38,155 nt of DNA, from contig JAHDBF010000011.1 of NCBI GenBank assembly GCA_020630525.1, forward strand, positions 1 through 38,155. The letters are read 5' to 3'. This DNA comes from Saprospiraceae bacterium. Lineage in GTDB: Bacteria > Bacteroidota > Bacteroidia > Chitinophagales > Saprospiraceae. Shown one piece after another: positions 1 through 38,155 of the stretch (its first letter is position 1; each line of letters opens with the position of its first letter). The position numbers and the translations under genes are program-made. The notes beneath the pieces are model-generated. The model made no database searches and was not told the DNA's origin. It worked only from the letters and a program-made list of their open reading frames with translations.

Positions 1-570
1 ATCTAACATTTTAGCTGCATCATCCATGGCATCATAAAAGTCCTGACCGTAAGCTCGGAGGATGGCATCTTTACAAAATTTGTACATAGGCATCTGGTTC
101 TTTTTACCTAAATCACAAGCTGCAGAACAGATGTCCCATTCATCATAATTTAATGCTTCAAAACCAGTATGCTCGTTTTTAGAAACTCGTATAGGATAAA
201 GATGGCATGAAATCGGTTTATTAAATTCAATTAGGTCATTTTTATAAGCCATTTCGACAGCACAATAGGAAATATCACCTTCTTTGGCAAGAAATACACA
301 AGCGCCATTTTCCATCAAATTGGTGCCTTGTTTTTTGTTGTCTTTATAGAATTGGGTACCTCCATCTGCATTGATTTTTAGGACTGCTTCTTTTGATAGC
401 AAATCCAAAACAACTTTGGGAGGGTTGTGGAAATTTTCAATTTCATCTTTTTCTAATGGAGCACCATAATCACCTTCGTAACAACAAGCGCCTTTACATG
501 CATTTAAGTCGCATTGAAAACGATTTTTAAGCACTTCATCTGAAACCAAAATTTCTTCTATTAGAACCAC
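1..570 (-). CDS. DUF3109 family protein (C-terminus cut by window edge)
   Basis: I translated the minus strand by hand: 190 codons are open from a GTG at 570 to the window edge, so the C-terminus is missing. The start is the only one possible, because an in-frame TAA lies six codons upstream of the GTG. The protein begins VVLIEEILVSDEVL after the start region and carries a CDLNACKGACC cysteine cluster near residue 20, then further cysteines in CVFLAKEGDISYC, ISCHLYPIRV, DICSAACDLG and YKFCKDAI. This pattern is that of DUF3109, a Bacteroidota family related to YkgJ-type putative zinc or iron-sulfur proteins; the biochemical role is unknown. It is transcribed away from the citrate synthase gene. 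Confidence 0.85.
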   Translation of the reverse strand, partial: MVLIEEILVSDEVLKNRFQCDLNACKGACCYEGDYGAPLEKDEIENFHNPPKVVLDLLSKEAVLKINADGGTQFYKDNKKQGTNLMENGACVFLAKEGDISYCAVEMAYKNDLIEFNKPISCHLYPIRVSKNEHTGFEALNYDEWDICSAACDLGKKNQMPMYKFCKDAILRAYGQDFYDAMDDAAKMLD

Positions 571-875
571 AGATTCTTTTTTATTTTAACAATTAATATT
601 TTCTCAAATATGTTGAAATATTCCTAAAAATGAGCTTGAATTTCAGTTAGTTAAGCCAATTTCAATCCAACATGGCTGACATTTAATTTGTTTTTAAATA
701 AATTAACTTATCAAGCGTATTTTATGCATCCAAATTATCTATAAAAATTGTATTTTCGGGCAAATTGCTAAAACAGTATTAAAAGTTTCAATTTTTATTG
801 TTATTTGCTTACTGGTTTTAATAAATTTTATACCCAGAACATAATTTAAAATAAACAGAAACCCTAGTAAATTAA
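571..875. other. Divergent intergenic region between DUF3109 gene and gltA
   Basis: These 305 bases hold no plausible gene or RNA. They are very AT-rich and must contain the promoters of both flanking genes. The nearest match to the Bacteroidota -7 element for gltA is TATTTTCG at 751-758, one base off TAnnTTTG and about 118 bases ahead of the start, so the assignment is weak. Confidence 0.5.
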
Positions 876-2183
876 ATGGATAGATTAAAACAAAAATTCT
901 TTGAAAAGTCTTCTCAATTAAAGACTGAAATTAAATCATTTTTAAAGGAAAATGGTGGTACTAAAGTAGATGAAGTAAAAGCGAGCCAAGTGTTCGGTGG
1001 AATGCGAGGAGTGAAGAGTATGATATGGGAAACTTCAGCGCTTGATGCACACGAAGGAATTAGATTTAGAGGTAAATCAATCCCTGAATTAAAAGAATTA
1101 TTGCCAGCAAGAGAAGGATGTAAAGAACCATTGCCAGAAGGTTTATTTTGGTTGATGCTTGTTGATGAAATTCCTACTCAAGAAGATGTAGATTGGTTAT
1201 CAAACGAATGGGAAAAAAGAGCTGACGTTCCTAAAAGTGTATATGCAGTATTAGATGCATTGGCTCCAGATACGCACCCGATGACCCAATTTATCATGGG
1301 AATCAGTGCACTACAAGTTGACAGCGTTTTCGCTAAAAGATATGCAGAGGGCATGAGCAAAAACGACTATTGGGATGCTACTTATGAAGACACTATGAAT
1401 CTTATCGCAAGATTACCAGTAGTTGCCGCGTACATCTATAGAAGAAAATATAAAAACAACGAACATATCGCCGCAGATAAGAGCCTTGATTGGGCTGGAA
1501 ATTTTGCACATATGTTGGGAATAGAAGGTGCTGACTTCAAATCTTTAATGAGATTGTACCTAACTATTCATGCAGATCATGAAGGCGGAAACGCATCTGC
1601 ACATACAGTACACTTGGTTAATTCTACGTTGAGCGATGTTTATTTATCATTTGCAGGAGGTATGTGCTCATTAGCTGGACCATTGCATGGATTGGCAAAT
1701 CAAGAAGTAATTAAATGGATATTTGCGATGACAGAAAGTTTAGGTACAACTAAGCCGACTAAAGAGCAGATCGCTGGATATGTAGAAAAGACATTGGCAG
1801 AAGGCAGAGTAATTCCAGGTTATGGACACGCTGTTTTACGTCAGCCAGATCCAAGATTTACTGCACAAAAAGTATTTGCAGAAGAGTATATCAAAGATTC
1901 TGATTATGTAGATATCGTTTGGAAATTGTTCGATACTGTACCAGAAATTTTGGGTGGCTTAGGTAAAGTTAAAAATCCATGGCCAAATGTAGATGCACAC
2001 TCTGGAGCAATATTGGTGCATTATGGACTTAAGGAGTATGAATTTTATACCGTATTATTTGGAGTATCAAGAGCGTTGGGAGTATTGGCAGCATCATGTT
2101 GGTCTAGGGCATTCGGTATGCCATTAGAAAGACCAAAATCTGTGACTTACGCTTTTATGAAAGATGCAATTCTTAACGCATAA
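876..2183 (+). CDS. gltA: Citrate synthase, mitochondrial type
   Basis: Condenses oxaloacetate and acetyl-CoA to citrate, the first step of the TCA cycle. The 435-residue protein carries all three catalytic residues: His271 in GPLHGLANQE, His318 in PGYGHAVLR and Asp373 in NPWPNVDAHSG, lying almost at the positions of pig heart enzyme (274, 320, 375). Other blocks typical of the mitochondrial type are FGGMRG (40-45), IRFRGKSIPE, EEPLPEGLFWL-like residues near 84-93, HADHEGGN (232-239) and FGVSRALGVLA (395-405). This is the dimeric eukaryote-like type I family, not the NADH-inhibited hexameric type II common in Gram-negatives. It is complete, without a targeting peptide. The ATG at 876 fits the family's N-terminus. 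gcvH follows after 12 bases and is probably cotranscribed. Confidence 0.97.
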   Translation: MDRLKQKFFEKSSQLKTEIKSFLKENGGTKVDEVKASQVFGGMRGVKSMIWETSALDAHEGIRFRGKSIPELKELLPAREGCKEPLPEGLFWLMLVDEIPTQEDVDWLSNEWEKRADVPKSVYAVLDALAPDTHPMTQFIMGISALQVDSVFAKRYAEGMSKNDYWDATYEDTMNLIARLPVVAAYIYRRKYKNNEHIAADKSLDWAGNFAHMLGIEGADFKSLMRLYLTIHADHEGGNASAHTVHLVNSTLSDVYLSFAGGMCSLAGPLHGLANQEVIKWIFAMTESLGTTKPTKEQIAGYVEKTLAEGRVIPGYGHAVLRQPDPRFTAQKVFAEEYIKDSDYVDIVWKLFDTVPEILGGLGKVKNPWPNVDAHSGAILVHYGLKEYEFYTVLFGVSRALGVLAASCWSRAFGMPLERPKSVTYAFMKDAILNA

Positions 2184-2195
2184 AAATATATTACA

Positions 2196-2582
2196 TTGAT
2201 TCCTGAAAATTTAAAATTTACCAAAGAACACGAGTGGGTAAGTATTGAAGATGGTGTTGCCACTATTGGAGTTACAGATTTTGCTCAGAGCGAATTGGGA
2301 GAAATCGTATATGTAGAAGTAGAAACTGTCGGTGAAACGATCGAAAAAGGTGAAGTTTTTGGCACGGTAGAAGCTGTAAAAACTACCTCAGACTTGTTTA
2401 TGCCGATCACCGGTGAAGTCATAGAATTCAATAGCAAATTGGATGAAAATGATGGTGATGAACCTGGGTTAATAAATTCTGATCCTTACGGAGATGGGTG
2501 GATTGTTAAAATTAGGATTTCTGAGCCAGATGCAGATCATGACTTAATGGATCATGATGCGTATAAAAATTTAATTTCATAA
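2196..2582 (+). CDS. gcvH: Glycine cleavage system H protein
   Basis: Lipoyl carrier that shuttles the aminomethyl group between the P, T and L proteins of glycine cleavage in the cytoplasm. The 128 residues contain KFTKEHEWV at 7-15 and the lipoylation motif GTVEAVKTTSD, with the modified lysine at residue 62. The start is a TTG at 2196, giving IPENLKFTKEHEW with the length expected of the family; no ATG lies in frame near it. It follows gltA by 12 bases. The other glycine cleavage genes are not in the window. gcvH followed by a VanZ-like gene and tonB is a gene order I recognise from other Bacteroidota. Confidence 0.97.
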   Translation: MIPENLKFTKEHEWVSIEDGVATIGVTDFAQSELGEIVYVEVETVGETIEKGEVFGTVEAVKTTSDLFMPITGEVIEFNSKLDENDGDEPGLINSDPYGDGWIVKIRISEPDADHDLMDHDAYKNLIS

Positions 2583-2627
2583 AAATTAAGTCTTCCGCAC
2601 ACCAATAATTAATTTAATCGCATCAAT

Positions 2628-2981
2628 ATGAATAATAGCTTAGGAAAGATCATTTTCTTTAGCTATTGTTTACTATTAATGGGAACTTTACTAGCTCCAT
2701 CTTCCAATATTCCTAAAGTGGAAATCATTGGATTCGATAAATTAGCTCACGTGATTGTATTCGGAATTCTAAGCTTTTTAATGTTAAAGTTTTGGTTTCG
2801 AAATGAGTCAGATAGAAAATCAATAAGTTATACATTTTACTTTTCTGTCAGCTATGGAATTTTATTAGAAATTCTTCAAAGAAGTTCGTTTTCCCAAAGA
2901 GAATTTGATATTTTTGATTTATGTGCCAATATTATTGGTGCAATTGCAGGAATTACTGTTTTTTTAATTTTTAAAAAGTAA
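2628..2981 (+). CDS. VanZ-like family membrane protein
   Basis: A 117-residue protein with about four predicted membrane helices: residues 5-24, 38-56, 66-84 and 97-115. The segment FDKLAHVIVFGILSF and the C-terminal block LLEILQRSSFSQREFD followed by DLCANIIGAIAG match the VanZ-like family (PF04892), which is named for a teicoplanin-resistance protein but has no firm biochemical function. It starts at an ATG 45 bases after gcvH and ends 6 bases before tonB, so it is very likely cotranscribed and possibly translationally coupled with tonB. Confidence 0.85.
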   Translation: MNNSLGKIIFFSYCLLLMGTLLAPSSNIPKVEIIGFDKLAHVIVFGILSFLMLKFWFRNESDRKSISYTFYFSVSYGILLEILQRSSFSQREFDIFDLCANIIGAIAGITVFLIFKK

Positions 2982-2987
2982 AAATAT

Positions 2988-3914
2988 ATGAGTGATATAT
3001 CACTTACGGGCATGACCGTTTTGCTTTTGTTCATAGCTCTTTTTGTGCTTGTGATCGGAATCATCTTATTTTTTAAATCCAGTTTAAAATCTAAGAGCAA
3101 TTCTGACTTAAAGGAAAAATATGCTGACCATAAGTGGGCTTCTCCGCTCACCGCTAGGAATAAGTATCCCGATGTCAATGTTTTTAGTCTTACTAAGCCA
3201 GTATTTTTATTCGGTTTGGCAAGTGCGTTAGCGATGACATTGTTCGCTTTCAGTTGGACTGAATATGAAACCAAATTAGATTTGGATGTTGATGCGCTTT
3301 TGGAAATGGATGAGGAAATCGAAATCGAACCACCAAGAACAAAAGAACCTCCACCGCCACCGCCACCGCCACCACCACCAGTGATCGAGGAAGTTCCGGA
3401 AGAAGAAATCGAAGAAGAGGATGAACCTGTGTTCGAATCTATGGATGTAGAAGAAGAAACAGTGATCGAAGAACCAGAGCCAGTGGTAGAAGAAGCGCCG
3501 CCACCACCTCCTCCGCCGCCGCCACCACCGCCAGAAGAGGAAGAAATCTTTAAGGTAGTGGAGCAGATGCCTAGATTTCCTGGCTGTGAAAACACTGGAG
3601 GCTCTAACCAAGAGAAAGAAAAATGTGCTCAAGAAAAGATGCTACAATACATCTACAAAAACCTAAAATACCCTGCAATAGCAAGAGAAAATGGCGTAGA
3701 AGGTATGTGCGTAATACAGTTTGAGGTAGATAAAAAAGGTGCAATCGCAGGTGCTAAAATAGTAAGAGATATAGGCGCTGGATGTGGTGAAGCTGCACTA
3801 AAAGTAGTAAATGGAATGAATAATTTACCTGAAAAATGGACACCTGGAAAACAAAGAGGTAGAAACGTGAGGGTATTATATACATTACCAGTAAGATTTA
3901 AACTAGAAGGATAA
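2988..3914 (+). CDS. tonB: Energy transducer TonB with an extra N-terminal membrane helix
   Basis: Transmits proton-motive force from ExbBD to outer-membrane TonB-dependent transporters. The 308-residue chain has a first hydrophobic helix at about 9-29, a Lys-rich stretch at 30-60, the usual TonB anchor at 70-90 followed by WTEYETKLDLD, then a Pro/Glu-rich periplasmic spacer with runs of 11 prolines (121-131) and 12 prolines (171-182), and a C-terminal TonB domain from about 190 (RFPGCE, YPAIARENGVEG, VLYTLPVRFKLEG). Cys200 and Cys213 may pair. Most TonB proteins have only one helix; positive charges between the two helices suggest a hairpin with the loop in the cytoplasm. No later methionine would give a one-helix start with the full anchor. 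The gene ends just ahead of a strong terminator. Confidence 0.92.
   Translation: MSDISLTGMTVLLLFIALFVLVIGIILFFKSSLKSKSNSDLKEKYADHKWASPLTARNKYPDVNVFSLTKPVFLFGLASALAMTLFAFSWTEYETKLDLDVDALLEMDEEIEIEPPRTKEPPPPPPPPPPPVIEEVPEEEIEEEDEPVFESMDVEEETVIEEPEPVVEEAPPPPPPPPPPPPEEEEIFKVVEQMPRFPGCENTGGSNQEKEKCAQEKMLQYIYKNLKYPAIARENGVEGMCVIQFEVDKKGAIAGAKIVRDIGAGCGEAALKVVNGMNNLPEKWTPGKQRGRNVRVLYTLPVRFKLEG
3348..3380 (+). repeat. CCN triplet repeat encoding 11 prolines in tonB
   Basis: Eleven successive proline codons, partly as a CCACCG hexamer repeated three times and then four CCA codons. The short perfect repeat could slip during replication and change the length of the periplasmic spacer without a frameshift if it moves by whole codons. 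Confidence 0.9.
3498..3533 (+). repeat. CCN triplet repeat encoding 12 prolines in tonB
   Basis: Twelve successive proline codons using CCG, CCA and CCT in mixed order, so it is less prone to slippage than the first tract. The two tracts are separated by a Glu-rich spacer of 39 residues. Confidence 0.9.
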
Positions 3915-3931
3915 TTTTTCCTTTCTATGTT

Positions 3932-3966
3932 AAAAAAGCGCATTACTTAGTGATGCGCTTTTTTTT
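3932..3966 (+). terminator. Intrinsic terminator after tonB
   Basis: AAAAAGCGCAT and ATGCGCTTTTT form a perfect 11-base stem, extended by three inner pairs (one wobble) around a TTA loop, and the descending arm runs into a T tract. It lies 18 bases after the tonB stop and closes the gltA-gcvH-VanZ-tonB unit. The A-rich left arm would allow some function in the opposite direction. Confidence 0.9.
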
Positions 3967-4048
3967 ATGTCCATTTTTATGCCTTAACCTCATTCAGAAT
4001 AACTAATTAAGCGACTATTGCGTTACATAAGTTGAACAAGCATTAACT

Positions 4049-5854
4049 ATGAAATATTTATATACACTAATAATATTCCTGCTTAGCCTTTCTCTTTTTA
4101 GCCAAGACCCTAATTTGGCAAAAGAATACTATTTATCTGGTGAATATGAAAAAGCTGCCATTCAGTATTATAAATTGTATGAAAAATCAAATTTCAAAAC
4201 AGAATATTACTTTACGCAATACATCCAATGCTTATTAGCAGATGAAAACTATACACAAGCAGAAAAAGACATCAAAGATCAAATCAAAAAAAGACCACAA
4301 GATGTACAACTCTATGTAACTTATGGAAACCTATATGAAAGTCAATATTTACCAGAAAAGGCGGATAAAGAATTTAGAAGAGCGATAGATAATTTACCTA
4401 ATGATAGAGGTGTCATCCAAAAATTAGGTTCTGCCTTCGTAAGACTTACTAAATATGACCTAGCAGAAGAAGCTTATTTAAAAGGATCGAAACTACTCAA
4501 TGACGAAAATATATTTGCCTATTATTTAGCTGATTTATACCGTAGAAAAGGAGATACAAAACAAATGATTAAGTATTACCTATTAACGGCAGGTAAAAAT
4601 GCAGGTATGATTAACAATCTTAAAACCAATTTCCAGCGATATTTAACTACTCCAGAACAATATGACGAACTGAAACTACAGCTTTTTGAAAAATCCCAAA
4701 ACGAACCTTCAAACCTGATGTATCAAGAGTTACTTGAGTGGCTTTATATCCAGCAAGAGAATTACAATAAGGCATTTGCTATTGCAAGATCCTTAGACAT
4801 TCAAAGCGAAGCAGATGGTGCAAAAGTGATGAATATTGGAAGAGTAGCATCTAATGCAAAAGATTACAATACAGCTGTAAAAGCATTTGAATATATTACT
4901 GAAGAGAAAGGTTCTCTCAATACATATTATTTTGATGCAAAAAACGAGTTGCTAACCACCAAACGTAAAAAGTTACTACAGAATTACAATTATACATCTG
5001 CAGATATGGACAGTCTCAGCATGGAGTACAAAGTTTTTCTTGATGAATTTGGGATAAACACAAGAACTGCTTATATCACAAAACAATATGGAGATTTCTT
5101 AGCTATTTATAAAAATGATCTTCCAGAAGCAACAAAAGTATTAACCAATCTTGTAGAGATGAAAGGCTTAAACAAACATGTGATTGCTAACGCTAAACTG
5201 AGTCTTGCGGATTACTTATTAATGCAAGGTGACATCTGGGAGTCGACATTGTATTATAGTCAAGTAGATAAAGAATTTAAAGAGGAGTTTCTAGGAGAGC
5301 AAGCCAGATTCAAGAATGCATTATTGTCATACTACAATGGAGATTTTGAATGGGCGCAAGCGCAATTTGATATTTTAAAATCTGCAACTTCTAGATTAAT
5401 TTCTAATGACGCGATTGACCTTTCGGTATTTATTATGGATAATTTAAATCTTGACACAACAGCTGTACCATTAAAAATGTATGCAGAAGCTGATTTGTTG
5501 GTATTCCAAAATAAGTTTGATCAGGCATTTGGGAAACTGGATTCTATTATGGTTTTATTTCCAGAACATTCTTTAGATGATGACATCGCATACACTAAAG
5601 CCAATATTTTCCAGAAACTAAAACAATATGACAAAGCAGTAGAATCCTATAATTTTATCATCGAAAAATATCCAGAAGAGGTAAGGGCAGACAATGCAAT
5701 TTTTGAATTGGCAGAACTCTATGACAATGTATTACAAGACGATGCTGCTGCAGAAAAGCTATATGAAAAACTCTTTTTGGATTACTCCAATAGTACTTTT
5801 GCGGTAGAATCTAGGAAGCGGTATCGGATTATGCGTGGGGATGATATACAGTAG
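4049..5854 (+). CDS. Secreted tetratricopeptide-repeat protein
   Basis: A 601-residue protein with a signal peptide (MKYLYTLIIFLLSLSLFSQ, cleavage probably after residue 18 or 19) followed by helical repeats along its whole length. TPR-like units are clear at the start (AKEYYLSGEYEKAAIQYYKL, then YTQAEKDIKDQIKKRPQDVQ) and at the end (KLKQYDKAVESYNFIIEKYP, then ADNAIFELAELYDNVLQDD). It is probably periplasmic and a scaffold for protein contacts. No enzymatic motif is visible. It resembles the TPR proteins encoded widely in Bacteroidota, some of which work in envelope assembly, but I cannot name a specific partner. It stands alone between the tonB terminator and a 150-base gap. Confidence 0.82.
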   Translation: MKYLYTLIIFLLSLSLFSQDPNLAKEYYLSGEYEKAAIQYYKLYEKSNFKTEYYFTQYIQCLLADENYTQAEKDIKDQIKKRPQDVQLYVTYGNLYESQYLPEKADKEFRRAIDNLPNDRGVIQKLGSAFVRLTKYDLAEEAYLKGSKLLNDENIFAYYLADLYRRKGDTKQMIKYYLLTAGKNAGMINNLKTNFQRYLTTPEQYDELKLQLFEKSQNEPSNLMYQELLEWLYIQQENYNKAFAIARSLDIQSEADGAKVMNIGRVASNAKDYNTAVKAFEYITEEKGSLNTYYFDAKNELLTTKRKKLLQNYNYTSADMDSLSMEYKVFLDEFGINTRTAYITKQYGDFLAIYKNDLPEATKVLTNLVEMKGLNKHVIANAKLSLADYLLMQGDIWESTLYYSQVDKEFKEEFLGEQARFKNALLSYYNGDFEWAQAQFDILKSATSRLISNDAIDLSVFIMDNLNLDTTAVPLKMYAEADLLVFQNKFDQAFGKLDSIMVLFPEHSLDDDIAYTKANIFQKLKQYDKAVESYNFIIEKYPEEVRADNAIFELAELYDNVLQDDAAAEKLYEKLFLDYSNSTFAVESRKRYRIMRGDDIQ

Positions 5855-6004
5855 TCACTAATTGCAATCAATAATTCAATACGATCCTGGAAAAGCAATT
5901 CGAATTTTACCTTATGGTATTTTGATTAATCAAACGGAAGATTGAAATTTCATTCCTGCTGATATGGATTTTAAACATTATCCAATCTTATTGCTTTATA
6001 GTAT

Positions 6005-6823
6005 ATGCAAATCAGAAAACAACTAACCCTACTAATCTCTTCTCTATTTCCTAATAAGTTTGCAGATATAGCTTTGAGCAAACTAGGCAATCCGCAAATT
6101 GTTAAGCTCAGACAAAACGAAGAAATTACGCTAAATAAAGCAACCCAAAATAATATTCCATTTAAAGGTTTCTCTCTTAAAACATATCATTGGAAAGGAA
6201 ATGGTGACACCATTCTTTTGATCCATGGATGGGAAGGTCAAGCTGGAAATTTCTCTGACCTTATCGAAAAGTTAATAACACTCAATTATAATATTTATGC
6301 ATTTGATGCGCCAGCACATGGATATAGTAGTAAAGGAGAAACAAGTATTTCAGATTTTACAGAGTCAGTAGGACTAATGATTGAAAAGTCGAATGCTAAA
6401 AAATTAATTAGTCATTCTTTTGGTGGTGTGGCAACTACATATGCACTATTTAAAAACCAACATTTGCACATTGATAAATATGCATTATTAACTACGCCAG
6501 ATAAATTTACTGAGAGAATAGATGATGTTATACAACAAGTAGGCATTGCAAACAACGTAAAAGAAATACTTATCAGTAAACTAAAAGAAACAGTTGGTAC
6601 TGACCTGGACATGCTAAGTGTAAGTGAATTTGTCAAAAATATTAATGTAGCTAAAGCGCTTATTATCCATGATAAAAATGATATGTTGATTCCAATTGAA
6701 AGATCGCTAAACGTACATCACAACTGGAATGAATCTGAATTTATTACTATTGAAGGTACTGGACATTTTCGTATTTTACGCACAGAAAGTGTGATAAATC
6801 AAGTTGTAGATTTTCTAAACTAA
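6005..6823 (+). CDS. Alpha/beta hydrolase
   Basis: A 272-residue cytoplasmic alpha/beta-hydrolase fold protein of unknown substrate. The full catalytic triad is visible: nucleophile Ser138 in SHSFGG, acid Asp226 in HDKNDMLIP and His254 in GTGHFRIL. The oxyanion loop is LLIHGWEGQAGNF and the turn DAPAHGYSS follows beta-strand 4. The nucleophile elbow reads SHSFG rather than the usual GxSxG, which is a common variant. No signal peptide. A second, unrelated hydrolase follows 63 bases downstream. The substrate could be a small ester or a thioester; the sequence does not decide. Confidence 0.88.
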   Translation: MQIRKQLTLLISSLFPNKFADIALSKLGNPQIVKLRQNEEITLNKATQNNIPFKGFSLKTYHWKGNGDTILLIHGWEGQAGNFSDLIEKLITLNYNIYAFDAPAHGYSSKGETSISDFTESVGLMIEKSNAKKLISHSFGGVATTYALFKNQHLHIDKYALLTTPDKFTERIDDVIQQVGIANNVKEILISKLKETVGTDLDMLSVSEFVKNINVAKALIIHDKNDMLIPIERSLNVHHNWNESEFITIEGTGHFRILRTESVINQVVDFLN

Positions 6824-6886
6824 GTTATATCAAAAGAAAATTTATGCATATATTTTCAACCACAACTTTCTACCATATTTATAACA

Positions 6887-8092
6887 ATGAATAACTCAAA
6901 TATCAACATTGCTGAATTGCGGGGAATAATAAAATTATGCTCAGAAGCAACTATAGGATTAAGTGATTTAACAGAAGAGATTCACCAGCGTATTTTATCA
7001 CCGTCATTTATCCCTAAAAACCCTATTAGCAATACTGCATCAAAGATTACTAGTACTATCTATAAAGGTATAAAACTCAGTACAAAAATAGCATCAGCAA
7101 GTATTGATAACTCATTGGGGTTTATAAATCAGCATATTGGGATTACGCCATCATTTAATGACAAGAATGATTACTTAAGTATCCTAAATGGAATTATAGG
7201 TGATCATCTTCAGAAAACAGACAATTCATTGGCTATTCCAATGCATCTTAAAGTGGGTGAAAAATTACTAACACTTGAAACAAATGAACTTAAAAAAATA
7301 ATCCCAAACCCTAAAAACAAAATCTTGCTTATGGTTCATGGCTTGTGCATGAATGACTCAAAGTGGACCAGAGAAAATCACAATCATGGATCGAAGATTG
7401 CGGAGGAGTTGGAATATGATGTTGTGTACTTAAATTACAATAGCGGATTACATATCTCCACTAATGGACAAAAACTAAACAATACATTAGAAAGTTTAGT
7501 CGCCTTGTGGCCAGTGTCAATAAAAGAGATCTCTATAATCGGACATAGTATGGGTGGATTGGTTTCGAGGAGTGCAATACGGTATGGTCAAAAACAAAAA
7601 AGCAAATGGCTTAAATCGTTGAAAAATATCGCTTTTTTAGGAACACCTCATCTTGGTGCTCCATTAGAGAAATTAGGGAATCATGTAAATCATATTTTAG
7701 ATTCATTTATGATAACAAAGCCTATTGCAAAATTGGCAAAATTGAGAAGTGACGGTATTAAAGATCTACGCTATGGAAACATAGTTGATGCAGATTGGAA
7801 AAAGAAGGAAAATTCTCAACAAAAAGCAAATGAAAAAACAATTGTCCAATTACCAAAAAACATAAATTGCTTTAGTATCGCTGCAAATATTAGTAAAGAA
7901 AATAATTTAAAAACAAGATTAGTAGGTGATGGCTTAGTCCAAATATCCAGTGCATTGGGTCAAAGCAGAAATAAGCATAATTGTCTTAACTTTAAGGAAA
8001 ATAATACTGCAATAATTTATAATACCAATCATAATGAATTATTGAATAATTTAGAAGTTTATGGTAAACTAAAAGATTGGTTTAATAACTAA
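6887..8092 (+). CDS. Lipase-like alpha/beta hydrolase (PGAP1-like fold)
   Basis: A 401-residue protein whose first 135 residues carry no recognisable domain, followed by an alpha/beta-hydrolase core. The core shows ILLMVHGLCMNDSKW (oxyanion), the nucleophile Ser221 in GHSMGGLV, and FLGTPHLGAPLEKLG just after it, a block typical of lipases and PGAP1-like esterases. The catalytic His is probably in the C-terminal TNHNELL. There is no signal peptide, so it may act on internal membrane lipids or storage esters. It has low similarity to the hydrolase just upstream and is not a duplicate. The NTF2-like gene follows after 21 bases. Confidence 0.85.
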   Translation: MNNSNINIAELRGIIKLCSEATIGLSDLTEEIHQRILSPSFIPKNPISNTASKITSTIYKGIKLSTKIASASIDNSLGFINQHIGITPSFNDKNDYLSILNGIIGDHLQKTDNSLAIPMHLKVGEKLLTLETNELKKIIPNPKNKILLMVHGLCMNDSKWTRENHNHGSKIAEELEYDVVYLNYNSGLHISTNGQKLNNTLESLVALWPVSIKEISIIGHSMGGLVSRSAIRYGQKQKSKWLKSLKNIAFLGTPHLGAPLEKLGNHVNHILDSFMITKPIAKLAKLRSDGIKDLRYGNIVDADWKKKENSQQKANEKTIVQLPKNINCFSIAANISKENNLKTRLVGDGLVQISSALGQSRNKHNCLNFKENNTAIIYNTNHNELLNNLEVYGKLKDWFNN

Positions 8093-8113
8093 ATTAAATG
8101 CTAAAAAAGGATC

Positions 8114-8581
8114 ATGACCAACAAAACACTAATAGAAAAATTTTACACTTCATTCCAAAATAAAGATTATCACGGAATGATCGAGTGCTATCACGATGAT
8201 ATTATATTTGAAGATCCGGGTTTTGGAGAATTACATGGTGAGGAAGCGAAAAGTATGTGGAAAATGCTATTAAGCCGAAGTAATTCTGATACAAAAATTA
8301 CTTTTAAAGATGCAGAAGCAAATGATTCCAGTGGCAGCGTTAAATGGACGGCTAAGTATACTTACGGGGACAAAAAAAGAAAGGTTGTCAATAACATCTC
8401 AGCGAAGTTCAAATTTAAAGATGGGAAAATCATAGATCATAGAGATCACTTTAATCTTTGGAAATGGACCAGTCAAGCATTGGGAATGCCTGGAATTCTC
8501 CTTGGATGGACTCCATTTATGAAAAAGAAATTGCAGCAAAGAACCAATAAAATGCTTAAAAAATTCATGGCTAAGCAATGA
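8114..8581 (+). CDS. NTF2-like / SnoaL-like domain protein
   Basis: A 155-residue cone-shaped alpha+beta barrel protein of the NTF2-like superfamily. The N-terminus IEKFYTSFQNKDYHGMIECY followed by HDDIIFEDPGFGELHG is the standard opening helix and strand of SnoaL-like proteins, and GKIIDHRDHFNLWKW is the closing strand. A basic C-terminal tail (MKKKLQQRTNKMLKKF) follows. Members include isomerases, hydratases and non-catalytic binding proteins; the substrate cannot be told. The AAGG before the ATG is a reasonable ribosome-binding site. It is probably cotranscribed with the lipase-like gene. Confidence 0.85.
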   Translation: MTNKTLIEKFYTSFQNKDYHGMIECYHDDIIFEDPGFGELHGEEAKSMWKMLLSRSNSDTKITFKDAEANDSSGSVKWTAKYTYGDKKRKVVNNISAKFKFKDGKIIDHRDHFNLWKWTSQALGMPGILLGWTPFMKKKLQQRTNKMLKKFMAKQ

Positions 8582-8603
8582 ATTAAATTCTCATAAAAAA
8601 GAA

Positions 8604-8611
8604 TAATTTTG
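8604..8611 (+). promoter_or_regulatory. Bacteroidota -7 box directly ahead of the DUF4286 gene
   Basis: TAATTTTG is an exact match to TAnnTTTG, ending three bases before the ATG at 8615. If active, transcription would begin at or just inside the first codon, giving a leaderless message or forcing a start further downstream. Confidence 0.4.
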
Positions 8612-8614
8612 CGC

Positions 8615-8932
8615 ATGGAAAAATCTAGACTGCTTTATAACGAGACATTCAAAGTAGAAGAAACTATTGCTACAGAGTGGCTGACATGGATGAAGGAAAC
8701 CCAAATTCCAAATATCTTAAAAACTGGACTTTTCGAATCTTTTCAGATCAATAAATTGTTGTTTACAGAAGAAGATGGCGGAGTGACTTTTGCGATACAA
8801 TTCATTTGTCAGAATATGCACAATATGCAAATGTATCAGCGTAATCATGTCAATCACTTTCAGACAGCTATGCAAGCAGACTTTAAGGATAAATACGTCG
8901 TGTTCAGAACACTAATGGAAATCATAGAATAA
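8615..8932 (+). CDS. DUF4286 family protein
   Basis: A 105-residue protein of the DUF4286 family, which is found mainly in Bacteroidota and has no known function. The conserved opening LLYNETFKVEETIATEWLTW and the later segment with VNHFQTAMQADFKDKYVVFR are typical; the fold is expected to be ferredoxin-like. I chose the ATG at 8615 over a TTG two codons upstream. A CTG at 8630 would give the N-terminus most similar to the family (LYNETFKV directly after Met) and is worth considering because a promoter box overlaps the upstream region. The MFS gene begins 6 bases downstream. Confidence 0.82.
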   Translation: MEKSRLLYNETFKVEETIATEWLTWMKETQIPNILKTGLFESFQINKLLFTEEDGGVTFAIQFICQNMHNMQMYQRNHVNHFQTAMQADFKDKYVVFRTLMEIIE

Positions 8933-8938
8933 CATTCA

Positions 8939-10210
8939 TTGAAAAATAAAAAAGCACTCATACTACTCCTGATTGCCAACATCATTTCAGGTGTAGCACA
9001 AGGTATTAGTATGATTGCAATTCCTTGGTATTTTGCAAAACAAGGAGAGCTTGGATTTTTTATTTGGTTTTATATCCTAGCTAATGTTATTGCTTTGGTT
9101 TGGGTTCCGTATAGTGGAACATTGATTGATAAATATAGTCGTAAAACCATTTTTCTATTCACCAATGCTATTTCTGCTTTCATACTTGGATCGGTATCAT
9201 TGTATGGTTTCCATAATGGTTTCCTTTCAGCATTTGCTGTTGCATTTGTCTTTGTAATGACGATGATGAATTACTCAATCCATTATCCATGCTTTTATGC
9301 ATTTATCCAAGAAATCACTCCAAAACGATTCTATACCAAAGTAACATCATTACTAGAAATACAAGGTCAAGCCACCAATATCGTCGGAGGTGCTGCAGCG
9401 GCACTTTTATTGGAAGGTAGTGTAAATGGATTTGTCAAAATATTTGGAATAAATTTTAATGCTATTGTCGATTTCAAAGCATGGCAGATTCATGAAATAT
9501 TTCTATTGGATTCATTGACTTATGTAATTTCGTTTTTCATTATTTTAAGTATTCACTTTATCCCACTTGTAGAAAGAACGATAGAAAACACCTCGATAAT
9601 GACGAGACTAAAAACGGGTTGGGATTTCTTAATAGAAAACAAGATTACTTTTTTGTTTGGTGTATGTTCATACATCGTTTTTGTGTGTCTACTAGTAGAG
9701 GCATTTTATCTTGGTGCATTATATACCGAATCACATTTACACGAATCAGGAGACGTATATGCAAGTTCTGACATTGCCTACGCTTGTGGTGCAATCATCA
9801 GTGGATTGGTGATAAGGTTTGTTTTTAGAAAAGTCAGTTTGCCTTTTGGAATTATCGTGTTGTTTTTCTTAACGTCGATCGTTTTTATAGTCTTAGGAAT
9901 TTCCGATTCAGTGAACGTATTTTACTTTATGTTGTTTTTATTGGGATTGTCAAATGCTGGCATACGAATCCAAAGAGTAACCTATTTATTCAATAATATT
10001 CCGAATCAAGTTTTTGGCAGAACGAATAGTATTTTCAATATCGCAAACATTTTTATACGTGTAATCCTATTACTAATTTTTGCACTACCCTTTTTTAGAA
10101 TTGACAATAACGTAATTTATGCATTTTTTATAATGACTATTGTGTTATTAGTTGCTATAATTGTGATGCTAATTAATTACAAAAAATTTGACCTTACTGT
10201 TTATCAATAA
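8939..10210 (+). CDS. MFS transporter
   Basis: A 423-residue polytopic inner-membrane protein with about 12 hydrophobic helices, the first at residues 6-26. The loop between helices 2 and 3 has SGTLIDKYSRKTIFLF, matching the MFS signature GxLaDrxgRr. It resembles the drug/permease-like MFS_1 or DUF-type MFS exporters of Bacteroidota; the substrate is not evident. The start is a TTG at 8939, six bases after the DUF4286 stop. It is the only suitable start, because the next methionine lies inside the first helix. Probably cotranscribed with the genes on both sides. Confidence 0.88.
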   Translation: MKNKKALILLLIANIISGVAQGISMIAIPWYFAKQGELGFFIWFYILANVIALVWVPYSGTLIDKYSRKTIFLFTNAISAFILGSVSLYGFHNGFLSAFAVAFVFVMTMMNYSIHYPCFYAFIQEITPKRFYTKVTSLLEIQGQATNIVGGAAAALLLEGSVNGFVKIFGINFNAIVDFKAWQIHEIFLLDSLTYVISFFIILSIHFIPLVERTIENTSIMTRLKTGWDFLIENKITFLFGVCSYIVFVCLLVEAFYLGALYTESHLHESGDVYASSDIAYACGAIISGLVIRFVFRKVSLPFGIIVLFFLTSIVFIVLGISDSVNVFYFMLFLLGLSNAGIRIQRVTYLFNNIPNQVFGRTNSIFNIANIFIRVILLLIFALPFFRIDNNVIYAFFIMTIVLLVAIIVMLINYKKFDLTVYQ

Positions 10211-10223
10211 ATAATTTTAATTC

Positions 10224-11399
10224 ATGGACTTTACACTTACAGAAGAACAATTGGCAGTACAATCTGCAGCTAGAGAATTTGCTCAAAAAGAACTATTGCC
10301 TGGCGTCATAGAAAGAGATAAAAATATGTCTTACCCAACGGAACAAGTCAAAAAAATGGGTGAATTGGGGTTCTTAGGTATGATGGTAGATCCAAAATAT
10401 AACGGTGGTGGTATGGACACGATCAGCTACGTATTAGTGATGGAAGAGTTATCAAAAGTTGACAGTTCATCTAGTGTGATCGTATCTGTAAACAACTCAT
10501 TGGTGTGTTGGGGACTGGAAGAATATGGTACGGAAGAACAAAAACAAAAATACTTAACTAAGTTAGCTACTGGAGAATATATTGGTTCGTTCTGCTTAAG
10601 TGAGCCAGAAGCAGGAAGTGACGCCACAAGCCAAAGAACTACTGCCGAAGATAAAGGTGATCACTATTTATTAAATGGTACAAAAAACTGGATTACTAGT
10701 GGAGGAACAAGTAGAATCCATCTTGTAATCGCACAAACTGATCCGGCAAAAGGACATAAAGGCATCAATGCGTTTATCGTAGATACTGAATGGGAAGGTG
10801 TAAACATCGGAGCGAAAGAAGATAAACTTGGAATCAGGGCTTCAGATACACACACGATCATGTACAATGATGTAAAAGTGCCAAAAGAAAATAGAATCGG
10901 CGAAGACGGATTTGGGTTTAAGTTCGCAATGAAAGTATTGAGTGGTGGAAGAATCGGTATCGCTGCGCAAGCACTAGGAATAGCATGTGGCGCTTACGAA
11001 CTTTCTGTTGCTTATGCAAAGGAAAGAGAAGCGTTTGGAAAGCCTATTGCAAATCATCAAGCCATTGCATTTAAACTTGCAGATATGGCACTTGATATCG
11101 AAGCATCGAAAATGTTGGTTTACAGATCAGCTTGGTTAAAAGATCAACACATGAATTATGACTATGCAAGTAGCATGGCGAAACTTCATGCTTCTCAAAC
11201 AGCAATGAAACACACTGTTGAAGCAGTTCAAATCCATGGCGGTTATGGTTACGTAAAAGAATACCATGTAGAGCGATTAATGAGAGATGCGAAGATTACA
11301 CAGATCTATGAAGGCACTTCTGAGATTCAAAAAATTGTTATCTCTCGAAGTTTGATGAAAGGAAACTTATACGAGCAATTGGTTACTAGAAATGTATAG
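10224..11399 (+). CDS. Acyl-CoA dehydrogenase, short/medium-chain type
   Basis: FAD enzyme introducing the alpha-beta double bond in acyl-CoA, passing electrons to electron-transfer flavoprotein. The 391 residues cover the whole family: N-terminal helical domain from FTLTEEQLAVQSAAREFAQ, the signature CLSEPEAGSDA at about 127-137, WITSGG, and the catalytic base Glu363 in QIYEGTSEIQK, placed as in butyryl-CoA dehydrogenase (Glu368 in human SCAD). Arg and Gly pairs in the FAD region (QIHGGYGYVKEY) are intact. The likely substrate is short-chain acyl-CoA, though a branched-chain acyl-CoA is possible. It begins 13 bases after the MFS gene. Confidence 0.95.
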   Translation: MDFTLTEEQLAVQSAAREFAQKELLPGVIERDKNMSYPTEQVKKMGELGFLGMMVDPKYNGGGMDTISYVLVMEELSKVDSSSSVIVSVNNSLVCWGLEEYGTEEQKQKYLTKLATGEYIGSFCLSEPEAGSDATSQRTTAEDKGDHYLLNGTKNWITSGGTSRIHLVIAQTDPAKGHKGINAFIVDTEWEGVNIGAKEDKLGIRASDTHTIMYNDVKVPKENRIGEDGFGFKFAMKVLSGGRIGIAAQALGIACGAYELSVAYAKEREAFGKPIANHQAIAFKLADMALDIEASKMLVYRSAWLKDQHMNYDYASSMAKLHASQTAMKHTVEAVQIHGGYGYVKEYHVERLMRDAKITQIYEGTSEIQKIVISRSLMKGNLYEQLVTRNV

Positions 11400-11427
11400 T
11401 TCTAATTGAATTTTTACCATTGATTAA

Positions 11428-12501
11428 ATGGGAAAAACATTTAGAATAGCGACTGTTTTAGGTGTACCAATATTGGTGCATTGGTCACTGGGATTATTCT
11501 TTTTATTTTTTATTTATGTAGCTAATAAAGAAGCATTAGCGTTGAGTGAAGTTGCTTGGTCGATTTTATTTTTTATTAGTTTATTCTTATGTGTTGTTCT
11601 ACATGAAATTGGTCATGTTGCTACTGCAAAAAAATATGGGGTAAAAACTAGAGACATTATACTCAGTCCAATAGGTGGATTAGCAAGATTAGAATCTATA
11701 CCTCAGAAAGCATTACAAGAATTTTGGATTGCGATTAATGGTCCATTTGTCAATCTTAGCATTGCAGGTTTACTGGCCATAATACTATTGGTATTTCGGA
11801 TTCCATTTATTCCACAATTACAATATCCAGTTATCATTGACGGACCAATATTGTTTTTACAATTATTAATGTTGATTAATATAGTTGTATTTTTCTTTAA
11901 TCTGATACCAGCTTTTCCAATGGACGGTGGACGTGTTCTTCGATCTATATTGGCATTAAAATTTGATAGAGTAAAAGCGACGTTTATTGCCTCCGTTATC
12001 GGAAAAATAATAGCAATAGGATTATTGGCTTATGCAATTATCAGCAGTCAAATATTGCTTGGGTTTGTTGCGGTATTTATCTATTTTATGGCAGGCACAG
12101 AATATCAACAAACCAAAACTTCAGAAAAATTAAGCAATACTTTAATTATTGATATCATTGTAAAAAACCAAATTGCAAAAGTCTATTTGCAAGATAAATT
12201 TGCAGAGATAAAAAACGAACATACAAATACCAATAATTTTTTAGTGTTTAACGAATCAGAAAACTTAGTAGGCACATTGCCAAATTGGTTTTTAAAAGAA
12301 GCCTTAAAATCTCCAGAAAAATATACTCAGGTAGAAGATCTATATAGTAAAAAATATAGCTCTATTCCTGAAACATATTCAATGAAGAAGGCATTTGATA
12401 TTATGCAGAAAGAAGGGATGGCGATATTGGCAGTAATGAATATCGATGGTGATATAGTTAGTTCTTTGGATAGAGAGGCTGTTTCTAAATTAGTAAAATG
12501 A
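11428..12501 (+). CDS. Site-2 protease, M50 family, with CBS-like C-terminus
   Basis: Intramembrane zinc metalloprotease of 357 residues. The zinc site is HEIGH at 59-63 and the third ligand Asp166 lies in AFPMDGGRVLRS, both inside hydrophobic helices. Five to six helices span residues 13-225. The remainder is a soluble domain with CBS-like sequence (SSIPETYSMKKAFDIMQKEG then AILAVMNIDGDIVSSLDREA), as in the Rv2869/SpoIVFB-CBS class that responds to a nucleotide. The substrate is not known; membrane anti-sigma factors are typical. It follows the acyl-CoA dehydrogenase after 28 bases. Confidence 0.92.
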   Translation: MGKTFRIATVLGVPILVHWSLGLFFLFFIYVANKEALALSEVAWSILFFISLFLCVVLHEIGHVATAKKYGVKTRDIILSPIGGLARLESIPQKALQEFWIAINGPFVNLSIAGLLAIILLVFRIPFIPQLQYPVIIDGPILFLQLLMLINIVVFFFNLIPAFPMDGGRVLRSILALKFDRVKATFIASVIGKIIAIGLLAYAIISSQILLGFVAVFIYFMAGTEYQQTKTSEKLSNTLIIDIIVKNQIAKVYLQDKFAEIKNEHTNTNNFLVFNESENLVGTLPNWFLKEALKSPEKYTQVEDLYSKKYSSIPETYSMKKAFDIMQKEGMAILAVMNIDGDIVSSLDREAVSKLVK

Positions 12502-12536
12502 ATATTATTATCGTTTGAGTAAAAAAATAAATACAC

Positions 12537-13064
12537 ATGAAAAAAATTCTTGCTTTCGCAGGCAGTAATCATAAGAATTCCATTAATCATCAATTGGTTG
12601 AGTATACAGCATCATTAATAGATGATGTAGAAGTTAATGTACTAGATATTAGAAGTTGGGATGTTGCAATGTATAGTATTGACATGGATCCAGATCAAAC
12701 TCCAGAAAAAATTACTGAGTTAATTTCATTGATAAAAGCGTCTGATGGGTTCATCATTTCTTCACCCGAACACAATGGAGGAACGCCAGCATTTTTAAAA
12801 AACATCATTGATTGGTTAAGTAGAAGAAGTAAGAAAGTTTTTGATGATAAGCCTATGCTATTAATGAGTACTTCTCCAGGTGCTGGAGGTGGAGCAACCA
12901 ACTTAAAATTTCTGATCCATTCACTGCCTTATCAAGGTGCAACCATAGCTGCTAGCTTTAGCCTTCCATCATTCTTTGATAATTTTAAAGATGGAAAAAT
13001 AATAGGTGATCAATTAGATCAACTAAAAGAAAGTATTGATGAATTTAAAAAAGCTTTAGCTTAA
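12537..13064 (+). CDS. NADPH-dependent FMN reductase-like flavoprotein
   Basis: A 175-residue flavodoxin-fold protein. The phosphate loop is GSNHKNSINHQL at 10-21 and the flavin-stacking loop is SPEHNGGTPAFLKNIIDWLS at about 76-95, both diagnostic of the NAD(P)H-dependent FMN reductase family (PF03358), whose members reduce quinones, azo compounds or chromate. The specific acceptor is unknown. It begins 35 bases after the site-2 protease gene and is the last gene before a bidirectional terminator. Confidence 0.9.
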   Translation: MKKILAFAGSNHKNSINHQLVEYTASLIDDVEVNVLDIRSWDVAMYSIDMDPDQTPEKITELISLIKASDGFIISSPEHNGGTPAFLKNIIDWLSRRSKKVFDDKPMLLMSTSPGAGGGATNLKFLIHSLPYQGATIAASFSLPSFFDNFKDGKIIGDQLDQLKESIDEFKKALA

Positions 13065-13087
13065 TCCAAGGTTCAACTTTAGCATTC

Positions 13088-13131
13088 AAAAAAAAATCTG
13101 TTGCCAAAAAATTCAGCAACAGATTTTTTTT
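13088..13131. terminator. Bidirectional terminator between FMN reductase gene and ompH
   Basis: The stem joins a run of A plus TCTGTTGC (13088-13104) with GCAACAGA plus a run of eight T (13116-13131), around an 11-base loop. It is a clean intrinsic terminator in both directions and serves two convergent genes. Confidence 0.92.
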
Positions 13132-13151
13132 ATTATTGATAATAGTAAATA

Positions 13152-13661
13152 CTATAGTCCCAACTTAGCTTTTACTTTAGCACTGATATCATCTCCAGCA
13201 TTAGAAGATAGAATACTTCCAGTACTAGAATCAAAAATCATTGTATAGCCTTCTTCTTTTCCGATTGTCTCAATCACTTTGTTTACCTTATCTAAAATCG
13301 GTTGATATAACTCTTGTCTTTTCGTACCGATCATGTTTTGTACTTGTTGCTCATACTGCTGGATCTCTTGTTGCTTTACACTCATCGCACCTTCTTTTTG
13401 TTGCATTTGTACTTGAGATAATGCACCAGTATTTGCTTCTTCTATATATGCGTTATATTCTGTTTCTAAGGCTTGCACCATTTCCTGACCTTTGGCAATT
13501 AATCCATTTTGATAAGTCAATAACTGTTCATCAGCGGCTTTTACTTCTGGCAATTCTACCAATAATTGAGTGGCATTAATGTATCCAAATTTTTGCGCAT
13601 TCGCTTCTATTGCAAATGACAACGAAACAAATATCGAGATAGCTAAAATTAAGTTTTTCAT
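13152..13661 (-). CDS. ompH: OmpH/Skp family periplasmic chaperone
   Basis: A 169-residue protein with a signal peptide (MKNLILAISIFVSLSFAIEANA, cleaved before QKFGYINA) and then a Skp/OmpH domain: a short beta segment FGYINATQLLVELPEV, a long heptad-rich coiled coil over about 40-125, and the closing strand YTMIFDSSTGSILSS. Skp-like chaperones hold unfolded outer-membrane proteins during passage through the periplasm. It lies downstream of bamA in the same direction, with a 160-base gap, as is usual in Bacteroidota, where one or two ompH copies follow bamA. Confidence 0.93.
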   Translation of the reverse strand: MKNLILAISIFVSLSFAIEANAQKFGYINATQLLVELPEVKAADEQLLTYQNGLIAKGQEMVQALETEYNAYIEEANTGALSQVQMQQKEGAMSVKQQEIQQYEQQVQNMIGTKRQELYQPILDKVNKVIETIGKEEGYTMIFDSSTGSILSSNAGDDISAKVKAKLGL

Positions 13662-13821
13662 TTTTGTAGTATTCTAATTGTTTTTAATCAATGCTGTTTT
13701 TATACAGTTATTTTGATTGAATTTTTAAAAAATATAGTTTGTTAAATATGATGTCTTCATAACGTCAAAAGTCGTGCTAAGCATTCATTTTGTATCGTTT
13801 TAACCTTTGTTTAATTACACA

Positions 13822-16434
13822 TTAGTCTGGTTCGAATCCTAATACAATACTAAATTTCGCATAATTTTCGGTTTCTTTATCAAATCCCCAACCGAAGTCT
13901 CCTCCCAATAATCCAAACATAGGTAAGAAAACCCTAGCACCAAATCCTACTGAACGCTTTAAGTCAAAAGGATTATAATCTTGGAATGAACCCCACGAAT
14001 TTCCTCCTTGTACAAATGCCAATCCATAGATTGTCGAACTAGGATTTAGCGAAAGTGGATATCTCAATTCCATTGTAAATTTATTAAATACATTTCCACC
14101 ACCTAGATTGTTTTGCGCAAGATCGCTCTGGTCATATCCTCTTAAAGCGATGATGTCTTTTCCTGTGATTCCTACATTTTGGTTGGACAATCCATCTCCT
14201 CCTACTTCAAAACGCTCAAACGGAGTAATGCCAATCGCATCATTATAAGTACCTAGATAACCCATCTTTGCATTAAATGCAAAAACCAATTTGTCTACAA
14301 TATTATAGTACCACTCTGCATCGATTCTCCACTTGTGGTATTCTAACCATTCGAATTTTCTGGCATTTTCTTCTTGTAAGTAGAGTGCTTGTAATTCTCC
14401 TGTAGAAGGATCTCTACCAGTTCCAAATTCTCTGTACCAACTATCTAGAATATTTTCACGATCATTATCATCCAGCACCCAGTAATTATCTTTTCTAAAC
14501 AACGAATACGGCAAGGTAAACTGTGCTGTCAAAGCGATTCTAGAACCTCTTCTTGGATATAATGGCTCGTTGATCGAACTTCTTTGGAATATTTGCCTAA
14601 AGCTAAAATTCTTAAAATTTCCAGATGTTATTTGTACCCCTAGACGTGTATCGTTATCAAAAACAGCAAAGTTTCCTCCGATGTAATCATCCAATACAAT
14701 ATTTTCTAATGTCAATGTAGTACTAGAAGAAAAGAAATCATCAGGCCATTTTAATTGTGTTCCTAATCCAACAAATCCCCTCAATATACTCAAGAACCCT
14801 TGTCCTAAAATTTCTAAATCATAAGAAGAATACACTGCTCCTACAGAAAAACTATTCGGCTTTTTTCCTCCCAACCATGGTTCGGTAAGCGAGAAGTTTA
14901 ATGATCTAAAAAACTGACCATTAGATTGCGCCCTTAAGGATAATTTTTGGCCATCACCTTGTGGCAGTGGAGACCAGGTAGATTTGTCTTTAATATTACG
15001 TAAAGAAAAGTTATTGAAGGTTACACCCAATGTTCCGATCAATCCACTTACTCCTCCATAACCTGCCGAAAGTTCCAACTGATCAGAAGGTCTCTCTTCT
15101 ACTTTATACAGTACATCTACTGTACCTTGCGCTTGGTTAACCTGTGGTTGAATGTCTAAAGTCTCTGGATTAAAATATCCTAGGTTTACAATCTCTCTTT
15201 GCGATCTGATGATATTTGACCGACTAAATTTATCGCCAGGTTTTGTTCTTAACTCTCTTCTGATTACATGCTCATGGGTACGGTCATTTCCTTGAATGAT
15301 CACATTATCAATGGTCGCTTGAGCACCTTCATAAAGTGCCATTTTAAGATTTACCTTATTGTCAGTAATAGAAGTTTCTACTGGATCTACATTAAAGAAT
15401 AAATATCCATCATCAAGATATAGCGAAGACACATCTCTACCATCAAGACTAAAAGTCAATCTTTTTTCCAATACTTCAGGATTAAAAATATCTCCTTTTG
15501 AAATTCCTAAGATGGTAGATAGTTGCTCGTCAGAATATTTGGTATTTCCTTGCCAAGTGATGTCTCCAAAATAATACGGTTCTCCTTCGTAAACTTGTAT
15601 TTGGATTTGTAATTCATCATCTTCATTGTTGAATATGCTATCTGCAGTAATGATGGCATCTCTATAACCTTGGGTGTTATAGTAGGCAATAATACTTTTT
15701 TTATCCTCTAGGAAATCTTTTTTGACATATTTAGATTTTTTGAAAAGCGCACTTTTTTTCTTCGTGTTTTTCATTTTCTTTCTAAGCTTCTTATCCTTGA
15801 CTTTTTCGTTTCCAAAAAAATCAATGCTTGCTATTTTTACGCGATCATCTTTATTTATATCAAAGATCAATTTTACTGCGTTTTCTTTAAGCTCATCAGG
15901 TTCTTCTGTGATTTTTACATCTGCATTTAAGAATCCTTTTCCGATATAAAATTTCTGAATTTTCTGAATACAAAGGGCTTTTATGTCTTCTGTTACAATA
16001 CTACCTTTATTCAAAGTACCATCCAATACGTCGATGAGGTCTTCATGCTGTACTTTTTTGACACCTTTAAATGTGTAACGCGACAACGTAGGTCGCTCGG
16101 TGATCAAAATCTGGAGGTAGATATTGTTTTCTTCAATTTTAGTCTGGCTAATCTCAACGTTTTCAAATAGCTTTAATCTCCATAGAGCTTTTATTGCCTT
16201 TGGGATATCGTCACCAGGGATTTCTATAGTTTTTCCGACCCGTAATCCAGTGATCGAAATGATGGCATTTTGGTCTCTATTTTCAGCGCCTTTTATCTCT
16301 ACTCCAGCAATCGTATACTTTCCAGCATTGCTATAATCATATACTTTAGAAGGCGACTCTTGCGCTTTCATTGTAGTGAAACTCAATGCTAAAAAAACAA
16401 CGAGGAACCATCTTGTCAAAACATTCATTTTCAT
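13822..16434 (-). CDS. bamA: Outer membrane protein assembly factor BamA
   Basis: Omp85-family insertase for outer-membrane beta-barrel proteins. I start it at the ATG at 16434, which gives 870 residues, a signal peptide (LTRWFLVVFLALSFTTMKAQ) and an AAGGA six to ten bases upstream; the frame is open 24 codons further but that stretch is not signal-like. Residues up to about 440 form POTRA domains (repeated units such as YTIAGVEIKGAENRD, VKIASIDFFGNEKVKD and ATIDNVIIQGNDRTHE), and the rest is the 16-strand barrel. The loop 6 motif reads LRGYDQSDLAQ. The protein ends SIVLGFEPD, so three residues follow the terminal aromatic of the beta signal. It lies between uppS and ompH. Confidence 0.95.
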   Translation of the reverse strand: MKMNVLTRWFLVVFLALSFTTMKAQESPSKVYDYSNAGKYTIAGVEIKGAENRDQNAIISITGLRVGKTIEIPGDDIPKAIKALWRLKLFENVEISQTKIEENNIYLQILITERPTLSRYTFKGVKKVQHEDLIDVLDGTLNKGSIVTEDIKALCIQKIQKFYIGKGFLNADVKITEEPDELKENAVKLIFDINKDDRVKIASIDFFGNEKVKDKKLRKKMKNTKKKSALFKKSKYVKKDFLEDKKSIIAYYNTQGYRDAIITADSIFNNEDDELQIQIQVYEGEPYYFGDITWQGNTKYSDEQLSTILGISKGDIFNPEVLEKRLTFSLDGRDVSSLYLDDGYLFFNVDPVETSITDNKVNLKMALYEGAQATIDNVIIQGNDRTHEHVIRRELRTKPGDKFSRSNIIRSQREIVNLGYFNPETLDIQPQVNQAQGTVDVLYKVEERPSDQLELSAGYGGVSGLIGTLGVTFNNFSLRNIKDKSTWSPLPQGDGQKLSLRAQSNGQFFRSLNFSLTEPWLGGKKPNSFSVGAVYSSYDLEILGQGFLSILRGFVGLGTQLKWPDDFFSSSTTLTLENIVLDDYIGGNFAVFDNDTRLGVQITSGNFKNFSFRQIFQRSSINEPLYPRRGSRIALTAQFTLPYSLFRKDNYWVLDDNDRENILDSWYREFGTGRDPSTGELQALYLQEENARKFEWLEYHKWRIDAEWYYNIVDKLVFAFNAKMGYLGTYNDAIGITPFERFEVGGDGLSNQNVGITGKDIIALRGYDQSDLAQNNLGGGNVFNKFTMELRYPLSLNPSSTIYGLAFVQGGNSWGSFQDYNPFDLKRSVGFGARVFLPMFGLLGGDFGWGFDKETENYAKFSIVLGFEPD

Positions 16435-16573
16435 GCAGTCCTTATTAGCTTGCAAAGGTCTAATTTTAAACCAAAGTCTATTAATAATAATGGATAAATA
16501 TTCCACATTTTACTTTATATCCATCGTAAAGTAAGCGATTTATGGCTTTGATAGTCAGTGTTTTAACAAAACT

Positions 16574-17323
16574 TTAGCTATTGATAGAAATCTGGTCGCT
16601 TGTTTGACCAAATCTGCGCTCTCTTTTTTGAAAATCTATCAATGCTTCGTATAGATGTTCCTTAGAGAAATCTGGCCACATTACATCTGTAAAATACAAT
16701 TCTGAATATGCCAATTGCCAAAGCAGATAATTACTTATTCTTAATTCTCCGCTTGTCCTTATCATCAACTCGGGGTCAGGAATTCCTGCGGTGGACAAGT
16801 GCGCATTTACTGTATTTTCATCAATATTTTCTGGAGAAAGTTCACCATCATTTACTTTTTGTGCAATAGATTTTGTGGCCTCTACCAATTCCCATCTACT
16901 TGAGTAATTTAAAGCCAATATCAAAGTCATTCGGGTATTGTCTTTGGTGTTTTCGATACAGTCTAGTAAAGCATTTCTGGTATTATCTGGTAGCTTTGAT
17001 ATATCACCAATGGTTTTGAGTTTAATATTATTTTCGGTCAATGTTTTTAACTCTTTTCCAATGGTATCTACCAGTAAATTCATCAATGCACTAACTTCTG
17101 TTTTTGGTCTATTCCAATTTTCTGTTGAAAATGCATACAACGTCAGATATTTAATGCCCAATTCGGCGCAGCCTTCTGTTATTTCTCTAACCGATTTTAC
17201 GCCATTTTTATGTCCGAAAACTCGAAATTTACCTTTAGATTTTGCCCATCTACCATTGCCATCCATAATCACTGCTAGGTGAGAAGGCAATTTATTTAAT
17301 GATATTTTGTCTTTTAATGAAAT
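16574..17323 (-). CDS. uppS: Isoprenyl transferase (undecaprenyl diphosphate synthase), probable ATT start
   Basis: Adds isopentenyl units to farnesyl diphosphate to make undecaprenyl diphosphate, the lipid carrier for cell-wall and polysaccharide building. Motifs: HLAVIMDGNGRWAK with catalytic Asp21 (numbering from the ATT), FGHKNG, TLYAFSTENWNRP and the C-terminal ELMIRTSGELRISNYLLWQ. No ATG occurs near the start. A TTG at 17347 is open but lies inside a -7 promoter box (17345-17352), so it should not be in the mRNA. An ATT at 17323 yields Met-SLKDKISLNKLPSHLAVIMD, the usual length and wording for Bacteroidota UppS. Length would be 249 residues. If the TTG is used instead, eight residues are added. 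bamA follows. Confidence 0.93.
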   Translation of the reverse strand: MSLKDKISLNKLPSHLAVIMDGNGRWAKSKGKFRVFGHKNGVKSVREITEGCAELGIKYLTLYAFSTENWNRPKTEVSALMNLLVDTIGKELKTLTENNIKLKTIGDISKLPDNTRNALLDCIENTKDNTRMTLILALNYSSRWELVEATKSIAQKVNDGELSPENIDENTVNAHLSTAGIPDPELMIRTSGELRISNYLLWQLAYSELYFTDVMWPDFSKEHLYEALIDFQKRERRFGQTSDQISINS

Positions 17324-17344
17324 AACTATTCTTTTTTTATGGTA

Positions 17345-17352
17345 CAAAAATA
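17345..17352 (-). promoter_or_regulatory. -7 promoter box of uppS-bamA
   Basis: On the minus strand the sequence is TATTTTTG, an exact TAnnTTTG match. It lies 21 bases ahead of the proposed ATT start. No convincing -33 element (TTTG/TTG) is visible 19-21 bases upstream. Confidence 0.5.
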
Positions 17353-17450
17353 AAACTATCCATTAGAATCATATTATACGGACTAAGTAAGTTTAGGCTT
17401 ATATTTACCTTTATGGAACAATACGGTTTTTTAGGACCACATTTAGAAAC

Positions 17451-18524
17451 ATGTACGACATAATATTGGCATTTATTAGCGCTTTCTTGCTAAGTTATCT
17501 TGCGATTCCTTCCATTATTTCGATTGCGAGGAGCAAAAACTTGGTTGATGAACCTGGAGAAAGGCGTTCTCATGCAGTGAGTACACCATCATTGGGAGGA
17601 ATCGGAATTTTTGCAGGTGTCATTTTTTCAATAATTCTATGGACTCCTTTTAGTTATTTTAATGACTTGCAGTATATCCTTTGTGCATTTATTATCATCT
17701 TTTTAATAGGAGCAAAAGATGATATTGATCCCATATCTCCAGTTAAGAAATTTGGTGGAGAATTATTTGCCGCTTTTATCTTGGTATTTATTGCTAAGAT
17801 CCAGATAAGTAGTTTTTATGGGATTTTTAATATTTGGGAATTGCCACAGGTATGGAGTTATGTTTTTAGTGTTTTTACGATCATTGTTATCATCAATGCC
17901 TTTAACTTATTGGATGGCATTAATGGTTTATCGGGAAGTATTGGGGTTTTAATATGTTGCACTTTTGGTACTTGGTTTTTGATGATAGACAAAGTAGAGC
18001 TTTCGATTGTGGCTTTTGCAACTGCTGGATCGACGGTTGCTTTTCTGTATTATAATGTCACTCCAGCAAAGATTTTTATGGGTGATACTGGTTCTTTGTT
18101 GATTGGATTGGTATGTTCTATTCTTGCGATCCAATTTATCGAACTCAATAATCTGCAAGTCAATGCACCATACCATATCCGTTCTACACCTAGTGTGGCT
18201 ATTGGGATATTGATATTGCCATTATTTGATACATTGCGGGTATTTATCATCAGAATATCGAAAGGGAGATCTCCATTTTCTCCAGATCAAAACCACATAC
18301 ATCACCTGTTGTTAAAAACTGGATTGACACATATGCAGTCTACTGGTGTCCTGTTATTTGTAAACGTATGTTTTATCTTAATTGCGCTTTATTTACAAAA
18401 TTTGGGGACTGAATGGTTGCTATTTATCATCACATGTTTAGCTTTAGTTTTGACTGGAATTTTATTACTGATTAGCAACAGGAAACATTCGGTTTCTTCA
18501 ATAGCAAAAACCTCTAAAATTTGA
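17451..18524 (+). CDS. WecA/MraY-family undecaprenyl-phosphate sugar-1-phosphate transferase
   Basis: A 357-residue polytopic membrane protein that transfers a sugar-1-phosphate, probably GlcNAc-1-phosphate, from UDP-sugar to undecaprenyl phosphate. Diagnostic motifs: DDID at 90-93, NAFNLLDGINGL at 149-160, IFMGDTGS at 208-215 and DQNHIHH at 279-285. The last motif distinguishes the WecA/TagO group from MraY. It would start synthesis of a surface polysaccharide or O-antigen. It is transcribed divergently from uppS, which makes its lipid acceptor's precursor, across a 127-base region (103 bases to the TTG alternative). crcB overlaps its stop. Confidence 0.93.
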   Translation: MYDIILAFISAFLLSYLAIPSIISIARSKNLVDEPGERRSHAVSTPSLGGIGIFAGVIFSIILWTPFSYFNDLQYILCAFIIIFLIGAKDDIDPISPVKKFGGELFAAFILVFIAKIQISSFYGIFNIWELPQVWSYVFSVFTIIVIINAFNLLDGINGLSGSIGVLICCTFGTWFLMIDKVELSIVAFATAGSTVAFLYYNVTPAKIFMGDTGSLLIGLVCSILAIQFIELNNLQVNAPYHIRSTPSVAIGILILPLFDTLRVFIIRISKGRSPFSPDQNHIHHLLLKTGLTHMQSTGVLLFVNVCFILIALYLQNLGTEWLLFIITCLALVLTGILLLISNRKHSVSSIAKTSKI

Positions 18525-18883
18525 ACGTAATCGCATACATGATGGTATTTATAGGTGGAGGACTAGGTGCAATGTGTCGGTTTTTATTTTCAGAAATCAT
18601 ACCTAAATCTAACTCTGGATTTCCGCTTGCAACCTTTGCTGCTAACTTGATAAGTTGTATAATCTTGGGTTATCTAATGGCCGTTTTTAATAAACTAGAT
18701 ACACAGTTTCGTTTACTTTTGATAACAGGATTTTGCGGTGGATTTAGTACATTTTCAACTTTTAGTATGGAGAGTTTTAATCTCTTTAAGGATGGGCAAT
18801 ATTTGATTGCATTACTTTATGTTGGACTCAGTATATTGGTTTGTTTGTTTGGAATATTCTTGGGCCTTAAGCTTGGAAGTTAA
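18521..18883 (+). CDS. crcB: Fluoride efflux channel CrcB/Fluc
   Basis: A small four-helix membrane protein, 120 residues, that dimerises into a fluoride channel. Conserved blocks are FIGGGLGAMCRFLFSE at the first helix, the asparagine in FAANLISC, and the signature GGFCGGFSTFSTFSMESF at about 72-89 with its phenylalanine box. I chose the TTG at 18521, which overlaps the upstream stop as TTGA and gives the normal length; an ATG six codons later would trim the first helix slightly. Coupled translation with the glycosyltransferase gene is likely. No fluoride riboswitch fits because there is no leader. Confidence 0.93.
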   Translation: MNVIAYMMVFIGGGLGAMCRFLFSEIIPKSNSGFPLATFAANLISCIILGYLMAVFNKLDTQFRLLLITGFCGGFSTFSTFSMESFNLFKDGQYLIALLYVGLSILVCLFGIFLGLKLGS

Positions 18884-18921
18884 TTATAAGCCTGTATGAG
18901 TTTGCTCTACTTAGCAAGCCA

Positions 18922-19650
18922 TTATTTTCCATTAAACAATATATTCATCAATCCATCTTTTCTATTTTTACTTACTGGAATAATCTTACCAGAATTTAAC
19001 ATTATTGAATGATCTGCTTTGAGGTATTCTGCAATTTTATCGACACTTACCAAATATGATTGGTGAACCCTATAAAATCCGTTGGCCGCTAATTGTTCTT
19101 GGTAAAATTTTATTGTCTTAGACGTCATCTGAGTGCTTCCATTGGTTTGATGGATGTGTGTATAATTACTTTCTGCTTCTAAGTAAACAATATCTTCGTA
19201 ATTGATAAATAGTGTTTTGTCATGTAACTGAACTGCGAGTTTTTTTAAGTCTGTTTTTATTTTCGGTTCATTATCTGATTCTTTTTTTCCTAAGGATTGA
19301 AATTTATCGACTGCTAAAACTAAGTTTTCTGGATCTATTGGTTTTAGCAAATAATCGAGTGCTGAAAGTTTTATAGCATCGATGGCATATTGATCATAAG
19401 CAGTGGTATAGATTACTTGAAATTCTGGATTGGGAATTTTTTTTAGTAAATCTATGCCATTAATATGTGGCATTTGGATGTCTAAAAAAACCAAATCTAT
19501 TTCCTCTGAAAACAAAAAGTCCAATGCTTTTCTAGGATCATTAAATATTTTGATAACCTGTAGTTGTTTACAATATTTTTCTACTAGCATTGAAAGTGCA
19601 GAAGCACTATTTTTTTCATCGTCTACTATGATGGTTTTATACAATTCCAT
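18922..19650 (-). CDS. LytTR-family response regulator
   Basis: A 242-residue DNA-binding response regulator. The receiver domain has the acidic pair Asp10-Asp11 (VDDE), the phosphorylated Asp57 in VFLDIQMPHINGIDLL, and a lysine in YLLKPIDP. After a linker comes a LytTR domain (IVYLEAESNYTHIHQTNGS, then FYRVHQSYLVSVDKI and MLNSGKIIPVSKNRK). I take the ATG at 19650 over a TTG two codons earlier. It lies 6 bases after the stop of the propeller sensor kinase, so the two form a cognate pair. Target promoters cannot be identified from this window. Confidence 0.93.
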   Translation of the reverse strand: MELYKTIIVDDEKNSASALSMLVEKYCKQLQVIKIFNDPRKALDFLFSEEIDLVFLDIQMPHINGIDLLKKIPNPEFQVIYTTAYDQYAIDAIKLSALDYLLKPIDPENLVLAVDKFQSLGKKESDNEPKIKTDLKKLAVQLHDKTLFINYEDIVYLEAESNYTHIHQTNGSTQMTSKTIKFYQEQLAANGFYRVHQSYLVSVDKIAEYLKADHSIMLNSGKIIPVSKNRKDGLMNILFNGK

Positions 19651-19656
19651 TTGCAA

Positions 19657-22600
19657 TTATAATTTTGGTATGATTATGTTAATTATGGTTCCTGATGTAC
19701 CGTGATCTTTGATATTTAAATCTACGACTTCTACCAATGATTTTGTGTTACCTGATTGAAAGTGACTATTAAGTAAATCTATTCTTTTTTGTGTTAATTT
19801 CATTCCATAGGATTTCCCCTTTTTTGCTGAAGATTTTAATGCATTAGATTTTTCTCTACCAACACCATTATCTACGATAGAAATTTTTAATCTTTCTTTG
19901 TCATGATTTGTGATATTAATTTCTAATGTTTTGTCTCCTTCCTTATGCAGCAATCCATGCCATATAGCATTTTCGACAAATGGTTGTACTAGCATCGGTG
20001 CTATGTTAATTTCATCTGGATTAATACTGCTATCAATATTTATAAAGTATTCAAACGCATTTGTAAATCTCATATTCTCCATTTCGATATAAAGTTGGAG
20101 TGCTTTTAATTCATCAGTAAGGCTGATATATTTTTTAGAAGAATTGGAAAGAATTGTTCGCATTAAAGAGGAGAACTTTACTAAATATTTGGATGCTTTA
20201 TCACCTTCATTTCTAAGGATATAATTGTTTATAGAATTTAAAGTATTGAATAAAAAATGTGGATTTATCTGAGACCGCAATGCCGTCATTTCCATTTCTG
20301 TGAGCTCTGCTTTGTATTTGTTTTTTAGTTTTTCTCTTTTCCTAAATTGCTGAACTCGGAAACGTATTATTCCAGTGGTAAGTGCTGCGATCAAGAAACA
20401 AATTAATAGTCTAAACCAAGACCGTTTCCAAAACGGAGTTTCTATTTCAAAATCAAAATTAATTGGAGTTTCGTTCCATACTCCATCATAGTTTCTACAC
20501 TTTAATTCAAAAGAATAATTCCCTGGTGATAAGTTAGTAAACCTGGTTATTACTCTATTAGATGGAGAAGACCATTCATCGTTTAATCCTTTTAGCCTAA
20601 AACTATAGTATGTTTCTTCTGGGATAGTATAGCCGATTGTATTGTATTCAAATAATATAGAATTCTGATTATGCTTTAATTTAATGTCATTGACATAATA
20701 ATAATTGGTGTCTGGAAACAGATGATTGTCATTAACTTCAATATTGCTAATGTATGAAGTATACATATAATCATTAGTGGGAATATTTTCTGGATTAAAG
20801 TAGTTTACTCCAGATATATTACCCATCCAAAAAGTACTGTCAGTTTTGAGATATGCGCCTGTCATAAATTCATCAGAAGTTAATCCATCAAAACTAGAAT
20901 AGTGTGCTGTTTTTATTTCGTTAATGTTTTCGCCTATGTTGATCTTAGAAATTCCATGATTGGTACTTACCCACATGTTGCCATTTTTGTCCTCTAAAAA
21001 AGAGCAAGTCACATCACTCATGAGATTTCCTTGCGCTGAGTTTAAATGTTTTAACAATTTGAAATCTTTATCTAGAACGTATACGCCTCTACCGTCAGTC
21101 CCCATCCATATTCGATTTTTATAATCTACTTCGAGCGCTTTGGGTGCAATGACAAGTGAATCTTCATTAGGGTATACTCTGACAAAATCATCTTCGCTTT
21201 CAATCCATTTATACACACCTCCAATCCGTGTTGTTATCAATATTGTACCATCATTTAATTGATTGGAAGACATGATATTATTGTAACTCAATTCGGTATT
21301 AAAAGAGTGAAAATGTTTTATTTCTTGATTGTCTATTCGATACAATCCAGCAGCTCTTGTGCCTATCCACATTCTACCTTTTTTATCTCGTAGAAAGTTC
21401 CAGATAACGTTATTGTCTTTTATACGTTCGTCCTGGGATTTAAGTATTATGGACTTTTTTAGCTTTAGTGATGGGATATCTATGATAGAAATTCCTTCGC
21501 CATTATGTCCAATCCATAACTCATTTTTTTCTGCATACAACTGTATTGCAGAGTTGTCTTTCATAAAATCAGGGTTAGAATTATTGGTGTAGATATCAAG
21601 TTCATCTTTCTCTAAATTAAATTTCCATAAGCCGAGATTATTAGTCCCTATCCATACATTACCATAATCATCTCCGGCAAATTTTCTTGGCATCCTAAGG
21701 CTCAAGTATTTATTGTGTCGACTAGGATTTATGGCATTAAACTTTTCCCTATTCGCATCGTGGATCAATAACCCATGTTGATCGGTTCCAATCCAAAGTA
21801 CATTTTTTGAGTCGCGTAGTACTGTAATTACGGATTCAGATGTTAAAGATTTTTTACCTGGTGCTTCTATGTGGTATTGAATAAAATTTCTGCTTGTATA
21901 ATCAAAACTTATAAGACCATGCTTTTTAGTACAGATCAGAATAGCATCAAATTTTTCATCGTGGTATATGTCATTAATTTCTATTTTAGGAAAAAATTCA
22001 TTTAAGTCTAATACTTGTGAAAACGTATCCTCCTTAGTATTAAACATAATCAATTTTCCTAATACTGAACTTTGCCAAATATTACCAAAACCATCTAAAC
22101 ATGCATTTGTAAAATATGCAGAAGGGTTCAAACCAGTTTCAAAAAAATTGAATTTTTTAGTTGTTTTATCGAATGAAACTACTGTTCCTAAGTTGTTTGT
22201 ATAAAATACCCTATTCTCATGGGAGCTAAATAAACTTGTTGACCAAAGCGATTTTTCTATATATGTCTCTTCTAGTGGAGATTTATAAACTGTACAATCT
22301 TCAGTTTGTTGATTACAATGATATAAATTTGCATTTTCTGTGACGATCCAATACTTGTTATCATCAGAATGTGAGGTGATCCTTGGAGCACTTTCGAATT
22401 CGTTGTTTAAGTATTTTGCTGTTTCCGTTTTAGGATCAAAAATATAGCAGCCTTCATCTTTTATTACGTTTAGTTTTCCATTGGCAAAATTCCTGACTGA
22501 GTAGATTCGATTGTTTGATGAATTTTTATTTATTAGGAATTCATCACGATAAATTTTAAAATTATATCCATCGTATTTATCTAATCCATCATAAGTTCCT

Positions 22601-22773
22601 ACCCAAATAAATCCATGTCGGTCTTCCAAAATACTGAGAACAATATTTTCAGACAGACCGTCTTTGATGTCTATTTGTCTTAATTGCATGTTTTTGTGCA
22701 TAACCTGCCCAGAAACAACAATAGACATCAGTTGTAAACTTAATAGGAATAATATATAGCAGTTCTTGAACAT
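19657..22773 (-). CDS. Two-component sensor with beta-propeller, Y_Y_Y domain and LytS-type kinase
   Basis: A 1038-residue membrane sensor. Order: signal peptide or N-terminal helix (residues 3-20), two-component-regulator propeller repeats over about 30-680 (recurring GFIWVGTYDGLDKYDGYNF, NVWIGTNNLGLWKF, RIWMGTDGRGVYVLD, NMWVSTNHGISKI), a Y_Y_Y immunoglobulin-like domain (SFRLKGLNDEWSSPSNR), one membrane helix (FRLLICFLIAALTTGIIRF), a His_kinase domain with His839 in LRSQINPHFLFNTLNS, and an ATPase domain (PMLVQPFVENAIWHGL, SIVDNGVGREKS). The ATG at 22773 is chosen over a TTG eight codons upstream. The ligand is unknown; hybrid relatives sense oligosaccharides. It pairs with the LytTR regulator. 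Confidence 0.93.
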   Translation of the reverse strand: MFKNCYILFLLSLQLMSIVVSGQVMHKNMQLRQIDIKDGLSENIVLSILEDRHGFIWVGTYDGLDKYDGYNFKIYRDEFLINKNSSNNRIYSVRNFANGKLNVIKDEGCYIFDPKTETAKYLNNEFESAPRITSHSDDNKYWIVTENANLYHCNQQTEDCTVYKSPLEETYIEKSLWSTSLFSSHENRVFYTNNLGTVVSFDKTTKKFNFFETGLNPSAYFTNACLDGFGNIWQSSVLGKLIMFNTKEDTFSQVLDLNEFFPKIEINDIYHDEKFDAILICTKKHGLISFDYTSRNFIQYHIEAPGKKSLTSESVITVLRDSKNVLWIGTDQHGLLIHDANREKFNAINPSRHNKYLSLRMPRKFAGDDYGNVWIGTNNLGLWKFNLEKDELDIYTNNSNPDFMKDNSAIQLYAEKNELWIGHNGEGISIIDIPSLKLKKSIILKSQDERIKDNNVIWNFLRDKKGRMWIGTRAAGLYRIDNQEIKHFHSFNTELSYNNIMSSNQLNDGTILITTRIGGVYKWIESEDDFVRVYPNEDSLVIAPKALEVDYKNRIWMGTDGRGVYVLDKDFKLLKHLNSAQGNLMSDVTCSFLEDKNGNMWVSTNHGISKINIGENINEIKTAHYSSFDGLTSDEFMTGAYLKTDSTFWMGNISGVNYFNPENIPTNDYMYTSYISNIEVNDNHLFPDTNYYYVNDIKLKHNQNSILFEYNTIGYTIPEETYYSFRLKGLNDEWSSPSNRVITRFTNLSPGNYSFELKCRNYDGVWNETPINFDFEIETPFWKRSWFRLLICFLIAALTTGIIRFRVQQFRKREKLKNKYKAELTEMEMTALRSQINPHFLFNTLNSINNYILRNEGDKASKYLVKFSSLMRTILSNSSKKYISLTDELKALQLYIEMENMRFTNAFEYFINIDSSINPDEINIAPMLVQPFVENAIWHGLLHKEGDKTLEINITNHDKERLKISIVDNGVGREKSNALKSSAKKGKSYGMKLTQKRIDLLNSHFQSGNTKSLVEVVDLNIKDHGTSGTIINIIIPKL

Positions 22774-23296
22774 AAATATGTTAAGAATATACAACAATTT
22801 CTATCCTCTTTTTACGGATAATTATTAAATGAACTAATTAGATGATTATATATCAATTGCCAATTAGTAGGATTACCGAATTGTACTCAATAAATATCTA
22901 ATTAAGATTATCCGCTTTCCATAACCAAATGATTTTGTTAATAGATCTAAAGCCAAATTCTTACAAATCAATGTCCAGTTGATTAAAAACCAACTGAAAT
23001 TATATAACTAGAAGTACAACAAATTGATTTAGGTTACTAAATGCGTATAGTCATCTATCAAATAATAAATGAAAACAAGGCAATTCTAATCCAAAATGGA
23101 CAGTTAATCAAGTTTTCGGTTTAAACTTAATTAATAATATAAATTTGAGTCATAGATTATAGGGATAAATTAACAAAATAGTCAACTGAACTAAATCCTG
23201 CTAATCAATGCTAAGTGAAACGAATTATTAAAAGATCAATTTTCCATTAAAGGAGTCAAAAATTTTTGGCTCCTTTATTAATTATTATGATTATGA
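22774..23296. other. About 500 bp without a gene upstream of the sensor kinase
   Basis: No open frame here has coding character. It holds the promoter of the sensor gene on the minus strand, a short inverted repeat CAGTTG/CAACTG near 22977-22997, a plus-strand TAAATTTG box at about 23139-23148 with nothing coding downstream on that strand, and a hairpin at 23247-23280. A lone ACAGTTAAT at 23100-23108 fits the LytTR half-site consensus, but no second copy at the required spacing is visible. Confidence 0.5.
23247..23280 (-). terminator. Hairpin after the OmpA-like protein gene
   Basis: AAAGGAGTCAAAAA and TTTTTGGCTCCTTT pair over 14 bases with one mismatch or wobble. It lies 17 bases after the stop of the minus-strand gene and is a probable terminator for the E2/OmpA-like unit. 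On either strand the trailing T tract is short and interrupted, so termination strength is uncertain. Confidence 0.6.
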
Positions 23297-25717
23297 CTAA
23301 TTATTTGCTTCGTTGTCCTTATCCAATAAATCCAAATAGTTTTTCAATTCAGGATATTCGTCTTGCAGTAATTGTGCTTCTTTATAAGTAAGCTTCATCC
23401 CGTTGTAAAAAGCAATCATTTTAGCATCTTCGATGTATTTGCCTTTCATTGTTTTTAGCAAACTAAACGTACGCTTGAAGTCTGGATATAAACCGACGTA
23501 GTATTTATAATTTGCTTCTTTATTATCTCTTTCAATATATATGTCATTATAATAACGCAATACTGCGTTTTTAAACATTTTTTTATTGGTAGTATGAATT
23601 AAGACACGGAAATAAACATCATTAGACAATGTTTTATAAAGCTTGTATGAAGTATCTTCAATTTTAGGATTTACTTTCGGAGTTTCTATCTCAACATTTT
23701 CTGAAGGGTTAGAAATTTTTATATCTACAAAACTATTTTTATATTTTTCTTTTTCATAAAGTTCGTTTTGTGAAATTTTTCTTACTGCAGGATAAGAAGA
23801 ACCTACACTATTCATAAAAATTTTGCTTGGATCAACCCCTTGGTTTTCAATATATTCTGCCACTTTTTCTACCAACTTTATGGTATACATTAACTCGAAT
23901 TCTGGTAATCCTTCTTTTAGAGAGTGGCAAGTTAGGATAACTTTCGATTGACGATTATCCTTTAATGTTTGCGCCAATTTATCTAAAATTTGCATATTTT
24001 TTTCATTCAATAATTCATTAGAGTTATTGTAAAAAATAGGACCTAATTTTATATTTTTTAGTCGTTTAGAATTTGTTGTTTCTTTTTGTGTTTCTATTTC
24101 TATACTAACATTTTCTTCTATTGCAAGCTCGGATTCAATGCTTTCTTCTTGTAGTTTTTCTTTATCTGCTACAGTAATGTGTTCGTTAGCATCTTGATCG
24201 ACAGTTGATTCTTGGATTGTGATCTCTGCTATTGGGTCTTGTTCAGACTGTTGTAATTCTAATTCTACTTGAGTAGTCTCTGCTTCAATAAGGTCACTTT
24301 CTATCTGTTCTTGAAATTTCTTATTATTTAATTTTATTTCATCTTCTTTTTCAATAATGGCTACTTCTTGAGGTTCTTCATTGTCTTGAGGTTCTTCTAG
24401 TTCCTGAGAGCCATCGTCAAAATCATCATACTTAACACTAGATCTTATCAATCCAAATGGTTGTTTAATTTCTGATATATGTACAACAAATTTGTCTTTT
24501 AAGAATGCAGAGTAAATATCGAATCCTCCGTTTCCAGTTTTACGGTCAGAAGAAAATAATGCTTGATGTCCATCTTTTTGGATTCTGAAATTAATGTCAT
24601 CTCCTGAAGAGTTGAGTGGATAATTTGGATTATCTAGAGATTTTAATTTTCCATTTTCGTACTCTGCATGGAAAATATCAAAACCGCCAATACTTTCTGC
24701 TCTATTAGAACTAAAGAATAAGTCCGTTTTAGTTTCATTATAAAACGGAAAAACTTCATCGTATGGAGAATTGATTTCTGGACCAAGATTTTTAGGCTTT
24801 GACCAACCGAGTTCTGTAAATTCAGAGAAGTACAAATCATAACCACCATAACCACCATCTCTATTGCTAGAGAATATCATTAATTCGTCATTAACTAAAT
24901 AAATGTCTTTGTCTTTTGATACTGCTTTCACTTCTGAAAACAAAATTCTTTGTGAGTTTCTATTTTCTGCGTATCTATTTAAGCAAACAGTATTGTTACT
25001 TTCGGCATGGCTTCCTCTGAGGAAAAGCATTATTGATCCATCCAATGTACAATCTTGTAATACTTCATCTTCTGTAGTATTTAGACCTACTTGGATTCCA
25101 TCGGTTGTTGTCCATACTCCTTTCGACATTTCTGCGGCAGCAAGATCAAAATTTGCATTTGCATTATTAGAGTAATAAAATTTGCTTTCGTGGTTGGGGC
25201 TAAAAACTGGATTTATTTGATCGTATTTATCATTGATTTCATTGCCAACATTTTCTATTAATGCAAATTCTGAAGCTTTATATTTTTTCTTTAATGCGCT
25301 AAAACAATGTTTGATATTTAAAGCCACTTCTGGATCTAATCCATCTTCTGATTTTTGATCTCTTAGGTATTCTTTATAAAAATAGATCGCATCTTCATAG
25401 TTTCTCATATGATGATTAATCTTTCCCATAAAGTACTTTAACTTAGCATCTCTATTACCTAATTCAAAAGAAGCAGTTATGTCTTTTGCTGCAAGAGATA
25501 ATTCATTTACATTAAAATAGGCAATGCCTCGACTTGCCAATGCTTTTGAATTTTGGTCAATATTTTTTACATCATTAAATAAGCTAATTGCTTTTCCAAA
25601 ATCACCATCTAATAGTGATTTTTCAGCAATTTTTATTTTAGATTGTCCATTGACAATATTGACAAGGAAAGTTGTAAATAATAAAAGAAAAAATGTTTTT
25701 ACAAAATTAGTTTCCAT
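23297..25717 (-). CDS. TPR / PD40 / OmpA-like / SPOR-like envelope protein
   Basis: An 806-residue exported protein. Signal peptide 1-24; TPR-like helices about 28-145; WD40-like PD40 propeller repeats about 165-410 (LMIFSSNRDGGYGGYDLYFS, LFFSSNRAESIGGFDIFHAE, ALFSSDRKTGNGGFDIYSA); an acidic, Glu-rich linker 430-550; an OmpA-like domain 558-670; and a SPOR-like C-terminus about 700-780 (YFRVLIHTT, YKYYVGLYPDFKRTFSLL). The order TPR-PD40-OmpA recalls PorE-type proteins of the type IX secretion and gliding systems, but the carboxypeptidase-regulatory domain of PorE is not seen. The OmpA-like part lacks the HTD aspartate and the LSxxRA arginine. It starts 27 bases after the E2 gene stop and may share its transcript. 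Confidence 0.85.
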   Translation of the reverse strand: METNFVKTFFLLLFTTFLVNIVNGQSKIKIAEKSLLDGDFGKAISLFNDVKNIDQNSKALASRGIAYFNVNELSLAAKDITASFELGNRDAKLKYFMGKINHHMRNYEDAIYFYKEYLRDQKSEDGLDPEVALNIKHCFSALKKKYKASEFALIENVGNEINDKYDQINPVFSPNHESKFYYSNNANANFDLAAAEMSKGVWTTTDGIQVGLNTTEDEVLQDCTLDGSIMLFLRGSHAESNNTVCLNRYAENRNSQRILFSEVKAVSKDKDIYLVNDELMIFSSNRDGGYGGYDLYFSEFTELGWSKPKNLGPEINSPYDEVFPFYNETKTDLFFSSNRAESIGGFDIFHAEYENGKLKSLDNPNYPLNSSGDDINFRIQKDGHQALFSSDRKTGNGGFDIYSAFLKDKFVVHISEIKQPFGLIRSSVKYDDFDDGSQELEEPQDNEEPQEVAIIEKEDEIKLNNKKFQEQIESDLIEAETTQVELELQQSEQDPIAEITIQESTVDQDANEHITVADKEKLQEESIESELAIEENVSIEIETQKETTNSKRLKNIKLGPIFYNNSNELLNEKNMQILDKLAQTLKDNRQSKVILTCHSLKEGLPEFELMYTIKLVEKVAEYIENQGVDPSKIFMNSVGSSYPAVRKISQNELYEKEKYKNSFVDIKISNPSENVEIETPKVNPKIEDTSYKLYKTLSNDVYFRVLIHTTNKKMFKNAVLRYYNDIYIERDNKEANYKYYVGLYPDFKRTFSLLKTMKGKYIEDAKMIAFYNGMKLTYKEAQLLQDEYPELKNYLDLLDKDNEANN

Positions 25718-25744
25718 TATTAAAAGGCAATTTAATTAGCAGAC

Positions 25745-27097
25745 TTATACGGTCTGCTTATGATCAAAATCTTCTAAATAATCGGCTACTTTTCTAAGGA
25801 AGGACCCTCCTAAAAATCCATCAACTACCCTATGGTCATAAGAAAGAGATAAAAACATCATGTGGCGGATCGCAATAACGTCACCATGTTCTGTTTCTAG
25901 CACTGCTGGTTTCTTCCTAATAGCGCCTGTAGCCATTATGGCTACTTGGGGTTGATTAATTATCGGGGTACCCATGACATTACCAAAGGTACCTACATTA
26001 GTTAAGGTAAAGGTTCCATCTTGGATGTCTTCAGGTTTTAACTTGTTGGTTCTAGCTTTATTTGCTAAGCCATTTACCATCTTAGTTAACCCAACGAGAT
26101 TTAGTCCGTTGGCATTTTTTATTACTGGTACAATTAAGTTACCAGAAGGCAGGGCAGTTGCCATACCTATGTTAATATCTTTCTTACGTACAATATTCGT
26201 ACCATCTACAGAAACATTTATCAACGGGAAGTCTGTTATGGCTTTTACTACTGCTTCTATAAAGACTGGAGTGAATGTTATTTTTTCTCCATACTTCTTT
26301 TGGAATTCACCTTTTATACTGTTCCTCCAGTTTACAAGATTGGTAACATCAGCTTCGACAAATGAAGTAACGTGTGGTGATGTGTGTTTAGACATTACCA
26401 TATGATCAGCGATGAGTTTTCTCATTCTATCCATTTGGATAATCTCGACATTACCATCATTGCTTAAATCCGCATTAGCAGGTGCTTTTGGCGGAGCCTG
26501 GACAGGTTTTGTAGGCCTTGGATTCTGGGTAATACTAGCCTTTAAATTTGTTTCTGTAAATGTCTCAGCCGTAGTTCCTGCTGTTCTATTTTCAATATAA
26601 GACAATAGGTCTTTTTTTGATACTCTACCATTTGCTCCTGTACCATTAATTGCATCTAGCTCTTCAATAGAAACACCTTCTTTAGCTGCGATATTTTTAA
26701 CCAATGGAGAATAAAATTTATTGGAGTCTGCATTAGATATTTTTATTACTTCCTCAGTGGTTCTTTGGGGAGTTGCCGTTGGCTCTTTTTCTACTACTGG
26801 TGCTTCTGCCGGTTTTTCTTCTGCTTTTGTAGGTGCTGGAGTAGAATTTTCTCCACTTTCTGTTGATATTTTAGCAATCACAGTACCTACTGCTACCACG
26901 TCATTTTCTTGAAACAAAATTTCTGTAATAACCCCATCCACTGGAGAAGGAATTTCAGAATCAACTTTATCGGTTGCAATCTCTAAAATGGTTTCATCTT
27001 CTTCAATTTGGTCGCCGACATTTTTGGTCCAAGACAAAATTGTTGCTTCCATGATACTTTCGCCCATCTTAGGCATTACTAAATCTATTACTGCCAT
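25745..27097 (-). CDS. 2-oxo acid dehydrogenase E2 subunit (lipoyl acyltransferase)
   Basis: Core E2 subunit that moves the acyl group from E1-bound lipoamide to CoA. The 450 residues hold one lipoyl domain (1-77, modified Lys44 in EIATDKVDSEIPSP), an alanine/proline/glutamate-rich hinge, an E3/E1-binding domain (about 129-170, SPLVKNIAAKEGVSIEEL then GANGRVSKKDLLSYI), a second hinge, and a catalytic domain ending SYDHRVVDGFLGG with His422 and Asp426. The type fits branched-chain or pyruvate/2-oxoglutarate complexes; sequence alone does not decide, and E1 and E3 are not nearby. It has its own -7 box at 27124-27131 after cinA. Confidence 0.94.
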   Translation of the reverse strand: MAVIDLVMPKMGESIMEATILSWTKNVGDQIEEDETILEIATDKVDSEIPSPVDGVITEILFQENDVVAVGTVIAKISTESGENSTPAPTKAEEKPAEAPVVEKEPTATPQRTTEEVIKISNADSNKFYSPLVKNIAAKEGVSIEELDAINGTGANGRVSKKDLLSYIENRTAGTTAETFTETNLKASITQNPRPTKPVQAPPKAPANADLSNDGNVEIIQMDRMRKLIADHMVMSKHTSPHVTSFVEADVTNLVNWRNSIKGEFQKKYGEKITFTPVFIEAVVKAITDFPLINVSVDGTNIVRKKDINIGMATALPSGNLIVPVIKNANGLNLVGLTKMVNGLANKARTNKLKPEDIQDGTFTLTNVGTFGNVMGTPIINQPQVAIMATGAIRKKPAVLETEHGDVIAIRHMMFLSLSYDHRVVDGFLGGSFLRKVADYLEDFDHKQTV

Positions 27098-27123
27098 TGC
27101 TTATTATCTTAATTTTATGAGTG

Positions 27124-27131
27124 CAAATTTA
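27124..27131 (-). promoter_or_regulatory. -7 promoter box of the E2 gene
   Basis: TAAATTTG on the minus strand, an exact TAnnTTTG match, 26 bases ahead of the ATG and inside the 41-base gap after cinA. A TTGTTG lies about 17 bases further upstream and could act as the -33 element. Confidence 0.55.
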
Positions 27132-27138
27132 AGCTTTT

Positions 27139-28383
27139 TTATATCCTCAACAATTTTAACAACAGGTTCAATGCAGAAACTGAAGCATATTTAATATTTA
27201 GTACCCTATCTTTCAAAAATCTAAACTTTCTAACCTTAGTATTTATACCGTCTGTTACGCAGATATAAACTGTCCCAATTGGTTTTTCATCACTTCCTCC
27301 TCCAGGTCCAGCAACGCCAGAAATAGAAACCGCATAATCAGTACCTAATGTGCTCTTTGCCCCAATAGCCATTTGTCTGACCGTTTCTTCACTAACTGCT
27401 CCATCGGATGCTAACGTAGATTGAGCTACAGATAAAAGCCCTTTTTTTACTTCGTTACTGTAGGATATTACAGATCCTATAAAATATTTTGAGCTTCCAG
27501 GAATTGAGGTAATTAAATGGCTCAAGTATCCACCAGTACAGCTTTCCGCTAATCCAAGTGTTTTCCCTTTTTCAATCATAAGATTCTGGATAACTTCTTG
27601 AAGTGTAGCACCATTATAACCAAAAATGTATTTTTTTATTCTGTTTTCAACTATGGTTGCAGTTTCTTCCACTTGGTGTTTTATTGCTTTTTCATCGTTT
27701 CCTTTTCCTGTTATTCTTAGCCGGACTTGTGCAATACTAGGCAGATATGCCAATGACAAATTGTCTGCTAAACCTTCTTCAATATCATCAATTAATTCTG
27801 CCAAAACAGTTTCTCCAGTACCAGCAGTATGAATGGTTTTATGATAAATATATTGCTTTCCGAGACGCTGTTTTAGTGCTGGAATGACTCCATTTTCAAA
27901 AATATATTTCATTTCGTAAGGCACACCAGGCATTGATATCAAGGTAGTTTTATTATTATTAATAGAAAACAACATTCCTGGAGCAGTACCCAAATTGTTT
28001 TCTAAAAGTTTTACTCCGATTGGGAAATAGCATTGTTCTCTATGCGCATCTTTTAAAGGAATGTTTCTAAGATTAAAATAATTTGCAATTTTCTGATATA
28101 GAGGTTCTTCAAAATACATTTCAGCACCTGTATATTCAGCAATTGTTTTTTTGGTGATATCATCCTTAGTAGGTCCTAAGCCACCTGTCATGATTATCAG
28201 TGATGAATGTTGACTTACTCGGTCTAAAGTCTGGCTGATTACTTCAGCATCATCGGGAATAGAAACTGTTTCTACAACTTCTATCCCTAAATCATTAAGC
28301 TTACCTCCTATCCAAGCTGAGTTAGTATCTATAACCTGGCCGATTAAAATTTCTGTTCCGATGGTAACTATTGTTGTTTTCAT
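27139..28383 (-). CDS. cinA: CinA family nicotinamide-nucleotide amidohydrolase
   Basis: A 414-residue two-domain enzyme. The N-terminal molybdopterin-binding-fold domain (about 1-170; VTIGTEILIGQVIDTNSAWI and MTGGLGPTKDDITKKT) resembles ADP-ribose pyrophosphatase modules of CinA. The C-terminal domain (about 250-412; LGLAESCTGGYLSHLI, AVSISGVAGPGGGSDEKPIG) is the nicotinamide mononucleotide deamidase, which recycles NMN in pyridine-nucleotide salvage. The gene overlaps birA by four bases (ATGA), so the two are translationally coupled. Confidence 0.95.
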   Translation of the reverse strand: MKTTIVTIGTEILIGQVIDTNSAWIGGKLNDLGIEVVETVSIPDDAEVISQTLDRVSQHSSLIIMTGGLGPTKDDITKKTIAEYTGAEMYFEEPLYQKIANYFNLRNIPLKDAHREQCYFPIGVKLLENNLGTAPGMLFSINNNKTTLISMPGVPYEMKYIFENGVIPALKQRLGKQYIYHKTIHTAGTGETVLAELIDDIEEGLADNLSLAYLPSIAQVRLRITGKGNDEKAIKHQVEETATIVENRIKKYIFGYNGATLQEVIQNLMIEKGKTLGLAESCTGGYLSHLITSIPGSSKYFIGSVISYSNEVKKGLLSVAQSTLASDGAVSEETVRQMAIGAKSTLGTDYAVSISGVAGPGGGSDEKPIGTVYICVTDGINTKVRKFRFLKDRVLNIKYASVSALNLLLKLLRI

Positions 28384-29138
28384 ATCACGTAGCTTAATTC
28401 TTTTAAGTCAAAATTTAAAATATTTGAATCCGACTGAATCTTCAATGCTCCTGCATCTGTAACACCAATTATGGTTCCATTAAATAATGTATCGAGATCA
28501 TTATTTTTAAATACAGACAGTTCTCCTTTTCTAAACAACCTATTTTCATATTCTGTTTTCAATTTCTGCTTCGGTATAAATTGACTATTCTGTAATTGTG
28601 TTTCAAAATATTTAGTGAGCGCAATAACCAATTGATTCAAATCAAAATTATGGTCAGAAAATTGAGCTAAAGCACAAGGGTTGGGCAATGATGATGGAAA
28701 TGTTTTTTGATTGATGTTTATTCCCATTCCTATTATAGAATAGTTGATGTTTTGTCCTAAAATGTTATTCTGAATAAGTATTCCAGCTATTTTTTTATTA
28801 TTGACATAAATATCATTTGGCCATTTAATACTTACTTTTTCATTAGGTAAATATTTTTCTAACCAATTACATAATGTCAGAGAAATAAAACAATTGATAT
28901 AAAATTGATTTTTAGCCAATAAATTAAAAATCGGAAGGTAAAAAGATAGACTTAGGTTCTTCCTTTCATCACTAAACCACTTATTATTAACTTGTCCTCG
29001 TCCAGCAGTTTGTCTAAAAGTATATAAGAGTATATTTGTATTAGCATAATTATTGTTAACATAATTGGATAATGCAGTGTTAGTAGATGTAGTATTGTTG
29101 AAATACTTCCAATTTTCAATTTTATGAAACTTAAACAT
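28380..29138 (-). CDS. birA: Biotin-[acetyl-CoA-carboxylase] ligase
   Basis: Attaches biotin to carboxylase carrier domains through biotinyl-5'-AMP. The 252 residues, counted from the ATG at 29138, open with the ligase domain: NTTSTNTALS, the adenylate loop GRGQVNNKW at about 46-54, and IKWPNDIYVNNKKIAGILIQ with the catalytic lysine. The loop reads GRGQ instead of GRGR. No N-terminal helix-turn-helix is present, so it is a group I ligase without repressor function. I prefer this ATG to a TTG six codons upstream. It ends in an ATGA overlap with cinA and diverges from rsfS. Confidence 0.92.
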   Translation of the reverse strand: MFKFHKIENWKYFNNTTSTNTALSNYVNNNYANTNILLYTFRQTAGRGQVNNKWFSDERKNLSLSFYLPIFNLLAKNQFYINCFISLTLCNWLEKYLPNEKVSIKWPNDIYVNNKKIAGILIQNNILGQNINYSIIGMGININQKTFPSSLPNPCALAQFSDHNFDLNQLVIALTKYFETQLQNSQFIPKQKLKTEYENRLFRKGELSVFKNNDLDTLFNGTIIGVTDAGALKIQSDSNILNFDLKELSYVI

Positions 29139-29208
29139 TGAATCTTTTTGTAACAAGCTTAAACTATTTACACCTCAAAGAGAACATAATTTTTTAAGCT
29201 TTTGGATA

Positions 29209-29232
29209 ATGAAAACTAAAATTATTGAATAA
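29209..29232 (+). other. Eight-codon leader ORF overlapping the rsfS start
   Basis: ATG AAA ACT AAA ATT ATT GAA TAA, in a different frame from rsfS. Its last codons overlap the TTG start of rsfS at 29225. It might couple translation by reinitiation, or be chance in AT-rich DNA. Confidence 0.3.
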
Positions 29233-29632
29233 ATCAGCGGAATTAACAGGAAATAAAGATCAAGAACTGGTCGCTAATTCTAAAGAAGAATTAATCCCAC
29301 TCTTAATTGACAGTATTCAAGATATTAAAGCCAAAGATGTAGTTCTTTTGGATTTGAGAGCCATTGATGAAAGTCCTACAGATTATTTTATCGTTTGCTC
29401 AGGAGAATCTTCTACTCAGGTGCGTGCCATTGCTGAAAACATAAAAAAAAGAGTCAAAGACGAATTAGGGATTCTGCCTTACAAAGCTGAGGGAATGATG
29501 GGAGCAAAATGGATATTGGTCGATTATTTTGACATAGTCATACATGTTTTCTATAAAGAAACCCGCGAGTTTTACGAACTTGAAGATTTATGGGGCGATG
29601 CTATTTTTAAACATTTCGAAGACATTGCCTAG
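29225..29632 (+). CDS. rsfS: Ribosome silencing factor RsfS
   Basis: Binds uL14 on the large ribosomal subunit and blocks joining of the subunits when nutrients run low. The 135 residues carry DVVLLDLRAIDESPTDYFIVCSG at about 39-61 (read as two adjoining blocks), STQVRAIAENIKKRVKD, and the C-terminal signature EFYELEDLWGDA. The start is a TTG at 29225, with no ATG in frame; the resulting N-terminal extension of some 20 residues is polar and not conserved. ftsH follows after 47 bases, a neighbour pair common in Bacteroidota. Confidence 0.93.
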   Translation: MNKSAELTGNKDQELVANSKEELIPLLIDSIQDIKAKDVVLLDLRAIDESPTDYFIVCSGESSTQVRAIAENIKKRVKDELGILPYKAEGMMGAKWILVDYFDIVIHVFYKETREFYELEDLWGDAIFKHFEDIA

Positions 29633-29679
29633 CACCTTTTTTATCGTTTTTGCGTTAATGCAATTAGACAACAGAAATA

Positions 29680-31644
29680 ATGGATAATAACGAAACAAAT
29701 AAAAATAAACCTAACTATAATCCCTATTGGATTTATGGTTTAGTCATTTTATTAATATTGGTATTTTTTAATGCACTTACGATGGTAAGTGGAGGACCAA
29801 AAAAAGTAACTTCTGGTACTTTTAAAGATATTGCTTCTAAAGGACATATTGAGAAAGTACAAGTAATAAATAGAAAGCAAGTAGAAATCTTTATTAAAAA
29901 AGACAACCTTTCTGATTACAGTGATATTACACCAAGTAAATTAAATTTTAATCAACCACATTATACTTTTGAGTTTGGTGATATTAGAACTTTTGATCAA
30001 ACTGTGGCAGATATAAATGCAGATTCAAGAATAATAGACCCTGTGTATATCACTCGAACCAACTGGGTAGGACAGATCATGAGTTGGGTACTCCCTATAC
30101 TATTAATTATTGGACTTTGGGTATTCTTCCTTCGTAGAATGGGCGGCGGTGCTGGTGGCCCTGGTGCTCAAATATTCAATATCGGAAAATCCAAAGCCAC
30201 ATTATTTGACAACAATGCCAAAGTGACGGTTACTTTTCAAGATGTTGCTGGACTGGAAGAAGCAAAGGAGGAAGTAATGGAGGTAGTTGACTTCCTAAAA
30301 AATCCTAAAAAATATACCTCACTTGGTGGGAAAATACCTAAAGGTGTTTTACTCGTAGGTCCTCCGGGCACAGGAAAGACTTTATTGGCCAAAGCTGTTG
30401 CTGGAGAAGCAGGTGTACCTTTCTTTTCTATTTCAGGTTCTGATTTTGTTGAAATGTTCGTTGGTGTCGGTGCATCTAGAGTTAGGGACTTATTTAAGCA
30501 GGCAAGAGAAAAAGCGCCTTGTATCGTTTTTATTGATGAAATCGATGCAATAGGTAGAGCAAGAGGTAGAGGTGCTGTACAAGGTGGCAACGACGAACGA
30601 GAAAACACGCTTAACCAACTCCTTGTTGAGATGGATGGTTTTAGCACAGATAAGGGTGTAATATTAATGGCTGCAACCAACAGACCTGATATCCTTGATT
30701 CAGCTTTATTGAGACCAGGAAGATTTGATAGACAGATTGGAATTGACCCACCAGATTTAGTTGGTAGAGAAGCGATATTCAAAGTACATCTTAAGAATAT
30801 CAAAACTGGTCCAGAAATCAATGCTAAAGTATTGGGTGAAATGACGCCAGGGTTTGCAGGAGCGGAGATTGCCAATGTATGTAATGAGGCAGCATTGGTC
30901 GCGGCACGTAGAAACAAAAAAGAAGTTGATATGGATGACTTTAACCATGCATTGGATAGAGTCATCGGAGGATTGGAAAAGAAGAATAAACTTATCTCTC
31001 CAAGAGAAAAAGAAATCATTGCTTATCATGAAGCTGGACATGCGATTTGCGGCTGGTTCTTAAAACATGCTTCACCATTGGTAAAAGTAACCATTGTTCC
31101 AAGAGGAATTGGGACATTGGGATATGCCCAATATTTACCAAAAGAAGAATATATCACCAGGACCGAACAAATGCTTGACCGAATATGTATGACATTAGGT
31201 GGAAGAGCAGCAGAAAAGATCGTATTTGATAAAATATCTACTGGTGCCCAAAACGACTTAGATCAGGTAACAAAAATGGGTTACTCTATGATCGCAATAT
31301 ATGGTATGAATGATAAAGTCGGAAACGTTTCTTTCCATGGAATGTCTCAAGACAATTTTAACAAACCATACTCTGATGATACTGCAACACTCATCGATAA
31401 TGAAGTTAGATTGCTCATCGACAGAGAATATGTTAGAGCGCAAGAACTATTAACAAAGTATAGAGATAAACTCAACACTCTTGCCAAACATTTACTTGAA
31501 AAAGAAGTATTGTTAAAATCAGATGTTGAACGATTAATAGGTCCTAGACCACATGCGGAACAAGGACCAATACATGCAATAAATGAATCTCCCAAAGGAT
31601 ATACTGAGTTGTTTGATGGAGATGGAGAAAATAGTGAATCATAA
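29680..31644 (+). CDS. ftsH: ATP-dependent zinc metalloprotease FtsH
   Basis: Membrane-anchored AAA+ protease that removes damaged membrane proteins and regulators. The 654 residues show two membrane helices (about 17-35 and 131-150) around a periplasmic domain, the Walker A GPPGTGKT at 227-234, Walker B IVFIDE at 282-287, the second region of homology NRPDILDSALLRPGRFDR-type block near 334-351, and the zinc-binding HEAGH at 450-454, with the third ligand in the later acidic helix. The Gly/Pro-rich linker after the second helix (MGGGAGGPGAQ) is typical of Bacteroidota FtsH. It begins 47 bases after rsfS. Confidence 0.97.
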   Translation: MDNNETNKNKPNYNPYWIYGLVILLILVFFNALTMVSGGPKKVTSGTFKDIASKGHIEKVQVINRKQVEIFIKKDNLSDYSDITPSKLNFNQPHYTFEFGDIRTFDQTVADINADSRIIDPVYITRTNWVGQIMSWVLPILLIIGLWVFFLRRMGGGAGGPGAQIFNIGKSKATLFDNNAKVTVTFQDVAGLEEAKEEVMEVVDFLKNPKKYTSLGGKIPKGVLLVGPPGTGKTLLAKAVAGEAGVPFFSISGSDFVEMFVGVGASRVRDLFKQAREKAPCIVFIDEIDAIGRARGRGAVQGGNDERENTLNQLLVEMDGFSTDKGVILMAATNRPDILDSALLRPGRFDRQIGIDPPDLVGREAIFKVHLKNIKTGPEINAKVLGEMTPGFAGAEIANVCNEAALVAARRNKKEVDMDDFNHALDRVIGGLEKKNKLISPREKEIIAYHEAGHAICGWFLKHASPLVKVTIVPRGIGTLGYAQYLPKEEYITRTEQMLDRICMTLGGRAAEKIVFDKISTGAQNDLDQVTKMGYSMIAIYGMNDKVGNVSFHGMSQDNFNKPYSDDTATLIDNEVRLLIDREYVRAQELLTKYRDKLNTLAKHLLEKEVLLKSDVERLIGPRPHAEQGPIHAINESPKGYTELFDGDGENSES

Positions 31645-31681
31645 ATAATAGTATTTTCTCCATTATGCGAAGATGAAAATG

Positions 31682-31689
31682 TACTTTTG
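31682..31689 (+). promoter_or_regulatory. -7 promoter box of the PurF-like gene
   Basis: TACTTTTG matches TAnnTTTG exactly and lies 22 bases ahead of the ATG at 31712, in the short gap after ftsH. The upstream -33 element is weak. Confidence 0.5.
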
Positions 31690-31711
31690 GAAGCCTAACA
31701 AAAGCTGACAA

Positions 31712-33604
31712 ATGAGTGATTCTATTCATCATGAATGTGGTCTTGCATTAGTGCGCCTTTTAAAACCTTTAGCGTTTTATAAGGAAAAATATGGGACACC
31801 ATTATATGGACTAAACAAGCTTCATCTTTTACTACAAAAACAAAGAAATCGTGGTCAAGATGGTGCTGGTGTTGCCACTATAAAATTTGACACAGAACCT
31901 GGAAAAAGGTACATCAGTAGAAAAAGAAGCAATACCAGTCAGCCGATAAAAGACCTGTTTACTGATATCTATGATTATTATAATGATCTACCTGAAGATC
32001 ATAAAGATGATGTCGAATGGCTTAAAAATAACAAACCTTTTGTTGGAGAATTATACCTTGGGCACCTAAGATATGGCACACATGGTGTCAACAGTATAGA
32101 GGCATGCCATCCATTCCTCAGAACCAATAATTGGATTACAAGGAATCTGGTTATTGCTGGAAATTTTAACCTCACCAATGTGGATGAGTTGTTTAAAGAA
32201 TTGGTAGACATTGGACAACATCCTAAAGAAAAATCAGATACAGTAACAGTATTAGAAAAAATTGGACACTTCTTAGATATGGAAGTGCAGAGATTGTTCA
32301 ATTGGTTTAAAGCCGAAAGATTTGACAATACAGAAATCACCAATTTGATTGGTCAGAATTTAAATATTCAAAGGCTTCTACAACGTGCTACTAGGAAATT
32401 TGATGGTGGCTATGCGATGGCTGGACTCATCGGTCACGGAGATGCATTTGTGTTAAAAGACCCAAATGGAATAAGACCTGGCTATTATTATCATGATGAT
32501 GAAATTGTCGTATTCGCTTCGGAACGTCCTGCAATCCAAACTTGTATTGACGTGCAAATAAAAGATGTCAAAGAATTAAAACGTGGACATGCGCTCATCA
32601 TAAAAAAAGATGGCACGGTAACAGAAGAATTGGTCAATGATCAGGGTGAGAAAAAATCTTGCTCTTTTGAAAGAATATATTTCTCAAGAGGTACAGACAG
32701 AGACATTTACTTAGAAAGAAAAAAATTGGGAAAACTGTTGTCCAAACAAGTATTGGAAGCAGTAAACTACGATTTTGAAAATACCGTTTTCTCGTTTATC
32801 CCTAATACTGCCGAAGTAGCATTCCAAGGACTAGTAGATGGCGCATACGAAGAGGTAAATAAACAACGTAAAGAAAAAATACTTTCTACTCCTGATCTTT
32901 CTGTAGAAGAATTAACACGACTTTTAAGTATAAAGCTAAGGGTAGAAAAACTAGCTGTAAAAGATGCAAAAATGCGAACCTTCATTGCTGATGATGCAAG
33001 TAGGTCTGATCTGGTTTCTCATGTTTATGATGTCACTTATGGATTAGTAAAAAATCAGATTGATACGCTAGTTATGTTAGATGACTCTATAGTGAGAGGA
33101 ACTACATTAAAAGAAAGCATTATTAAAATATTGAATCGACTGCATCCTAAAAAAATAATCATTGTTTCTTCTGCTCCACAAATTAGATTTCCCGATTGTT
33201 ATGGTATTGACATGTCAAAAATGAAAGAATTTGTGGCATTCAGGGCGTTGGTAAATTTATTAGAAAAGCATAATAAATCGCACTTACTAGAAGAGGTTTA
33301 TCAAGAATGTAAAGCACAATTACAACCAAATAACTTAAACCCTACAAATCCAATAAAACGATTGTACGCAGAATTTACTTTAGAAGAACTCAATGTAGAA
33401 GTTGCAAAATTGGTCACTCCAGAGGATATTGATGCAGAAGTAGAAGTTATTTTCCAAACCATTGAAGGACTACATGAAGCATGTGTTAATCATTCTGGTG
33501 ACTGGTACTTTAGTGGAGACTATCCTACGCTTGGAGGTATGAGGGTTGTAAATAAAGCATTTGTTAACTACATCGAAAAAGTGGATAAAAGAGCATACTT
33601 TTAA
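31712..33604 (+). CDS. Long PurF-like amidophosphoribosyltransferase (glutaminase + phosphoribosyltransferase)
   Basis: Probably makes 5-phosphoribosylamine from PRPP and glutamine, the first step of purine synthesis, though the family is divergent. At 630 residues it is some 130 longer than ordinary PurF. The class II glutaminase domain has Cys9 in HHECGLALVRL, RNRGQDGAG, and GHLRYGTHG; an eight-residue leader must be removed for Cys9 to become N-terminal. The PRPP-binding loop VMLDDSIVRGTT at 454-465 is canonical. The usual HNGNL loop reads GNFNL here. Insertions lie in the glutaminase half. This long form is a distinct Bacteroidota type, often seen beside a canonical PurF elsewhere in the genome. 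Confidence 0.82.
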   Translation: MSDSIHHECGLALVRLLKPLAFYKEKYGTPLYGLNKLHLLLQKQRNRGQDGAGVATIKFDTEPGKRYISRKRSNTSQPIKDLFTDIYDYYNDLPEDHKDDVEWLKNNKPFVGELYLGHLRYGTHGVNSIEACHPFLRTNNWITRNLVIAGNFNLTNVDELFKELVDIGQHPKEKSDTVTVLEKIGHFLDMEVQRLFNWFKAERFDNTEITNLIGQNLNIQRLLQRATRKFDGGYAMAGLIGHGDAFVLKDPNGIRPGYYYHDDEIVVFASERPAIQTCIDVQIKDVKELKRGHALIIKKDGTVTEELVNDQGEKKSCSFERIYFSRGTDRDIYLERKKLGKLLSKQVLEAVNYDFENTVFSFIPNTAEVAFQGLVDGAYEEVNKQRKEKILSTPDLSVEELTRLLSIKLRVEKLAVKDAKMRTFIADDASRSDLVSHVYDVTYGLVKNQIDTLVMLDDSIVRGTTLKESIIKILNRLHPKKIIIVSSAPQIRFPDCYGIDMSKMKEFVAFRALVNLLEKHNKSHLLEEVYQECKAQLQPNNLNPTNPIKRLYAEFTLEELNVEVAKLVTPEDIDAEVEVIFQTIEGLHEACVNHSGDWYFSGDYPTLGGMRVVNKAFVNYIEKVDKRAYF

Positions 33605-33614
33605 GTTAATGTAC

Positions 33615-33622
33615 TATATTTG
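33615..33622 (+). promoter_or_regulatory. -7 promoter box of the SPOR-SRAP pair
   Basis: TATATTTG, an exact TAnnTTTG match, 39 bases ahead of the ATG at 33662 and just after the PurF-like stop. Confidence 0.5.
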
Positions 33623-33661
33623 AAGTATTAATATATTATTGAATACTTTAATGCGTTTATT

Positions 33662-34294
33662 ATGGGCAGAATTTTATCTGTTATTTTATACAGTTTACTC
33701 ATCATTTTGGTGTTCCTACTTTTAGGATCTTTGATTAAATCATGTAATAATTCGACGGCAGAAACCATTTCTGATACTGTCGATTCTGTAGAGGAAAATA
33801 TCATTTCAGCAGGAGAAACTATAGTCGCTGAAGCAGAAGATGAGTTTGAGGGAGACGAGATCAATTATTCTGATGAAGAAAATACGGATACTGAATCATA
33901 TGAAACAAGTGAGGATGCTACTGGATCGCAATATGAAGATGATTCTCCAGAAGAATCGGTAAGTAGTTATGAATCAGACAATAGCAGTTCTTATTCTAGT
34001 TATGAAGAAGAGACAGCTCCTGCCGCACAGAATAACAATAATTACAGCAGTTCATCGAGCTCTAGTGGATCGCATATGATTATTGCAGGTAATTACTCTC
34101 AAGAATACAATGCAGAAAAAATGATTAAAAAACTGCAAGACTTGGGCTATGATGGAGCAAAATATGTGATTTTTGATGGATCAAGATACTATACTGCCAT
34201 AGCTGGGTATTATAATTCTAGTAGTGATGCAAATGCAGCTGCAGATAGATTGACTAGCAGAGGCATAGATTGCTATGTTAAAAGAAGAAGTTGA
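33662..34294 (+). CDS. SPOR-domain membrane protein
   Basis: A 210-residue protein with one N-terminal membrane helix (about 5-25), a long low-complexity linker rich in Ser, Glu, Asp and Tyr (about 30-135), and a C-terminal SPOR domain (about 137-209; HMIIAGNYSQEYNAEKMIKK, GSRYYTAIAGYYNSSSDANA, and RGIDCYVKRR). SPOR domains bind glycan strands stripped of peptide side chains at the division septum, so a septal or cell-wall role is likely. It overlaps the next gene as TGATG. Confidence 0.88.
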   Translation: MGRILSVILYSLLIILVFLLLGSLIKSCNNSTAETISDTVDSVEENIISAGETIVAEAEDEFEGDEINYSDEENTDTESYETSEDATGSQYEDDSPEESVSSYESDNSSSYSSYEEETAPAAQNNNNYSSSSSSSGSHMIIAGNYSQEYNAEKMIKKLQDLGYDGAKYVIFDGSRYYTAIAGYYNSSSDANAAADRLTSRGIDCYVKRRS

Positions 34295-34992
34295 TGTGTG
34301 GTCGGTCTTCCCTAACCAAGACTGAAAAAGAAATCGAAGAAAGATTTAATGCTACTTTCTATTCAGACGAATTAGAAAGATACAATCCTATTCCCAATTA
34401 CAATATTGCGCCTACCCAATATTGTGCTGTGATTACAAATATGGATCGTGATAAGATAAATCTCTTTAAATGGGGACTAATACCACATTGGTCGACAGAC
34501 ACAAAATCCGCATTTAGAATGATCAATGCAAGGATAGAAACATTACAAGAAAAACCTGCTTTTAAAAACTTAATCCAAAGCCACCGTTGTATTGTCCCAC
34601 TTGACGGATATTACGAATGGAAAAAGGAAGGAAAAACCAAGCAAGCCTATAGAATTACCACAAAAGATCAAGCCATTTTTTCTTGCGCTGGGCTTTATAC
34701 TAAGTGGAAATCTCCTACAAACGATACTGTACATTCGTTTACCATAATAACACAAAATGCTTCTAGTAGTATCGCTCATATTCATGAAAGAATGCCTGCA
34801 ATACTGACCAAAGCACAAGAATCATTTTGGCTAGATAATAACATACCACCAAAAGAAGTGATTGACATTATTTCTCCGTATTCTGATGAACAAATCCATC
34901 ATTATCCAGTTTCTAATAGAGTTGGTAAGGTATCTGAAAATGATGAAAAATTAATCGAAGAAATTGCTGTCCAAAAAACGCTATTTGATTGA
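34294..34992 (+). CDS. yedK: SRAP (SOS-response-associated peptidase) family, abasic-site protein YedK/HMCES
   Basis: Forms a covalent thiazolidine link through Cys2 to abasic sites in single-stranded DNA, shielding them at replication forks. The catalytic set is intact: Cys2 (MCGR), Asn78 in MINARIE, Glu108 in DGYYEWKKEG and His164 in HIHERMPAIL, close to E. coli positions 2, 75, 105 and 160. Because Cys2 must be exposed after removal of Met1, the ATG at 34294 must be the start, not the TTG one codon before. It shares one base with the stop of the SPOR gene (TGATG), so coupled translation is expected. Length 232 residues is normal. Confidence 0.95.
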   Translation: MCGRSSLTKTEKEIEERFNATFYSDELERYNPIPNYNIAPTQYCAVITNMDRDKINLFKWGLIPHWSTDTKSAFRMINARIETLQEKPAFKNLIQSHRCIVPLDGYYEWKKEGKTKQAYRITTKDQAIFSCAGLYTKWKSPTNDTVHSFTIITQNASSSIAHIHERMPAILTKAQESFWLDNNIPPKEVIDIISPYSDEQIHHYPVSNRVGKVSENDEKLIEEIAVQKTLFD

Positions 34993-35038
34993 TAAAAACG
35001 GCAGATGTTAATCTCCAACATATTAATTTAAAAATAAG

Positions 35039-35046
35039 TAACTTTG
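35039..35046 (+). promoter_or_regulatory. -7 promoter box of ahcY
   Basis: TAACTTTG, an exact TAnnTTTG match, 16 bases ahead of the ATG at 35063. The resulting leader would be only about 10 bases, leaving no room for an SAH or SAM riboswitch. Confidence 0.55.
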
Positions 35047-35062
35047 CAAAAATTTTACAAAA

Positions 35063-36376
35063 ATGATTTCTACGGATAACAAATTAAAGTATAAAGTTAA
35101 GGATATCAGTCTTGCAGATTGGGGTCGTAAAGAAATAACATTAGCAGAGGCAGAAATGCCAGGATTAATGTCTTTAAGAGAAGAATTTGCTGGTCAGAAA
35201 CCACTAGCAGGTGCTAGGATTGCAGGATGTCTTCACATGACAATTCAGACTGCTGTACTTATCGAAACATTGGTAGACTTAGGTGCAGATGTAACCTGGT
35301 CTTCATGTAATATATTTTCAACTCAAGATCATGCTGCTGCTGCGATAGCTGCTGCTGGAATTCCAGTATATGCATGGAAAGGCATGAACGAAGAAGAGTT
35401 TGACTGGTGTATAGAGCAAACTTTATTTGCTTTTAAAGATGGTCAACCATTAAATATGATTCTTGATGATGGTGGTGATTTGACAAATATGGTTTTGGAT
35501 AAATTTCCAGAATTGGTTGCTAACATCAAAGGATTAAGCGAAGAAACAACAACAGGTGTACACAGATTATACGAAAGAGTAACTAAAGGCACTTTACCTA
35601 TTCCAGCTATAAATATCAATGATTCTGTAACGAAATCTAAATTTGATAACAAATACGGATGTAAAGAATCTTGTGTAGATGCGATCAGAAGAGCAACTGA
35701 CATCATGATGGCAGGTAAAGTAGCTGTTGTAGGTGGATATGGTGATGTAGGAAAAGGATCTGCGGCTTCATTAAGAGGTGCAGGATGTAGAGTAATCGTA
35801 ACGGAGATAGATCCGATCTGTGCTTTACAAGCAGCAATGGATGGATTTGAAGTAAAGAAAATGATCGATGCAGTTGCCGAAGCAAACATCGTAGTAACCG
35901 CAACTGGAAACTATAACATCATCACTGAAAAGCATTTCAGAGCGATGAAAGATAAAACAATCGTTTGTAACATCGGACACTTTGACAACGAGATCGACAT
36001 GGCTTGGTTAAACGGCACTTATGGTGACACTAAAGATGAGATTAAGCCTCAAGTAGATCTTTATACTGTTGATGGAAAAGATATTATCGTATTGGCAGAA
36101 GGAAGATTAGTAAACCTTGGTTGTGCGACTGGTCATCCATCATTCGTAATGTCTAATTCTTTTACCAATCAAGTATTGGCACAATTAGAATTATGGAATA
36201 ACAGTGATAAGTACGAAAACAAAGTGTACATGTTGCCTAAGCATTTAGATGAAAAAGTGGCAAGATTACACTTAGCTAAAATCGGTGTTGAACTAGAAGA
36301 GTTGAGCAAAGATCAAGCGGACTATATCGGTGTAAAAACAGAAGGCCCATATAAGCCAGAATATTACAGATATTAA
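35063..36376 (+). CDS. ahcY: Adenosylhomocysteinase
   Basis: Splits S-adenosylhomocysteine into adenosine and homocysteine, clearing the product of methylation reactions. The 437 residues include the substrate-binding start [38 protein letters not shown], the catalytic region [13 protein letters not shown], the NAD-binding loop [11 protein letters not shown] beginning at residue 224, and the conserved tail [10 protein letters not shown]. It is complete. It has its own promoter box and terminator, so it is probably a single-gene unit. Confidence 0.98.
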
Positions 36377-36400
36377 TCTGAAAACAAATAAAATTTTTAG

Positions 36401-36434
36401 AAAAGCTGTTCTGATTTCCAGAGCAGCTTTTTTA
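36401..36434 (+). terminator. Intrinsic terminator after ahcY
   Basis: AAAAGCTGTTCTG and CAGAGCAGCTTTT pair over 13 bases with one G-T wobble around the loop ATTTC, followed by a T tract. It lies 24 bases after the stop. Confidence 0.92.
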
Positions 36435-36557
36435 TTTTGGGTGAATGGGTTTCCTTTGTAAAATAACAATCACTTAATGGAGGGGAATTATATTTTTTTC
36501 ATAGAAATTGATTTTTATCCAGTGAATAATCGCTAATCAATTTCATAAGTTTATAGC

Positions 36558-38114
36558 ATGTTAGTAAAAACTTTTGCAAGTGCAGTCCAAGGTGTAGAAG
36601 CACAAACCATATCTGTCGAAGTAAATGCAGGTGGAACAGTTGCCGCAGGTAAAAACCTATTTACCATAGTAGGTCTGCCAGACAAGGCAGTCAGTGAAGG
36701 TTTGCCAAGAATAGAAGCTGCAGTACGAAATGTTGGCTTCCGAATCCCAAGACTAAGGTTAATCATTAATCTAGCTCCATCTGACATCAGAAAAGAAGGA
36801 TCAGCCTATGACCTTCCAATCTCGTTAGGAATACTGGCTGCAACAAAACAGATTTCTGGAGAAAGACTAGAAGACTATCTCATCATGGGAGAAATCAGTC
36901 TAGATGGAACGATAAGACCCATCAAAGGAATATTGCCCATTGCTATCCAAGCAAGAAAAGAAAAATTTAAGGGCATTATCGTACCTAAATTGAATGCAAG
37001 AGAAGCTGCCATCGTAAATGACTTAAAAGTCTACGGAGTTTCAAGTCTAAGAGAAGCCATAAATGTATTGGAAGACAAAGACCCGATCGAACCTATGGAG
37101 TACGACACTAGAGAAACATTCATCGAAAACATAAATGATTATAGCGTAGATTTTTCTGATGTAAAAGGACAAGAAAATATTAAGCGTGCATTAGAACTTG
37201 CAGCGGCAGGTGGTCATAATGCAATTTTAATCGGACCTCCTGGTTCGGGTAAAACGATGTTGGCAAGAAGGCTATCGACGATACTTCCACCACTATCTTT
37301 ATTAGAAGCATTGGATACAACCAAGATACATTCTGTTGCAGGAATGCTTGGTGGTGATGCATCATTGGTAACGCACCGCCCATTCCGTTCGCCGCATCAT
37401 ACGATCAGTGACGTAGCTTTGGTCGGTGGTGGATCAAATCCCAATCCTGGAGAAATATCATTGGCACATAACGGCGTTTTATTTTTGGACGAATTACCAG
37501 AATTTAAAAGAACGGTGCTTGAGGTATTACGCCAACCGATGGAAGAAAGAAAAGTGACGATTTCTCGGGCTAGAATATCTGTGGACTACCCTGCCAGTTT
37601 TATGCTAATCGCATCTATGAATCCATGTCCATGTGGATACTACAATCATCCAGAAAAGGAATGTGTCTGTGGACCAGGCATTGTAAAAAAATACCTCAAT
37701 AAAATATCAGGACCTCTACTTGATAGAATTGATCTGCATGTAGAAGTAACGCCTGTAAGTTATGACGAACTATCAGAAAACACATACACTGGAGAAAAGA
37801 GCGAACATATAGCCGAACGGGTAATTAAGGCCAGAGAAATCCAAACCAAAAGATTCGAAGAGACACCAACCATTTATAGTAATGCGCAAATGCCAAGTAG
37901 GATGGCAAGAGAAGTCTGTGCATTAAACTCAGCAGGACAAACACTCTTAAAAACTGCAATGAAAAAATTACAATTATCTGCGCGCGCTTATGATCGGATT
38001 TTGAAGGTAGCAAGAACGGCTGCAGATCTGGCTGGCAGTGATGAGATAAAAATTGAGCATATTGCAGAGGCTATTCAGTATCGGAGTTTGGATCGTGAAG
38101 GGTGGGTGGAGTAG
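36558..38114 (+). CDS. comM: YifB/ComM family Mg-chelatase-like ATPase
   Basis: A 518-residue AAA+ protein. In naturally transformable bacteria ComM is a hexameric helicase that drives branch migration during uptake of DNA. It has an N-terminal S5/Lon-like domain (about 1-170; FTIVGLPDKAVSEGLPRIEA and NLAPSDIRKEGSAYDLPIS), Walker A GPPGSGKT at 226-233, the Mg-chelatase block THRPFRSPHHTISDVALVGG, GVLFLDELPEF as Walker B, a four-cysteine segment NPCPCGYYNHPEKECVCGPG, and a C-terminal helical domain (LSARAYDRILKVARTAADL). It is complete and ends 41 bases before the window edge. A competence role here is inferred from family. Confidence 0.95.
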   Translation: MLVKTFASAVQGVEAQTISVEVNAGGTVAAGKNLFTIVGLPDKAVSEGLPRIEAAVRNVGFRIPRLRLIINLAPSDIRKEGSAYDLPISLGILAATKQISGERLEDYLIMGEISLDGTIRPIKGILPIAIQARKEKFKGIIVPKLNAREAAIVNDLKVYGVSSLREAINVLEDKDPIEPMEYDTRETFIENINDYSVDFSDVKGQENIKRALELAAAGGHNAILIGPPGSGKTMLARRLSTILPPLSLLEALDTTKIHSVAGMLGGDASLVTHRPFRSPHHTISDVALVGGGSNPNPGEISLAHNGVLFLDELPEFKRTVLEVLRQPMEERKVTISRARISVDYPASFMLIASMNPCPCGYYNHPEKECVCGPGIVKKYLNKISGPLLDRIDLHVEVTPVSYDELSENTYTGEKSEHIAERVIKAREIQTKRFEETPTIYSNAQMPSRMAREVCALNSAGQTLLKTAMKKLQLSARAYDRILKVARTAADLAGSDEIKIEHIAEAIQYRSLDREGWVE

Positions 38115-38155
38115 AAAATAACTTTTGGATGGCTTGTTGATTATATATTGTAGTT

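Follow-up and report, generated by a model that had tools for sequence, protein, structure and literature searches.

A candidate AUU start codon for uppS in a Saprospiraceae bacterium

In a 38,155-nt stretch of a Saprospiraceae genome (contig JAHDBF010000011.1; the whole stretch analysed is hereafter called the window), the usual start position of the gene for undecaprenyl diphosphate synthase (uppS) holds no canonical start codon and is occupied by an AUU. We consider this AUU, at 17321-17323 on the reverse strand, the best-supported start of the gene, ahead of an internal UUG at 17290 and an AUA at 17329, and put the probability of this reading at roughly 0.55. The coding sequence would then extend from 17323 to 16574 (stop codon 16574-16576) and specify 249 amino acids, and uppS would be a new candidate among the known genes with near-cognate starts.

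The uppS frame and its candidate starts

The gene had been named uppS in an earlier reading of the letters alone (the sequence-only reading), and profile searches bear this out. The product matches PF01255 with an E-value of 5.3e-89 and scores above the NCBIfam cut-offs for TIGR00055 and PRK14830; against PRK14838 it reaches 361.5 bits, below that model's cut-off of 417, with profile positions 2-244 aligned to UppS residues 2-246 (numbered from the AUU). A profile score above a curated cut-off together with the MDGNGRW motif places the protein among the cis-prenyltransferases, and D21, N23, R25, and W26 are invariant in the 24 aligned sequences. It is the sole PF01255 match in the genome, and the single-copy gene is expected to be essential, so that some start must work.

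The frame ending at 16574 on the reverse strand is open for 262 codons. Read over its whole length, it contains no ATG before that of the catalytic MDG motif (17266), which agrees with the earlier statement that none exists near the start. From 5' to 3' the candidates are TTG 17347-17345, ATA 17329-17327, ATT 17323-17321, TTG 17290-17288, and the ATG of MDG itself, and no canonical start codon occurs between the promoter box described below and TTG 17290. The positions given in the sequence-only reading for the ATT, for TTG 17347, and for the box, all on the reverse strand, proved exact on re-reading. Its description of 17347 as the only TTG alternative does not hold, because of the second in-frame TTG at 17290 (M-PSHLAVIMDG), and its list of candidates lacked ATA 17329, another in-frame near-cognate start. 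The N-terminal sequence that it offered omits one Ser; the protein reads SLKDKISLNKLP-S-HLAVIMDG.

The distance to MDG is 19 residues from the ATT, 21 from the ATA, 27 from TTG 17347, and 8 from TTG 17290. These distances were set against 139 uppS loci (the 80 named ones are the best 80 of 588 relatives), less L084 (Ns) and L283 (no motif), which were excluded; as L035 and L256 share the same 5'-end sequence, the remaining 137 represent 136 distinct sequences. Over the span of 12-30 residues before MDG, the start was taken as the ATG, else the GTG, else the TTG that came closest to a distance of 19, a rule that gave a start for 133 of the 137 (115 ATG, 9 GTG, and 9 TTG; none in range for L072, L100, L104, and L107). 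The modal distance was 19 residues (70/137; range 12-29), with 21 found twice and 27 never, although the rule skews the count towards 19 and, having searched 12-30 residues only, cannot return a distance of 8 and is silent on TTG 17290. The modal distance supports the claim that the ATT gives the N-terminus and length usual in the family, and the PRK14838 alignment from residue 2 onwards speaks for the AUU as well. The next residue is Ser after the ATT, Val after the ATA, Tyr after TTG 17347, and Pro after TTG 17290; among the 115 uppS genes with an ATG, Ser is the commonest second residue (40), compared with 1 Val, 2 Tyr, and 2 Pro, in a count made with a similar rule, restricted to ATG, that also leans towards 19.

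An ungapped comparison with the five relatives in the genus gave, for the ten codons from 17317 to 17288, 19, 9, and 28 differences at codon positions 1, 2, and 3 (of 50 cells each), which is a coding pattern. For the six codons from 17335 to 17318 the differences were 15, 27, and 21 of 30 (8, 9, and 6 of 10 plus 7, 18, and 15 of 20), with no coding pattern. The five relatives are not independent, so that these counts are descriptive. In our reading, a coding pattern from 17317 onwards suggests that translation began upstream of this position through most of the history of the lineage. The sequence context upstream of each candidate was also ranked among the first-ATG contexts of the genome (570 ORFs taken from their first ATG, which are not proven starts), where GTT 17326 fell at the 78th percentile, the ATT at the 63rd, TTG 17347 at the 60th, the ATA at the 15th, and TTG 17290 at the 12th. 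This score is little informative, since TTG 17347 about equals the ATT and GTT 17326, which is not a candidate, exceeds both.

Promoter box and predicted leader

The box TATTTTTG (17345-17352, reverse strand) matches the Bacteroidota sigma-A -7 element TAHHTTTG exactly and contains TTG 17347, as the sequence-only reading had noted, and a counterpart lies just upstream of uppS in all five genus relatives, i.e., in 6/6 genomes of the genus. Its distance to the ATG in these relatives is 5 nt (L004), 6 nt (L006), 7 nt (L005 and L113), or 16 nt (L003); in the present genome it is 15 nt to the ATA, 21 nt to the ATT, and 54 nt to TTG 17290. The box is not general outside the genus, as an exact match occurs within 40 nt of uppS in only 30 of 108 usable loci (110 in total), genus included, and within 100 nt in 42. 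No further exact TAHHTTTG is found on the reverse strand between 17200 and 17700; a box with one mismatch, TAGTTTTA at 17358-17351, overlaps TATTTTTG. A -33 TTTG or TTG was not noticed at the usual spacing upstream when the sequence was read by eye. In the third of the genome surveyed, a count over 563 ORFs, again taken from their first ATG and not from proven starts, puts the peak of upstream boxes at 15-24 nt, with 6.0 per 1000 gene-positions at 15-19 nt and 5.0 at 20-24 nt vs. 0.4 in a coding control. Both the ATT and the ATA fall inside this peak, and TTG 17290 falls outside it.

In mapped promoters of Flavobacterium johnsoniae the element spans -12 to -5, leaving 4 or 5 nt to the transcription start (PMC6847099), and the -7 element of F. 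psychrophilum is placed alike (PMC9723704). By analogy with these promoters, the 5' end of the uppS mRNA most likely lies near 17340 (predicted transcription start 17339-17340). With transcription starting 4-5 nt after the box, TTG 17347 would probably stay outside the transcript. The box would thus drive transcription of uppS, and the position of the predicted start would give the mRNA an A-rich leader of 16-17 nt (17324-17340) without a Shine-Dalgarno sequence and with an A run at -15 to -9 relative to the ATT. Structure prediction for this leader returned no stable fold and nothing beyond shuffled sequences (z 0.71). It is longer than the leader predicted for any of the five genus relatives, that of L003 being approximately 11-12 nt and the uppS mRNA of the other four (L004, L005, L006, and L113) being predicted to be leaderless or nearly so (0-3 nt).

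Initiation in F. johnsoniae is favoured by an A at -6 and an A run at -15 to -9, and also by an A at -3 (PMC6847099), and ribosomes of the Bacteroidia are reported to fail to recognise Shine-Dalgarno sequences (PMC9976891). Upstream of the ATT, A-6, A-12, and A-13 are present, with G instead of A at -3. The weak codon, the leader without a Shine-Dalgarno sequence, and the missing A-3 count against the AUU. If it is used, the initiator tRNA would pair at 17323 and synthesis would begin Met-Ser-Leu-Lys-Asp, probably with a lower yield per mRNA than from an AUG; this may be merely tolerated or may tune the level of UppS.

Two further routes of initiation were considered and rejected. Frameshifting from the out-of-frame ATGs at 17372 and 17363 fails in that both precede the -7 box and a TAA just beyond the box closes their frame. 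A leaderless start at a 5'-terminal AUA (17340) followed by slippage on the run of seven A residues, in which one extra A restores the register, would still be a non-AUG start and offers no gain over AUA 17329.

Relatives and competing explanations

In all five genus relatives uppS begins with ATG followed by a Ser codon, and each of the 58 relatives scored (59 searched), from the genus and family out to the order, has an ATG, GTG, or TTG 12-25 residues before MDG, so that the missing start rests on one genome. The sequence-only reading had left conservation of the ATT to be checked by DNA-level alignment; with ATG in 5/5 genus relatives, the ATT is not a feature that the genus has conserved, and the AUG would have been lost in this lineage. 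Both MAFFT alignments set the relatives' ATG over AGA 17332 and not over the ATT; ATT TCA would match the relatives' ATG TCN only with a gap of 9 nt, which was chosen by neither alignment.

An assembly error or a minority variant, the true codon being ATG, most simply at 17321-17323, would leave nothing unusual to explain. We regard this as unlikely, though worth keeping in mind: a single base change is enough to remove the whole finding, the genus relatives show ATG plus a Ser codon, and the assembly is in 220 contigs. The genus search yielded no second sequence of the species, its six genomes being this one and the five relatives, which share 71-76% protein identity with it over long matches. 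However, 126 query-contig pairs at ≥50% identity, within the third of the genome surveyed, contained 0 frameshift candidates. Furthermore, 161 reciprocal-best pairs were obtained, of which 100 were kept: in 86 the aligned start coincides with an ATG or has one close by, 7 have GTG or TTG only (including uppS here, through TTG 17347), and 7 have none. Judged by eye, all of these last 7 reflect an ATG just beyond the search range, a miscalled start in the relative, or a shadow frame, and in our reading no other of the 100 pairs lacks a start. The absence of frameshift candidates and of any other startless pair among those compared indicates that the assembly is not generally poor.

If the sequence is correct, the choice lies among codons of the same frame. 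Initiation at the internal UUG (17288-17290) would give a UppS of 238 amino acids without SLKDKISLNKL, which we consider quite unlikely. This genome does appear to use UUG starts elsewhere (crcB, infC, and two frames that we take to be mnmG and gcvH), A is present at -3 and -6, and some UppS families begin nearby, position 2 of PRK14841 aligning with residue 11 and TIGR00055 beginning at residue 12. This start is nevertheless disfavoured by the coding constraint on the codons preceding it, by its distance from the box, beyond the 15-24 nt peak, and by the low rank of its context. In addition, AlphaFold2 predicts residues 1-10 with a mean pLDDT of 90 and short helices at 3-6 and 9-11, so that a start at 17290 would cut away structure predicted to be ordered. 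The AUA at 17327-17329 (M-VISLKDK) also has A-3 and A-6, lies within the box peak, and is only one codon off the relatives' ATG in the alignments. Its second residue and its distance of 21 residues are, however, both rare among uppS genes, its predicted leader of 10-11 nt leaves no place for A-12 or A-13, and its context ranks low; we hold it to be very unlikely. As to UUG 17347, which precedes every other canonical start in the frame and is the one chosen by the ORF tool, its context ranks about as high as that of the AUU, yet it would require a transcript begun further upstream. It lies inside a -7 box found across the genus, no other exact box is available nearby on this strand, its distance of 27 residues is absent among the chosen starts, and the six codons from 17335 to 17318 show no coding pattern, which together make it hardly credible. 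AUU 17323 is therefore best placed by N-terminal length, second residue, and, jointly with the AUA, spacing from the box; the sequence-only reading was right to single it out, although the internal UUG remains a rival that it had overlooked.

Other near-cognate starts, possible meaning, and neighbouring genes

Only one of the 137 scored uppS genes lacks any ATG, GTG, or TTG ahead of MDG, counting back to the preceding stop or over 45 codons, namely that of L107, a distantly related metagenome-assembled genome (MAG) of the Neomarinimicrobiota (NZVQ01000043.1, 1474-1560). Its frame is without these codons from MDG back to an in-frame TAG that appears to end the preceding gene. At 1489, 21 residues ahead of MDG, stands an in-frame ATT with GAGGTG 6 nt upstream, and this uppS also appears to begin at AUU. 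In the family of L107, 20 of 23 genomes match uppS, L107 included. An AUU start in uppS may therefore have evolved on more than one occasion, although L107 is also a single MAG.

AUU starts with reduced or controlled translation are described for infC (encoding IF3) and pcnB of Escherichia coli (PMC9410913, PMC1780047). The uppS candidate resembles these in being a chromosomal gene with an AUU start; it differs in being a lipid-carrier gene of the Bacteroidota without a Shine-Dalgarno sequence, and feedback of the infC type is not in evidence. Ribosome profiling of Staphylococcus aureus detected near-cognate starts in cvfC1 (AUU), infC, ccpN, and citZ (AUA), and in poor medium reporters for cvfC1, ccpN, and citZ reached approximately 10% of the level given by AUG (PMC13009471). 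In the same report an extended Shine-Dalgarno sequence is predicted to direct initiation at three of the four genes (cvfC1, ccpN, and infC), and the starts of cvfC1 and ccpN are conserved between species (PMC13009471). Neither feature is shared by uppS here, which has no extended Shine-Dalgarno sequence and whose AUU is not conserved in relatives. A parallel in kind of argument is lepA of Borrelia burgdorferi and Bacillus licheniformis, for which an AUU start has been predicted (PMC1780047): in both cases the AUU is proposed from sequence alone and restores a full-length conserved protein, although gene and phylum differ and the position of the promoter is added evidence for uppS. Among the literature titles listed for AUU with Bacteroidetes or for the uppS start codon, none dealt with an AUU start in either uppS or the Bacteroidota, and a search combining near-cognate starts with IF3 gave no match. 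With respect to ordinary Bacteroidota uppS (TIGR00055), the protein, its N-terminal length, which is the commonest one, and the -7 box, as in genus relatives, are unremarkable; what differs is the ATT in place of ATG and a predicted leader longer than in the genus relatives.

An AUU-started uppS would be weakly translated, and control by IF3 or by feedback is possible. A bolder proposal, which we think improbable, is that a Bacteroidota gene with a presumably essential role starts at AUU on an A-rich leader without a Shine-Dalgarno sequence and that near-cognate starts, perhaps evolved repeatedly in uppS as L107 would suggest, may keep undecaprenyl-phosphate synthesis low and make UppS output sensitive to the level of IF3. 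If the AUU start is true, a phylum with Shine-Dalgarno-blind ribosomes can still initiate an essential gene at AUU, and uppS would offer a natural case for how ribosomes that work independently of Shine-Dalgarno sequences select near-cognate codons. Gene finders limited to ATG, GTG, and TTG would then misplace such starts; the ORF tool puts the start of uppS, at TTG 17347, within the promoter box of the gene itself.

The divergent neighbour of uppS is a wecA-like glycosyltransferase 4 gene (PF00953; 17451-18524, forward strand), the ATG of which lies 127 nt from the proposed AUU. Each of the five genus relatives has a gap of 602-709 nt between the two genes and, within it, a small open gene, which, as read from the sequence, starts with a lipoprotein-like signal. 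In G001, G003, and G005, bamA and uppS run in one direction and the small gene, wecA, and crcB in the opposite one; the loci of G004 and G002 comprise uppS, the small gene, and wecA. The small gene is absent here from 17324-17450, and a search of the genome, made with no positive control, returned no match. Over its first 40 codons the infC frame of this genome (L114, on contig 49) lacks an ATG, and it likely starts at a TTG (M-AKGRRK); the frame presumed to be gcvH, which lies in the window, has only a TTG near its aligned start. For crcB, at 18521, the alignment points to a TTG as the start, and ATGs follow six and seven codons downstream.
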